DNA of 35,646 nt, taken from positions 1 through 35,646 of IMG/VR virus record IMGVR_UViG_3300007346_000092; one strand, given 5' to 3'. Position numbers and translations under genes: made by a program. The notes beneath the pieces were generated by a model that worked only from the letters and a program-made list of their open reading frames with translations, was not told the DNA's origin and made no database searches. How positions within the stretch are numbered: the first letter of the stretch is position 1; every line of letters starts with the position of its first letter. The DNA is from a virus. Of this stretch, positions 1 through 35,646 are shown piece by piece.

Positions 1-809
1 ATGGTCTGCAGGTCGGCGGTGCTCAGGACGTTGTCGTACACGACGGCCGCAGCCACGCCGAACTCCGCGAACGACGCCGCCGTGATGCCCGCGTTGCCGA
101 CCATGATGACGCCGCCGTCCCAGTTCAGCGTGCCGACAGTCGCCGTCGTCACCGAAACCGTGCCGCCAGCCGCCACCAGGCAGCAGCCGAGCTCGCTGCT
201 GGTCGCATCGCGCGTGATGATCAACACCGCCCCAGACGCCTTGAAGTCCGCCGTCGTCATCGTTGAGTTCGGCGTTGAGCCGCGGTACTGGGCCGTGATG
301 TTCGCCCCCGACGTCGACAGCAGCACCCGGCGGTTCAAGTCTGTCGACGGCGCCGAGTTGTCGAAAGTCAGCACGTTCCGGGTGCCGGCGAAGTCCACGT
401 CGCCCTGAAGCACCAGCACCCACGTCCCCTCGGTCGGCCCCGAGAGCCCCACCGAAACACCGAAGGCCGGTGCCGGGTTCGTGCCGTTCGCAGCTGCGCC
501 AGCGTCGCGGACGAGTGCGCGCGACAGCGAGTCCGTCGAGAACCCCGAGTTGACGATCGACGCATCAGCCGCCGACGTGCCGACAGTGCCCGTCGTCCCC
601 GTCTCCTGGCGGTCCACCATCGAGTCGTTGCCCGACGACAGCGAACCCACCGAATCCGGCGGCTGGTAGATGTACAGCAGGCCGGAGATGGCCAGCACAG
701 CTGTCAGGAAGGCGTCGGAGTCGCCGTCCTGGTTGGGCTGCACCGGGCTGATGATGGTCGCGCTGTTGGCTGGCGTCGGCGGGACCGGGCTGATGATGGT
801 CGCCGACAT
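1..809 (-). CDS. LamG-like fibre or receptor-binding protein, 3' end cut by window edge
   Basis: I translated this frame on the minus strand from the ATG at 809; it stays open to the left edge (at least 269 codons), so the C-terminus is missing. The N-terminus (residues 1-27) contains SATIISPV twice, encoded by an exact 20-base DNA repeat at 742-761 and 784-803. Later sequence is rich in Ser, Thr, Gly and Val. The last 120 or so residues alternate strand-like segments and end in FGVAAAVVYDNVLSTADLQ, which resembles the closing strand and helix of LamG/concanavalin-like jelly-roll domains in phage fibres. It follows the 813-1202 gene by 3 bases in the same operon. Role in host binding or virion decoration is inference from fold-like pattern and position; no catalytic residues are visible. 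Confidence 0.7.
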   Translation of the reverse strand, partial: MSATIISPVPPTPANSATIISPVQPNQDGDSDAFLTAVLAISGLLYIYQPPDSVGSLSSGNDSMVDRQETGTTGTVGTSAADASIVNSGFSTDSLSRALVRDAGAAANGTNPAPAFGVSVGLSGPTEGTWVLVLQGDVDFAGTRNVLTFDNSAPSTDLNRRVLLSTSGANITAQYRGSTPNSTMTTADFKASGAVLIITRDATSSELGCCLVAAGGTVSVTTATVGTLNWDGGVIMVGNAGITAASFAEFGVAAAVVYDNVLSTADLQT

Positions 810-812
810 CGG

Positions 813-1202
813 CTACCCCGCCGTGCCCGCGATGGCCTGAAGCATCGGGTACACCTGCACGTCACGACCCGTTCCGCCAGCCGCCTCGGCGGTCCAGAAC
901 AAGCCAGCCCAGAAGGGAATCGGCTGCGCGAACTGCGCACCCTTCCAGGTGTTGACCGCGGCGATGACCGCATCGATCTCGCCCAGCATGATGGTCTTGC
1001 TGCTGTCGTTGTAGAAGCGGATCGTGATGGTGTCCGCGGTGTCGCACTTGATCGTGGCCCCGAGAAGCGCGCCACGCTGGATGCCGTCGCCGCTCGTGTC
1101 GCCCAGAACCCGCACCGTCTGCACGGCGGACTCGGTGGCGTTGCCTGCCTCGATGGCAGCAGCGAGCTCGGGCTGGATGAAGGTGTGGCGGAACTGAGCC
1201 AT
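813..1202 (-). CDS. Small virion-associated protein, unknown function
   Basis: 129 aa, starting at the ATG at 1202 with a GAGG Shine-Dalgarno 7 bases upstream. The protein has a short helical N-terminus (HTFIQPELAAAIEAG) followed by an alternating hydrophobic region with TITIRFYNDSSK that looks all-beta. No signal peptide, membrane segment or catalytic motif is visible. It lies between the giant internal virion protein and the LamG-like fibre and is probably co-transcribed with the latter, so a small head or tail decoration protein is the likeliest role. I do not recognise the family. Confidence 0.7.
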   Translation of the reverse strand: MAQFRHTFIQPELAAAIEAGNATESAVQTVRVLGDTSGDGIQRGALLGATIKCDTADTITIRFYNDSSKTIMLGEIDAVIAAVNTWKGAQFAQPIPFWAGLFWTAEAAGGTGRDVQVYPMLQAIAGTAG

Positions 1203-1280
1203 GTGTGGACCTCGTGGTTACCGACGCTGTCCGGGGCGTCGCACACCCAGAGAACCCGGGCGAACTGTCATTTGCAAGGG
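1203..1280 (-). promoter_or_regulatory. Intergenic gap with hairpin and shared promoter-like motif
   Basis: This 78-base gap is the longest in the left part of the structural block. It carries a 6-bp stem (1222-1227 with 1236-1241, arms CGACGC/GCGTCG, 8-base loop) without a T-run. Near 1264-1277, read on the minus strand, it carries TTGCAAATGACAGTT, which recurs with one change upstream of the scaffold gene. The motif lies about 60-75 bases before the ATG at 1202. A second late promoter for the last two genes is plausible but unproven; there is no good -10 box. Confidence 0.4.
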
Positions 1281-4200
1281 CTACTCGCCCAGCACAGACC
1301 GCAGGATCTCGATGTAGTTCTCGGGGTCGTCGGGCTCGTCGAACGCCTCGGGGCGCAACTGCCGGAACTGCCGCACGATGTCCGGGTTCTTCCGGGCCAA
1401 CTCCTCGAGCAGCAACTCCTCGAACTTCCGCTCGACACGCCGCGCCGCATCAGCCGTACCGAGGCCAACGTCGGAGATCCGCTGCCCACCCACGATGGTC
1501 GCGAGCCGCTCCGCACCAGACACCGGCGGACCCGCCTCGCCCGTCTCGACGTACGCCGGCGCGTAGGACTCAGCGACCGCCTGCTGCAGGATGGCGAGCA
1601 GTCGCGTGCCAGGCAGCTTCGACAGCAACCAAGCGCGGTCGGGTCGGTCGATCTTCCACTTCACGCCCTGCTCGCCAGTCGGTCCCTCCTCGTCGAAGAC
1701 CTCGGCGGGCATCGAGTAGACGCCCAGCCACTTCTTCAGCGCCGGCGGGGCGTTCTTGTAGTAGGCGCCGTTGGTCATGTCCTCGATCGGGCGGTCGAAA
1801 TAGAAACTGTGCCCCGTCCACGCTTCGACGCCACTGAGGATGGCGGGGTGCATCCGGGTCAGTGCACCGACCGGCACCATGCCGTCCGTCCGGAAGAGTT
1901 CGACAAGGTCGTCCCACGGGTTGCCGCGCATCCGCATGACCCGGGTCCCGGCGACGCGCAGGAGCAGGTTGTGCCGGTAGTTCTCGGGGATCTGGCGCAA
2001 TTCGTCCTCGGAGAACTGCATGTTGTAGAGCCCGTTGAACATGGCGGCGACCATGCGGGCCTCGCGCGGGTTCTCCAGTGCCCACTTCGCCTGGAACCGG
2101 AGGTTGCCGGCGGACCAGGTGTAGAAGAACGAGAGCGGACGCAGCACGTTGCGTTCCAACTCGTTCAGGTTGGAGTAGTCGCGCAGAGCCCAAGCAACCT
2201 GCATGGGGACGTCGTCGAGCAGGACTCCTTGTTCGAGCAGCGCCACAGCCAGCGTGGCCCGCGCCTGCGACTCCGCGGCCTGGTTCACGCCGGCCATCAT
2301 CTTCATGTAGCCGGGGGTCGCCCCGCCGCCGATGGCCGCGCCGAGGGCCGCCCCTTGAGCCGGCGCTCCGACGGCCGACCCGATGACGGCACCCGTCACA
2401 GTGCCGACGCCGCGGGTGCCCAGCTGCAGACCCTTGAGGGCGGTGACCGGGTCCTCCTTGACGCGCGCCAGGAACTCGTCCCACTCGGGCACGGCGCGGC
2501 CCACCGCCCGTCGGCGATTGAGCAGACCGCCCGCACTCGCGCCCGTCATGGCCCCCAGCATGCCGCCAGCAGGGCCGCCCGCACTGAACCCGAGAACGCC
2601 ACCAAGTGCCGCCGTTGCGACCCGGGTCGTCGTGTCCTTCAGCCCGCCCTCACGGGCGGCCCCGGCGCCGACCTGCTCCTCGAGGAATCCAGTGCTCGCC
2701 CCGGCCTCGGTGATGGCGACCTCGTTGAAGAAGTCCTGCCACTCCTCGATCGACATCTCGTAGCGGCCGAGTTTGACCTGCCGCTTCATCAGCGGAGAGC
2801 CCGGCTCCACCAGCGAGATGAGCATCGCCTTCGTGTGGTTCACCGGGTTGGCGAGCCCGCGTAGCGTCGTCTGGCCGATGCTGTAGAGGTTGCCGATCAC
2901 GTTGACCGAAATGTGGGCCATCGCGGCAATCGTCGAGAAGGACTTCAGTAGCGAGTGCAACCCGCCCCAACTTGCCCCGACGACGTCGGCAATGTCCGCC
3001 ATCCACTTCGGCGCCGACGACGACCGGAAATTGATGTAGTCGACCACCGGAGCCGGGAGGAACAGCGGCTGATTCTCCAGGGCCTTCAGTGCGCCGAGTT
3101 CGCCGCGGGTCAGGTTCACACCCTTCTCCGCGAGCTTCTCGGCTACCTCGAGCGTGCTGCGCCCGTCTGCGATGAGCCCGCGCGCGTAGTCCAGCAACTC
3201 CGTCGGGTACTTGCGCGCCTTCCGGCTGCCCAGCACCGCCTGGAAGTAGTTGCTGGTCGACACCCTCTTGAAGCCAGCCCGCTCGGCCCGCGCCGCCACC
3301 TCCAACTCGGCCTCCGAGCGAGCCCTGTCGCCGGGGACCTTGCGAGCCGCCACCATCTCCTGACCGAACCGCCGGCCCTGCGGGAACAAGTCGATCATGT
3401 CCAACAAATAGCGGTTCGTCGCCAGCGTCGAGTCCGTCTTCGCGGCGTACCGCTCGGCGATGAGCAGCGGGTCCGTCTCCAGCCACTCCCAGTCGGCGAG
3501 CTCCTCCTTCGCGATTCGACCCGCCTCGTCGGCGACATCAATGCCGGCATCCTGCAGCGCCTGGGTGAGTTGGGCGTCCTTGCGCCCGACAAAGGCGTCT
3601 CCGTACTCGCCGACCTGCGCCCGGTGCAGGACCAGGCGGCGAGCGACCGCACGGCGCTTCGACTCGTTCCGCAGCTTGATCGTCCCCGCGTGCGCCCGGA
3701 ACTTGACCGGGTCGCGGAACTTCGGCATCTGCCCGCCGAACATCGCCTTGAGTGCCGCCGTCTCCGACTCGCGCACCAGTGCCGGGACGTAGTCGCCGAT
3801 CGCGACCCGGGTCAAGAACGCCTCCTTGTCGTGCTCGGTCAGGTAGCCGTCGCGCCGCAACTGCTTGTAGTAGTCATCGAAGAACGCCTTGAGGAACCGC
3901 GCCGCCTCCAGGACCCGGCCCTGGGCCTCCTCGTCGAAGTCGCGCAGGGCGCGCCGCATGGCCGACTCGCTGTGCAGGTCGGGGTTCTTGAGGATCCGCT
4001 CGACCCGGAGCCGCTCGGTGCGACTCAGCCCCTCAAGGGCCCTCGCCGACTCCGCGCGACGGTACGCCTCGCGGGCGCCCTGCAGTTCCACTTCGACCGC
4101 CTTCTGGTTGGCGCCGAACGAGTCGCGGGCCTCCCTGAGGGCCGCCTGCACGTCCCGGTGCTTGCGGAGGTCGCCGCCGAGTTCGTCGCTCAGGGCGGCG

Positions 4201-6986
4201 AGGTCGGCGTCGGCGCCGGCCAGTTCGTCGGCGGATCGTCTGCCCGACACCACCGCCTCCTCCGCCCGCAGCCCAGCCTGCTTCGCCAACTCCCGGGCGC
4301 CGCGGCGGTACTCGGCAACTCGCGCGTCGATGATGCCCTGGGCCTCGTTGCGGGCCGCGTAGGCAGCCTTCCGCGCATCCGACCGAGACAGCCACGACTC
4401 GCCCACCTTGATGCTTGGGTTGCCCTCGGCCTGCGCCTCCTCCACCCGCTTGAGCAGGGCGTTGGCCTCGGCGATCTGAGCCGTCTCGGCAGCAGACTCC
4501 GCGATGGCGCGCGCCTCGCCCTGGGCGATCAACTCCCGCTCGACGACCTGCTGGCTCGACTGGCGCAGAGCCCGAACCTTCGCGCGTGCCTCCTTGACGA
4601 CATCGCCCCGGGGCCGACCGGCGGCCGACATCGAGGCGACAGACTCGTCGAAGGCGCGCAGGGCCTCGTTGGCGCCCTCCACCTCGCCCTGGGCGTCAGC
4701 CAGTGCCTGACGGGCGGCTGCCAGTCGCTGGGCCTCCGGGCCGCCCGTCGGCAACTGACCACCGGCAAGAGCCTCCTCGATCTCCCGCAGGCCCGACACG
4801 GCGGCCAACTCCTGCTCGGTCGCAAGGTCGAGAAACCCGTGCTCGAGCACGTCCATCGCCGCCCGCCGCTCCGACGCACTGCGGGTCGTTCGCTGCAGCG
4901 TCTCCAGCACGCGCGCCCGGACCACGCCCTGCATGGCCTTCCGGGTCGCGTCCCGCTTCCGCAGGCGCTCGGCCGCCGCGAAGGACGCCGGGTGCCGGTT
5001 CGCCGCCCGACCGCCGCGCTGCAGCGTCGGGGTGCTGTCCGGCCGACCCAGCGTGTTGACCTGGGTGCGGACGAAGTCCCACGGCCCGAGCACCTCGTCC
5101 GGCAGCCGCTGGGCGAGCAGCACCTGGGCCGCGAACCCGGCCGCGTCGAGGTCGGAGATGATCTGCGCGTCGGCGTCGGTCGCCTGCCGGGTCACCCAGC
5201 GGGCCTGTCGGTCGGCGACGCCGGTCGGGCGGGCCTGTTCGCCGCGCCGCAGCTGGCGCTTCACGGCCTCACGCGCCGCCGCCCGGCCCGCCTCAGGGAG
5301 GCGCGCAGCCTCGTTCATCAGCCGCACGCCGAGGTTTGCCTGCTCGGTCAGGAACGTGTCGACCGCAGCCTCGTCGCCCTCCTTGACCAGTCGGGCGTAC
5401 TCCTTGCGGGCGCCCCGCATCGCCGGCCCGTCAAGCACCTCGTCGGCGAGGTCCGCGTACAAGTCCACCTTGGCGTCGGGCGTCAGCACCATGCGGCCGT
5501 CCGGCCCCAGGGCCAGGGCCTCCGGTCGCACCAGAAGGCCCGTCGTCACCACGCCGCGCGCAGCGTCCGTCCGTAGTGCCTGCTCCCACACCTCGTCGGC
5601 CACGTCGTCGTGCAGCGCGCCCCGCAGATGCTGATGCAACTCGAGGTGCTCTGGCGCGCGCAGCAGGTTCCGGTACTCGCCCTTCCACGCCGCATCGACA
5701 GACTGGACGAACGCCGTCGTCGCGGCCCGCTCGGCGTCGATCTGCGCCCGGCCCGACAGACCCTCGCCCGCCTTCGCGATCTGCGACCGGACGATGTCGT
5801 CGCCCTGCTTCGTCAACTTCACGCCGGCCGCGACGGTCTTCGTCGGGTTCAGCAGGTTGAAGGGGCTGATCGCCGCCTCGCCGGCAAAGTCGAGAGCCTG
5901 CAGACCGCCGACGGCCCCGGCGTCCTTCGCCTCCTCGGACGCCCGCATCGCGTCCCGCCACGCCTCCTTCGCCTCGGTCGTCGACCCGTGCAGCAGCAGG
6001 TTCGCCAGGGCCTGCTGCGCCCCCACGGCTCCGTACCCGACGTCTGTGGCCGCGCGCGCCGACTCCCCGACGAACAGGTCCGCCAACGACTCGGCGTTCT
6101 TCACCGCGTCCCGCAGGGCCAGCGTCCGCTCGTCAGACTCGCCGCCGGTTCCGAGCACCACGTCCGACAGCCCCATCGGGTCGGAGGTCGACGCCAGGCC
6201 GGCGCCAACGACGCCGCGCAGCTTGTCGAACGCGCCGCCCATCATCAGGGCCGCGGCGCGCTTCTGGCGCATGTCCTTGAGGGCCTCGGCCGTGGTGCCA
6301 AACGACTGGACGTAGGCGACCATGTCGCGCAGCACCTGGCCGCCGGGGGCCTTGTCCTCGTAGTTCTGCAGCAACATCCCGCTCAGGCGCTCACGGTCGG
6401 CGGCGCCCAGCCCCATCGGCTCGTCGTTCTCCAGCGCCGTCCGCCGCGTGTCCCACAGCGTCCGCATCCACGCGCGCGTCGGGCGGTCGACGAGCTTGTC
6501 GAACGCCTCCCCGAGCGCCGAGACGCCGGTCATGATGTACCCGGACTCCTTGCTCGCCTTCCGCACCTCGTCGTGCAGCCCGGCGAACTCCATGAGCTCG
6601 ACCAGCCGCTCGTTGTCCTCGGCCATCTCCTCGGGGGTGCGGCCAGGCGTCGACGCCAAGGCCGCGTACTCGTCCCACATCTCGATGACCCGCGGGAGCT
6701 TCTCGGGAGGCACGCCGCGGAACGCATCTTGGCCCAGCGAGCGGAGCTCCCGCTGGAAAGGCATCAGGTCTGGCTCGAGCGCACCCCAAAGCAGGTCGTC
6801 GAACGGATCCGCGCCAGCAGGCACTGCTTCATCTGGCCGGTCGTCGGCAGGGGCTGCTGTGGACAACTCACTGGACAGGACATCGAACGGATCGACGGCA
6901 TCGACCGCAGACGTCGCAGTTGGCGCTGCCAACGTCTCGGCGAGTTCGTCGAACGGGTCGACTCCAGTGGCCTGCCCATCCGCCAT
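1281..6986 (-). CDS. Giant internal virion (DNA ejection) protein, 1901 aa
   Basis: The largest gene here. Residues 1-65 are acidic and contain DPFD three times (10-13, 32-35, 60-63). Residues about 740-990 are Ala/Glu/Arg-rich and coiled-coil-like. Two glycine-zipper segments (about 1456-1492, GGPAGGMLGAMTGASAGG, and about 1524-1560, GAVIGSAVGAPAQGAALGAA) look able to insert into or span a membrane. The C-terminal part, with RPLSFFYTWSAGNLRFQ, looks globular. Size, coiled coil, glycine zippers and position after the tail genes fit the internal core proteins that short-tailed phages eject to conduct DNA across the envelope. No lytic transglycosylase or protease motif is clear. The start ATG at 6986 overlaps the preceding stop as TGATG, so translation is probably coupled. 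The assignment is by architecture, not sequence match. Confidence 0.8.
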   Translation of the reverse strand: MADGQATGVDPFDELAETLAAPTATSAVDAVDPFDVLSSELSTAAPADDRPDEAVPAGADPFDDLLWGALEPDLMPFQRELRSLGQDAFRGVPPEKLPRVIEMWDEYAALASTPGRTPEEMAEDNERLVELMEFAGLHDEVRKASKESGYIMTGVSALGEAFDKLVDRPTRAWMRTLWDTRRTALENDEPMGLGAADRERLSGMLLQNYEDKAPGGQVLRDMVAYVQSFGTTAEALKDMRQKRAAALMMGGAFDKLRGVVGAGLASTSDPMGLSDVVLGTGGESDERTLALRDAVKNAESLADLFVGESARAATDVGYGAVGAQQALANLLLHGSTTEAKEAWRDAMRASEEAKDAGAVGGLQALDFAGEAAISPFNLLNPTKTVAAGVKLTKQGDDIVRSQIAKAGEGLSGRAQIDAERAATTAFVQSVDAAWKGEYRNLLRAPEHLELHQHLRGALHDDVADEVWEQALRTDAARGVVTTGLLVRPEALALGPDGRMVLTPDAKVDLYADLADEVLDGPAMRGARKEYARLVKEGDEAAVDTFLTEQANLGVRLMNEAARLPEAGRAAAREAVKRQLRRGEQARPTGVADRQARWVTRQATDADAQIISDLDAAGFAAQVLLAQRLPDEVLGPWDFVRTQVNTLGRPDSTPTLQRGGRAANRHPASFAAAERLRKRDATRKAMQGVVRARVLETLQRTTRSASERRAAMDVLEHGFLDLATEQELAAVSGLREIEEALAGGQLPTGGPEAQRLAAARQALADAQGEVEGANEALRAFDESVASMSAAGRPRGDVVKEARAKVRALRQSSQQVVERELIAQGEARAIAESAAETAQIAEANALLKRVEEAQAEGNPSIKVGESWLSRSDARKAAYAARNEAQGIIDARVAEYRRGARELAKQAGLRAEEAVVSGRRSADELAGADADLAALSDELGGDLRKHRDVQAALREARDSFGANQKAVEVELQGAREAYRRAESARALEGLSRTERLRVERILKNPDLHSESAMRRALRDFDEEAQGRVLEAARFLKAFFDDYYKQLRRDGYLTEHDKEAFLTRVAIGDYVPALVRESETAALKAMFGGQMPKFRDPVKFRAHAGTIKLRNESKRRAVARRLVLHRAQVGEYGDAFVGRKDAQLTQALQDAGIDVADEAGRIAKEELADWEWLETDPLLIAERYAAKTDSTLATNRYLLDMIDLFPQGRRFGQEMVAARKVPGDRARSEAELEVAARAERAGFKRVSTSNYFQAVLGSRKARKYPTELLDYARGLIADGRSTLEVAEKLAEKGVNLTRGELGALKALENQPLFLPAPVVDYINFRSSSAPKWMADIADVVGASWGGLHSLLKSFSTIAAMAHISVNVIGNLYSIGQTTLRGLANPVNHTKAMLISLVEPGSPLMKRQVKLGRYEMSIEEWQDFFNEVAITEAGASTGFLEEQVGAGAAREGGLKDTTTRVATAALGGVLGFSAGGPAGGMLGAMTGASAGGLLNRRRAVGRAVPEWDEFLARVKEDPVTALKGLQLGTRGVGTVTGAVIGSAVGAPAQGAALGAAIGGGATPGYMKMMAGVNQAAESQARATLAVALLEQGVLLDDVPMQVAWALRDYSNLNELERNVLRPLSFFYTWSAGNLRFQAKWALENPREARMVAAMFNGLYNMQFSEDELRQIPENYRHNLLLRVAGTRVMRMRGNPWDDLVELFRTDGMVPVGALTRMHPAILSGVEAWTGHSFYFDRPIEDMTNGAYYKNAPPALKKWLGVYSMPAEVFDEEGPTGEQGVKWKIDRPDRAWLLSKLPGTRLLAILQQAVAESYAPAYVETGEAGPPVSGAERLATIVGGQRISDVGLGTADAARRVERKFEELLLEELARKNPDIVRQFRQLRPEAFDEPDDPENYIEILRSVLGE

Positions 6987-8641
6987 CAGTTCCGAACCTG
7001 TGCCGTGTTGTCCGCACCACGCCGCTTGAACGCGACAACGAGTTCGTCGGCCTGCTTCTTGCTGATCTCACCAGCGTTGAACATCCGACGCACCTCGCCC
7101 GCCTGCTCTTCCCGAGACGAGAACTCCGCCTGGATCCGGTTCACTTCGGACGTCAGGCTGAACGCCCTGCCCGGCGCAGGGGTGCCGGACTCCCGGCGCA
7201 CGACGTCGAGTGGAATGTACTTGCCCGTCGTCACAAGCGTGTCGAGCTGGGTCTGGTACAGCGACTTCTCGGCCTCCAGCGAGTCGATCTGGTCCTGATA
7301 CCCCTCCCGATACTTCGGCCGCTTCGGCGGGTTCCGACGCAGTGCGTCCAGCGAGTCGTTCACGTCCGACAGGCGGCTGTTGATGGTCCGCATCTGGCGG
7401 TCCAACTCGTCGCCCTTCTGGTAGGTGTACCGGACCGTCGGCTTCTTCCCGACCTTCGCCACCTCGAGGTCGATGCCCTTCGACGCCAGCGTCGACAGCG
7501 CGTCCAGCATCTTGCCGGCGTTCTTCGGGTCGGCCGTGTACAGCTTCGCCAACTCCGGCGCGAACTCCGAGGCCTCCTCGTCCGTCAGCCCGACCCGCGG
7601 CAGGAACTGGATGAACGTGTCGGTGAAGTCCTGGGCGTCCTCCACGCTCCGCTGCTCGGCAGCCGCCAGCCCACGCAGGTGCTCGCGGGCCCGGAAGTTG
7701 AACAGGTTCACGTCGGCAGCCAGGCCATCGAGGGCGTCGGCGGTCAGGTCGTCTCGGCCAATGCGGCGGGAGATGGCACGCAGGGCCGCTGGGTTGCCGC
7801 GGCGGTAGGCCTCCACCGCCGTCGCGAGGGCGCCCGGGTCGACGACCGTCGACGGGTCCAGCCCCAGGGCCGCGGCGGCCGGGTTCAGCATCCCGCCGAA
7901 CGAGTCCGGGCTGGTCGGCGCGCGACCCGGGACCAGTGCCCCCTGCGGCTTCTCGAAGGTCCCGAACGCCTGCCCGACACCGTCGTCGGTGCCGAGGTCG
8001 AGACGCCCGCCCTCCGCGGCCTGCAGCAGCGCGGCGTGCTCCCGGCTGCGGCCGGCACCGCCACGACCGTAGGCAGGCGCGCCCTCCATGATGTCCGGGT
8101 CGGGCACCAGCATCGAGCCGAGGGCCTCGCGCGCGGCCATGTCCACACCGCCGAGTTCGGCAGCACGGCGCGTCGCGCCACCCAATGCCGAGGTCAGTGC
8201 AGCCACAGGCCCACGGCCCTGCTCGGCAGCACGGGCGGCGTCGGCCGCCTGGATCGCCTGCTCCGCCCGACCAATGGCGTCGACCGCGGCCGCAGCCGAA
8301 CGCAGGTCGTCACGCCCGGGCGCAGCAGCTGGTGCTGCACCACGAGTCCCGCGCGAGCCACGGGCCGCACCCGCACCGCCGAGCCCCTCGTCGACCGACT
8401 CGTCGCCGAACAGGGCAGAGGTCAGGGCGCCTGCCGCAGCAGCCATCCGCTGATCGTGCATCTCCCGCTGCCGGGCGCCGGCCTCCTCCGCGAGGCGCGT
8501 GCGGCGCTCGGCGAGGTTCCGACGCTGGGCGTTGGAGATCAACTGGTCGCCGACCTGAACGCCCTGCAGCGCACCCTGGAGGATGCCCGTCAGCACGTTC
8601 GCGCCTGCGACGTCGCTCAGATTGTCCGTCGGGAGGGCCAT
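6986..8641 (-). CDS. Probable internal virion protein, 551 aa
   Basis: Starts at the ATG at 8641 with a GGAG 8 bases upstream. Residues 1-150 are Ala/Arg-rich and helical; the middle has glycine-rich low-complexity stretches. Residues about 400-480 look coiled-coil (INSRLSDVNDSLDAL, IDSLEAEKSLYQTQLDTL). The C-terminal tail (FNAGEISKKQADELVVAFKR) is a short helical hairpin. No membrane segment or enzyme motif is visible. It sits between two other Ala/Gln/Arg-rich helical proteins and the giant protein, with stop/start overlaps, so a component of the ejected internal complex is the best inference. Confidence 0.7.
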   Translation of the reverse strand: MALPTDNLSDVAGANVLTGILQGALQGVQVGDQLISNAQRRNLAERRTRLAEEAGARQREMHDQRMAAAAGALTSALFGDESVDEGLGGAGAARGSRGTRGAAPAAAPGRDDLRSAAAAVDAIGRAEQAIQAADAARAAEQGRGPVAALTSALGGATRRAAELGGVDMAAREALGSMLVPDPDIMEGAPAYGRGGAGRSREHAALLQAAEGGRLDLGTDDGVGQAFGTFEKPQGALVPGRAPTSPDSFGGMLNPAAAALGLDPSTVVDPGALATAVEAYRRGNPAALRAISRRIGRDDLTADALDGLAADVNLFNFRAREHLRGLAAAEQRSVEDAQDFTDTFIQFLPRVGLTDEEASEFAPELAKLYTADPKNAGKMLDALSTLASKGIDLEVAKVGKKPTVRYTYQKGDELDRQMRTINSRLSDVNDSLDALRRNPPKRPKYREGYQDQIDSLEAEKSLYQTQLDTLVTTGKYIPLDVVRRESGTPAPGRAFSLTSEVNRIQAEFSSREEQAGEVRRMFNAGEISKKQADELVVAFKRRGADNTAQVRN

Positions 8642-8643
8642 GG

Positions 8644-9444
8644 CTACGGCTCCGAGTTCAGGGCGGCCAGCAGCAGCCGGACGAAGCGGTCCTCGCTAGC
8701 CTCCGTCGAGGGTACCGACGTCTGCAGCGACTGCAGCGACTGCATCGCCGGAACGTCCTGCAACTTCCGGTCGACCTGCCCGGGGTCAAACGAGGCGTCC
8801 ATCCGGTCGCGCCGCGGAGCCGACGCGACGTCCACAAGGCGGCTCAGGAATCCACCGCCACCGCCGCCACCGCCACCGCCGCCACCCTCGGTCATGCCGC
8901 CGAGGCCAATGCCCATCTGCATCAGCGTGTCGACGCCCGCAGCAACAGTCCGGCCGATCTCCTCCAGGCGGTCCTCCGCGGCGTTCGCCGCCTGCTGGGT
9001 CCGGCGGATGAGCCGGTTGCCCGGCTCGCCCATCACGTCCTCCGCGAACTGAGCGCGACGGTCGCGCTGCGCACGAGCGAGCGCGGACCGCAGTCCCGCC
9101 TGCCGGCCGAGGTCGAGGGCCTCCTCAAACCGCGTGCCCGAGCGGCCAGCCTGACGGGCGGTGTCCCCGGCGCGCTGCGCCTCGAGCCGCTGCGCTCGCT
9201 GCGCCGCGCCAGTCTGGGCGCGCAGGTCCCCGCGCAGGTCCGCCCGCATGCCCGGAAGCACGCGGCGGTCGAAGATGTCCTGGGCGCTGATCTGCTGCCG
9301 CAGCAACTGCGAGTCGTCGCGCCCCATGATGCGGACGAAGTCGTCGTCCGACACGAGGTCCGGGTCGAGCAGTCGATCACGAGTCGACACCTGCCGCGTC
9401 CGAGACGCCGGGTCGGAAAAGCCGAAGCCGTCGCCGTTGGACAT
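8644..9444 (-). CDS. Probable internal virion protein with poly-glycine tract
   Basis: I place the start at the ATG at 9444, 6 bases after GGAGG and overlapping the upstream stop (TGATG), rather than the GTG one codon earlier; this gives 266 aa. Residues about 60-180 are helical and rich in Arg, Ala and Gln. The segment near residue 180 (VDTLMQMGIGLGGM) is followed by 12 consecutive glycines, encoded around 8850-8886 by GGC/GGT/GGN codons. The C-terminus is amphipathic. The glycine run looks like a flexible linker. Role in the internal core is inferred from its neighbours. Confidence 0.65.
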   Translation of the reverse strand: MSNGDGFGFSDPASRTRQVSTRDRLLDPDLVSDDDFVRIMGRDDSQLLRQQISAQDIFDRRVLPGMRADLRGDLRAQTGAAQRAQRLEAQRAGDTARQAGRSGTRFEEALDLGRQAGLRSALARAQRDRRAQFAEDVMGEPGNRLIRRTQQAANAAEDRLEEIGRTVAAGVDTLMQMGIGLGGMTEGGGGGGGGGGGGFLSRLVDVASAPRRDRMDASFDPGQVDRKLQDVPAMQSLQSLQTSVPSTEASEDRFVRLLLAALNSEP

Positions 9445-9932
9445 CACCCACCTCCTAGGAGACTGCGCAGCATGGCGATCGTCTCATCGTCCCGCGCAGC
9501 GCGGTCCTTGTCCCGCTTCGCCTGCACCCCGACGTTCGCCAGGTTCATGCCCTGCGACACCCCGAGTTCGGTGATGCCCGCAGCGGCGCGGCGGATCTGA
9601 TCAGCCACCCGAGCCCGCTCTGCATCGCGCGCCTGGATGAACTGGGCGAGTTCCTGGTCGCGGCGCTGGCCCACAGCGGTATCCACGTCGGATACCAACT
9701 GCCCAGCCGCCCCAGAGCGACGGCCCTGCGACTGGCCCAGAGCACCGAAGTCGACCCCGCGCGCGCCGGAGCCGGCGTCCATCGGCATCGCCTCCGCCTC
9801 CCGCGACAGCCGCAACTGCCCCAGCATCTGCAGGGCGCGCTGCTGCTCGTCAAACACCTGGCCGAAGCGGCGATCGAACTCGCCCTCGTCGCCGGCGAAC
9901 AACTGCTGAAGTCGGGACTGCAGGACGCTCAT
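9444..9932 (-). CDS. Small helical virion protein, unknown
   Basis: 162 aa from the ATG at 9932. The protein is almost entirely helical by composition: an N-terminal Gln/Phe/Arg-rich helix (residues 5-45), a Gly/Ser-rich linker (about 50-75) and a long C-terminal helix rich in Arg, Asp and Gln. It is the first gene after a 35-base gap and overlaps the next gene as TGATG. It resembles the short internal proteins that precede larger ejection proteins in podoviruses, but I recognise no family. Confidence 0.65.
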   Translation of the reverse strand: MSVLQSRLQQLFAGDEGEFDRRFGQVFDEQQRALQMLGQLRLSREAEAMPMDAGSGARGVDFGALGQSQGRRSGAAGQLVSDVDTAVGQRRDQELAQFIQARDAERARVADQIRRAAAGITELGVSQGMNLANVGVQAKRDKDRAARDDETIAMLRSLLGGG

Positions 9933-9967
9933 GAACTAAACCTACTCCGCGGACTTGACAGGAGCAA

Positions 9968-10621
9968 TCAACCGTACACCGCGCGGACCAGAGTTCCGCG
10001 GCCGCCGCAGTTGAACTGCGCACTCTCCGAGGTGGCCAGCGACGTCGTCGAATTACTGAAGTCCAGCAGCACCGCGGCCTCGTGCCACCCCGACGAGGTG
10101 AAGACGCCCGAGGTCAACTCGATGCTCAGGTCGAACGAGATCGACAGCTTCTCGCCCGTGCTCTGCGTCATCACCCGCTTCGCCTCGGTGCCCACCGCGA
10201 TGCCGTCGACGTAGATCCGCGCACGCACGTCCCAGGACACCGTCACCGCCCCGGTCACCCACAGGCTCTTGGGGAACGTCAACGCCACGCTCGAGCGCAC
10301 CGTCAGCTGCAGGGCGTCCTCGTGCAGGTAGAAGCGCACCCCGCACCCGTCGACCCAGTACTGGTTCTGGTAGGACCCCAACGGAGGCGCAGCAGCAGTG
10401 TTGAAGACGGCGTTGAAGAACGTCGACAACTGGTCGCTGCCCTCGCGCCACGTCTCCACGTTCGCGCCGCGGCGGAAGTTGCGGGACACGAACTCGTCGG
10501 TCGCCGTCAGGTTCGTCCCGTCGACCGCGCCGTTCACCGCAGTCGCCAGGTCCGTCAGCCCGTCGCGGAAGTCCTGCGGGTCGCAGGTGCCGGCGAACGT
10601 CGGTGGGGTGTAGGCACTCAT
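9968..10621 (-). CDS. Fibre-like virion protein A (217 aa)
   Basis: Starts at the ATG at 10621, overlapping the upstream stop by 4 bases. Residues 10-45 (FRDGLTDLATAVNGAVDG) form a short helical attachment-like segment; the rest alternates strand-like hydrophobic and Ser/Thr residues, ending in a likely beta-sandwich. It shares this plan with the next two genes upstream. Role as a small tail or head fibre is inferred from the layout and from its place right after the tail nozzle gene. Confidence 0.65.
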   Translation of the reverse strand: MSAYTPPTFAGTCDPQDFRDGLTDLATAVNGAVDGTNLTATDEFVSRNFRRGANVETWREGSDQLSTFFNAVFNTAAAPPLGSYQNQYWVDGCGVRFYLHEDALQLTVRSSVALTFPKSLWVTGAVTVSWDVRARIYVDGIAVGTEAKRVMTQSTGEKLSISFDLSIELTSGVFTSSGWHEAAVLLDFSNSTTSLATSESAQFNCGGRGTLVRAVYG

Positions 10622-11139
10622 CGCCGCACCGCCATGGCCTCGATCCGCATGTTCGTCAGCGAGTCGTTGGTGTGGGTACCCGCCTGCAGATGCAGCGTGT
10701 GCGTGGTCGACGTCGCGACGAACGCCCAGATGAGGGTGATGTGGTCAGACTCGCCGCTGTCGAACTGCACCGTCCGCACGCCGTTGCGGCCGCCAGCGTC
10801 CACCGCGATCCCGAGCGTCGTCTCGTGGCCGGCGCCCGTCGCGTCGACCTGCAGATGCGCGCGCACGAAGACCGCCTCCCCCACCTCGCACGGCAGGTTG
10901 GAGATGCTCACGAGGTTGGTGCCCGCCGCCGGCGCCGCCGTCGGTCCCGCTGCCAACGCCGAGTCCAACTGCTTCCAATAGGCACCCGCCGTCGACGCCA
11001 GGTGGTAGGCATCGAACGAGCCGCTGCGGACACGGCGCTTGTCGATCGCCGTCGTCAGCGTGTCCAGCCCGTTGAAGTTGTTCTGCAGGGGCGTGGCGTC
11101 GCGCGCGTCGCCCGGCAGGATCCGGTCGGTCAGGCTCAT
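10618..11139 (-). CDS. Fibre-like virion protein B (173 aa)
   Basis: Starts at the ATG at 11139 with an ATGA overlap to the upstream gene. The N-terminal segment (DATPLQNNFNGLDTLTTAID, residues 14-33) resembles the helix of its neighbour at 9968-10621. The C-terminal half is beta-rich (DHITLIWAFVATSTTHTLHL), with a strand-turn-strand close to the pattern seen in the 11136-11738 protein. No enzymatic motif. Probable trimeric or single beta-sandwich fibre head. Confidence 0.65.
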   Translation of the reverse strand: MSLTDRILPGDARDATPLQNNFNGLDTLTTAIDKRRVRSGSFDAYHLASTAGAYWKQLDSALAAGPTAAPAAGTNLVSISNLPCEVGEAVFVRAHLQVDATGAGHETTLGIAVDAGGRNGVRTVQFDSGESDHITLIWAFVATSTTHTLHLQAGTHTNDSLTNMRIEAMAVRR

Positions 11140-11738
11140 GCCGCGAACCCCCGCCCCAACATCGACGCGGACTCAACCGTGCCGCCTTGGTTCGACCACT
11201 CCCGCACCTGCGCCCGCACCGTGTGGTTCCCCGGCAGCAGGAAGAACGACGCCGTGACGTGGAACACGAGCTTCGCCGTGCCCGCGCTGCGGACAATGGC
11301 CTTGTTGCAGCGGGTCGCACTCGGCTCCCCGTCCACCAGCAGCCGGAACTCCACCGTCGCCGACGAGGCCACACTGGCGTAGGTGCCGTTCAGGTCGACC
11401 TCGAGGTCCAGCGGCTGCACCGTCGTGAACGTCAACTCAAGCTCGTCGCCGGACACCCCGTCGACCAACGTCCGCCACCGCTTGTCGTCCACGGCACTCG
11501 GCATCGTCCAGGCGTTCGCCAACTCCTCGAACAGCAGCGAGCCGGACGAGTGCGTCACCGTCACCGTCTCAATGTCCGTCGACGGCTTCGCAGCATCGGA
11601 CGTCGCAACCACGCCCTCGGCGATGTTGTTCTGGTCGAGGTTGCGCAGCACGTCCTCGGCGCGATGAAGCTCCTCCATCACGAGGTTCGCGTCGGCGATG
11701 TAGCCGTCGTGCGGCTGGTACTTCGGGCGGTAGTGCAT
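11136..11738 (-). CDS. Fibre-like virion protein C (200 aa)
   Basis: Starts at the ATG at 11738 (GGAGG 4 bases upstream, TGATG overlap with the preceding stop). Residues 15-50 are helical (NLVMEELHRAEDVLRNLDQN) and the remainder is beta-rich, with KLVFHVTASFFLLPGNHTV near residues 160-180 matching the strand pattern in the two downstream neighbours. Likely the first of three diverged copies of a fibre gene. Confidence 0.65.
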   Translation of the reverse strand: MHYRPKYQPHDGYIADANLVMEELHRAEDVLRNLDQNNIAEGVVATSDAAKPSTDIETVTVTHSSGSLLFEELANAWTMPSAVDDKRWRTLVDGVSGDELELTFTTVQPLDLEVDLNGTYASVASSATVEFRLLVDGEPSATRCNKAIVRSAGTAKLVFHVTASFFLLPGNHTVRAQVREWSNQGGTVESASMLGRGFAA

Positions 11739-11941
11739 CAGTCCTCCGCCCAGTCCTCGAGGAACACCACGGCGCGCAGCAGCGCCGGCTCGTCGTCCAG
11801 TGACGGCACCGGCGCGCCACCCATCTGCGCGAGCACCGAGTTGAGTGCGCGCAACGGATCGGCGGCGAACTCCCCGTCGGACACCGGCGCCGGAGAGTCC
11901 GCCAACGCGGCGCCCAGACGACGAAGCAGCACGTCGGTCAC
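11738..11941 (-). CDS. Small acidic protein, unknown
   Basis: 67 aa from a GTG start at 11941. GGAGG lies 7 bases upstream, and the GTG overlaps the stop of the tail gene as GTGA. The protein is Ala/Leu/Asp-rich, with a helical start (LLRRLGAALAD) and an acidic end (FLEDWAED). Its tight coupling on both sides supports it being real. It may be a small tail-assembly or fibre-linking protein; that is a guess from position. Confidence 0.55.
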   Translation of the reverse strand: MTDVLLRRLGAALADSPAPVSDGEFAADPLRALNSVLAQMGGAPVPSLDDEPALLRAVVFLEDWAED

Positions 11942-13914
11942 GACTCAGCCTCCACGTCCGTCCCCTGGTTGCGCTGCCCATGGCTCTCGTAGTACAGCCG
12001 GAACCCGACGAGGCGCCAGGGCGCATTCTGCGCGACCGTGCCGATCTGCAGACCCAGTGCCTTTCCCGTCACCCGCGACGGCGAGGCCTCCGCGCCAGGC
12101 GTCTCCCGCCGGCTCAGGTCGATGCGCTTCGTACGCACGCGGCGCTCGTCCCAGACGCCCTCGCCCCAATCCCCCTGGTTCCACAGCGACGACGCGAAGT
12201 CCGGGTCCCGGGCCTTGAACGTGACGCTGTTGACGCTCGTCCGCTCGTCCCAGTCGAGGTACCACACCACCTGCACCGTGATGTCGCCCGTCTGGACGTA
12301 GTGCAGGTCGAGCCGCGTGAACGTCTTGTCCGCGTCCGGGTCCGACAGGAACATCCAGCGCGGACGCCACAGCCCGTTGTTGTTCGCCCCCAAGGCCGAG
12401 TCCGATGCGCCGTACAGTGCGAGGTCGTGGACGTCCTGTCCGCTGGCCTCGTAGGTGGCGCCGAGAATGATCTCACCCTCGTACTCCACCGCCGACGACA
12501 GGTCCCACCCCGTCGACCGCGTCACCGCCCCCGAGTCGATGTGGATCGCCCAGAGCTCGTTGACCTCGACGCCCGGACCCGCAGCCACCGCCAGCATCAC
12601 GCGGCGCTCCACACGGTCCACCCACGCGAAGGAGCGGTTGAGGTGCGCCCGGGGCAGCAGCGCCACCATGCCGTTGATCTGGTCCGACAGCGGCCGCACC
12701 CGCGCGCCGTCGAACACGAAGAACCCCTGCTCGCCGAGGAAGTAGACGCGACCCTCAAACGATGCGATCGCCAGGTCGTTCACCGCCCCCGCACTGTCCG
12801 ACACCGGCCGCAACAGCGGGTTGCCGTCCTTGTCCTGCGTCAGCATGTGAACCGACTGGTCCTTGAACAGCACCGCGTAGTCCTGCCCGGTCGCCCAGCC
12901 AGTCACCCGGCTTCCGTCCCCCGCGCCCACCTCGAGCACGTTCTGCACCGGCACCCGCTCGGGCTGGTTCGGCTCGCTGTACTCCACCAGCGACACGTCG
13001 CCGGCCGGCTTGTAGTAGACGCGCCCGCGGAACCCGAAGCACCACTCCGCGATCGACGGCGCCGACTGAGTTCCGTCTGCCCCGAAGATGAGGTTGCCCT
13101 CTTCGCCAGGCTCCTCCCCCGACCAGTAGTGCGTCGACAGCGTGCCCGGCACACGGCGCAGGAACTGCAACGACGCGCCCCCGTCCACCGTGCGGTACAC
13201 GTTCTTGGCCACGATGTCGTCCGACGGAGGCTCTCCGTCGCACACCACCAGGAACCCGTACAGGTCGCCGGCAGTCAGGTCTTCGTCGGAGACGACCTCG
13301 CTCAACGGGCTCATCTCCGACTCCTGCCCGCGCTCGTTCACCCAGGTGTAGCCGAACTGGTAGTCGAAGTCGGTGGCCGTCTTCTTGATCGACCCGCCAC
13401 TGAACATGCCGTCGCCCTGCGTCGACGACTGGTCCTGCAGCCGGTACACCTGCGGAGCCGTCGGGGCAGCCGCGATCCCGATGGGAGTCGTCTTCCGGCC
13501 GTCCCACTTCAGGTTCGGGTCGCGCCCGTTGCAGATGAGCAGGATCTCGTTGACCTGGTGGAAGCGGTCCGCCTCGATGGGCTGGGCAGCTGTCTGCCGA
13601 CCAGAGGCGATGTCGTACACCGCGTTGCCGCGCAGCACGGACACCTTGCCGCCGCGGCTCATCACGAGCTCGGTCACGCCGTCCCGGGCGTAGGTCCCGA
13701 GTGACCACGGCCGACCGCCGGTGAACGGCCCGCTCGGGTCCGTCCAGTCCACCAACGCCGCGGCGCCTGGCTGCTTGATGACCTCGCCGCGGCGCGTGAA
13801 AAGCACGCCGTCGGTGTCGGACGAGGTGCCCTCGCCCTGCCAGATCCGATCGTCCATCCCCGCCGTGTTCGCCGGGAACCAGACAGACCCCGCACCCTGG
13901 GCATTCTTAGCCAT
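11938..13914 (-). CDS. Nozzle-like tail tube protein (P22 gp10 / T7 gp12 role)
   Basis: 658 aa from the ATG at 13914, chosen because it forms the TGATG overlap with the adaptor gene; a GTG five codons upstream also exists. The protein is all-beta, with repeated short blade-like segments (GRVYFLGEQGFFVFDGARV, EYEGEIILGATYE) typical of the beta-propeller nozzle proteins that close the podovirus tail. Residues about 180-270 form an inserted fibronectin-like module (YQFGYTWVNERGQESEM). Its place directly after the adaptor and before the fibres is the canonical one. Function as the tail exit channel is established for the family and inferred here. Confidence 0.8.
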   Translation of the reverse strand: MAKNAQGAGSVWFPANTAGMDDRIWQGEGTSSDTDGVLFTRRGEVIKQPGAAALVDWTDPSGPFTGGRPWSLGTYARDGVTELVMSRGGKVSVLRGNAVYDIASGRQTAAQPIEADRFHQVNEILLICNGRDPNLKWDGRKTTPIGIAAAPTAPQVYRLQDQSSTQGDGMFSGGSIKKTATDFDYQFGYTWVNERGQESEMSPLSEVVSDEDLTAGDLYGFLVVCDGEPPSDDIVAKNVYRTVDGGASLQFLRRVPGTLSTHYWSGEEPGEEGNLIFGADGTQSAPSIAEWCFGFRGRVYYKPAGDVSLVEYSEPNQPERVPVQNVLEVGAGDGSRVTGWATGQDYAVLFKDQSVHMLTQDKDGNPLLRPVSDSAGAVNDLAIASFEGRVYFLGEQGFFVFDGARVRPLSDQINGMVALLPRAHLNRSFAWVDRVERRVMLAVAAGPGVEVNELWAIHIDSGAVTRSTGWDLSSAVEYEGEIILGATYEASGQDVHDLALYGASDSALGANNNGLWRPRWMFLSDPDADKTFTRLDLHYVQTGDITVQVVWYLDWDERTSVNSVTFKARDPDFASSLWNQGDWGEGVWDERRVRTKRIDLSRRETPGAEASPSRVTGKALGLQIGTVAQNAPWRLVGFRLYYESHGQRNQGTDVEAES

Positions 13915-15164
13915 CAGCCGGGTGTCCACATCCAGTCGGCAGCCACCTTCGGGTCGCGCACCAGACGGGCGCCGCGGCCACCCATCACCCCGACCCGCTG
14001 CCGGTTCGGCTTCTGCGCACGCAGCATCCGGGCGATGCCAGCCTCGAACCGAGCACGCGCCTGGTTCGCACGGCCCTGCTCATCGGCAGCCTCGAGCATC
14101 AACGCCTCGGCGCCGTCCAGCACGACGTGGTGCCACCGGGCGTCCATCAGCGGCGTGTCGTTGTCCTCCCGCATCCCGCGGGGCTCCATCGTGTACACGA
14201 ACTGCAACTGGTAGGTCGTGTCCGGGTAGGGCCACAGCCGCACCACGATGTTGCCGGCGCCGTCGGCCGGCGGGTCGCCCAGCAGCTGGTCCGGCACGTC
14301 GTCCTGGAACGTGTACGACGTCGGGAAGACCACCGTCGGGTCCTCCTCCTTGCACAGGTACGGCGTGCTGCCGTTCGCCTTGCTCCGGTACACCCGCACC
14401 AGGTAGCCGCCGGGGACGTGGTCGCCCGCCGCGAAGTTCTTGTTGAACGTCGCCTGCCACATGTTGCTGTTGCCGATCGCCACCGACAGTGACGACGACA
14501 ACTGGGACTCCTGCCCCGTCTGCTTGTCGTAGTACGAGTACCAGTACTGGTACGTCGCAGCCCCCGGGCCCGAACCGCCCGTGCTGTCCGACATCGTCGG
14601 GAACGGCACGCTCGGCGGCGCCAACGGCGCGATCCGGTCCACGCTGAAGTGCGACGGCATCCCGCTGCTGTCCGGGTTCATGCGGCTCATCTCGAGCGCA
14701 CTCATCGGCTGCAGGTGCGTCACCGACGGGCTCGACTGCACCATCACCGCCTGCAACTGCGACGACGCGCCGCGGGGCAGGCAGACCTCGTCGAAGCGGG
14801 TCACGAGGCTCAGGTCGGTCGCCGTCGTTCCCTGGAACGGGCGGTCGAGACGCACCGCCTGCGTGCCCGTCTGCCGCACCACCCGGTACAGGTAGCCGCC
14901 CACGACCACGCGCTTCCCCGTCGACGTCGGGAAGAAGAAGCCCGTCGACGAGGTCAGGTCTGCGCTGTTGGTGCTGGCAGAGACGTCCGCCGTCGTCGCC
15001 GTCGCAAACGTGCGGGCGAAGTGCGTGCGACGCAGGAACGCCCACGTCGTGCGGCTGTAGATGTCGAGCTCCGCCTGCAGCAGGAACGCGTTGAGGTCGG
15101 AGGTCCGGTAGGACCCGTCCGACCGGCGCCGCTGGAGGGCCGACCGGCCTTCGGAAAGGTTCAT
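13914..15164 (-). CDS. Head-to-tail adaptor (P22 gp4 / T7 gp11 role)
   Basis: 416 aa from the ATG at 15164, GGAGG 8 bases upstream. The N-terminus has the helices and tryptophan pattern of podovirus adaptors (LNAFLLQAELDIYSRTTWAF), and the C-terminus (HHVVLDGAEALMLEAADEQG, then a long basic helix) matches the closing helices of the same family. Residues about 200-298 are a fibronectin/Ig-like insertion (YQYWYSYYDKQTGQESQLS). Such proteins form the ring under the portal to which the nozzle binds. The insertion makes this one longer than the usual 160-200 aa adaptor core. Confidence 0.8.
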   Translation of the reverse strand: MNLSEGRSALQRRRSDGSYRTSDLNAFLLQAELDIYSRTTWAFLRRTHFARTFATATTADVSASTNSADLTSSTGFFFPTSTGKRVVVGGYLYRVVRQTGTQAVRLDRPFQGTTATDLSLVTRFDEVCLPRGASSQLQAVMVQSSPSVTHLQPMSALEMSRMNPDSSGMPSHFSVDRIAPLAPPSVPFPTMSDSTGGSGPGAATYQYWYSYYDKQTGQESQLSSSLSVAIGNSNMWQATFNKNFAAGDHVPGGYLVRVYRSKANGSTPYLCKEEDPTVVFPTSYTFQDDVPDQLLGDPPADGAGNIVVRLWPYPDTTYQLQFVYTMEPRGMREDNDTPLMDARWHHVVLDGAEALMLEAADEQGRANQARARFEAGIARMLRAQKPNRQRVGVMGGRGARLVRDPKVAADWMWTPG

Positions 15165-15170
15165 CGGTCA

Positions 15171-15182
15171 GCCCTCCAGGGC
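15171..15182 (-). promoter_or_regulatory. Small hairpin enclosing the adaptor ribosome-binding site
   Basis: Read on the minus strand, GCCC-TGGA-GGGC forms a 4-bp stem that sequesters part of the GGAGG of the adaptor gene. This could lower adaptor translation relative to the capsid proteins. The stem is short, so it may be incidental. Confidence 0.3.
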
Positions 15183-15192
15183 GGGCGCGGGC

Positions 15193-15642
15193 TCAGGCGT
15201 TGGCGCGGTAGAGCACCACGACCGCGAGGTCGTCGAGGTTGGGGGCCGAGGCAGCCTTGGTGAACTTCACCGCGAGCTCCGTCCCCTGCGCGATGCGCTG
15301 GTTCTGGTCGGGCGTGAACTGCCGGGGCACGTTGGCGGTGAACCCGGTGGTCTGGGTGTCCTGGGCCGACGAGAACAGGCTCGTGGTCGCCGTGCCGGCC
15401 GACCCCTTCGCCTGGAAGTCGATGGCCCAGTAGTTCGTGCCGCTCGCCGCCACCGTCGCGCTGGACACGACGTAGATGTCGACGATCTCGACATCGCTCT
15501 CCATGGCGATGGCGATAGCGATGAACCCCGTGTTGGTCGAGGTGGTCCCGATGAAGGTCGAGACGCGCTCGCGGATGGACGCCAGCGGGTGGCGCAGGCC
15601 CAACTGCGGGTACTTGCGGATGTCGACGCCGAGCGAGGCCAT
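15193..15642 (-). CDS. Probable head decoration or tail-associated protein, 149 aa
   Basis: Starts at the ATG at 15642 with a GGGAGGG ribosome-binding site. It has a short basic N-terminus (DIRKYPQLGLRHPLASIRER) followed by a beta-rich body with two hydrophobic strands (FIAIAIAMESDVEIVDIYVV) and ends in LAVVVLYRANA. No membrane segment is convincing: the hydrophobic strand is interrupted by charge. It sits between the decoration-type gene and the adaptor, where head completion and cement proteins are often found. I do not recognise the family. Confidence 0.65.
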   Translation of the reverse strand: MASLGVDIRKYPQLGLRHPLASIRERVSTFIGTTSTNTGFIAIAIAMESDVEIVDIYVVSSATVAASGTNYWAIDFQAKGSAGTATTSLFSSAQDTQTTGFTANVPRQFTPDQNQRIAQGTELAVKFTKAASAPNLDDLAVVVLYRANA

Positions 15643-15665
15643 GGCGCCCTCCCTTCAGGTTGGGG

Positions 15666-16133
15666 TCAGCGGCCGCGGCGGCCGAACAGGATGACCTTGA
15701 TGGTGCCGTCGCCCGAGGCGTTCGCGGCCTCGGCCTTGCCGATCACCTGGTCGAGGAGGACCAGGTGCGCCACCGTGGTCGGGGGGACCGTCAGTGCCGC
15801 GCTCACGACGAGGTTGTTGGCCGGGCCCGCCCAGTTGGGCGTCAGGTAGTCGTCGATGGCGATGGTGCCGTTGACGGCGGCGATGTCGACGGGGCCCTGG
15901 ATGCGGACGATGACGTCCTCACCCTCGCCGATCTTCTCCGTGCCGCGGCCGAGGACCACGCCGTAGTCGCCGAACCACTCGCCGCCGGTGTTGAGTGCCG
16001 AGATGTCGACGGTCGTGTAGCCGTCGTCGCTCGTCAGGTCGATGAGGACGAGGTCGCCCGGGGCGACGCCGGCCGACTGGCCGACCTTCGCGCCGATGTC
16101 CACGACCTCCGGGTATCCGCCGAACTGGGACAT
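15666..16133 (-). CDS. Head decoration (cement) protein
   Basis: 155 aa from the ATG at 16133 (AAGGAG 6 bases upstream). It is Gly/Val/Ile-rich and all-beta, with PVDIAAVNGTIAIDDYLTP and VIGKAEAANASGDGTIKVIL, a pattern seen in capsid cement proteins of the DUF2190/beta-tulip kind that bind the capsid surface. It lies directly downstream of the major capsid gene, as is typical. The exact family is uncertain because I cannot run a profile search. Confidence 0.7.
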   Translation of the reverse strand: MSQFGGYPEVVDIGAKVGQSAGVAPGDLVLIDLTSDDGYTTVDISALNTGGEWFGDYGVVLGRGTEKIGEGEDVIVRIQGPVDIAAVNGTIAIDDYLTPNWAGPANNLVVSAALTVPPTTVAHLVLLDQVIGKAEAANASGDGTIKVILFGRRGR

Positions 16134-16155
16134 GATGTTCTCCTTCTCCAGTTGC

Positions 16156-17247
16156 TCAGAACTGGACGGTGCCGCTGAAGTTGATGCAGCCCTGGCGGCG
16201 CTGCGAGGCGTTGCCGAGGACCCACGAGCAGTACATGTTACGGATCGCGACGTCGGCGTTGGGCGGCGTCATGAAGTCCGTGAAGCGGAAGAAGTCGTCC
16301 CGCAGGAAGTACAGCTGGAAGCCGATGCCGGTGGCCTTGCCCATCGGGCCGCGCAGGGCGTCGGGGCCCTCGAAGTCGGACGCCGACAGGTTGTAGTCGT
16401 CGACCTTGCGGCGGCCGGTCGTGGTCAGCATGAACAGCTTGCCGGTGTTCTTCAGCTGGTGCTCGGGGACGAGAGCCATGCCGTTGAACATCAGGTTCAG
16501 GAAGCCCTGGTCCCAGAGCTTCTTGTCCCGCTCGCGCTGGTTGGGCGCCACCGTCTCCTTGTAGAAGCGGTAGACGGCCGGGTCGCACGGGCCGATGTCC
16601 GGGTGCGTGCCGAGCTCGGAGGCGTCCATGTAAACCTCCTCCATCACCTCGAGGCCGTCGGTGCCGAACGCGGTGATCTGCCCGAACTGGTTGACCCAGT
16701 TGGCGTACGCGTTGGACGCGGCGCCGGCCTTCGGGATGTTGCCGACCGTGCGGGTCTGGTTCGCCGTCGTGTCGAAGTCGAGGTGCGACTCCAGCCCGTT
16801 CAGGTCCTTCGCGGCCGACGAGTTGTCGGCGAAAAACTGGCGGGACATGTCGTTCTTGACGCTGATGCACATCTGCGTCTCGTGCGTCTCGACCAGCGAG
16901 ACGACCTGGGCGCCGCCGGCCTTGGCGTTCTCCGACATCTCGGTCTTGTCCAAGACCATGCCGCCCCAGAGCTTGTACCAGCCGACGTACCGGGCCTCCT
17001 GCGGAGCGTCCTGCGGAGCCGAGGTGTGCGTCTCGTACTTCGAGATCGAGCGCACGTTGCTCGACTCCTTCAGCACGACCGGGCACTTCACCTCGGTGCC
17101 GCCGACCAGCTTGTAGGCGCCCTGGTTGAACATGTGCATGAGCGTCGGCGACGCCTGCACGATGTCGAACACGACCTCCTTCTTCCGGTGCTCGGCGGTG
17201 GTCGTGTAGACCCGGTTGAGCGGGTCGATGGTGATCGACTGGGTCAT
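16156..17247 (-). CDS. Major capsid protein (HK97-fold expected)
   Basis: 363 aa from the ATG at 17247, with AGGAGA 5 bases upstream. It follows the scaffold gene, has the usual length for a podovirus major capsid protein, and lacks transmembrane or signal segments. The N-terminal region has a long E-loop-like stretch (residues 60-105). The C-terminus is rich in aromatic residues and Asn, including FFRFTDFMTPP, which would fit the A- and P-domains. Capsid identity rests mainly on gene order (scaffold, capsid, decoration, adaptor) and size; the sequence is too diverged for me to name a Pfam family. Confidence 0.8.
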   Translation of the reverse strand: MTQSITIDPLNRVYTTTAEHRKKEVVFDIVQASPTLMHMFNQGAYKLVGGTEVKCPVVLKESSNVRSISKYETHTSAPQDAPQEARYVGWYKLWGGMVLDKTEMSENAKAGGAQVVSLVETHETQMCISVKNDMSRQFFADNSSAAKDLNGLESHLDFDTTANQTRTVGNIPKAGAASNAYANWVNQFGQITAFGTDGLEVMEEVYMDASELGTHPDIGPCDPAVYRFYKETVAPNQRERDKKLWDQGFLNLMFNGMALVPEHQLKNTGKLFMLTTTGRRKVDDYNLSASDFEGPDALRGPMGKATGIGFQLYFLRDDFFRFTDFMTPPNADVAIRNMYCSWVLGNASQRRQGCINFSGTVQF

Positions 17248-17259
17248 GTCGTTCTCCTG

Positions 17260-17275
17260 AGCCCTCTACCGGGCT
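17260..17275 (-). promoter_or_regulatory. Hairpin between scaffold and capsid genes
   Basis: A 5-bp stem (AGCCC/GGGCT, 6-base loop) overlaps the scaffold stop codon and lies just before the capsid ribosome-binding site. It could mark mRNA processing or modulate capsid translation. There is no U-run, so it is not a typical terminator. Confidence 0.35.
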
Positions 17276-18104
17276 AGTTGGTTCCGAAGGCCTCGGCGAG
17301 GGCGGCGTTCGCCACCTCGATGTCGGTCTGCGAGCTTCGCGGCGGGGTCGGAGCCCCAGCCTGGGTGGACAGGGGCGCGGCCTCGCGCTTCGCGACCGCC
17401 GTCTTGCGCATCTGCGCCAGCTTCGACGCGGCCTGCTGCTCGGCGCGGCGGGCCATCGCGACGCTGCCAGCGGCAGCCACGGCGGCGTCGGGGTTCGAGT
17501 CGGCCAGAGCGCGTAGGGACGGGTCACTGCCGATGACCTCGGCGATGCTGTCGCCCAGCCCGCGGATGGCCGCGCGAGCCGGGTCCGCGCTCAGGTAGTT
17601 CTGGAAGGCACTGCGGATGCTGCCCTCCCAGCGGATCTTGTCGAGGGCGGGCTTGACGTCGTTCAGGCCCAGGGCGGCGAGCCGCTCCTCGACGATGGCC
17701 GACGCGCGCTCCTCGACGCGGTGATCCATGTACCCGACCGGGTTCGCCCTGATGTCGTCGGGCGTCCACGACTTCGCCGGCTCGGCCTGCGGGGGCTCCT
17801 GCTGCTGCGGAAGCGCCGCAAGGCGGGCCTGGTACTCGGCCTCCAGCCGACGCCGCTCCTCGGCGACGGACTGCGTCTTCTGCGTGTAGTCGCGGCCCCG
17901 CAGGAAGCCTCCCTCCAACTCCTCGCGGAGGTGCTCGGGGGCACTGGCCATCCAGTCGTCCAGCGTCTGCAGGTTGGCAGTCGGGTCCTCGGGCTGCGCA
18001 TCGGCCAGGGCGGGCTCGGCGGGCTGCTCGATCACCGACGCGCCACTCTCGTCCAGGTTGCCGTCGTCGACGGTCCCTTCCGAGTTGGTGGTGTCGTCCA
18101 GCAT
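17274..18104 (-). CDS. Capsid scaffolding protein
   Basis: The start is the ATG at 18104, which has an ideal GGAGG 5 bases upstream; longer in-frame starts at 18134 and 18185 lack one. The 276-aa product is acidic at the N-terminus and rich in Glu, Gln, Ala and Pro. It contains the DYTQKTQSVAEERRRLEAEY helix (about residues 72-91) that recurs in phage scaffolds and is followed by a coiled-coil region. The C-terminal third is Ala/Gln-rich with basic patches (LAQMRKTAVAKREAA) that could bind the capsid. It would direct procapsid assembly and be removed before DNA packaging. It is the first gene of the leftward structural block. Confidence 0.85.
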   Translation of the reverse strand: MLDDTTNSEGTVDDGNLDESGASVIEQPAEPALADAQPEDPTANLQTLDDWMASAPEHLREELEGGFLRGRDYTQKTQSVAEERRRLEAEYQARLAALPQQQEPPQAEPAKSWTPDDIRANPVGYMDHRVEERASAIVEERLAALGLNDVKPALDKIRWEGSIRSAFQNYLSADPARAAIRGLGDSIAEVIGSDPSLRALADSNPDAAVAAAGSVAMARRAEQQAASKLAQMRKTAVAKREAAPLSTQAGAPTPPRSSQTDIEVANAALAEAFGTN

Positions 18105-18211
18105 CGAATCCTCCAAGTCGTGCTGCCGTGACATTGTGAAACAACGCCTTGCAGTCACGAGGCGTTTATAAGCAACCTGCAGCAACTGACATTTGCAACA
18201 AGGACTGCCTG
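18105..18211. promoter_or_regulatory. Divergent promoter/operator region between scaffold and portal
   Basis: This 107-base gap is notably AT-richer than its surroundings and separates divergent genes. It holds a perfect inverted repeat AACGCCT-N10-AGGCGTT (18143-18149 with 18160-18166), directly followed by TTTATAAG, a possible -10 box readable on both strands. At 18184-18198 it holds the complement of TTGCAAATGTCAGTT, the motif shared with the 1203-1280 gap; read on the minus strand it lies about 80-95 bases upstream of the scaffold start. A regulated divergent late promoter is the natural reading. The spacing between boxes is not canonical for sigma-70. Confidence 0.55.
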
Positions 18212-20116
18212 ATGAGCCGCAAGATTCCCATCTCCGACGACGACATCCTGATGTGGCTGCGGCGCATCGACGACGCGCGCAAGCGGCGGGACACCGACCA
18301 CCTGCCGTACTGGCAGCGGGTGTTCCAGTCCTACTCCGCGATCCGCCCCGAGAACGCCATCGACGTCAATCCGGACGTAGTCGGCGAGAACATCCACTTC
18401 AACTTCATCCTGTCGACGGCCAACACCATCCTGCCGTCGGTCATCAACGCGCACCCCGCCATCCGCGTGCGGCCTCGGCGCGGCGAAGACCGCGACTCCG
18501 CCAGCAAGACCCAGAACGCCGTCAACTACGCCTGGCGCGAGTCCGACACGACGAAGACCGTCAAGAAGATCGTCCTCGACACGCTGCTGTTCGGTGTCGG
18601 GATCGGCAAGACGGTCTACGACTCCGGCGGCGCAGCCCTGACCCCCGAGGACTTCGACGACGGCCCGGAGAAGATCGACGAGGACCCCGACCGCCTCACC
18701 CCCGAGCAGCAGCGCGAACTGCAGAAGGCAGTCGGCGATGGTGTGCTGCTGGACGCCGGCGACCCGCAGGACAACCCGCGGCTGCTTCGCGTGCCCATCG
18801 AGCGGTTCCTCGTGCCCCAGGGCTACACCGAAATCAACCAGATGCCGTGGATCTGCGAAGAGATCCCCTACCCGCTCGACGACATCAAGCGTGACCCGCT
18901 CTACCGCGTGGACAGCAGCATCGAGGCCAACTACGAGCTCAAGTCCCGCCTGCACGTCGAGACGCAGATGGAGCGATACCGCAGCGGCGACGACAGCCGT
19001 CAGAAGCACATCCTCGTTTACGAGATCCGCTACTGGGAAAAGACGAAGCGCGGCATGGAGCGCCGGCTGCTCTACCTGACGAACGCCTCCACCGACACCG
19101 TCCAGCACAAGGTGCTGCGGCACGTCGTCGACCCGCTCGAGATGAAGGGCTATCCCTACGACACGCTGAAGTTCGTCGACGTGCCCGGCGAGTTCTACAG
19201 CACGCAGGTCGCGGACCTCGCCGCCATCGAGCCCATCGCCGAGCGGCTGAACGACTCCCTCGCCTACAGCATGCGCCACCAGCGGCTGAACTCCCGGCGC
19301 AAGTACATCATCTCCGCCGACCTCGATGAGGAGGGCGCTGTCGACCAGCTGTTCTCCTCCGACGAGGACATGGCGTACGCGGCGATCCCCGGGCTCGTCG
19401 ATGCGCGCGCCGCGGTCGCCCTGCTGCCCGAGGCCCCGCCGAGTTCCGACACCCCGTTCGTGCAGCGCATGCTCCAGCAGATGATGTACGAGATCAGCGG
19501 CGTCACCACCTACCAGCGCGGTGGCGTTGGTCGGAAGGGCACCACGGCGACCGAGGCCGCCATCGCCGCCGATGCGTCCGCGGGGCGCGCGGGGATCCGC
19601 CGCACTGAGACGGAGGCCTTTGTCGCCTCGGTCGGGCGCCGCTACATCTCGGTGATGCGGCAGTTCTGGGACCAGCCGCGGTTCATCCGCATCGCCGGCC
19701 AGGGCCCCAACGGCGAGGACGGCTTCGAGCAGTTCTCCTCGGAAGACATCAAGGGCTTCTACGACATCGAGGTCGCCGCCGGCACGCTGCAGCCCATCGA
19801 CCCCGCGGCCGAGCAGAACGCCTTCATTGGCCTGCTGCAGACCATCAACCAGATGCTGCCGACGCTGCAGGGCCTCGCGCAGCTGGGGCTCGCCGATGAG
19901 AAGGTCATCGCCAACTTCCTCGACCGCGCCATGCAGGTGTGGAACCAGGACAAGCGCGAACTCATCGGACCGTTGGCCCAGTTGAACTCCCTGCTCGGCA
20001 GCGGGTTCGGCGGTGGCGGCGGCGAGGTGGCCCCTGACGAGATCGACGGCCGAGGGATGGACCCCTCGGGCGGTGCCCTGGCCGGGCCGAACAACACGCC
20101 CGGCAACCTGACCTGA
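18212..20116 (+). CDS. Portal protein (P22-like)
   Basis: 634 aa. I start at the ATG at 18212, with AAGGA about 8 bases upstream, not the in-frame TTG at 18149. The protein has the layout of podovirus portals: an N-terminal wing (residues 1-120), a central region with IERFLVPQGYTEINQMPW, a clip and stem region, and a long helix TEAAIAADASAGRAGIRR (about residues 451-468) typical of the crown side of portals. Its partner would be the terminase large subunit, forming the packaging vertex. It is transcribed opposite to scaffold and terminase, which is unusual. The Gly-rich C-terminal tail (FGGGGGEVAPDEIDG) is probably disordered. Confidence 0.9.
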   Translation: MSRKIPISDDDILMWLRRIDDARKRRDTDHLPYWQRVFQSYSAIRPENAIDVNPDVVGENIHFNFILSTANTILPSVINAHPAIRVRPRRGEDRDSASKTQNAVNYAWRESDTTKTVKKIVLDTLLFGVGIGKTVYDSGGAALTPEDFDDGPEKIDEDPDRLTPEQQRELQKAVGDGVLLDAGDPQDNPRLLRVPIERFLVPQGYTEINQMPWICEEIPYPLDDIKRDPLYRVDSSIEANYELKSRLHVETQMERYRSGDDSRQKHILVYEIRYWEKTKRGMERRLLYLTNASTDTVQHKVLRHVVDPLEMKGYPYDTLKFVDVPGEFYSTQVADLAAIEPIAERLNDSLAYSMRHQRLNSRRKYIISADLDEEGAVDQLFSSDEDMAYAAIPGLVDARAAVALLPEAPPSSDTPFVQRMLQQMMYEISGVTTYQRGGVGRKGTTATEAAIAADASAGRAGIRRTETEAFVASVGRRYISVMRQFWDQPRFIRIAGQGPNGEDGFEQFSSEDIKGFYDIEVAAGTLQPIDPAAEQNAFIGLLQTINQMLPTLQGLAQLGLADEKVIANFLDRAMQVWNQDKRELIGPLAQLNSLLGSGFGGGGGEVAPDEIDGRGMDPSGGALAGPNNTPGNLT

Positions 20117-20124
20117 GGAGAGAC

Positions 20125-20754
20125 ATGCCGCTCTACACCTTCCAGTGTGCCCACGAGCGCGGTTGCGGCCGCCCCTTCCCGCTCGAGAAGTACATGAACC
20201 TCTACCAGTACGAGCAGTCCCGGGCTCGGCAGTTCAAGGACATCGAGTGCCCGCGCTGCGGACGGATGGGCGCGAAGCGGTGGTTCGGCCCCGGCTCCAT
20301 GCCGCACGACATCACCCCGAAGGGCACGTTCGGACGCACGAACTCGCCCGGGCTGAAGGGCAAGATGTACTACGGCAAGGAGGAGCGCGACCGGATGACC
20401 GACTCCGTCGGCACCGTCATCGACGACAGCCGGTCCGACTACCAGGGCGGCAGCCGCAACCCCGGCGCCGTCAAGCACATCATGGTCGACGGCAAGCTGA
20501 CCGAACTCGTGCGCCCCGAGAAGCCGTCCGAGAAGCAGGTCGTCACCTGGCTCGAGCTCTACGGCGAGCCGGCGTCGGCGAAGAAGATCGCCAGCAAGAC
20601 CGGCCTGTCCGTCAGCGCCGTGCGCCAGGCCTGCTACCGCCTGAAGGCCGAGGGCGGCCCGCTCGCCAACCCGTCGAAGGGCCGCTACTCCTACGTCGGC
20701 TACCCGACCGCTACTGGCGCCGCACCCCCGAACGTGCGCGCGCCTCGCGCCTGA
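20125..20754 (+). CDS. Zinc-ribbon (FmdB-like) and HTH fusion protein
   Basis: 209 aa from the ATG at 20125 (GAGGAG 4 bases upstream), in one operon with the portal. Residues 1-50 begin MPLYTFQCAHERGCG and contain CPRCG, an FmdB-type zinc ribbon. Residues about 130-180 (VVTWLELYGEPASAKKIASK, then a GLSVSAVRQACYRLK helix) form a winged-helix-like HTH. The middle is charged and Gly-rich. The 3' end overlaps the terminase 3' end on the other strand by 44 bases. A DNA- or RNA-binding regulator acting near packaging is possible; the family fusion is what can be seen and the function is not known. Confidence 0.7.
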   Translation: MPLYTFQCAHERGCGRPFPLEKYMNLYQYEQSRARQFKDIECPRCGRMGAKRWFGPGSMPHDITPKGTFGRTNSPGLKGKMYYGKEERDRMTDSVGTVIDDSRSDYQGGSRNPGAVKHIMVDGKLTELVRPEKPSEKQVVTWLELYGEPASAKKIASKTGLSVSAVRQACYRLKAEGGPLANPSKGRYSYVGYPTATGAAPPNVRAPRA

Positions 20755-22735
20755 GCTGCCGCTCGTACTTCTTCCAGTCAGCCTCCGTCCACTCGTCGTG
20801 CGGACGACCCATGTCCCGCACCGTCGGGACGAGGCCCTTGCGGCCGGCGCCGGGCTGGTACTTCGCTAGCAGGAACGCGCCCATCAGCGCCATGCAGGCG
20901 TCGTCGTGCTTGCCCTTCGGCGCTCCCCAGCGCGCGCGGTTGGACTCCGCGCCGTCCGGGCTGTGCAGCACCATCATCCGGTAGGCGCCCATCTCGGTGA
21001 TGCCGATGCGCGAGCGGATCTTGAGCTCGTCGTGCTTGATGCCGCTGTCCATGTTCGTGACCATGGCCGGCTTCGTCGCCGCGTCGGTGCTCCAGCCCGT
21101 CACCAGGCTCTGGGGCCCGCGCCCGTACCCACTCGCCTGCGTGCTGCGCTTGTACAAGTACGGGTAGTGCGACTGCTCCAGCATCACCGCCAGGCCGGCG
21201 CCCACGCCGGTCACCTCGGCGGCCAGCAGGGCGTCGTTGTAGAACATCGACAGCAGGATGAGCACCGTCGCGTACTCGTCCTGCCGCAACTGCCCGCGCC
21301 ACTCAGCGACCTGCTCGAAGTTGCCGACGTCCATCACCACCGCGTGGTCGAAGTCCGACCCGATGGCGCCCTTCGACACGTCCGCCCAGACGACGTACCG
21401 GCGGCCGCGGATCGGCTGCCGCCACACCGACAGTCGGCCCTCCCCGGGCGACATCTCCACCAACTGCGGCGTCATCTGCCGCCAGACCCGGCGGCGGCTG
21501 TCGTCGGAGATGGAGCCGTCGTAGAGCTCGTAGAACTGGTGCGGCGGGCAGTCGTTGTCCGGCGGGCTCGGCTCGCCCGTCGATGGCCGGCACACCGAGC
21601 AGTAGCAACTGTGCTTGCGCTCCTGCCGGGCGACGCCGTCCCGGTCGAAGGCCAGCATGCCCGTGTGGGCGAATGCCTCCTCGTCCGTCGCCGGGTACTC
21701 CTGCTGGAACCGCTTGACGCTCCCGCCGCACTTCGCCGCGATCGTCTCCCGCCGCCACTGCAGGTGCTCCAGCGTCAGGTACTCGGAGAACTCCTCCCAC
21801 AGCCGCTGCTCGAGCGGGTCGAACGACAGTTTGAACTGCTGCTCCGTCAGCCGCAGCGGCGACTGGTACTCGTCCATTAGGAACCACGGCGTGAACAGCG
21901 CGTAGAACTTGTTGTCCGGGTTGCCGGGGTGGCGCTGTTTCAGCTTCATCCACGGCGGCGGGTCCGGGTCGCCGTTCTCGTCCTGCCACCAGACTCGGGC
22001 CGCCAGGTACTGCGTGTGGAGGTAGTCACCGGCGCCGCGGCACGTCGACTCGACGTAGACCATCGTCCCCGGCAGACCAGGTGCCGTCTGCAGCGTGCCG
22101 AGCAGGAAGCCCTCGGGGTCCGGGTAGAACGCCAACTCCGACAGGTGGATGTGCCGGGCCGTCACACCTCGGGCCGACTCCTTGTTGCGGGCGGTGACGA
22201 TCGACACCTTCGACCGCAGCCCGTAAGGACCCGACGGAGCGCGCAGGTCGAGCTCCGCGCGGTTGTTGTACTTCTGCAGGGGCTTCATGCCCGACGGCAT
22301 GTTGTCGTAGAACAGCTTGATTTTCTTGAAGATTTCCTCTGCCGGCCCGCTCTCGTGGGCGGCAATCAATGCCGACTCGTCCCGGTTCGTGAAGCACCTG
22401 TGGGCCATGCGGCCCTGGATGTGGGTCGAGCAGCCCAGCTGCCTAGCCTTGGCCTCCCAGACCCAGAGCGGCACGCCAGCCTCTTCCATCTCCTCGAGCA
22501 GGCACTCGCGGAACTCCTGGCTCTTGTTCAGGCGCAGGTGCTGGAATGACCCGCGCTTCGTCTGAATCTGCAGGTAGCTCTCGGCGAACGTGCGGAAGTC
22601 GCGGTGCCGTCCGCTGGTCAACTCGAGTTCTGCCCGTTCGACCTCGCTGGCGTCCTTCGGCGTGTTCGACGGCTTCGGCCCTCGGTTGCGGTTCTTCGCG
22701 TGCCCCCTGCGCCTCGGATTCGCGTCGCCACTCAT
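20711..22735 (-). CDS. terL: Terminase large subunit (packaging ATPase/nuclease)
   Basis: 674 aa from the ATG at 22735, GAGGAG 7 bases upstream. The ATPase domain has a deviant Walker A KARQLGCST (96-104), a Walker B-like region IHLSELA with Glu200, and the coupling motif VESTCRGAGD (Glu229). The nuclease domain shows the RNase H-like acidic set: D452 in ADVSKG, E507 in EVTGVGAG and H610-D611-D612 in the last motif. Between the domains is a Cys/His cluster C377-x-C379-x2-C382-x13-C396-x2-H399, a possible zinc site that is not general in terminases. It cuts concatemeric DNA and drives it into the prohead through the portal. The gene is minus-strand although the portal next to it is plus-strand. 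Confidence 0.95.
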   Translation of the reverse strand: MSGDANPRRRGHAKNRNRGPKPSNTPKDASEVERAELELTSGRHRDFRTFAESYLQIQTKRGSFQHLRLNKSQEFRECLLEEMEEAGVPLWVWEAKARQLGCSTHIQGRMAHRCFTNRDESALIAAHESGPAEEIFKKIKLFYDNMPSGMKPLQKYNNRAELDLRAPSGPYGLRSKVSIVTARNKESARGVTARHIHLSELAFYPDPEGFLLGTLQTAPGLPGTMVYVESTCRGAGDYLHTQYLAARVWWQDENGDPDPPPWMKLKQRHPGNPDNKFYALFTPWFLMDEYQSPLRLTEQQFKLSFDPLEQRLWEEFSEYLTLEHLQWRRETIAAKCGGSVKRFQQEYPATDEEAFAHTGMLAFDRDGVARQERKHSCYCSVCRPSTGEPSPPDNDCPPHQFYELYDGSISDDSRRRVWRQMTPQLVEMSPGEGRLSVWRQPIRGRRYVVWADVSKGAIGSDFDHAVVMDVGNFEQVAEWRGQLRQDEYATVLILLSMFYNDALLAAEVTGVGAGLAVMLEQSHYPYLYKRSTQASGYGRGPQSLVTGWSTDAATKPAMVTNMDSGIKHDELKIRSRIGITEMGAYRMMVLHSPDGAESNRARWGAPKGKHDDACMALMGAFLLAKYQPGAGRKGLVPTVRDMGRPHDEWTEADWKKYERQLRREARARSGVRRQ

Positions 22736-23297
22736 CGGTCATCTCCTCGACTTCGACCTGGCAGGCTGCGTACCGCTCCACGCGCTCGGGTCGCCGCTGA
22801 CGCCGCCGGTGCGCCGGGTTCTTGTTCCGACTCAGGCGCACCAACTCGTCGAGGTCCATGCCCAGGTTCGGCGCCGGCAGCCCGAACTCCTCATCGAGGA
22901 ACCGCCGGACCACACCGATGTGCATGACCTTCGTGACCTGCCAGATGAACCCGCGCTTGCGCCGCGCCGTGTGGATAACGACCCCGCGGCACCATCGGCC
23001 CTGGTCGTTCCTGATGCGGTCGCGGATGGACTCGACGTCGTCCTCATCGGCCACAACTGCGACGACCCGGGGGGCGATGAACCCCTCCTCCGAAGCCGCG
23101 GTGAACGCGCGCTTGCCGCTGTAGTCGCGGAAGACCTGCACGCCGGGGGGGATCGGCTGACCTGACACCCAGTTCCCCCGGGCATCGGTCCAGGCGCCGC
23201 GGTTGCAGCCCTTGAGGCAGTTGAGCTCCCAGGCGAACCGATCCTCCTCCGTCGCGAAGGCGTGGTGGGTTCGCCAGATGGGCCGCGGCGGGGACAC
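22443..23297 (-). CDS. Unknown protein overlapping terL out of frame; possible small terminase position
   Basis: 284 codons from a GTG at 23297 directly after the stop of the 23298-23564 gene. The first 180 or so residues look like a real protein: aromatic and charged residues are evenly spread, with WELNCLKGCNRGAW near residue 23 and RRFLDEEFGLPAPNLGMDLD near 130. The last 97 codons lie in another frame inside terL and are low-complexity Arg/Glu/Gly, so this part may be incidental, or the gene may end by frameshift near 22740. It sits where a small terminase subunit is expected, but no HTH is visible. Function unknown. Confidence 0.5.
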   Translation of the reverse strand: MSPPRPIWRTHHAFATEEDRFAWELNCLKGCNRGAWTDARGNWVSGQPIPPGVQVFRDYSGKRAFTAASEEGFIAPRVVAVVADEDDVESIRDRIRNDQGRWCRGVVIHTARRKRGFIWQVTKVMHIGVVRRFLDEEFGLPAPNLGMDLDELVRLSRNKNPAHRRRQRRPERVERYAACQVEVEEMTDEWRRESEAQGAREEPQPRAEAVEHAEGRQRGRTGRTRVDQRTAPRLPHVRRELPADSDEARVIPAPAPEQEPGVPRVPARGDGRGWRAALGLGGQG

Positions 23298-23564
23298 CTA
23301 CTTCTTGCGAGCAGCCCGCTTCCGGGGCGCGCGCTTCTTGGCCGACGCTTCGGCGGCCGGGGGGGCAGGCTGGCTGGTGCCGTTGAACACCAAGCGACGG
23401 CTCCCACTAGGGAGGGCAGCGTAGACGACCGCACCGGGCTCCAGCGGCCATGCAACCTGCTGGCCGAACACCAGGGCCCACTCGGGGTGGCAGACCGTAG
23501 GGCGGGCCTTGACGGCGCACCCGTTGTCGTCGGTGAAGCAGAGAACGGTGTCCAGGTCCATCAT
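23298..23564 (-). CDS. Small protein with histone-like basic tail
   Basis: 88 aa from the first of two ATGs (23564), with AAGGA 7 bases upstream. Residues 1-65 are mixed and contain three Cys (CFTDDNGCAVKARPTVCHPE). The last 17 residues (EASAKKRAPRKRAARKK) are Lys/Arg/Ala-rich like histone H1 or HU tails, so the protein probably binds nucleic acid. It is followed without a gap by the 22443-23297 gene and terL, which hints at a part in packaging, but this is inference. Confidence 0.65.
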   Translation of the reverse strand: MMDLDTVLCFTDDNGCAVKARPTVCHPEWALVFGQQVAWPLEPGAVVYAALPSGSRRLVFNGTSQPAPPAAEASAKKRAPRKRAARKK

Positions 23565-23648
23565 GTGGCGGTCCTTCCTCTTCGACCGTACAGCGTCGCC
23601 TTGCATTCGGCAATTCAGAGTACAGTCCGCCAACACACCGGAGTCTGC
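23565..23648. promoter_or_regulatory. Divergent intergenic region
   Basis: 84 bases between divergent genes at 23564 and 23649. It is AT-richer than the flanks around 23600-23625 and holds the short dyad TTGC-ATTCG-GCAA and two GTACAG words. Two back-to-back promoters are expected from the gene layout, but I find no convincing -35/-10 pair. Confidence 0.35.
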
Positions 23649-23936
23649 ATGTCCAGCAAGAAAGACCCTCGCTTGAAGCGGGTCGGAGTGTCCGGCTTCA
23701 ACAAGCCCAAGCGCACGCCGAACCACCCCACCAAGTCGCACGTCGTCGTCGCCAAGGACGGAGACAAGGTCAAGACCATCCGGTTCGGCCAGCAGGGCGT
23801 GTCGGGCTCGCCGGCCAAGAAAAGCGAGTCGAAGGCCGACGCCGCCAGGCGCAAGTCGTTCAAGGCCCGCCACAAGGCCAACATCGACAAGGGCAAGTTG
23901 TCGGCGGCCTACTGGGCGAACAAGGTGAAGTGGTAG
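23649..23936 (+). CDS. Small basic conserved phage protein (DUF5872-like)
   Basis: 95 aa from the ATG at 23649 with GGAG 6 bases upstream. The Lys/Arg/Gly-rich protein has the conserved core VVVAKDGDKVKTIRFGQQGV (residues 32-51) and ends AAYWANKVKW after RRKSFKARHKANIDKGK. From memory this matches a widespread uncharacterised phage family, probably DUF5872; I cannot run the search to confirm. It is the only plus-strand gene between terL and the tRNAs and is convergent, with one base of separation, with the next minus-strand gene. Composition suggests nucleic-acid or virion binding. Confidence 0.75.
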   Translation: MSSKKDPRLKRVGVSGFNKPKRTPNHPTKSHVVVAKDGDKVKTIRFGQQGVSGSPAKKSESKADAARRKSFKARHKANIDKGKLSAAYWANKVKW

Positions 23937-23937
23937 G

Positions 23938-24159
23938 TCAGTCGCAAACCTCGTCCGCCCAGCCGACCCAGTCCCTGCCTCCGACGACGAACCACGGACT
24001 GTCGCCGGCCCACGCCACCTCGAACCGCTCGCCGGCAGCCGACACGCGGTCGACCCGGAACGCGAAGATGGCGGACGGGCCGAGGATGTGACGGACCACC
24101 GCCACCCGCCCGACCAGCGCAACGGCTCGGCGTCCGCGGTCGAGCTCGTCGGGGGTCAC
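23938..24159 (-). CDS. Small unknown protein, 73 aa
   Basis: I place the start at the GTG at 24159, which overlaps the stop of the upstream gene as GTGA and has GGAG 8 bases before it; longer versions extend into a neighbour in another frame. The product is rich in Val, Arg and Trp and looks like a small beta-barrel (AIFAFRVDRVSAAGERFEVA). No known motif. Confidence 0.5.
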   Translation of the reverse strand: MTPDELDRGRRAVALVGRVAVVRHILGPSAIFAFRVDRVSAAGERFEVAWAGDSPWFVVGGRDWVGWADEVCD

Positions 24160-24437
24160 TCCCCCGCCTCCGCCCGCCTCCGCCCGAGCTCGTCCTCTGC
24201 CTCGATGCGCCGGCGCCGCTCGTCCTGCAGCACCGCCTCTGCCTCCGACGCACGCGCCGCAAGCTGCTTCAGGGCGTGGTAGTCCTCCTCGAGCAGGCAC
24301 AGGTAGGTGTCCTCGCCGACCACCAACTTCTGCGGCACCGGCGCCACTACCCGCTGCGAGGCGTCCAGCACGAGGTGAACCTCCGGCGCCTGGTGCGCCT
24401 CGTAGTCGTCGAGCATCTGTTCGCTCAGGTCGGTCAT
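24156..24437 (-). CDS. Small acidic coiled-coil protein, 93 aa
   Basis: Starts at the ATG at 24437 with GGAGG 5 bases upstream. The first half is acidic; the second (LLEEDYHALKQLAARASEAE and on) is a long Glu/Arg/Ala coiled coil ending in ELGRRRAEAGE. It overlaps the next gene by GTGA and lies in a run of small minus-strand genes. Function unknown. Confidence 0.6.
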   Translation of the reverse strand: MTDLSEQMLDDYEAHQAPEVHLVLDASQRVVAPVPQKLVVGEDTYLCLLEEDYHALKQLAARASEAEAVLQDERRRRIEAEDELGRRRAEAGE

Positions 24438-24459
24438 CGCTCCTCCTTGGTCACTCCGG

Positions 24460-24765
24460 TCAGGCTCTCCGCACGCGGTGCGTCCCGCACGGGCACTTGA
24501 ACGATGCTGGCGCCTCGATATGCAGCGTGCCGCACGCAGGGCACTGCCAGATTGACGGCCACGTCGACAGCGAGTCGACGGACAGGGCCCGCAGCCGCTC
24601 GATCTCCTCGGCCTGCGCCACGACCGTCTCGCACAGCCTGCGGGCGCTGGCAAGTAGTGCGGCGTCGCCGTCTGACACGGCGGACCGGAGGCGGAGTGTC
24701 CACACGTCGTCCCGCGAAATCGCCAGCAACTCCCGCGCCCGCTCCGGCGTGATGAGGTCACTCAT
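24460..24765 (-). CDS. Small helical protein with C-terminal zinc ribbon
   Basis: 101 aa from the ATG at 24765 with GGAGG 6 bases upstream. Residues 1-60 are helical. Residues about 74-95 carry C-x2-C and C-x-C (CPACGTLHIEA, then CPCGTH), a rubredoxin-like zinc-binding pair. It overlaps the upstream gene by 8 bases. Possibly a small nucleic-acid-binding phage protein. Confidence 0.65.
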   Translation of the reverse strand: MSDLITPERARELLAISRDDVWTLRLRSAVSDGDAALLASARRLCETVVAQAEEIERLRALSVDSLSTWPSIWQCPACGTLHIEAPASFKCPCGTHRVRRA

Positions 24766-25192
24766 CGCCCACCTCCTTCGCAGCCTTCAACGCGGCGACG
24801 AGGGCGGCGGTTAGTTCGTCGTCGACGGTCGCGTCACCGCCCAGCCAGCGAGCGGCCAGCAAGAGGGCGCGCTTGTAGTCGCGCCACTGCTCATCAGTCG
24901 CGCCGTTGCGGACACGCACAGGGTGCCACGCATCGACGAACTGCCGAAGCATCACGCCCAATGTCGCCGGGTCGCGGAAATCGGGCCACCAGCCGGAGCC
25001 ATCGGCCGGCCATCCCCACCCCGGGCCGATGCCGTCGCCCGCAGGGTGCATGATTGGCGTCGCATCCTCGCTGTACCACGCAAGCGTAAGTCGGTACGTC
25101 TCGTCCGCGCTACCGAGCTTGACGCCCGGCGCCCATCGGAACCCCACCGCCAGCGCCTCCAGCCCCAGCTCCTTCGCAGTCGCGTCGTCCAT
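24758..25192 (-). CDS. Unknown protein, 144 aa
   Basis: I start at the ATG at 25192 (GGAGG 7 bases upstream); a longer frame runs further but is a shadow of its neighbour. The protein has a Trp- and Gly-rich central part (GIGPGWGWPADGSGWWPDF, about residues 51-69) and a helical Ala-rich C-terminus. I recognise no family. Confidence 0.6.
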   Translation of the reverse strand: MDDATAKELGLEALAVGFRWAPGVKLGSADETYRLTLAWYSEDATPIMHPAGDGIGPGWGWPADGSGWWPDFRDPATLGVMLRQFVDAWHPVRVRNGATDEQWRDYKRALLLAARWLGGDATVDDELTAALVAALKAAKEVGDE

Positions 25193-25413
25193 CACTTGCC
25201 CTCCGGCTCCGGCAGCAGGGCCCAGCGGTCGCCGTGCCAGTCGCCGGCAAAGCCGCTTTCGCACTGCCGCGACACCTCCGCTGCGTCGTGCGTGTCCACC
25301 CATTCGTCGCTCCATCGACGCAGCAGTACGCGGGCCGCGTATTGGACCACCAGCAGCCCCTCGCCCGGCGGCCACGTCCCCGGATCATCCTTGTCGATCG
25401 TCGTGTACTTCAC
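25192..25413 (-). CDS. Unknown protein, 73 aa
   Basis: GTG start at 25413 with GGAGG 4 bases upstream; the stop overlaps the ATG at 25192 by one base. It is Trp-rich (TWPPGEGLLVV, LLRRWSDEWVD, GDWHGDRWALLPE), suggesting a small compact fold. Function unknown. Confidence 0.55.
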   Translation of the reverse strand: MKYTTIDKDDPGTWPPGEGLLVVQYAARVLLRRWSDEWVDTHDAAEVSRQCESGFAGDWHGDRWALLPEPEGK

Positions 25414-25648
25414 TTGTCCTCCTCGGGGTTGCGGGCAGCTTCGCGTCGCCAGCAAGGTCATCAACCGACACTAGTGCCCGAACGAGCCTGCTCGCGTCGT
25501 CTGGCAACTCGCCCGCAGCCACCAGCGGCCAGACATCGAGCGCGTGCTCATCCCTGCCTGCGACGAAGCAAGATGTGATCAGACGCCGCGTCCCACACTG
25601 CCGGCACTGTCTCCAGGCCCCACTCAGCAGCCTTCGCAGCCAGGCCAA
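25385..25648 (-). CDS. Possible small protein overlapping the XRE gene
   Basis: An 87-codon frame whose only normal-type start is a TTG at 25648 without a ribosome-binding site. It overlaps the XRE-type gene by about 100 bases at one end and the 25413 gene by 29 at the other. The central part (ELPDDASRLVRALVSVDDLA) looks protein-like and there is a C-x2-C. It may be real with a start I cannot place, or a chance open frame in GC-rich DNA. Confidence 0.35.
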   Translation of the reverse strand: MAWLRRLLSGAWRQCRQCGTRRLITSCFVAGRDEHALDVWPLVAAGELPDDASRLVRALVSVDDLAGDAKLPATPRRTSEVHDDRQG

Positions 25649-25859
25649 GCGACAACACCCGGACCCCGACGTCGTGGCGGAACTCCGCAGCGACAGCGAC
25701 CAGCACCCGGACCGACGGCAGGCGAAGGGACGGATCGCACACCTGCCGCACGCTGCTTCGCGTGATGCCTGTACGAATCGACACCCGTCGCTGAGACAGA
25801 CCCGCCTCTGGCATAGCTGCCGCGAGAAGGGCTGCTAACTGCTCGTGATGACTGGACAT
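25548..25859 (-). CDS. XRE-family HTH regulator (repressor-like)
   Basis: 103 aa from the ATG at 25859; a TTG twelve codons upstream is also possible. Residues about 15-50 (EAGLSQRRVSIRTGITRSSV, followed by a recognition-helix-like stretch) match the Cro/CI helix-turn-helix pattern, and the rest is helical. Neither candidate start has a good Shine-Dalgarno, so leaderless translation is possible. It borders the tRNAs and the control region and points away from the right arm. A lysogeny or early-gene regulator is the natural inference. Confidence 0.65.
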   Translation of the reverse strand: MSSHHEQLAALLAAAMPEAGLSQRRVSIRTGITRSSVRQVCDPSLRLPSVRVLVAVAAEFRHDVGVRVLSLGLAAKAAEWGLETVPAVWDAASDHILLRRRQG

Positions 25860-26018
25860 GCGAGACACGTTACAGACGCGAAATAGATATGGCAAAAAAC
25901 TCAGCAGGACCCTTTATGGCAAAGCCTCGTGGGCTACGCGCTTTGGTGCGCTCCGTTCGCGTGCTTCCCGTTCCGTACAGCACCAGGTCAGGGGGCCTTT
26001 GTTCAGTGCGCCGGAATC
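25860..26018. promoter_or_regulatory. AT-rich stretch upstream of the XRE gene
   Basis: 159 bases with an AT-rich part near 25880-25925. It contains TATGGCAAA twice (about 25888-25896 and 25914-25922), 26 bases apart, which could be operator half-sites of the adjacent HTH protein. The rest shows no further structure or gene that I trust. Confidence 0.4.
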
Positions 26019-26094
26019 TGGTGGGTCCCCTGGAACTCGAACCCAGGACCAACCGCCCAAGAGGCGGGTGCTCTACCGACTGAGCTAGGGACCC
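26019..26094 (-). tRNA. tRNA-Lys (CTT anticodon), CCA encoded
   Basis: Read on the minus strand this is 76 bases with a perfect 7-bp acceptor (GGGTCCC/GGGACCC), D stem GCTC/GAGC, T stem CTGGG/TCCAG with one G-T pair, T loop TTCGAGT and an encoded ACCA end. Position 34-36 gives CTT (Lys, codon AAG). Odd points: positions 37-38 are GG instead of the usual AA, and the first anticodon-stem pair (27-43) is a C-T mismatch. It is one base from the next tRNA. Confidence 0.9.
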
Positions 26095-26095
26095 G

Positions 26096-26164
26096 TGGAG
26101 CCAGCGGGTGGAGTCGAACCACCGCCGCCAGGGTTATGAGCCCCAGGGCCGACCGTGCGCTGGC
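26096..26164 (-). tRNA. tRNA-Met-like (CAT anticodon) with truncated D arm, CCA encoded
   Basis: Read on the minus strand it is 69 bases, with a perfect acceptor (GCCAGCG/CGCTGGC), a perfect T stem (GGTGG/CCACC), T loop TTCGACT and encoded TCCA. The anticodon loop is CTCATAA, with a stem containing GGG/CCC at 29-31 and 39-41, the initiator tRNA signature. However, position 1 pairs with 72 (initiators have a mismatch). Only 10 bases lie between position 9 and the anticodon stem, so the normal D stem-loop is missing. It may be a degraded gene, an unusual functional tRNA or an Ile(CAT) type. Confidence 0.75.
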
Positions 26165-26231
26165 ACGAGGGGAGAGTCGCACAGCAGGAGGTCGACGGCG
26201 GGCGGCACTCGGGGAAAGGCAACAGGTGGAG

Positions 26232-26252
26232 GGGTACTTGATGGGTACTTGA
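26232..26252. repeat. Tandem 11-base repeat
   Basis: GGGTACTTGA occurs twice with one base between (26232-26241 and 26243-26252). The 11-base period is close to one turn of DNA, so two protein molecules could bind on one face. It might be an operator. Confidence 0.5.
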
Positions 26253-26362
26253 CTGCTGGGATTTGGAGGGGGTTGGGGTGTGTCTTTATCCCATCGGCCC
26301 ATGAGCGAAGGGGGTGGGGGGAGGGGTTTGCGCGCCCGTACATAGGAAGTGCGCACGCCCAG

Positions 26363-26435
26363 GCGCGATCTCGACCGCGCGCCCAGGCGCCGCGCAATCT
26401 GACCTCGCGCCTGCGCCATCTCAAGCCGCGCCCAG
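26363..26435. repeat. Iteron-like GCGCN-ATCT repeat cluster
   Basis: Three imperfect units with core ATCT at 26368, 26397 and 26418. Each is preceded by GCGCN and followed after 4-5 bases by CGCGC and in two cases CCAG. Spacing is irregular (29 and 21). Could be initiator, terminase or regulator binding sites, or a degenerate duplication. Confidence 0.4.
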
Positions 26436-26838
26436 CTGCACGCGCCCGGTCCGGTGCCAGGCCTAGTGCGGGCCCGAACGCGTCTCCGCACCGTCAGACT
26501 GCGGACGCACCATGACAAACGACGCCGTCCCGGCCCCTCGCCGTCCTTCCGGGGGCCCGCCTGCGCTGATCGCAGCGCATCCGGGGCCGATGCCGCCCGG
26601 GCGAAACAGCCCCCCTCCTCCCCCACACCCGCCCGCCCCCCTCATACGCGCCGGCATCCTTCCATCGCGCGCGGGAGCTTTTCTCTCTCCGCCTCAAACC
26701 GTTGTTCCACAAGGCTTTCAGGACAATCTGCAAACTTTCTTTGGTCTCTCGCTTGTGTTCTCCGTCGGGGGTTCGGTAGGTTTCTCTCGTCGCCACCGAA
26801 GGCGGCCCGGGTTGGACCCCGGATGGAGACCACGAACG

Positions 26839-27618
26839 ATGCGAGCCTCTGCCCCCAGTGTGAAGCCCCGAAACGTCCTGCTCTACCGGGGCCCGTCCAT
26901 GCTCGACGGCGCGCCCATCATCGCTGTTCTGACCGTGCAGTCCGGCAACGCGAAGACCGGCGCCATGCTGCAGACTTGGATTATGCGGGCCGACGTGCGG
27001 CCCAACGAAGCGATCCGCAGCGGCGATGACTCCTCCGTTTGTGGCGATTGCCCACAGCGGCCGGCGCTCGGCGGGGACTGTTACGTCAAGGTCTTTCAGG
27101 GCCCCTTGTCCGTCTACAAGGCGTTTCACCGTGGCAACTACCCCGCCGCGACCGACGCGGACTGGGAAGCCCTGCGCGCTGACGAGCGTCCCGTGCGCGT
27201 CGGCTCCTACGGTGACCCGGCGGCCGTCCCGTTCTCCGTCTGGCACCGGCTGCTTTGCAACCGTCCCGCCGGTCACACCGGCTACACCCACCAATGGCGC
27301 TCTCCGGTCGCCGCGCCGCTCCGGCCGTACCTCATGGCATCGGCAGATTCCGAGGCCGATCGGGTGGACGCGGAACAGCTGGGCTGGCGGACCTTCCGGG
27401 TGCTGCGCGAGGACTCCTTGACCGGGCCCGCTCCGTTGGAATTCCGGTGCCCGTCCGACCCGGCACTCGACACCCACATTCCCTGCAGCAAGTGCAAGGC
27501 GTGCGACGGCTTCGATGCCGACCGCCCGCGCAAGGGTTCGCCCTACATCGTTGTCCACGGCTTCCGGGCCGGGAACGCCCGAAAGCGCGTCGCCTCCCGC
27601 CTCGCTGTCCTGTCCTGA
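26839..27618 (+). CDS. Conserved Cys-cluster phage protein, unknown function
   Basis: 259 aa from the ATG at 26839, following a GGAGAC box; a longer in-frame start at 26512 is rejected because that stretch is Pro/Arg low-complexity. Residues 10-100 hold features of a family I have seen in many phages: GPSMLDGAPIIAVLTVQSGN, KTGAMLQTWIMR, SVCGDCPQRP and CYVKVFQGPLSVYKAFHRG. A second cluster, IPCSKCKACDG, lies near residue 217. The Cys pairs suggest metal binding. I cannot name the family. It is the first gene of the rightward arm. Confidence 0.75.
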   Translation: MRASAPSVKPRNVLLYRGPSMLDGAPIIAVLTVQSGNAKTGAMLQTWIMRADVRPNEAIRSGDDSSVCGDCPQRPALGGDCYVKVFQGPLSVYKAFHRGNYPAATDADWEALRADERPVRVGSYGDPAAVPFSVWHRLLCNRPAGHTGYTHQWRSPVAAPLRPYLMASADSEADRVDAEQLGWRTFRVLREDSLTGPAPLEFRCPSDPALDTHIPCSKCKACDGFDADRPRKGSPYIVVHGFRAGNARKRVASRLAVLS

Positions 27619-27620
27619 TC

Positions 27621-27649
27621 CCTCCCTGCCGCCGGCCCCCCCGGTCGGC
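27621..27649 (+). terminator. GC-rich hairpin after the first right-arm gene
   Basis: A 9-bp stem CTGCCGCCG/CGGCGGCAG (27621-27629 with 27641-27649) just after the stop at 27618. No U-run follows, so it may be a weak terminator, a processing site or an mRNA end-stabiliser. Confidence 0.4.
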
Positions 27650-27699
27650 GGCAGCGGGGGCCGCAGGGCCCATCACCCCACACCGGAAAGGCTGAACCC

Positions 27700-28053
27700 A
27701 TGCTCCACAAGACCTTCGACTGGTACGGCATCCGCCGCGCGTTCCCCGATGCCGTGCTGCTGGCCACCGAGCAGCTGCTAACTAACCGGCTGCCCTACAC
27801 ACGGCCCGGCGCCGACTGGGCCGACGGCGCATGGCTTCTGGAGCACCGCGCCGATGGCTCGTCCCTGTGGCTCACCAACGACGGCGACGGCTTCTACTTC
27901 GTCGTCCGTCCGCCGCTTGACCCTGCGACCGGCGACTACCCCGACAGTTGGACCGAGGACCGCTTGTGCGACTCCGACCGCCCCGGGCGCATCCGACAGT
28001 GGCTCCGCGCCGGCTGCCCCATCCCCCTGACCGTCCGCGCCCCGCGCGCCTGA
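27700..28053 (+). CDS. Unknown protein, 117 aa
   Basis: Starts at the ATG at 27700 with GGAAAGG 8 bases upstream. The N-terminal half is helical; the middle (GSSLWLTNDGDGFYFVV) looks like a beta hairpin, and the C-terminus is basic. I recognise no family. Confidence 0.6.
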   Translation: MLHKTFDWYGIRRAFPDAVLLATEQLLTNRLPYTRPGADWADGAWLLEHRADGSSLWLTNDGDGFYFVVRPPLDPATGDYPDSWTEDRLCDSDRPGRIRQWLRAGCPIPLTVRAPRA

Positions 28054-28064
28054 AAGGACCCACC

Positions 28065-28523
28065 ATGCCCCGCCGCATCACCCTCCCCGCCTCCATCCGC
28101 ACCCGCCCCACCGAATCCCAGCTGGACGCCGCCATCAAGCGCGTCGTCCACCTCACCGACATCGCCAACGCGCTGCTGCGCGAAGTCCGCGCCATCGAGA
28201 AGGCCGGCAAGCGCGCGCTGCTGGAGTCCGCCCGACTCGACGGCGTCCGAGCCGAACGCGCGGCCCTGCAGCGGACGATCGACGCCTTCGCCGTCGAGCC
28301 CGTCTACATGATGACCTGGGACGGCATCGAGGACCGCTGGCTGGGGACCGCCGCCGACATGCACCGCGACTGGGACCGCACAAACCTGTTCTTTGAGGGC
28401 CTCGACTGGCACTGCCCCGATACCGCCGCCCCGTTCGACGTGCCCCTCGACCGCGTCCTGAAGCAGTTGTGCCCCGGCGACCGCGCCCTCAGCGACAACT
28501 GCACCGTCGCCCGCCTGCACTGA
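28065..28523 (+). CDS. Unknown helical protein, 152 aa
   Basis: I start at the ATG at 28065 (AAAGGA upstream); an in-frame start at 27948 is too far into the previous gene. The first half is a long Arg/Ala helix (ANALLREVRAIEKAGKRALL); the second half is mixed with three Trp. No catalytic motif. Probably co-transcribed with its neighbours. Confidence 0.6.
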   Translation: MPRRITLPASIRTRPTESQLDAAIKRVVHLTDIANALLREVRAIEKAGKRALLESARLDGVRAERAALQRTIDAFAVEPVYMMTWDGIEDRWLGTAADMHRDWDRTNLFFEGLDWHCPDTAAPFDVPLDRVLKQLCPGDRALSDNCTVARLH

Positions 28524-28536
28524 GCACCACCTAACC

Positions 28537-28561
28537 GGGCCCGGAAGGCCCAACGGAGACG
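28537..28561 (+). promoter_or_regulatory. Leader hairpin plus GGAGACG ribosome-binding site
   Basis: GGGCC-CGGAA-GGCCC (28537-28551) forms a 5-bp stem 3 bases before the GGAGACG box of the 28564 gene. Similar hairpins precede the 30875 and, imperfectly, the 31184 genes. A translational control element shared by the arm is inferred. Confidence 0.5.
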
Positions 28562-28563
28562 AC

Positions 28564-28794
28564 ATGCCGCACACCTTCCCCGACCACTGCCCCGCCTGCC
28601 ACGGCACCGGCCTGCACCCCAACGGTGAGGACGCCTGCGAGCACTGCACCTACTGGGTCGACGGCGAGCCCTGCCAGACCCGCGAGCAGGTGCTCGCCGT
28701 GCTCCGCGACTACGCCGCCCACGGCGTGCTGGACGAGGTGAGCTACGCCGTGCGCGACTTCCAGCCCACCCCCGCCGAACTGGGGCTGCACTGA
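28564..28794 (+). CDS. Small DnaJ-type zinc-finger-like protein, 76 aa
   Basis: Starts at the ATG at 28564 after GGAGACGAC. CPACHGTGLHPNG near residue 9 is a CxxCxGxG motif, and a second pair CEHC with a later Cys follows, so one or two zinc sites are likely. The rest is a helical tail. The stop overlaps the next start as TGATG. Such proteins can bind nucleic acid or partner proteins. Confidence 0.65.
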   Translation: MPHTFPDHCPACHGTGLHPNGEDACEHCTYWVDGEPCQTREQVLAVLRDYAAHGVLDEVSYAVRDFQPTPAELGLH

Positions 28795-28967
28795 TGCCCC
28801 ACCCCACCACCACCACCCGCGCCGCCCGTCGCCGGTCCGAGGCCCACCTCGCCCGGTGCGAGCGCCCCTACCTCGTCAACGGCGGCCCCGCCGCCCGCCA
28901 CGCCGCCCGCCGGCAGACCCGCACCACCCGCGCCGCCTGGCGCGCCTACCTCCGGAGCCTCCGATGA
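28794..28967 (+). CDS. Very basic 57-aa protein
   Basis: I found this frame by reading the sequence: ATG at 28794 overlapping the upstream stop (TGATG) and a stop at 28965-28967 overlapping the next ATG (ATGA). The product is Arg/Ala/Thr-rich with at least 16 Arg and ends WRAYLRSLR. Being coupled on both sides supports translation. A related but interrupted copy is at 30392-30514. DNA or RNA binding is likely from charge. Confidence 0.55.
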   Translation: MPHPTTTTRAARRRSEAHLARCERPYLVNGGPAARHAARRQTRTTRAAWRAYLRSLR

Positions 28968-29359
28968 ACCGCCACGGCCACACCGCCCACGACATCCTGA
29001 TCACCTTGCCCGACGGACGGGCCGCCCAGTGCCACCGCGATCTCATGTCTGGCAGTTGGGAACTGTGCGCCGCCGACGACTCCGACATCTTCCCCGGCGC
29101 GTCGGTCCACTGCTCCCCCGACTGGGAGCGGGACGACAACGAGCCCGGCTTCGTCGCCTTCTGTGTCACCACGGCTGACGGCTACGTCCTCGCGGAGCCC
29201 GGCGGCTACACCGTCCCGGTGACCTGGACCGGCGACGACATGGACGACGCCGACCTGCACGCGGAGGCGATCCACCGCTGGTTCGCGACCGAAGGGCAGG
29301 CCGCCTTCGCCTGGGCCGCGTGGCACGACGCCGGCCACCGGGTCCCCTGCCCCCGCTGA
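28964..29359 (+). CDS. Unknown acidic protein, 131 aa
   Basis: I start at the ATG at 28964, coupled to the basic protein by ATGA, with CCGGAG about 9 bases upstream. It is acidic, mixed alpha/beta, with Cys in CHRDLM, WELCAAD and VHCSPDW. The C-terminus (FAWAAWHDAGHRVPCPR) has His and Cys. I see no family. Confidence 0.6.
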   Translation: MNRHGHTAHDILITLPDGRAAQCHRDLMSGSWELCAADDSDIFPGASVHCSPDWERDDNEPGFVAFCVTTADGYVLAEPGGYTVPVTWTGDDMDDADLHAEAIHRWFATEGQAAFAWAAWHDAGHRVPCPR

Positions 29360-29370
29360 CCCCCACGCCT

Positions 29371-29436
29371 TGCCGGTGGCCTTGTGACCGGCACCACAGC
29401 GGACGCCCCGCCGCATCAACCCCCGGGGCTGGAGAC
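29371..29436 (+). promoter_or_regulatory. Leader with hairpin, CATCAAC box and GGAGAC site
   Basis: TGCCGGT-N9-ACCGGCA (29371-29377 with 29387-29393) forms a 7-bp hairpin. It is followed by GCACCAC, a CATCAAC box and GGAGAC (29431-29436) before the gene at 29444. The same series occurs before the 30042 gene, so this is a duplicated leader. Confidence 0.55.
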
Positions 29437-29443
29437 TGAGACG

Positions 29444-29953
29444 ATGGAGCACACTCGATTCACCTTGACCCCCGACAACTTCACCAACCCCGGCGAGGAC
29501 TTCACCCGCGCGCACGCCGCCGGCCTTGTCGTGACCGTCGTCAGCGAGCACGACGAGTTCGGCGACTACGCCGACATGGGCGTCGCCGGCGACGTCGAGT
29601 TGTGGGATGCCCGCGACCGGCGCGAGTACCCCGCAGAGGACGGCTGGATCCGCCTGACCGGGCCCTCGCAGTCCTACCCCGTCGCCTACTTCCGCCCGGC
29701 CGACGACGACATGCCCGCCGACTACGTCCAGTCCCTGATCGACGGCTCCACGGCGATCTGCACCGTCCGCGTCGAGGTGCGCCACCCCTCCATCCCCGGC
29801 GTCCTGGGCGAGGCCTCCGTCGGCTGCTGCGGCGTCGTCGGCTACGGCAGCGACGAGGACGACCTGACCAGCATCGCGGGCGACATGGTGGACGAGGCGA
29901 TCCTCGACGCCGAGGACAAGCTCCACGACATCCGCGCCGCGCTCTGCGCCTGA
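29444..29953 (+). CDS. Unknown acidic protein, 169 aa
   Basis: Start ATG at 29444 with GGAGAC upstream; 169 aa. It is rich in Asp and Glu, with DYADMGVAGDVELWDARDRR near residues 47-66 and a C-terminal acidic helix (DMVDEAILDAEDKLHDIRAA). CCGVVGYG contains a Cys pair. Acidity could mimic DNA or mark an inhibitor; that is speculation. It is expressed from its own leader. Confidence 0.6.
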   Translation: MEHTRFTLTPDNFTNPGEDFTRAHAAGLVVTVVSEHDEFGDYADMGVAGDVELWDARDRREYPAEDGWIRLTGPSQSYPVAYFRPADDDMPADYVQSLIDGSTAICTVRVEVRHPSIPGVLGEASVGCCGVVGYGSDEDDLTSIAGDMVDEAILDAEDKLHDIRAALCA

Positions 29954-29967
29954 CCCACCGCCCCCTT

Positions 29968-30038
29968 TGCCGGTAGGGCAATACCGGCACCACCGAGGCA
30001 CGCGCCCGCCTCATCAACCCAGCGGCGCGACGGAGACG
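29968..30038 (+). promoter_or_regulatory. Second copy of the hairpin/CATCAAC/GGAGACG leader
   Basis: TGCCGGT-N8-ACCGGCA (29968-29974 with 29983-29989), followed by CACCAC, a CATCAAC box near 30012 and GGAGACG at 30032-30038. The arms match the leader at 29371-29436, although the loop and linkers differ, so the stem rather than the loop seems conserved. Confidence 0.55.
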
Positions 30039-30041
30039 AAC

Positions 30042-30392
30042 ATGCGACCCACCACCACCACCGACACCGACACCGTGATCCCGTCCGACGCGGGCTACGG
30101 ACCCTGGCGCGTGCGCCTGGTCCGCGAGGGCGAGGCCGAGCCGCTGGTCGAGTTCTACGACGCCGCCGACCCGGAGAAGTTCGGCCCGCGCGGGCAGTTC
30201 GTCAGCCGTTACTACCTGTCGTCGTTCGTCGGCTCCGACCGCTACTCGCGGGGGCCCCGGTTCGCCGGCATCAACCTCGACGGCGGGGTGCGGGCGTGGA
30301 CCCTGACCGCGAAGCAGCACCGCGAAGCCGCCGCCGCCGTCGCCCTGTTGCTCGCGGGCGTGGACCCGACGGACCAGAGCCGGTCGGCCTGA
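30042..30392 (+). CDS. Unknown protein, 116 aa
   Basis: Starts at the ATG at 30042 after GGAGACGAAC. The middle (LVEFYDAADPEKFGPRGQFV, then a YYLSSF stretch) looks like a compact beta-rich fold, and the last 30 residues are helical (KQHREAAAAVALLLAGVD). No family recognised. The stop overlaps the ATG of the degenerate frame at 30392. Confidence 0.6.
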   Translation: MRPTTTTDTDTVIPSDAGYGPWRVRLVREGEAEPLVEFYDAADPEKFGPRGQFVSRYYLSSFVGSDRYSRGPRFAGINLDGGVRAWTLTAKQHREAAAAVALLLAGVDPTDQSRSA

Positions 30393-30514
30393 TGCGCCTC
30401 AACTCCCCCAGCCCCATCACGACCCTGCTGGTGGGTGCCCGGACGCCGACGACACCGTGACCTGCTCGTTCCACACCGCCCGCGAAACGCGCCTACCTTC
30501 GGAGCCTGCGATGA
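30392..30514 (+). pseudogene. Interrupted copy of the 57-aa basic gene
   Basis: The frame starts at an ATG overlapping the previous stop (TGATG), reads 22 codons to TGA at 30458-30460, then continues in the same frame for 17 codons. It ends KRAYLRSLR and a stop overlapping the next ATG (ATGA), exactly like 28794-28967. The conserved end and the paired overlaps suggest a decayed duplicate or a leader kept for translational coupling. Intact function is unlikely unless the stop is read through. Confidence 0.5.
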
Positions 30515-30789
30515 GTGCCCAGCCCACCTGGGTCGAGCGAAACGAGGACAGCTGGGTCGTCGAGGCCAGCGTCCCCGGCCGACCGACCTTCCGAGTCCAC
30601 GTCACCCGCGACGGCGCCGTGCTCTACGTCCACTGGCTGCGGGTCGGCCTGTTCGTCACCGGCCGGCTCGAGGGCGAGTGCGTCAACGTCCGCCACGGCG
30701 GCCGACAGGGCGACGCCTGCACCGAGGACGAGGTGTTTTTGACGGAGCTCCTCGACAACGCACTGCGCCGGGGCTGGTCCGGGCGCTAA
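30511..30789 (+). CDS. Unknown protein, 92 aa
   Basis: I start at the ATG at 30511, with GGAG 7 bases upstream; a GTG at 30457 would be an alternative. Mixed beta/alpha: PTWVERNEDSWVVEASVPGR, then a strand-rich middle (FRVHVTRDGAVLYVHWLRV) and an acidic helix near the end (EDEVFLTELLDNALRR). Layout resembles small single-domain proteins with an anti-host role, but nothing shows that here. Confidence 0.6.
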   Translation: MSAQPTWVERNEDSWVVEASVPGRPTFRVHVTRDGAVLYVHWLRVGLFVTGRLEGECVNVRHGGRQGDACTEDEVFLTELLDNALRRGWSGR

Positions 30790-30796
30790 GAATCTG

Positions 30797-30838
30797 CGTC
30801 TTTCGCTTGCGCCGACGGTCGGCGGCAAGTAAAAGACG
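30797..30838 (+). terminator. Long imperfect hairpin
   Basis: Arms CGTCTTT/AAAGACG (30797-30803 with 30832-30838) enclose a second stem CTTGC-GCCGAC paired to GTCGGC-G-GCAAG with one bulged G. This is an 18-bp interrupted stem right after the stop at 30787-30789. No U-run follows on the plus strand. A terminator, RNase processing site or attenuator is possible. Confidence 0.5.
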
Positions 30839-30847
30839 TACATCAAC

Positions 30848-30870
30848 GGGCCGGGAGGCCCAGGGAGACG
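30848..30870 (+). promoter_or_regulatory. Leader hairpin and GGAGACG site
   Basis: GGGCC-GGGA-GGCCC (30848-30861) stands between a CATCAAC box (30841-30847) and GGAGACG (30864-30870). It combines features of both leader types in this arm. Confidence 0.5.
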
Positions 30871-30874
30871 CACC

Positions 30875-31159
30875 ATGATCCACCTTCCCGCCAACGAACT
30901 GACGCTGGACGAGGCCCGCGCCGCCGGCTTTGTCATCGACTACCCTGCCCACCCTCGCGGCGTCGGCTGCCCCATCAGCACCGGCGTGTTCGGTCAGGGC
31001 GAGCCCTACCCGCAGCGGTTCGACCGCGTCTACGTCCACCGGCTGTGCCCCTTCGCTTGCTGGCTGAAGCGTGACGACATCGCCGGCACCGGCACCCCGG
31101 CCTTCAAGGTCGGCCACACCCGCGACGACGCGCGGGCCTTCATCCGCAGCAACAACTAG
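30875..31159 (+). CDS. Unknown protein, 94 aa
   Basis: Starts at the ATG at 30875. It has Pro/Gly-rich middle segments, VHRLCPFACWLKR (two Cys) near residues 54-66, and a C-terminal helix. The Cys pair could bind a metal or form a disulphide. No family recognised. Confidence 0.6.
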   Translation: MIHLPANELTLDEARAAGFVIDYPAHPRGVGCPISTGVFGQGEPYPQRFDRVYVHRLCPFACWLKRDDIAGTGTPAFKVGHTRDDARAFIRSNN

Positions 31160-31183
31160 GGCCGGGAGGCTTACGGAGACGAC

Positions 31184-31507
31184 ATGGACAACGCACGACC
31201 CCACCCCCTGACCCTGCTCCGGCCGACGGACTGCACGCCGGCCCTGTTCGCCGCTGCGATGCACCACCTGACCGGCGACAACGCCGGCTGGAACCCCGGC
31301 ACACTGCAGGGCTTTGTCTACGACGCCGACGGCTTCGACCCCTACTGCGTCGTGCCTTCCGGCTGCCAGTCCCGCTGGTGGGTTGAGCGGGTGGACGCCG
31401 ACTTCGCGGAAGCCCACGACACCCTGGGCGAGGCTCTCGGCGCCATCGAGGCGCACCGGGCCGGCGACCTGGACGACGACCCGGTGACCAGCAAGCCCCG
31501 CGACTGA
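31184..31507 (+). CDS. Unknown DCTP-motif protein, copy 1 (107 aa)
   Basis: ATG at 31184 after GGAGACGAC. The N-terminus LTLLRPTDCTPALFAAA and the C-terminal WWVERVDADFAEAHDTLGEA resemble the 32461-32769 protein (LRPVDCTPDLFQAAC and FSTLGEALDHAL), so the two are paralogues. Function unknown. Confidence 0.65.
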   Translation: MDNARPHPLTLLRPTDCTPALFAAAMHHLTGDNAGWNPGTLQGFVYDADGFDPYCVVPSGCQSRWWVERVDADFAEAHDTLGEALGAIEAHRAGDLDDDPVTSKPRD

Positions 31508-31512
31508 CCCAC

Positions 31513-31574
31513 CCACCCCGGCGACCCGCCCCGTACCCCGCAGGGGGTCGGGGCTTTCGGGGTAGGGGCAACGG
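31513..31574 (+). repeat. Duplicated intergenic leader, copy 1
   Basis: This stretch matches 31823-31884 at an exact offset of 310 bases with few differences. It contains a stem GCCCCG/CGGGGC (31528-31533 with 31549-31554) with inner CCCC/GGGG pairs. A GGAGACG site follows at 31589-31595. It probably ends one transcript or tunes the next gene's translation. Confidence 0.6.
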
Positions 31575-31597
31575 AAACCGCCCCCTACGGAGACGCC

Positions 31598-31816
31598 ATG
31601 AGCAACGACTACCCCTACTTCGCCATCGTGACCTTCGGCCGCCCGAGCGTGGGCAAGCGCAGGTCCTACTACCGCAGCCTGGACAGCGCGCGGCGCGACC
31701 TCGCCACCCTCGTCGGTGGGTCGATGTCGAACGCCCGCATCGTCGGGTGCGACACCCGGGCGCAGGCGCTCTGCGCCGACATCAGCGACAGCCTCCCTGT
31801 GGTTTCTCGTCGGTAG
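31598..31816 (+). CDS. Unknown basic protein, 72 aa
   Basis: ATG at 31598 after GGAGACGCC. Lys/Arg-rich (GKRRSYYRSLDSARRDLATL), mixed alpha/beta, with two Cys near residues 51 and 59. It lies between the two copies of the duplicated leader, so it looks like a cassette. Confidence 0.6.
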   Translation: MSNDYPYFAIVTFGRPSVGKRRSYYRSLDSARRDLATLVGGSMSNARIVGCDTRAQALCADISDSLPVVSRR

Positions 31817-31822
31817 TCCCCG

Positions 31823-31884
31823 CCACCCCGGCGACCCGCCCCGTACCCCGTGAGGGGTCGGGGCTTCACTGGTAGGGGCGACGG
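31823..31884 (+). repeat. Duplicated intergenic leader, copy 2
   Basis: Second copy of the leader at 31513-31574, with the same hairpin (31838-31843 with 31859-31864). GAGGAGACG follows at 31892-31900. The loop differs (TGA in place of GCA), while the stem is kept. Confidence 0.6.
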
Positions 31885-31900
31885 ACGCCCCGAGGAGACG

Positions 31901-32464
31901 ATGAACATGGGAACCATCAACCCCAACGCCCCGCTCGACACCGGGGCCCTCTTTGAGGCTCTCTGCCTGGCCGATGTCGACGGCGTGACCTTCGACGACG
32001 GCGAGTACATGCAGCTGGACCTCGACCTCGCCCTGGTCGCCCTTCGCGCCATGACCAAGGAGTGGCTCCGCTGCGGCATGGAGGCCGGCTACTACCGGGG
32101 CGACATGCTGGCCGCCCTCGACAACCTGCGGTCCTGGGTCGCGCGGCTGCCCGCCGACCGGCCCGACTCCGCCACGACGGGGGGCCGACCGATGAGCACC
32201 CCCGAACACTTCCCCGGCTGGACGACCTGCAAGTTCGGCCCCGACATGCGCCGCCGCACCGGCGTGGTCTTGAGCTACCGGCACACCCCGCCCGTCGACA
32301 CGGGCCGGCGCCCGGTCAAGGTCCACGTCAACGTCAACGGCACGGTTTGGCTGTACCGGGCCCTGTCCCAGACCCAGTGGTCCGAGCCGATGCCTTTCCA
32401 CGACCTCGCCGTCGCGATCACGGCGGGCGAGTCCATCGCTGCGGCGGGATGGGCGGCGGCATGA
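31901..32464 (+). CDS. Unknown two-part protein, 187 aa
   Basis: I use the ATG at 31901; a second ATG at 31907 fits the GGAGACGAAC pattern equally well. Residues 1-85 are acidic and helical. Residues from about 105 (MSTPEHFPGWTTCKFGPDM) look like a separate beta-rich domain with basic and Trp residues, so this may be a fusion of two small genes. The stop overlaps the next start as ATGA. Confidence 0.6.
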   Translation: MNMGTINPNAPLDTGALFEALCLADVDGVTFDDGEYMQLDLDLALVALRAMTKEWLRCGMEAGYYRGDMLAALDNLRSWVARLPADRPDSATTGGRPMSTPEHFPGWTTCKFGPDMRRRTGVVLSYRHTPPVDTGRRPVKVHVNVNGTVWLYRALSQTQWSEPMPFHDLAVAITAGESIAAAGWAAA

Positions 32465-32769
32465 ACCCCCTGCGCAACCTCCGGCCCGTGGACTGCACCC
32501 CTGATTTGTTCCAGGCCGCCTGTGAGTCGCTGGGCTTCGGGCTCGAGGGCGACTTGACGACGACCGCCGTGGACCGGGCGACCATGTACCGGTGGGTCCG
32601 CGCGGGTGCTCGCGGCGTCGGCGTCCGCCCGGCAACCCTGACGGACGAGTTCTGGGTGGTCCTGCTCGACGGGCGCGAGCGGGTCGAGTTCTCGACGCTG
32701 GGCGAGGCCCTCGACCACGCATTGATGCGGGTCGCGGAGCGCACGCGGCGGGGGGTGCGCCGTGCCTGA
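32461..32769 (+). CDS. Unknown DCTP-motif protein, copy 2 (102 aa)
   Basis: ATG at 32461. LRNLRPVDCTPDLFQAACES and the later WVVLLDGRERVEFSTLGEAL mark it as a paralogue of the 31184-31507 protein. The last residues (ERTRRGVRRA) are basic. The end overlaps the recombinase start by 8 bases, so the two are probably co-translated. Confidence 0.65.
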   Translation: MNPLRNLRPVDCTPDLFQAACESLGFGLEGDLTTTAVDRATMYRWVRAGARGVGVRPATLTDEFWVVLLDGRERVEFSTLGEALDHALMRVAERTRRGVRRA

Positions 32770-33457
32770 CCTCCCCTGGGCCGCCTACGCCCGCGTCTCC
32801 AGCCGCCACCAGGCCGAGTCCGGGCTGGGGCTGGACGACCAGTGCGGCAAGCTCCGAGCGTGGGGCGCACTGCACGGGCACGACCTCGAGCTCTTTGTCG
32901 ACGCCGGCGAGTCGGGCAGCAACCTCGACCGGCCCGAACTGCAGCGGGCCCTCGACGGCGTCCGCTCTGGCCAGTTCGCTGGCCTAGTCGTCGTCAAGCT
33001 CGACCGGCTGTCCCGCTCTGTGCGGGACCTGCTTGGCCTGATGGACCTGTTCACCGACGACGGCGGCCCCGACTTCGCCAGCGTCACCGAGTCCTTCGAC
33101 ACGTCCACGCCGATGGGTCGGTTCGTGCTGACCATCATGGGCGCGATGTCGCAGTTGGAGCGCGAACTCATCAGTGAGCGCACCAAGGCGGCGCTCGCTG
33201 TCAAGCGGAGCCGGGGCGAGTTCACCGGCGGCGGGGTGCCCTACGGCTACCGCAACGTCGACGGCGTGCTCGAGGTCGACATGGCCGAGCGGTTCGTCGC
33301 AGAGGAGGCGGCCCGCCTGTACACGTCGCAGCAGTCCTACCGCAAGGTCGGCGCCAAGCTGCAGGCGTCTGGGCTGCGGCCCCGTACCGGCAGCTGGCAC
33401 CCCGAGAAGGCCAAGGCCGCCGTCATCGCCGGCCGCAAGTTCCTGGGAGGAGACTGA
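32762..33457 (+). CDS. Small serine recombinase (resolvase/integrase family)
   Basis: 231 aa from a GTG at 32762. The catalytic domain has Arg11, nucleophile Ser13 (YARVSS) and D81-R82-x2-R85 (KLDRLSRS), followed by the E helix TPMGRFVLTIMGAMSQLERE (116-135). The C-terminal part (VPYGYR, ending KVGAKLQASGLRPRTGSWHP) is a short recombinase-type DNA-binding domain of about 80 residues. Large serine integrases of phages are 450 aa or more, so this is closer to resolvases or to a shortened integrase. It recombines short DNA sites by a serine-DNA intermediate. The sites it uses are not evident here. Confidence 0.9.
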   Translation: MPDLPWAAYARVSSRHQAESGLGLDDQCGKLRAWGALHGHDLELFVDAGESGSNLDRPELQRALDGVRSGQFAGLVVVKLDRLSRSVRDLLGLMDLFTDDGGPDFASVTESFDTSTPMGRFVLTIMGAMSQLERELISERTKAALAVKRSRGEFTGGGVPYGYRNVDGVLEVDMAERFVAEEAARLYTSQQSYRKVGAKLQASGLRPRTGSWHPEKAKAAVIAGRKFLGGD

Positions 33458-33458
33458 C

Positions 33459-33869
33459 ATGGACAGCAAGCACCACCACAAGACCCTGCGCCGCTGGCTG
33501 CACGGCGTGTCCGGCGTCGACATCGCACGCGAGTTGAAGCTGCCCCGGCAGGCTGTGCAGGCATGGCTGCGGCGGAACGTGTCCGACATGGACCGCTGGC
33601 GCAGGCTGCAGCACCAGTTGCCTGGCGCCGGCTGGGCCAAGGACGCCGCCGTGGCTGCCGCTGCTGGCGTGTCGGCTGCCGCTGTCTCCTATCGGCGGCG
33701 TCAGTTGGGCCTGAAGCCCGGCGAGGGGCTGGCCCAGCTGCGGGTCGGTCACGACGCCGTCGAGCTCGACCGGGACACCGGCGACTGGCTCCGCGAGCAG
33801 GAGCGGCCGGCAGAGTTCGTCGTGCAGTTGCTGCGGGCGTACCGGGCGAGTGCGAAGGTGGGGGAGTGA
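33459..33869 (+). CDS. Double-HTH protein, possible recombination directionality factor
   Basis: 136 aa from the ATG at 33459 (GGAGGAG 6 bases upstream), one base after the recombinase stop. Residues 17-40 (GVSGVDIARELKLPRQAVQA) and 64-87 (VAAAAGVSAAAVSYRRRQLG) each look like an HTH. The C-terminal part ends with a helix VVQLLRAYRASAK. Placement next to a serine recombinase suggests a factor setting the direction of recombination, or an early regulator; this is inference. Confidence 0.65.
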   Translation: MDSKHHHKTLRRWLHGVSGVDIARELKLPRQAVQAWLRRNVSDMDRWRRLQHQLPGAGWAKDAAVAAAAGVSAAAVSYRRRQLGLKPGEGLAQLRVGHDAVELDRDTGDWLREQERPAEFVVQLLRAYRASAKVGE

Positions 33870-34168
33870 TGCGCTGCTCCGCCCCCAACTGCCGTTGCGA
33901 GGCGCCGTGCGCCGCCTTCATCCGCCGCCGCGAGGAAGCCGCCTACAACCCGGGCTGCGACGGCTGGGAGTGGTGCGACGGCTGCGACGAGTGCGAGCAG
34001 ACGGTGGTCACGGGCCAGTGCGTCGTCACCGCCCGCAAGGCCCGCCCCGCCCAGGGCATCGAGCCCGGCGACCGGGTCAAGGTCACCTCGCTGCGCCTGT
34101 TCAAGGTCGGCGGCCCCACCGTGCGCCGGTGGCGGACGTACCGGCGGATGCACGGGGGTGTGACATGA
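33869..34168 (+). CDS. Cys-rich small protein, 99 aa
   Basis: ATG at 33869, TGATG overlap. It contains about ten Cys in the first 60 residues (CSAPNCRCEAPC, then CDGWEWCDGCDECE), likely binding one or two zinc ions, and then a basic half (ARPAQGIEPGDRVKVTSLRL). Unknown function. Confidence 0.65.
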   Translation: MRCSAPNCRCEAPCAAFIRRREEAAYNPGCDGWEWCDGCDECEQTVVTGQCVVTARKARPAQGIEPGDRVKVTSLRLFKVGGPTVRRWRTYRRMHGGVT

Positions 34169-34428
34169 CCCACTACTTCATCACCTACGCCTGCAAGTAC
34201 CACCCGGCCCGTGGTCCTGACGGCCGCACTCGCCTGTCCGAGTGCATCACCACGACCCACCCCATCCAGTGGCTCCTCGACTGCCGGGAGAAGTACGGGA
34301 AGAAGAACTGGCTCGAGCGGGGAGCGCCGACAACCGGCCCCGACGCCTCGTGGGAGGAGTACTGGTTGCTGACCTGGCACGAGTTGCCGGCCGACGTTGC
34401 TGCTGAGTTCGACGGGAGGGTCGGATGA
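34165..34428 (+). CDS. Unknown protein, 87 aa
   Basis: ATG at 34165, ATGA overlap. The mixed sequence (HPIQWLLDCREKYGKKNWLE, then SWEEYWLLTWHELP) is Trp-rich and acidic at the end. Family not recognised. Confidence 0.6.
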   Translation: MTHYFITYACKYHPARGPDGRTRLSECITTTHPIQWLLDCREKYGKKNWLERGAPTTGPDASWEEYWLLTWHELPADVAAEFDGRVG

Positions 34429-34856
34429 CCCCTCACAACCGCCAACTCCGCCTGCTCGCCGTCGTCAGCAACATCGCCCTGTCTGCCCGGCTCGCTGGGT
34501 GGCGGACTGCGATGGCTGCCGGGCACACGGTGCGGAAGCCGCCGCCGCTGCATCATGGTGGTGGCGGCCTCGCCAGTGACTGGGGCGAGCCGACCGAGCT
34601 CCCCGTCAAGCAGTACGCCCTCTCCCTGACCGAGCCGGCGGACCGGCACCTGGGGCCACCGAACGGGTGGGTCGACGGCGGGGACGGGCAGATGCACTTC
34701 GTTCTGCCGACCCTCGTCGCCGTCGACCTCGAGGACAAGGTGGCCCACACCCCGCACGCCAGCGGCGCCCTGGACTCCGAGAACCTGGCGCTGTGCGTCG
34801 CGTTCTCCGGCATCGACGGGCTGCTCGAGGCGCTCAAGGAAGAGGGGGTGATGTGA
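34425..34856 (+). CDS. Unknown protein, 143 aa
   Basis: ATG at 34425, ATGA overlap with the previous gene. The N-terminal part (MTPHNRQLRLLAVVSNIALS) is helical and basic; the rest is mixed. Probably cotranscribed with 34165-34428. Confidence 0.6.
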   Translation: MTPHNRQLRLLAVVSNIALSARLAGWRTAMAAGHTVRKPPPLHHGGGGLASDWGEPTELPVKQYALSLTEPADRHLGPPNGWVDGGDGQMHFVLPTLVAVDLEDKVAHTPHASGALDSENLALCVAFSGIDGLLEALKEEGVM

Positions 34857-35188
34857 TGTCGGACGACCTCAAGGACTTCGCTGAGTTCGCGGCGAAGCAC
34901 CTCCGGGTGGAGTCGGTGGACGGCTCCCTGCGCGGGCGGTTCCTGTCGCCCGAGTTGACGCAGGCACTGACGAACGGCGACCGGGTGGTCGTGGTCGGCG
35001 TGCCGCACCACGGCTCGACCGTCAGCCACCAGCACGCGACTCGACTCGCCCGAGCCTTCGGCCTGCACGAGCAGCCCGAGGAGTTCTCGCCCGACGAGGT
35101 GGCCGACCTGTGCGAGCGGACCCTGGGGAACCTGCCCTCCCACCGCATGCTGCACTTCGCGAGGAAGCGCGACGAGGACACCCCCTGA
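34856..35188 (+). CDS. Unknown protein, 110 aa
   Basis: ATG at 34856, TGATG overlap. Residues 40-60 (GDRVVVVGVPHHGSTVSHQH) form a hydrophobic strand followed by His residues, reminiscent of small hydrolase or metal-binding turns but too short to name. The C-terminus is helical. No family recognised. Confidence 0.6.
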   Translation: MSDDLKDFAEFAAKHLRVESVDGSLRGRFLSPELTQALTNGDRVVVVGVPHHGSTVSHQHATRLARAFGLHEQPEEFSPDEVADLCERTLGNLPSHRMLHFARKRDEDTP

Positions 35189-35216
35189 GCCGCGTGGATG
35201 CGGCGTGGAGATGATG

Positions 35217-35504
35217 ATGAAGGCGAACCGAAACACCGGACGGTGGAGCGAGGGCGAGCCCGCCGCACCAACGCTGCTGCGCCTTTGGCTCAAGCGCCAC
35301 GAGCGGACGGGGGCCTCTCTGGCTGACGCGCTCGGGGTCACCCCTGGCGCCGTTTCGATGTACCTGTCCGGCCAACGCCGGCCTGACCCCGTGCGGATCA
35401 TCGCCATCAGGAACGCCACCGGCATCACGCCGGACGCATGGCTCTCCGGCGGCGAACTGGACGAGTGCAACGCCATCACACAGCGAGTGCTTCACGGCGA
35501 GTGA
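35217..35504 (+). CDS. Cro/CI-like HTH regulator
   Basis: 95 aa from the third of three tandem ATGs (35217), which lies 6 bases after GGAG; earlier GTG/ATG starts lack spacing. Residues 20-60 (LRLWLKRHERTGASLADALG, then GAVSMYLSGQRRPD) fit an XRE HTH with a Cro-like recognition helix. Near the right end of the window it is followed by two hairpins. It could act with, or against, the 25548-25859 regulator. Confidence 0.75.
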   Translation: MKANRNTGRWSEGEPAAPTLLRLWLKRHERTGASLADALGVTPGAVSMYLSGQRRPDPVRIIAIRNATGITPDAWLSGGELDECNAITQRVLHGE

Positions 35505-35531
35505 TGGGCCGTGTAGCCTCCCCCCAAGCAC

Positions 35532-35570
35532 CGACGCCGCCCCGGGCAGCAACCCAATGGGACGGCGTCG
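35532..35570 (+). terminator. Hairpin after the HTH gene
   Basis: CGACGCCG/CGGCGTCG (35532-35539 with 35563-35570), an 8-bp stem about 27 bases after the stop. Probably transcription termination, but the T-run is missing. Confidence 0.45.
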
Positions 35571-35577
35571 AAACAAG

Positions 35578-35614
35578 CGAAGCGCCCCGACCGTACCCGG
35601 CCGACGGCGCTTCG
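35578..35614 (+). terminator. Second hairpin in tandem
   Basis: CGAAGCGCC/GGCGCTTCG (35578-35586 with 35606-35614), a 9-bp stem 7 bases after the first. Two such stems in a row fit a strong bidirectional terminator, or a structured recognition site. Confidence 0.45.
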
Positions 35615-35646
35615 ACAAGAACCTGTCGGCGTGTGGCCCGCTCTTG

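Follow-up and report, generated by a model that had tools for sequence, protein, structure and literature searches.

The window, by which we mean the whole 35,646-base virus record analyzed here, probably carries a real two-tRNA phage unit, in which a gene for a tRNA with a CAU anticodon and no D arm is followed by one for tRNA-Lys(CUU). The first of these would belong to a dispersed, initiator-derived group of phage tRNAs in which the D arm has shrunk from ~20 to 11–17 nt while the elbow is kept, with the window copy as its most derived member. Absence of a D arm is the textbook exception seen in animal mitochondrial tRNAs. The record comes from a tailed phage with an SU10/P22-like portal, a terminase, and head genes. 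It also encodes a serine recombinase at 32762–33457 on the plus strand (Resolvase domain; PHROG integrase/invertase), and the phage may therefore be temperate. Its terminase is ~25% identical to those of named phages, and a terminase search in IMG/VR returned the same phage only.

An earlier note on this DNA, made by reading the sequence, had placed a CAT-anticodon tRNA at exactly the positions found here, the encoded CCA included. Read 5′ to 3′ on the minus strand, from 26164 to 26096, the gene runs through the segments in the order of Table 1, and all parts of a tRNA are present bar the D stem. The GGG/CCC anticodon stem and the CTCATAA loop had been read correctly, as had an acceptor paired at 1–72, unlike that of initiators: all seven acceptor pairs are Watson–Crick, with a closed G1:C72, as are all five pairs of the T arm. 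The anticodon stem has 5 bp and begins with two wobbles, U27·G43 and G28·U42, before reaching GGG/CCC. The discriminator U73 is a feature absent from the first reading. The claim that there is no normal D arm holds, but the 10 bases said to replace it do not: 12 nt lie between the acceptor and the 5-bp anticodon stem, of which 8 (CACGGTCG) are left unpaired in the minimum-energy fold. In this fold the anticodon stem is extended by pairing of 26149–26141 with 26133–26124, with a bulged C at 26127, at −33.0 against −23.6 kcal/mol. The minimum free energy itself is unremarkable (z −1.54) and uninformative at the GC content of the molecule. The tRNA-Lys(CUU) lies in the same direction, 1 nt 3′ of the CAU tRNA, and the two are likely co-transcribed; a promoter and terminator scan around the CAU tRNA found none.

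Table 1. Segments of the CAU tRNA gene and its neighbor, in window coordinates
Feature	Position	Strand	Basis
D-arm-less CAU-anticodon tRNA, 69 nt including CCA	26096–26164	−	sequence; ARAGORN -mt; covariance model R1; near-identical contig
Acceptor stem 5′ strand, GCCAGCG (G1, C2, C3...)	26158–26164	−	7/7 Watson–Crick with 26100–26106
D replacement CACGGTCGGCCC, 12 nt; G18G19-like GG at 26154–26153; D stem at most 2 bp	26146–26157	−	
Anticodon stem 5′ strand, TGGGG (G29–G31)	26141–26145	−	pairs with 26129–26133
Anticodon loop CTCATAA; anticodon CAT at 26138–26136	26134–26140	−	sequence
Anticodon stem 3′ strand, CCCTG (C39–C41)	26129–26133	−	sequence
Variable region GCGGC, part-paired in the extended-stem fold	26124–26128	−	sequence and minimum-energy fold
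T arm GGTGG-TTCGACT-CCACC; canonical T54 T55 C56	26107–26123	−	sequence
Acceptor stem 3′ strand, CGCTGGC (C72)	26100–26106	−	sequence
Discriminator U73 and encoded CCA	26096–26099	−	sequence
Normal tRNA-Lys(CUU)	26019–26094	−	bacterial-mode ARAGORN; Rfam tRNA, 57.7 bits

Bacterial-mode ARAGORN and Rfam at its gathering threshold found only the adjacent tRNA-Lys in the window and missed the CAU tRNA. A permissive Rfam run matched the latter weakly to tRNA-Sec (23.2 bits; the gathering score is 47), an identity ruled out by the CAU anticodon and the absence of a long variable arm. ARAGORN, which the first reading had proposed as a check, gives an answer that depends on its mode: the metazoan mitochondrial mode (-mt) calls exactly these bases, 26164–26096, as a "D-loop mtRNA-Met(cat)" of the D-replacement type. 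Indeed, with acceptor, anticodon, and T stems and a loop for the D arm, the molecule fits a D-replacement-loop tRNA in the ARWEN sense. Because the same mode makes two further, apparently false calls in the window, we treat this call as supportive rather than decisive. A covariance model (R1), built from eight other viral tRNAs with the window left out, has this locus as its sole match in the window (47.6 bits, E 2.8e-8). Normal-D initiators are matched by R1 as well, so that the model marks initiator-like CAU tRNAs generally and not mini-D forms alone. A strict short-D descriptor open to any anticodon, which leaves out the window tRNA because of its two anticodon-stem wobbles, gave 0 matches in 2.9 Mb of shuffled sequence versus 33 in real loci; together with the R1 match, this rules out a chance origin.

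Full-D relatives, which the first reading had named as a sign of sequence error, were looked for. A second contig of the phage from another assembly (L060/L121) has 2 differences in 22,022 bases relative to the window and contains the same 69 nt, short D region included, and many unrelated phages have short-D CAU tRNAs of their own; a sequencing or assembly error is thereby ruled out on the available evidence. Two other ways of reading the locus also fail. Shifting the acceptor by one base, which gives a T1×T72 mismatch, leaves one C too many between the T and acceptor stems and destroys the CCA end. A lysidine-type tRNA-Ile2 (CAU) needs A73 and C4:G69, where the window tRNA has U73 and A4:U69. 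On the sequence evidence, the locus is a real tRNA gene.

With bacterial initiator tRNA-fMet the molecule shares the CAU anticodon, the CTCATAA loop, the G29–G31/C39–C41 pairs, and a canonical T loop. It differs in lacking the D arm, and with it a D stem to hold the purine 11:pyrimidine 24 pair of tRNA-fMet, and in closing G1:C72, where the initiator has no Watson–Crick 1:72 pair. The formylase determinants are an open 1:72, A73, G2:C71, and C3:G70, with A73 also a nearly strict Met determinant (PMC9976931). Against the last three of these the window tRNA has U73, C2:G71, and C3:G70, so that the last alone fits. With G1:C72, C2:G71, and U73, it fails the known determinants for Met charging and formylation, and a standard initiator role is unlikely because these are lost. 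The closed G1:C72 and U73 thus argue against a standard formylated initiator, and the window copy is probably an altered tRNA that still presents the initiator anticodon arm but no longer acts as such an initiator.

The missing D arm, in contrast to this acceptor end, is a recurrent phage feature, since CAU tRNAs with short D regions turn up in numerous unrelated phages. A first scan of viral contigs with the pattern GGGGCTCATAACCC, in which D length was not a criterion, gave at least 51 distinct tRNA-like sequences with GGG/CCC; among these listed matches, 17 of 51 have a D region of at most 17 nt. A second scan targeted short spacing and brought the combined list to 46 entries among the matches listed, two of which (L228 and L238) are host initiators in the wrong register and were dropped from later counts. 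Altogether, the matches listed from the viral scans include ~44 different CAU tRNAs whose D region spans 12–17 nt, and many of the mini-D copies sit inside phage arrays of otherwise ordinary tRNAs. Erythrobacter phage vB_EliS-L02, which has been cultured, encodes one at 71233–71302 of OL955261.1. This mini-D CAU tRNA, confirmed by BLAST, belongs to an array with at least seven members and is missing from the annotation, which lists no features in the surrounding 3-kb stretch.

A typical mini-D arm consists of a 4-bp hairpin with a 3–5 nt loop, 0–2 nt before it, and ~3 nt after it. Among 43 short-D cases chosen by their acceptor, anticodon, and T arms alone, 28 can form a hairpin of 4 bp or more in the D region, as against a mean of 4.1 and a maximum of 12 when the D regions are shuffled (2000 trials). 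In a gap-free alignment of eight sequences, all four D-stem pairs change on both sides and every cell is paired; sliding the partner by one base lowers the pairing to 51–57%. The orthologous arrays of L028 and L108 (Gly-Asn-His-Asp-Met, ~90% identity) show the same at close range. Their tRNA-Gly and tRNA-Asp are identical, whereas the mini-D tRNA-Met differs at 12 of 73 positions, with two D-stem pairs and one T-stem pair compensated; at 1:72, C1×A72 stands against A1×C72, both sides changed and still unpaired.

The elbow contact appears to persist, because a D-loop GG goes with T55 and an AG with G55: among the matches listed, the combinations are GG/T55 in 30, AG/G55 in 12, and exceptions in 2 (Fisher p=8e-9, indicative only, as the rows are not phylogenetically independent). 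This suggests that an A18–G55 pair replaces G18–U55 in the G55/AG tRNAs. T loops with G55 (TGC, AGC, GGC, CGC) and a D-loop AG were seen in the mini-D tRNAs of L019, L047, L103, L131, L160, L180, L206, L212, L224, L293, and L303. Among the fetched loci, mini-D arms are also found on a few tRNAs whose anticodon is not CAT, at L142 (TCG), L033 (CCG, GCC), and L144 (CTG); the compact form thus extends beyond CAU.

At the acceptor end, counted over all 46 entries listed, the two misread host initiators included, 1:72 is non-Watson–Crick in 38 (UU, CA, CU, AC, AA, CC, GA, and others), whereas every one of the 46 has a pair at 2:71. In a sample unselected for the acceptor, among the matches listed, G2:C71 occurs in 16 of 17 short-D tRNAs, C3:G70 in 15 of 17, and A73 in 14 of 17. 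With the formylase and Met determinants kept in this way, the bulk of the mini-D group looks like working initiators.

The window tRNA has in common with the mini-D group (L028, L108, L038, L126, L141, L172, L181, L202, and others) the GGG/CCC stem, a D region of at most 17 nt (here 12 nt) shortened on its 5′ side, and a GG opposite, and paired with, T55 (CACGG and TTCGACT). The D hairpins of the group, however, have 3–5 bp, and mostly occur with an open 1:72 and A73, whereas the window tRNA can form 2 bp at most, below the 3 bp that define the group, and differs from nearly all relatives in G1:C72, C2:G71, and U73. The combination of features that the earlier note called unusual is therefore distinctive in part: the closed G1:C72 and U73 set the window copy apart, most short-D relatives having an open 1:72, but GGG/CCC with CTCATAA is common in phage CAU tRNAs among the matches listed. 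Judged from sequence, the window copy is the extreme and most derived member of the short-D group.

The D-less subset is small, comprising the window, L095/L213, the L055 group, L007, and L163; L055, L007, and L163 may belong to it, but their folds are poor when judged on energy only. The L095/L213 tRNA, from an otherwise different phage, has CACGGCGGGCC where the window tRNA has CACGGTCGGCCC. It resembles the window tRNA in an 8-nt CACGG-N-N-G linker (CACGGCGG versus CACGGTCG), an extended anticodon stem with a 3′ bulge, a canonical T arm, and an encoded CCA. It differs in keeping C1×C72, G2:C71, and A73, and in a terminator-like GC hairpin followed by TTTTT just downstream. A scan for short-D relatives with a GCCA acceptor returned the same phage only, and BLAST searches of named phages, with the window tRNA or the joined 5′ halves of mini-D tRNAs as query, gave no full-length relative of the window tRNA.

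Among known systems, the metazoan mitochondrial D-armless tRNAs (e.g., tRNA-Ser AGY) are like the window tRNA in having a connector for the D arm and in being called by the same ARAGORN -mt mode. The window tRNA is unlike them in being a phage gene, outside any organelle, with a canonical T loop, an encoded CCA, and another anticodon. Like the mini-D relatives, tRNA-Pyl has a compact core, in which the D loop is small and the D stem follows the acceptor after 0–1 nt. In M. alvus tRNA-Pyl, as in the window tRNA, the anticodon stem is extended and one base of its 3′ strand is left unpaired; tRNA-Pyl differs from the latter in its CUA anticodon, 3-nt variable region, and G73, and the M. barkeri form is without the GG and without the T55 C56 motif (PMC7609411). 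Phages and initiators are not mentioned in this review of non-canonical tRNAs (PMC7609411). Our search of the open-access literature, with subscription papers and preprints outside it, found no report of a mini-D or D-less phage initiator-like tRNA. Provisionally, then, D-armless animal mitochondrial tRNAs and compact tRNA-Pyl D arms were known already (PMC7609411), and the phage initiator-like forms are new here.

Copies in cellular genomes appear to be rare. Across 59 Planctomycetota genomes (58 plus the seed) there was one new 73-nt copy, within a 13-tRNA array. In the seed planctomycete assembly (L224 = G005, contig 69), a tandem mini-D CAU pair lies at 4923–4994 and 5017–5088; it adjoins sulfatase and DUF1501 genes and is missed by bacterial-mode ARAGORN. 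In Pseudomonadota, 1 of 299 genomes has the mini-D pattern, which is the seed Halomonas itself, and none of the 298 others does. Mini-D CAU tRNA-like genes with the T loop AGCGTTA were also seen in Verrucomicrobia assemblies (L250, L293, L303, and L329), that of L303 in an array with seven other tRNAs. Most matches of the genome-contig scan were normal initiators matched inside the D arm or N-masked copies, and were discarded; N-masking within tRNA genes mimics a D-arm deletion at L258, L322, and L323.

The earlier note had offered a variant initiator, a decoy, or a decaying gene, and these were the right candidates to name, although perfect stems, the CCA, and the linkage to tRNA-Lys weaken a simple decay. 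That the gene descends from a short-D phage initiator and is in the early stages of decay, its stems not yet eroded, is an unlikely account, if the best placed of the alternatives. The D hairpin, A73, G2:C71, and the 1:72 mismatch, kept in most relatives, are all gone in the window, and the anticodon stem has two G·U wobbles. On the other hand, 12 of 12 acceptor and T-stem pairs are Watson–Crick even though the acceptor differs from the NGCRGG type of the group, which indicates that the acceptor has changed with compensation. Decay would also have to spare the encoded CCA and the 1-nt spacing to tRNA-Lys, and an unrelated phage (L095/L213) has a nearly identical D linker together with C1×C72 and A73.

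We consider it rather improbable that the molecule is a decoy, a stable scaffold whose initiator-like anticodon arm absorbs anticodon nucleases, VapC-type or other, with no need of charging. The intact GGG/CCC and CTCATAA beside lost charging and formylation determinants would suit this role, and the literature describes both the cutting of initiator tRNA by VapC and a counter-defence role for phage tRNAs (PMC10264068 and references therein). An encoded CCA and a perfect acceptor would, however, be superfluous for a decoy, as would the 1:72 mismatch that most relatives keep. About as improbable is an elongator-type or non-Met tRNA. Its closed 1:72 would suit EF-Tu, and its acceptor end is glycine-like, with G1:C72, C2:G71, and U73 beside the U73, G1-C72, C2-G71, and G3-C70 of bacterial tRNA-Gly (PMC9976931); but 3:70 is C-G and not G-C, the CAU anticodon lacks the C35 and C36 of Gly, and GGG/CCC is not needed by elongators. 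Finally, an attP-borne host tRNA fragment, with a real 3′ half and a 5′ half of chance sequence, is known to give rise to spurious tRNA genes (PMC9897764) and is exemplified among the fetched loci by L335, L339, and L091, whose tRNA-fMet-like 3′ halves with unrelated 5′ sequence are as expected for attP sites of phages integrating at initiator tRNAs, but such a fragment, with its unpaired acceptor, is ruled out for practical purposes by the 7/7 pairing of the window's 5′ strand with the 3′ acceptor strand, by the covarying 5′ halves of its relatives, and by the complete tRNA-Lys that bacterial-mode ARAGORN finds 1 nt away.

Returning to the reading we favor, of a two-tRNA unit with an initiator-derived first member, the window transcript would be processed from a tandem precursor with tRNA-Lys. 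It would adopt an L-shaped fold held by GG–T55C56, in which an 8-nt GG-bearing linker and the extended anticodon stem stand in for the D arm. Across the group, the simplest reading is initiator supply during infection: mini-D tRNAs would be charged and formylated, and would start phage translation when the host initiator is limiting or attacked. It is plausible, though conjectural, that D-arm shrinkage removes features recognized by host nucleases or modification enzymes. More tentatively, and with somewhat less than even confidence, we propose that phages of many lineages share a class of functional minimal-D initiators, with a co-varying elbow (G18–U55/A18–G55), that evades host recognition of the normal initiator; the window tRNA would represent its D-less branch and may have left Met/formyl identity behind.

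Default tRNA annotation misses the window, L095, L213, L055, and L224 copies, and phage initiator tRNAs are therefore probably under-counted. If true, a recurrent class of reduced-D and D-less phage tRNAs would reveal that the bacterial initiation machinery can make do with very little of the D arm, would provide small natural tRNAs for engineering, and would point to phages protecting their initiation against defence systems that target tRNAs.
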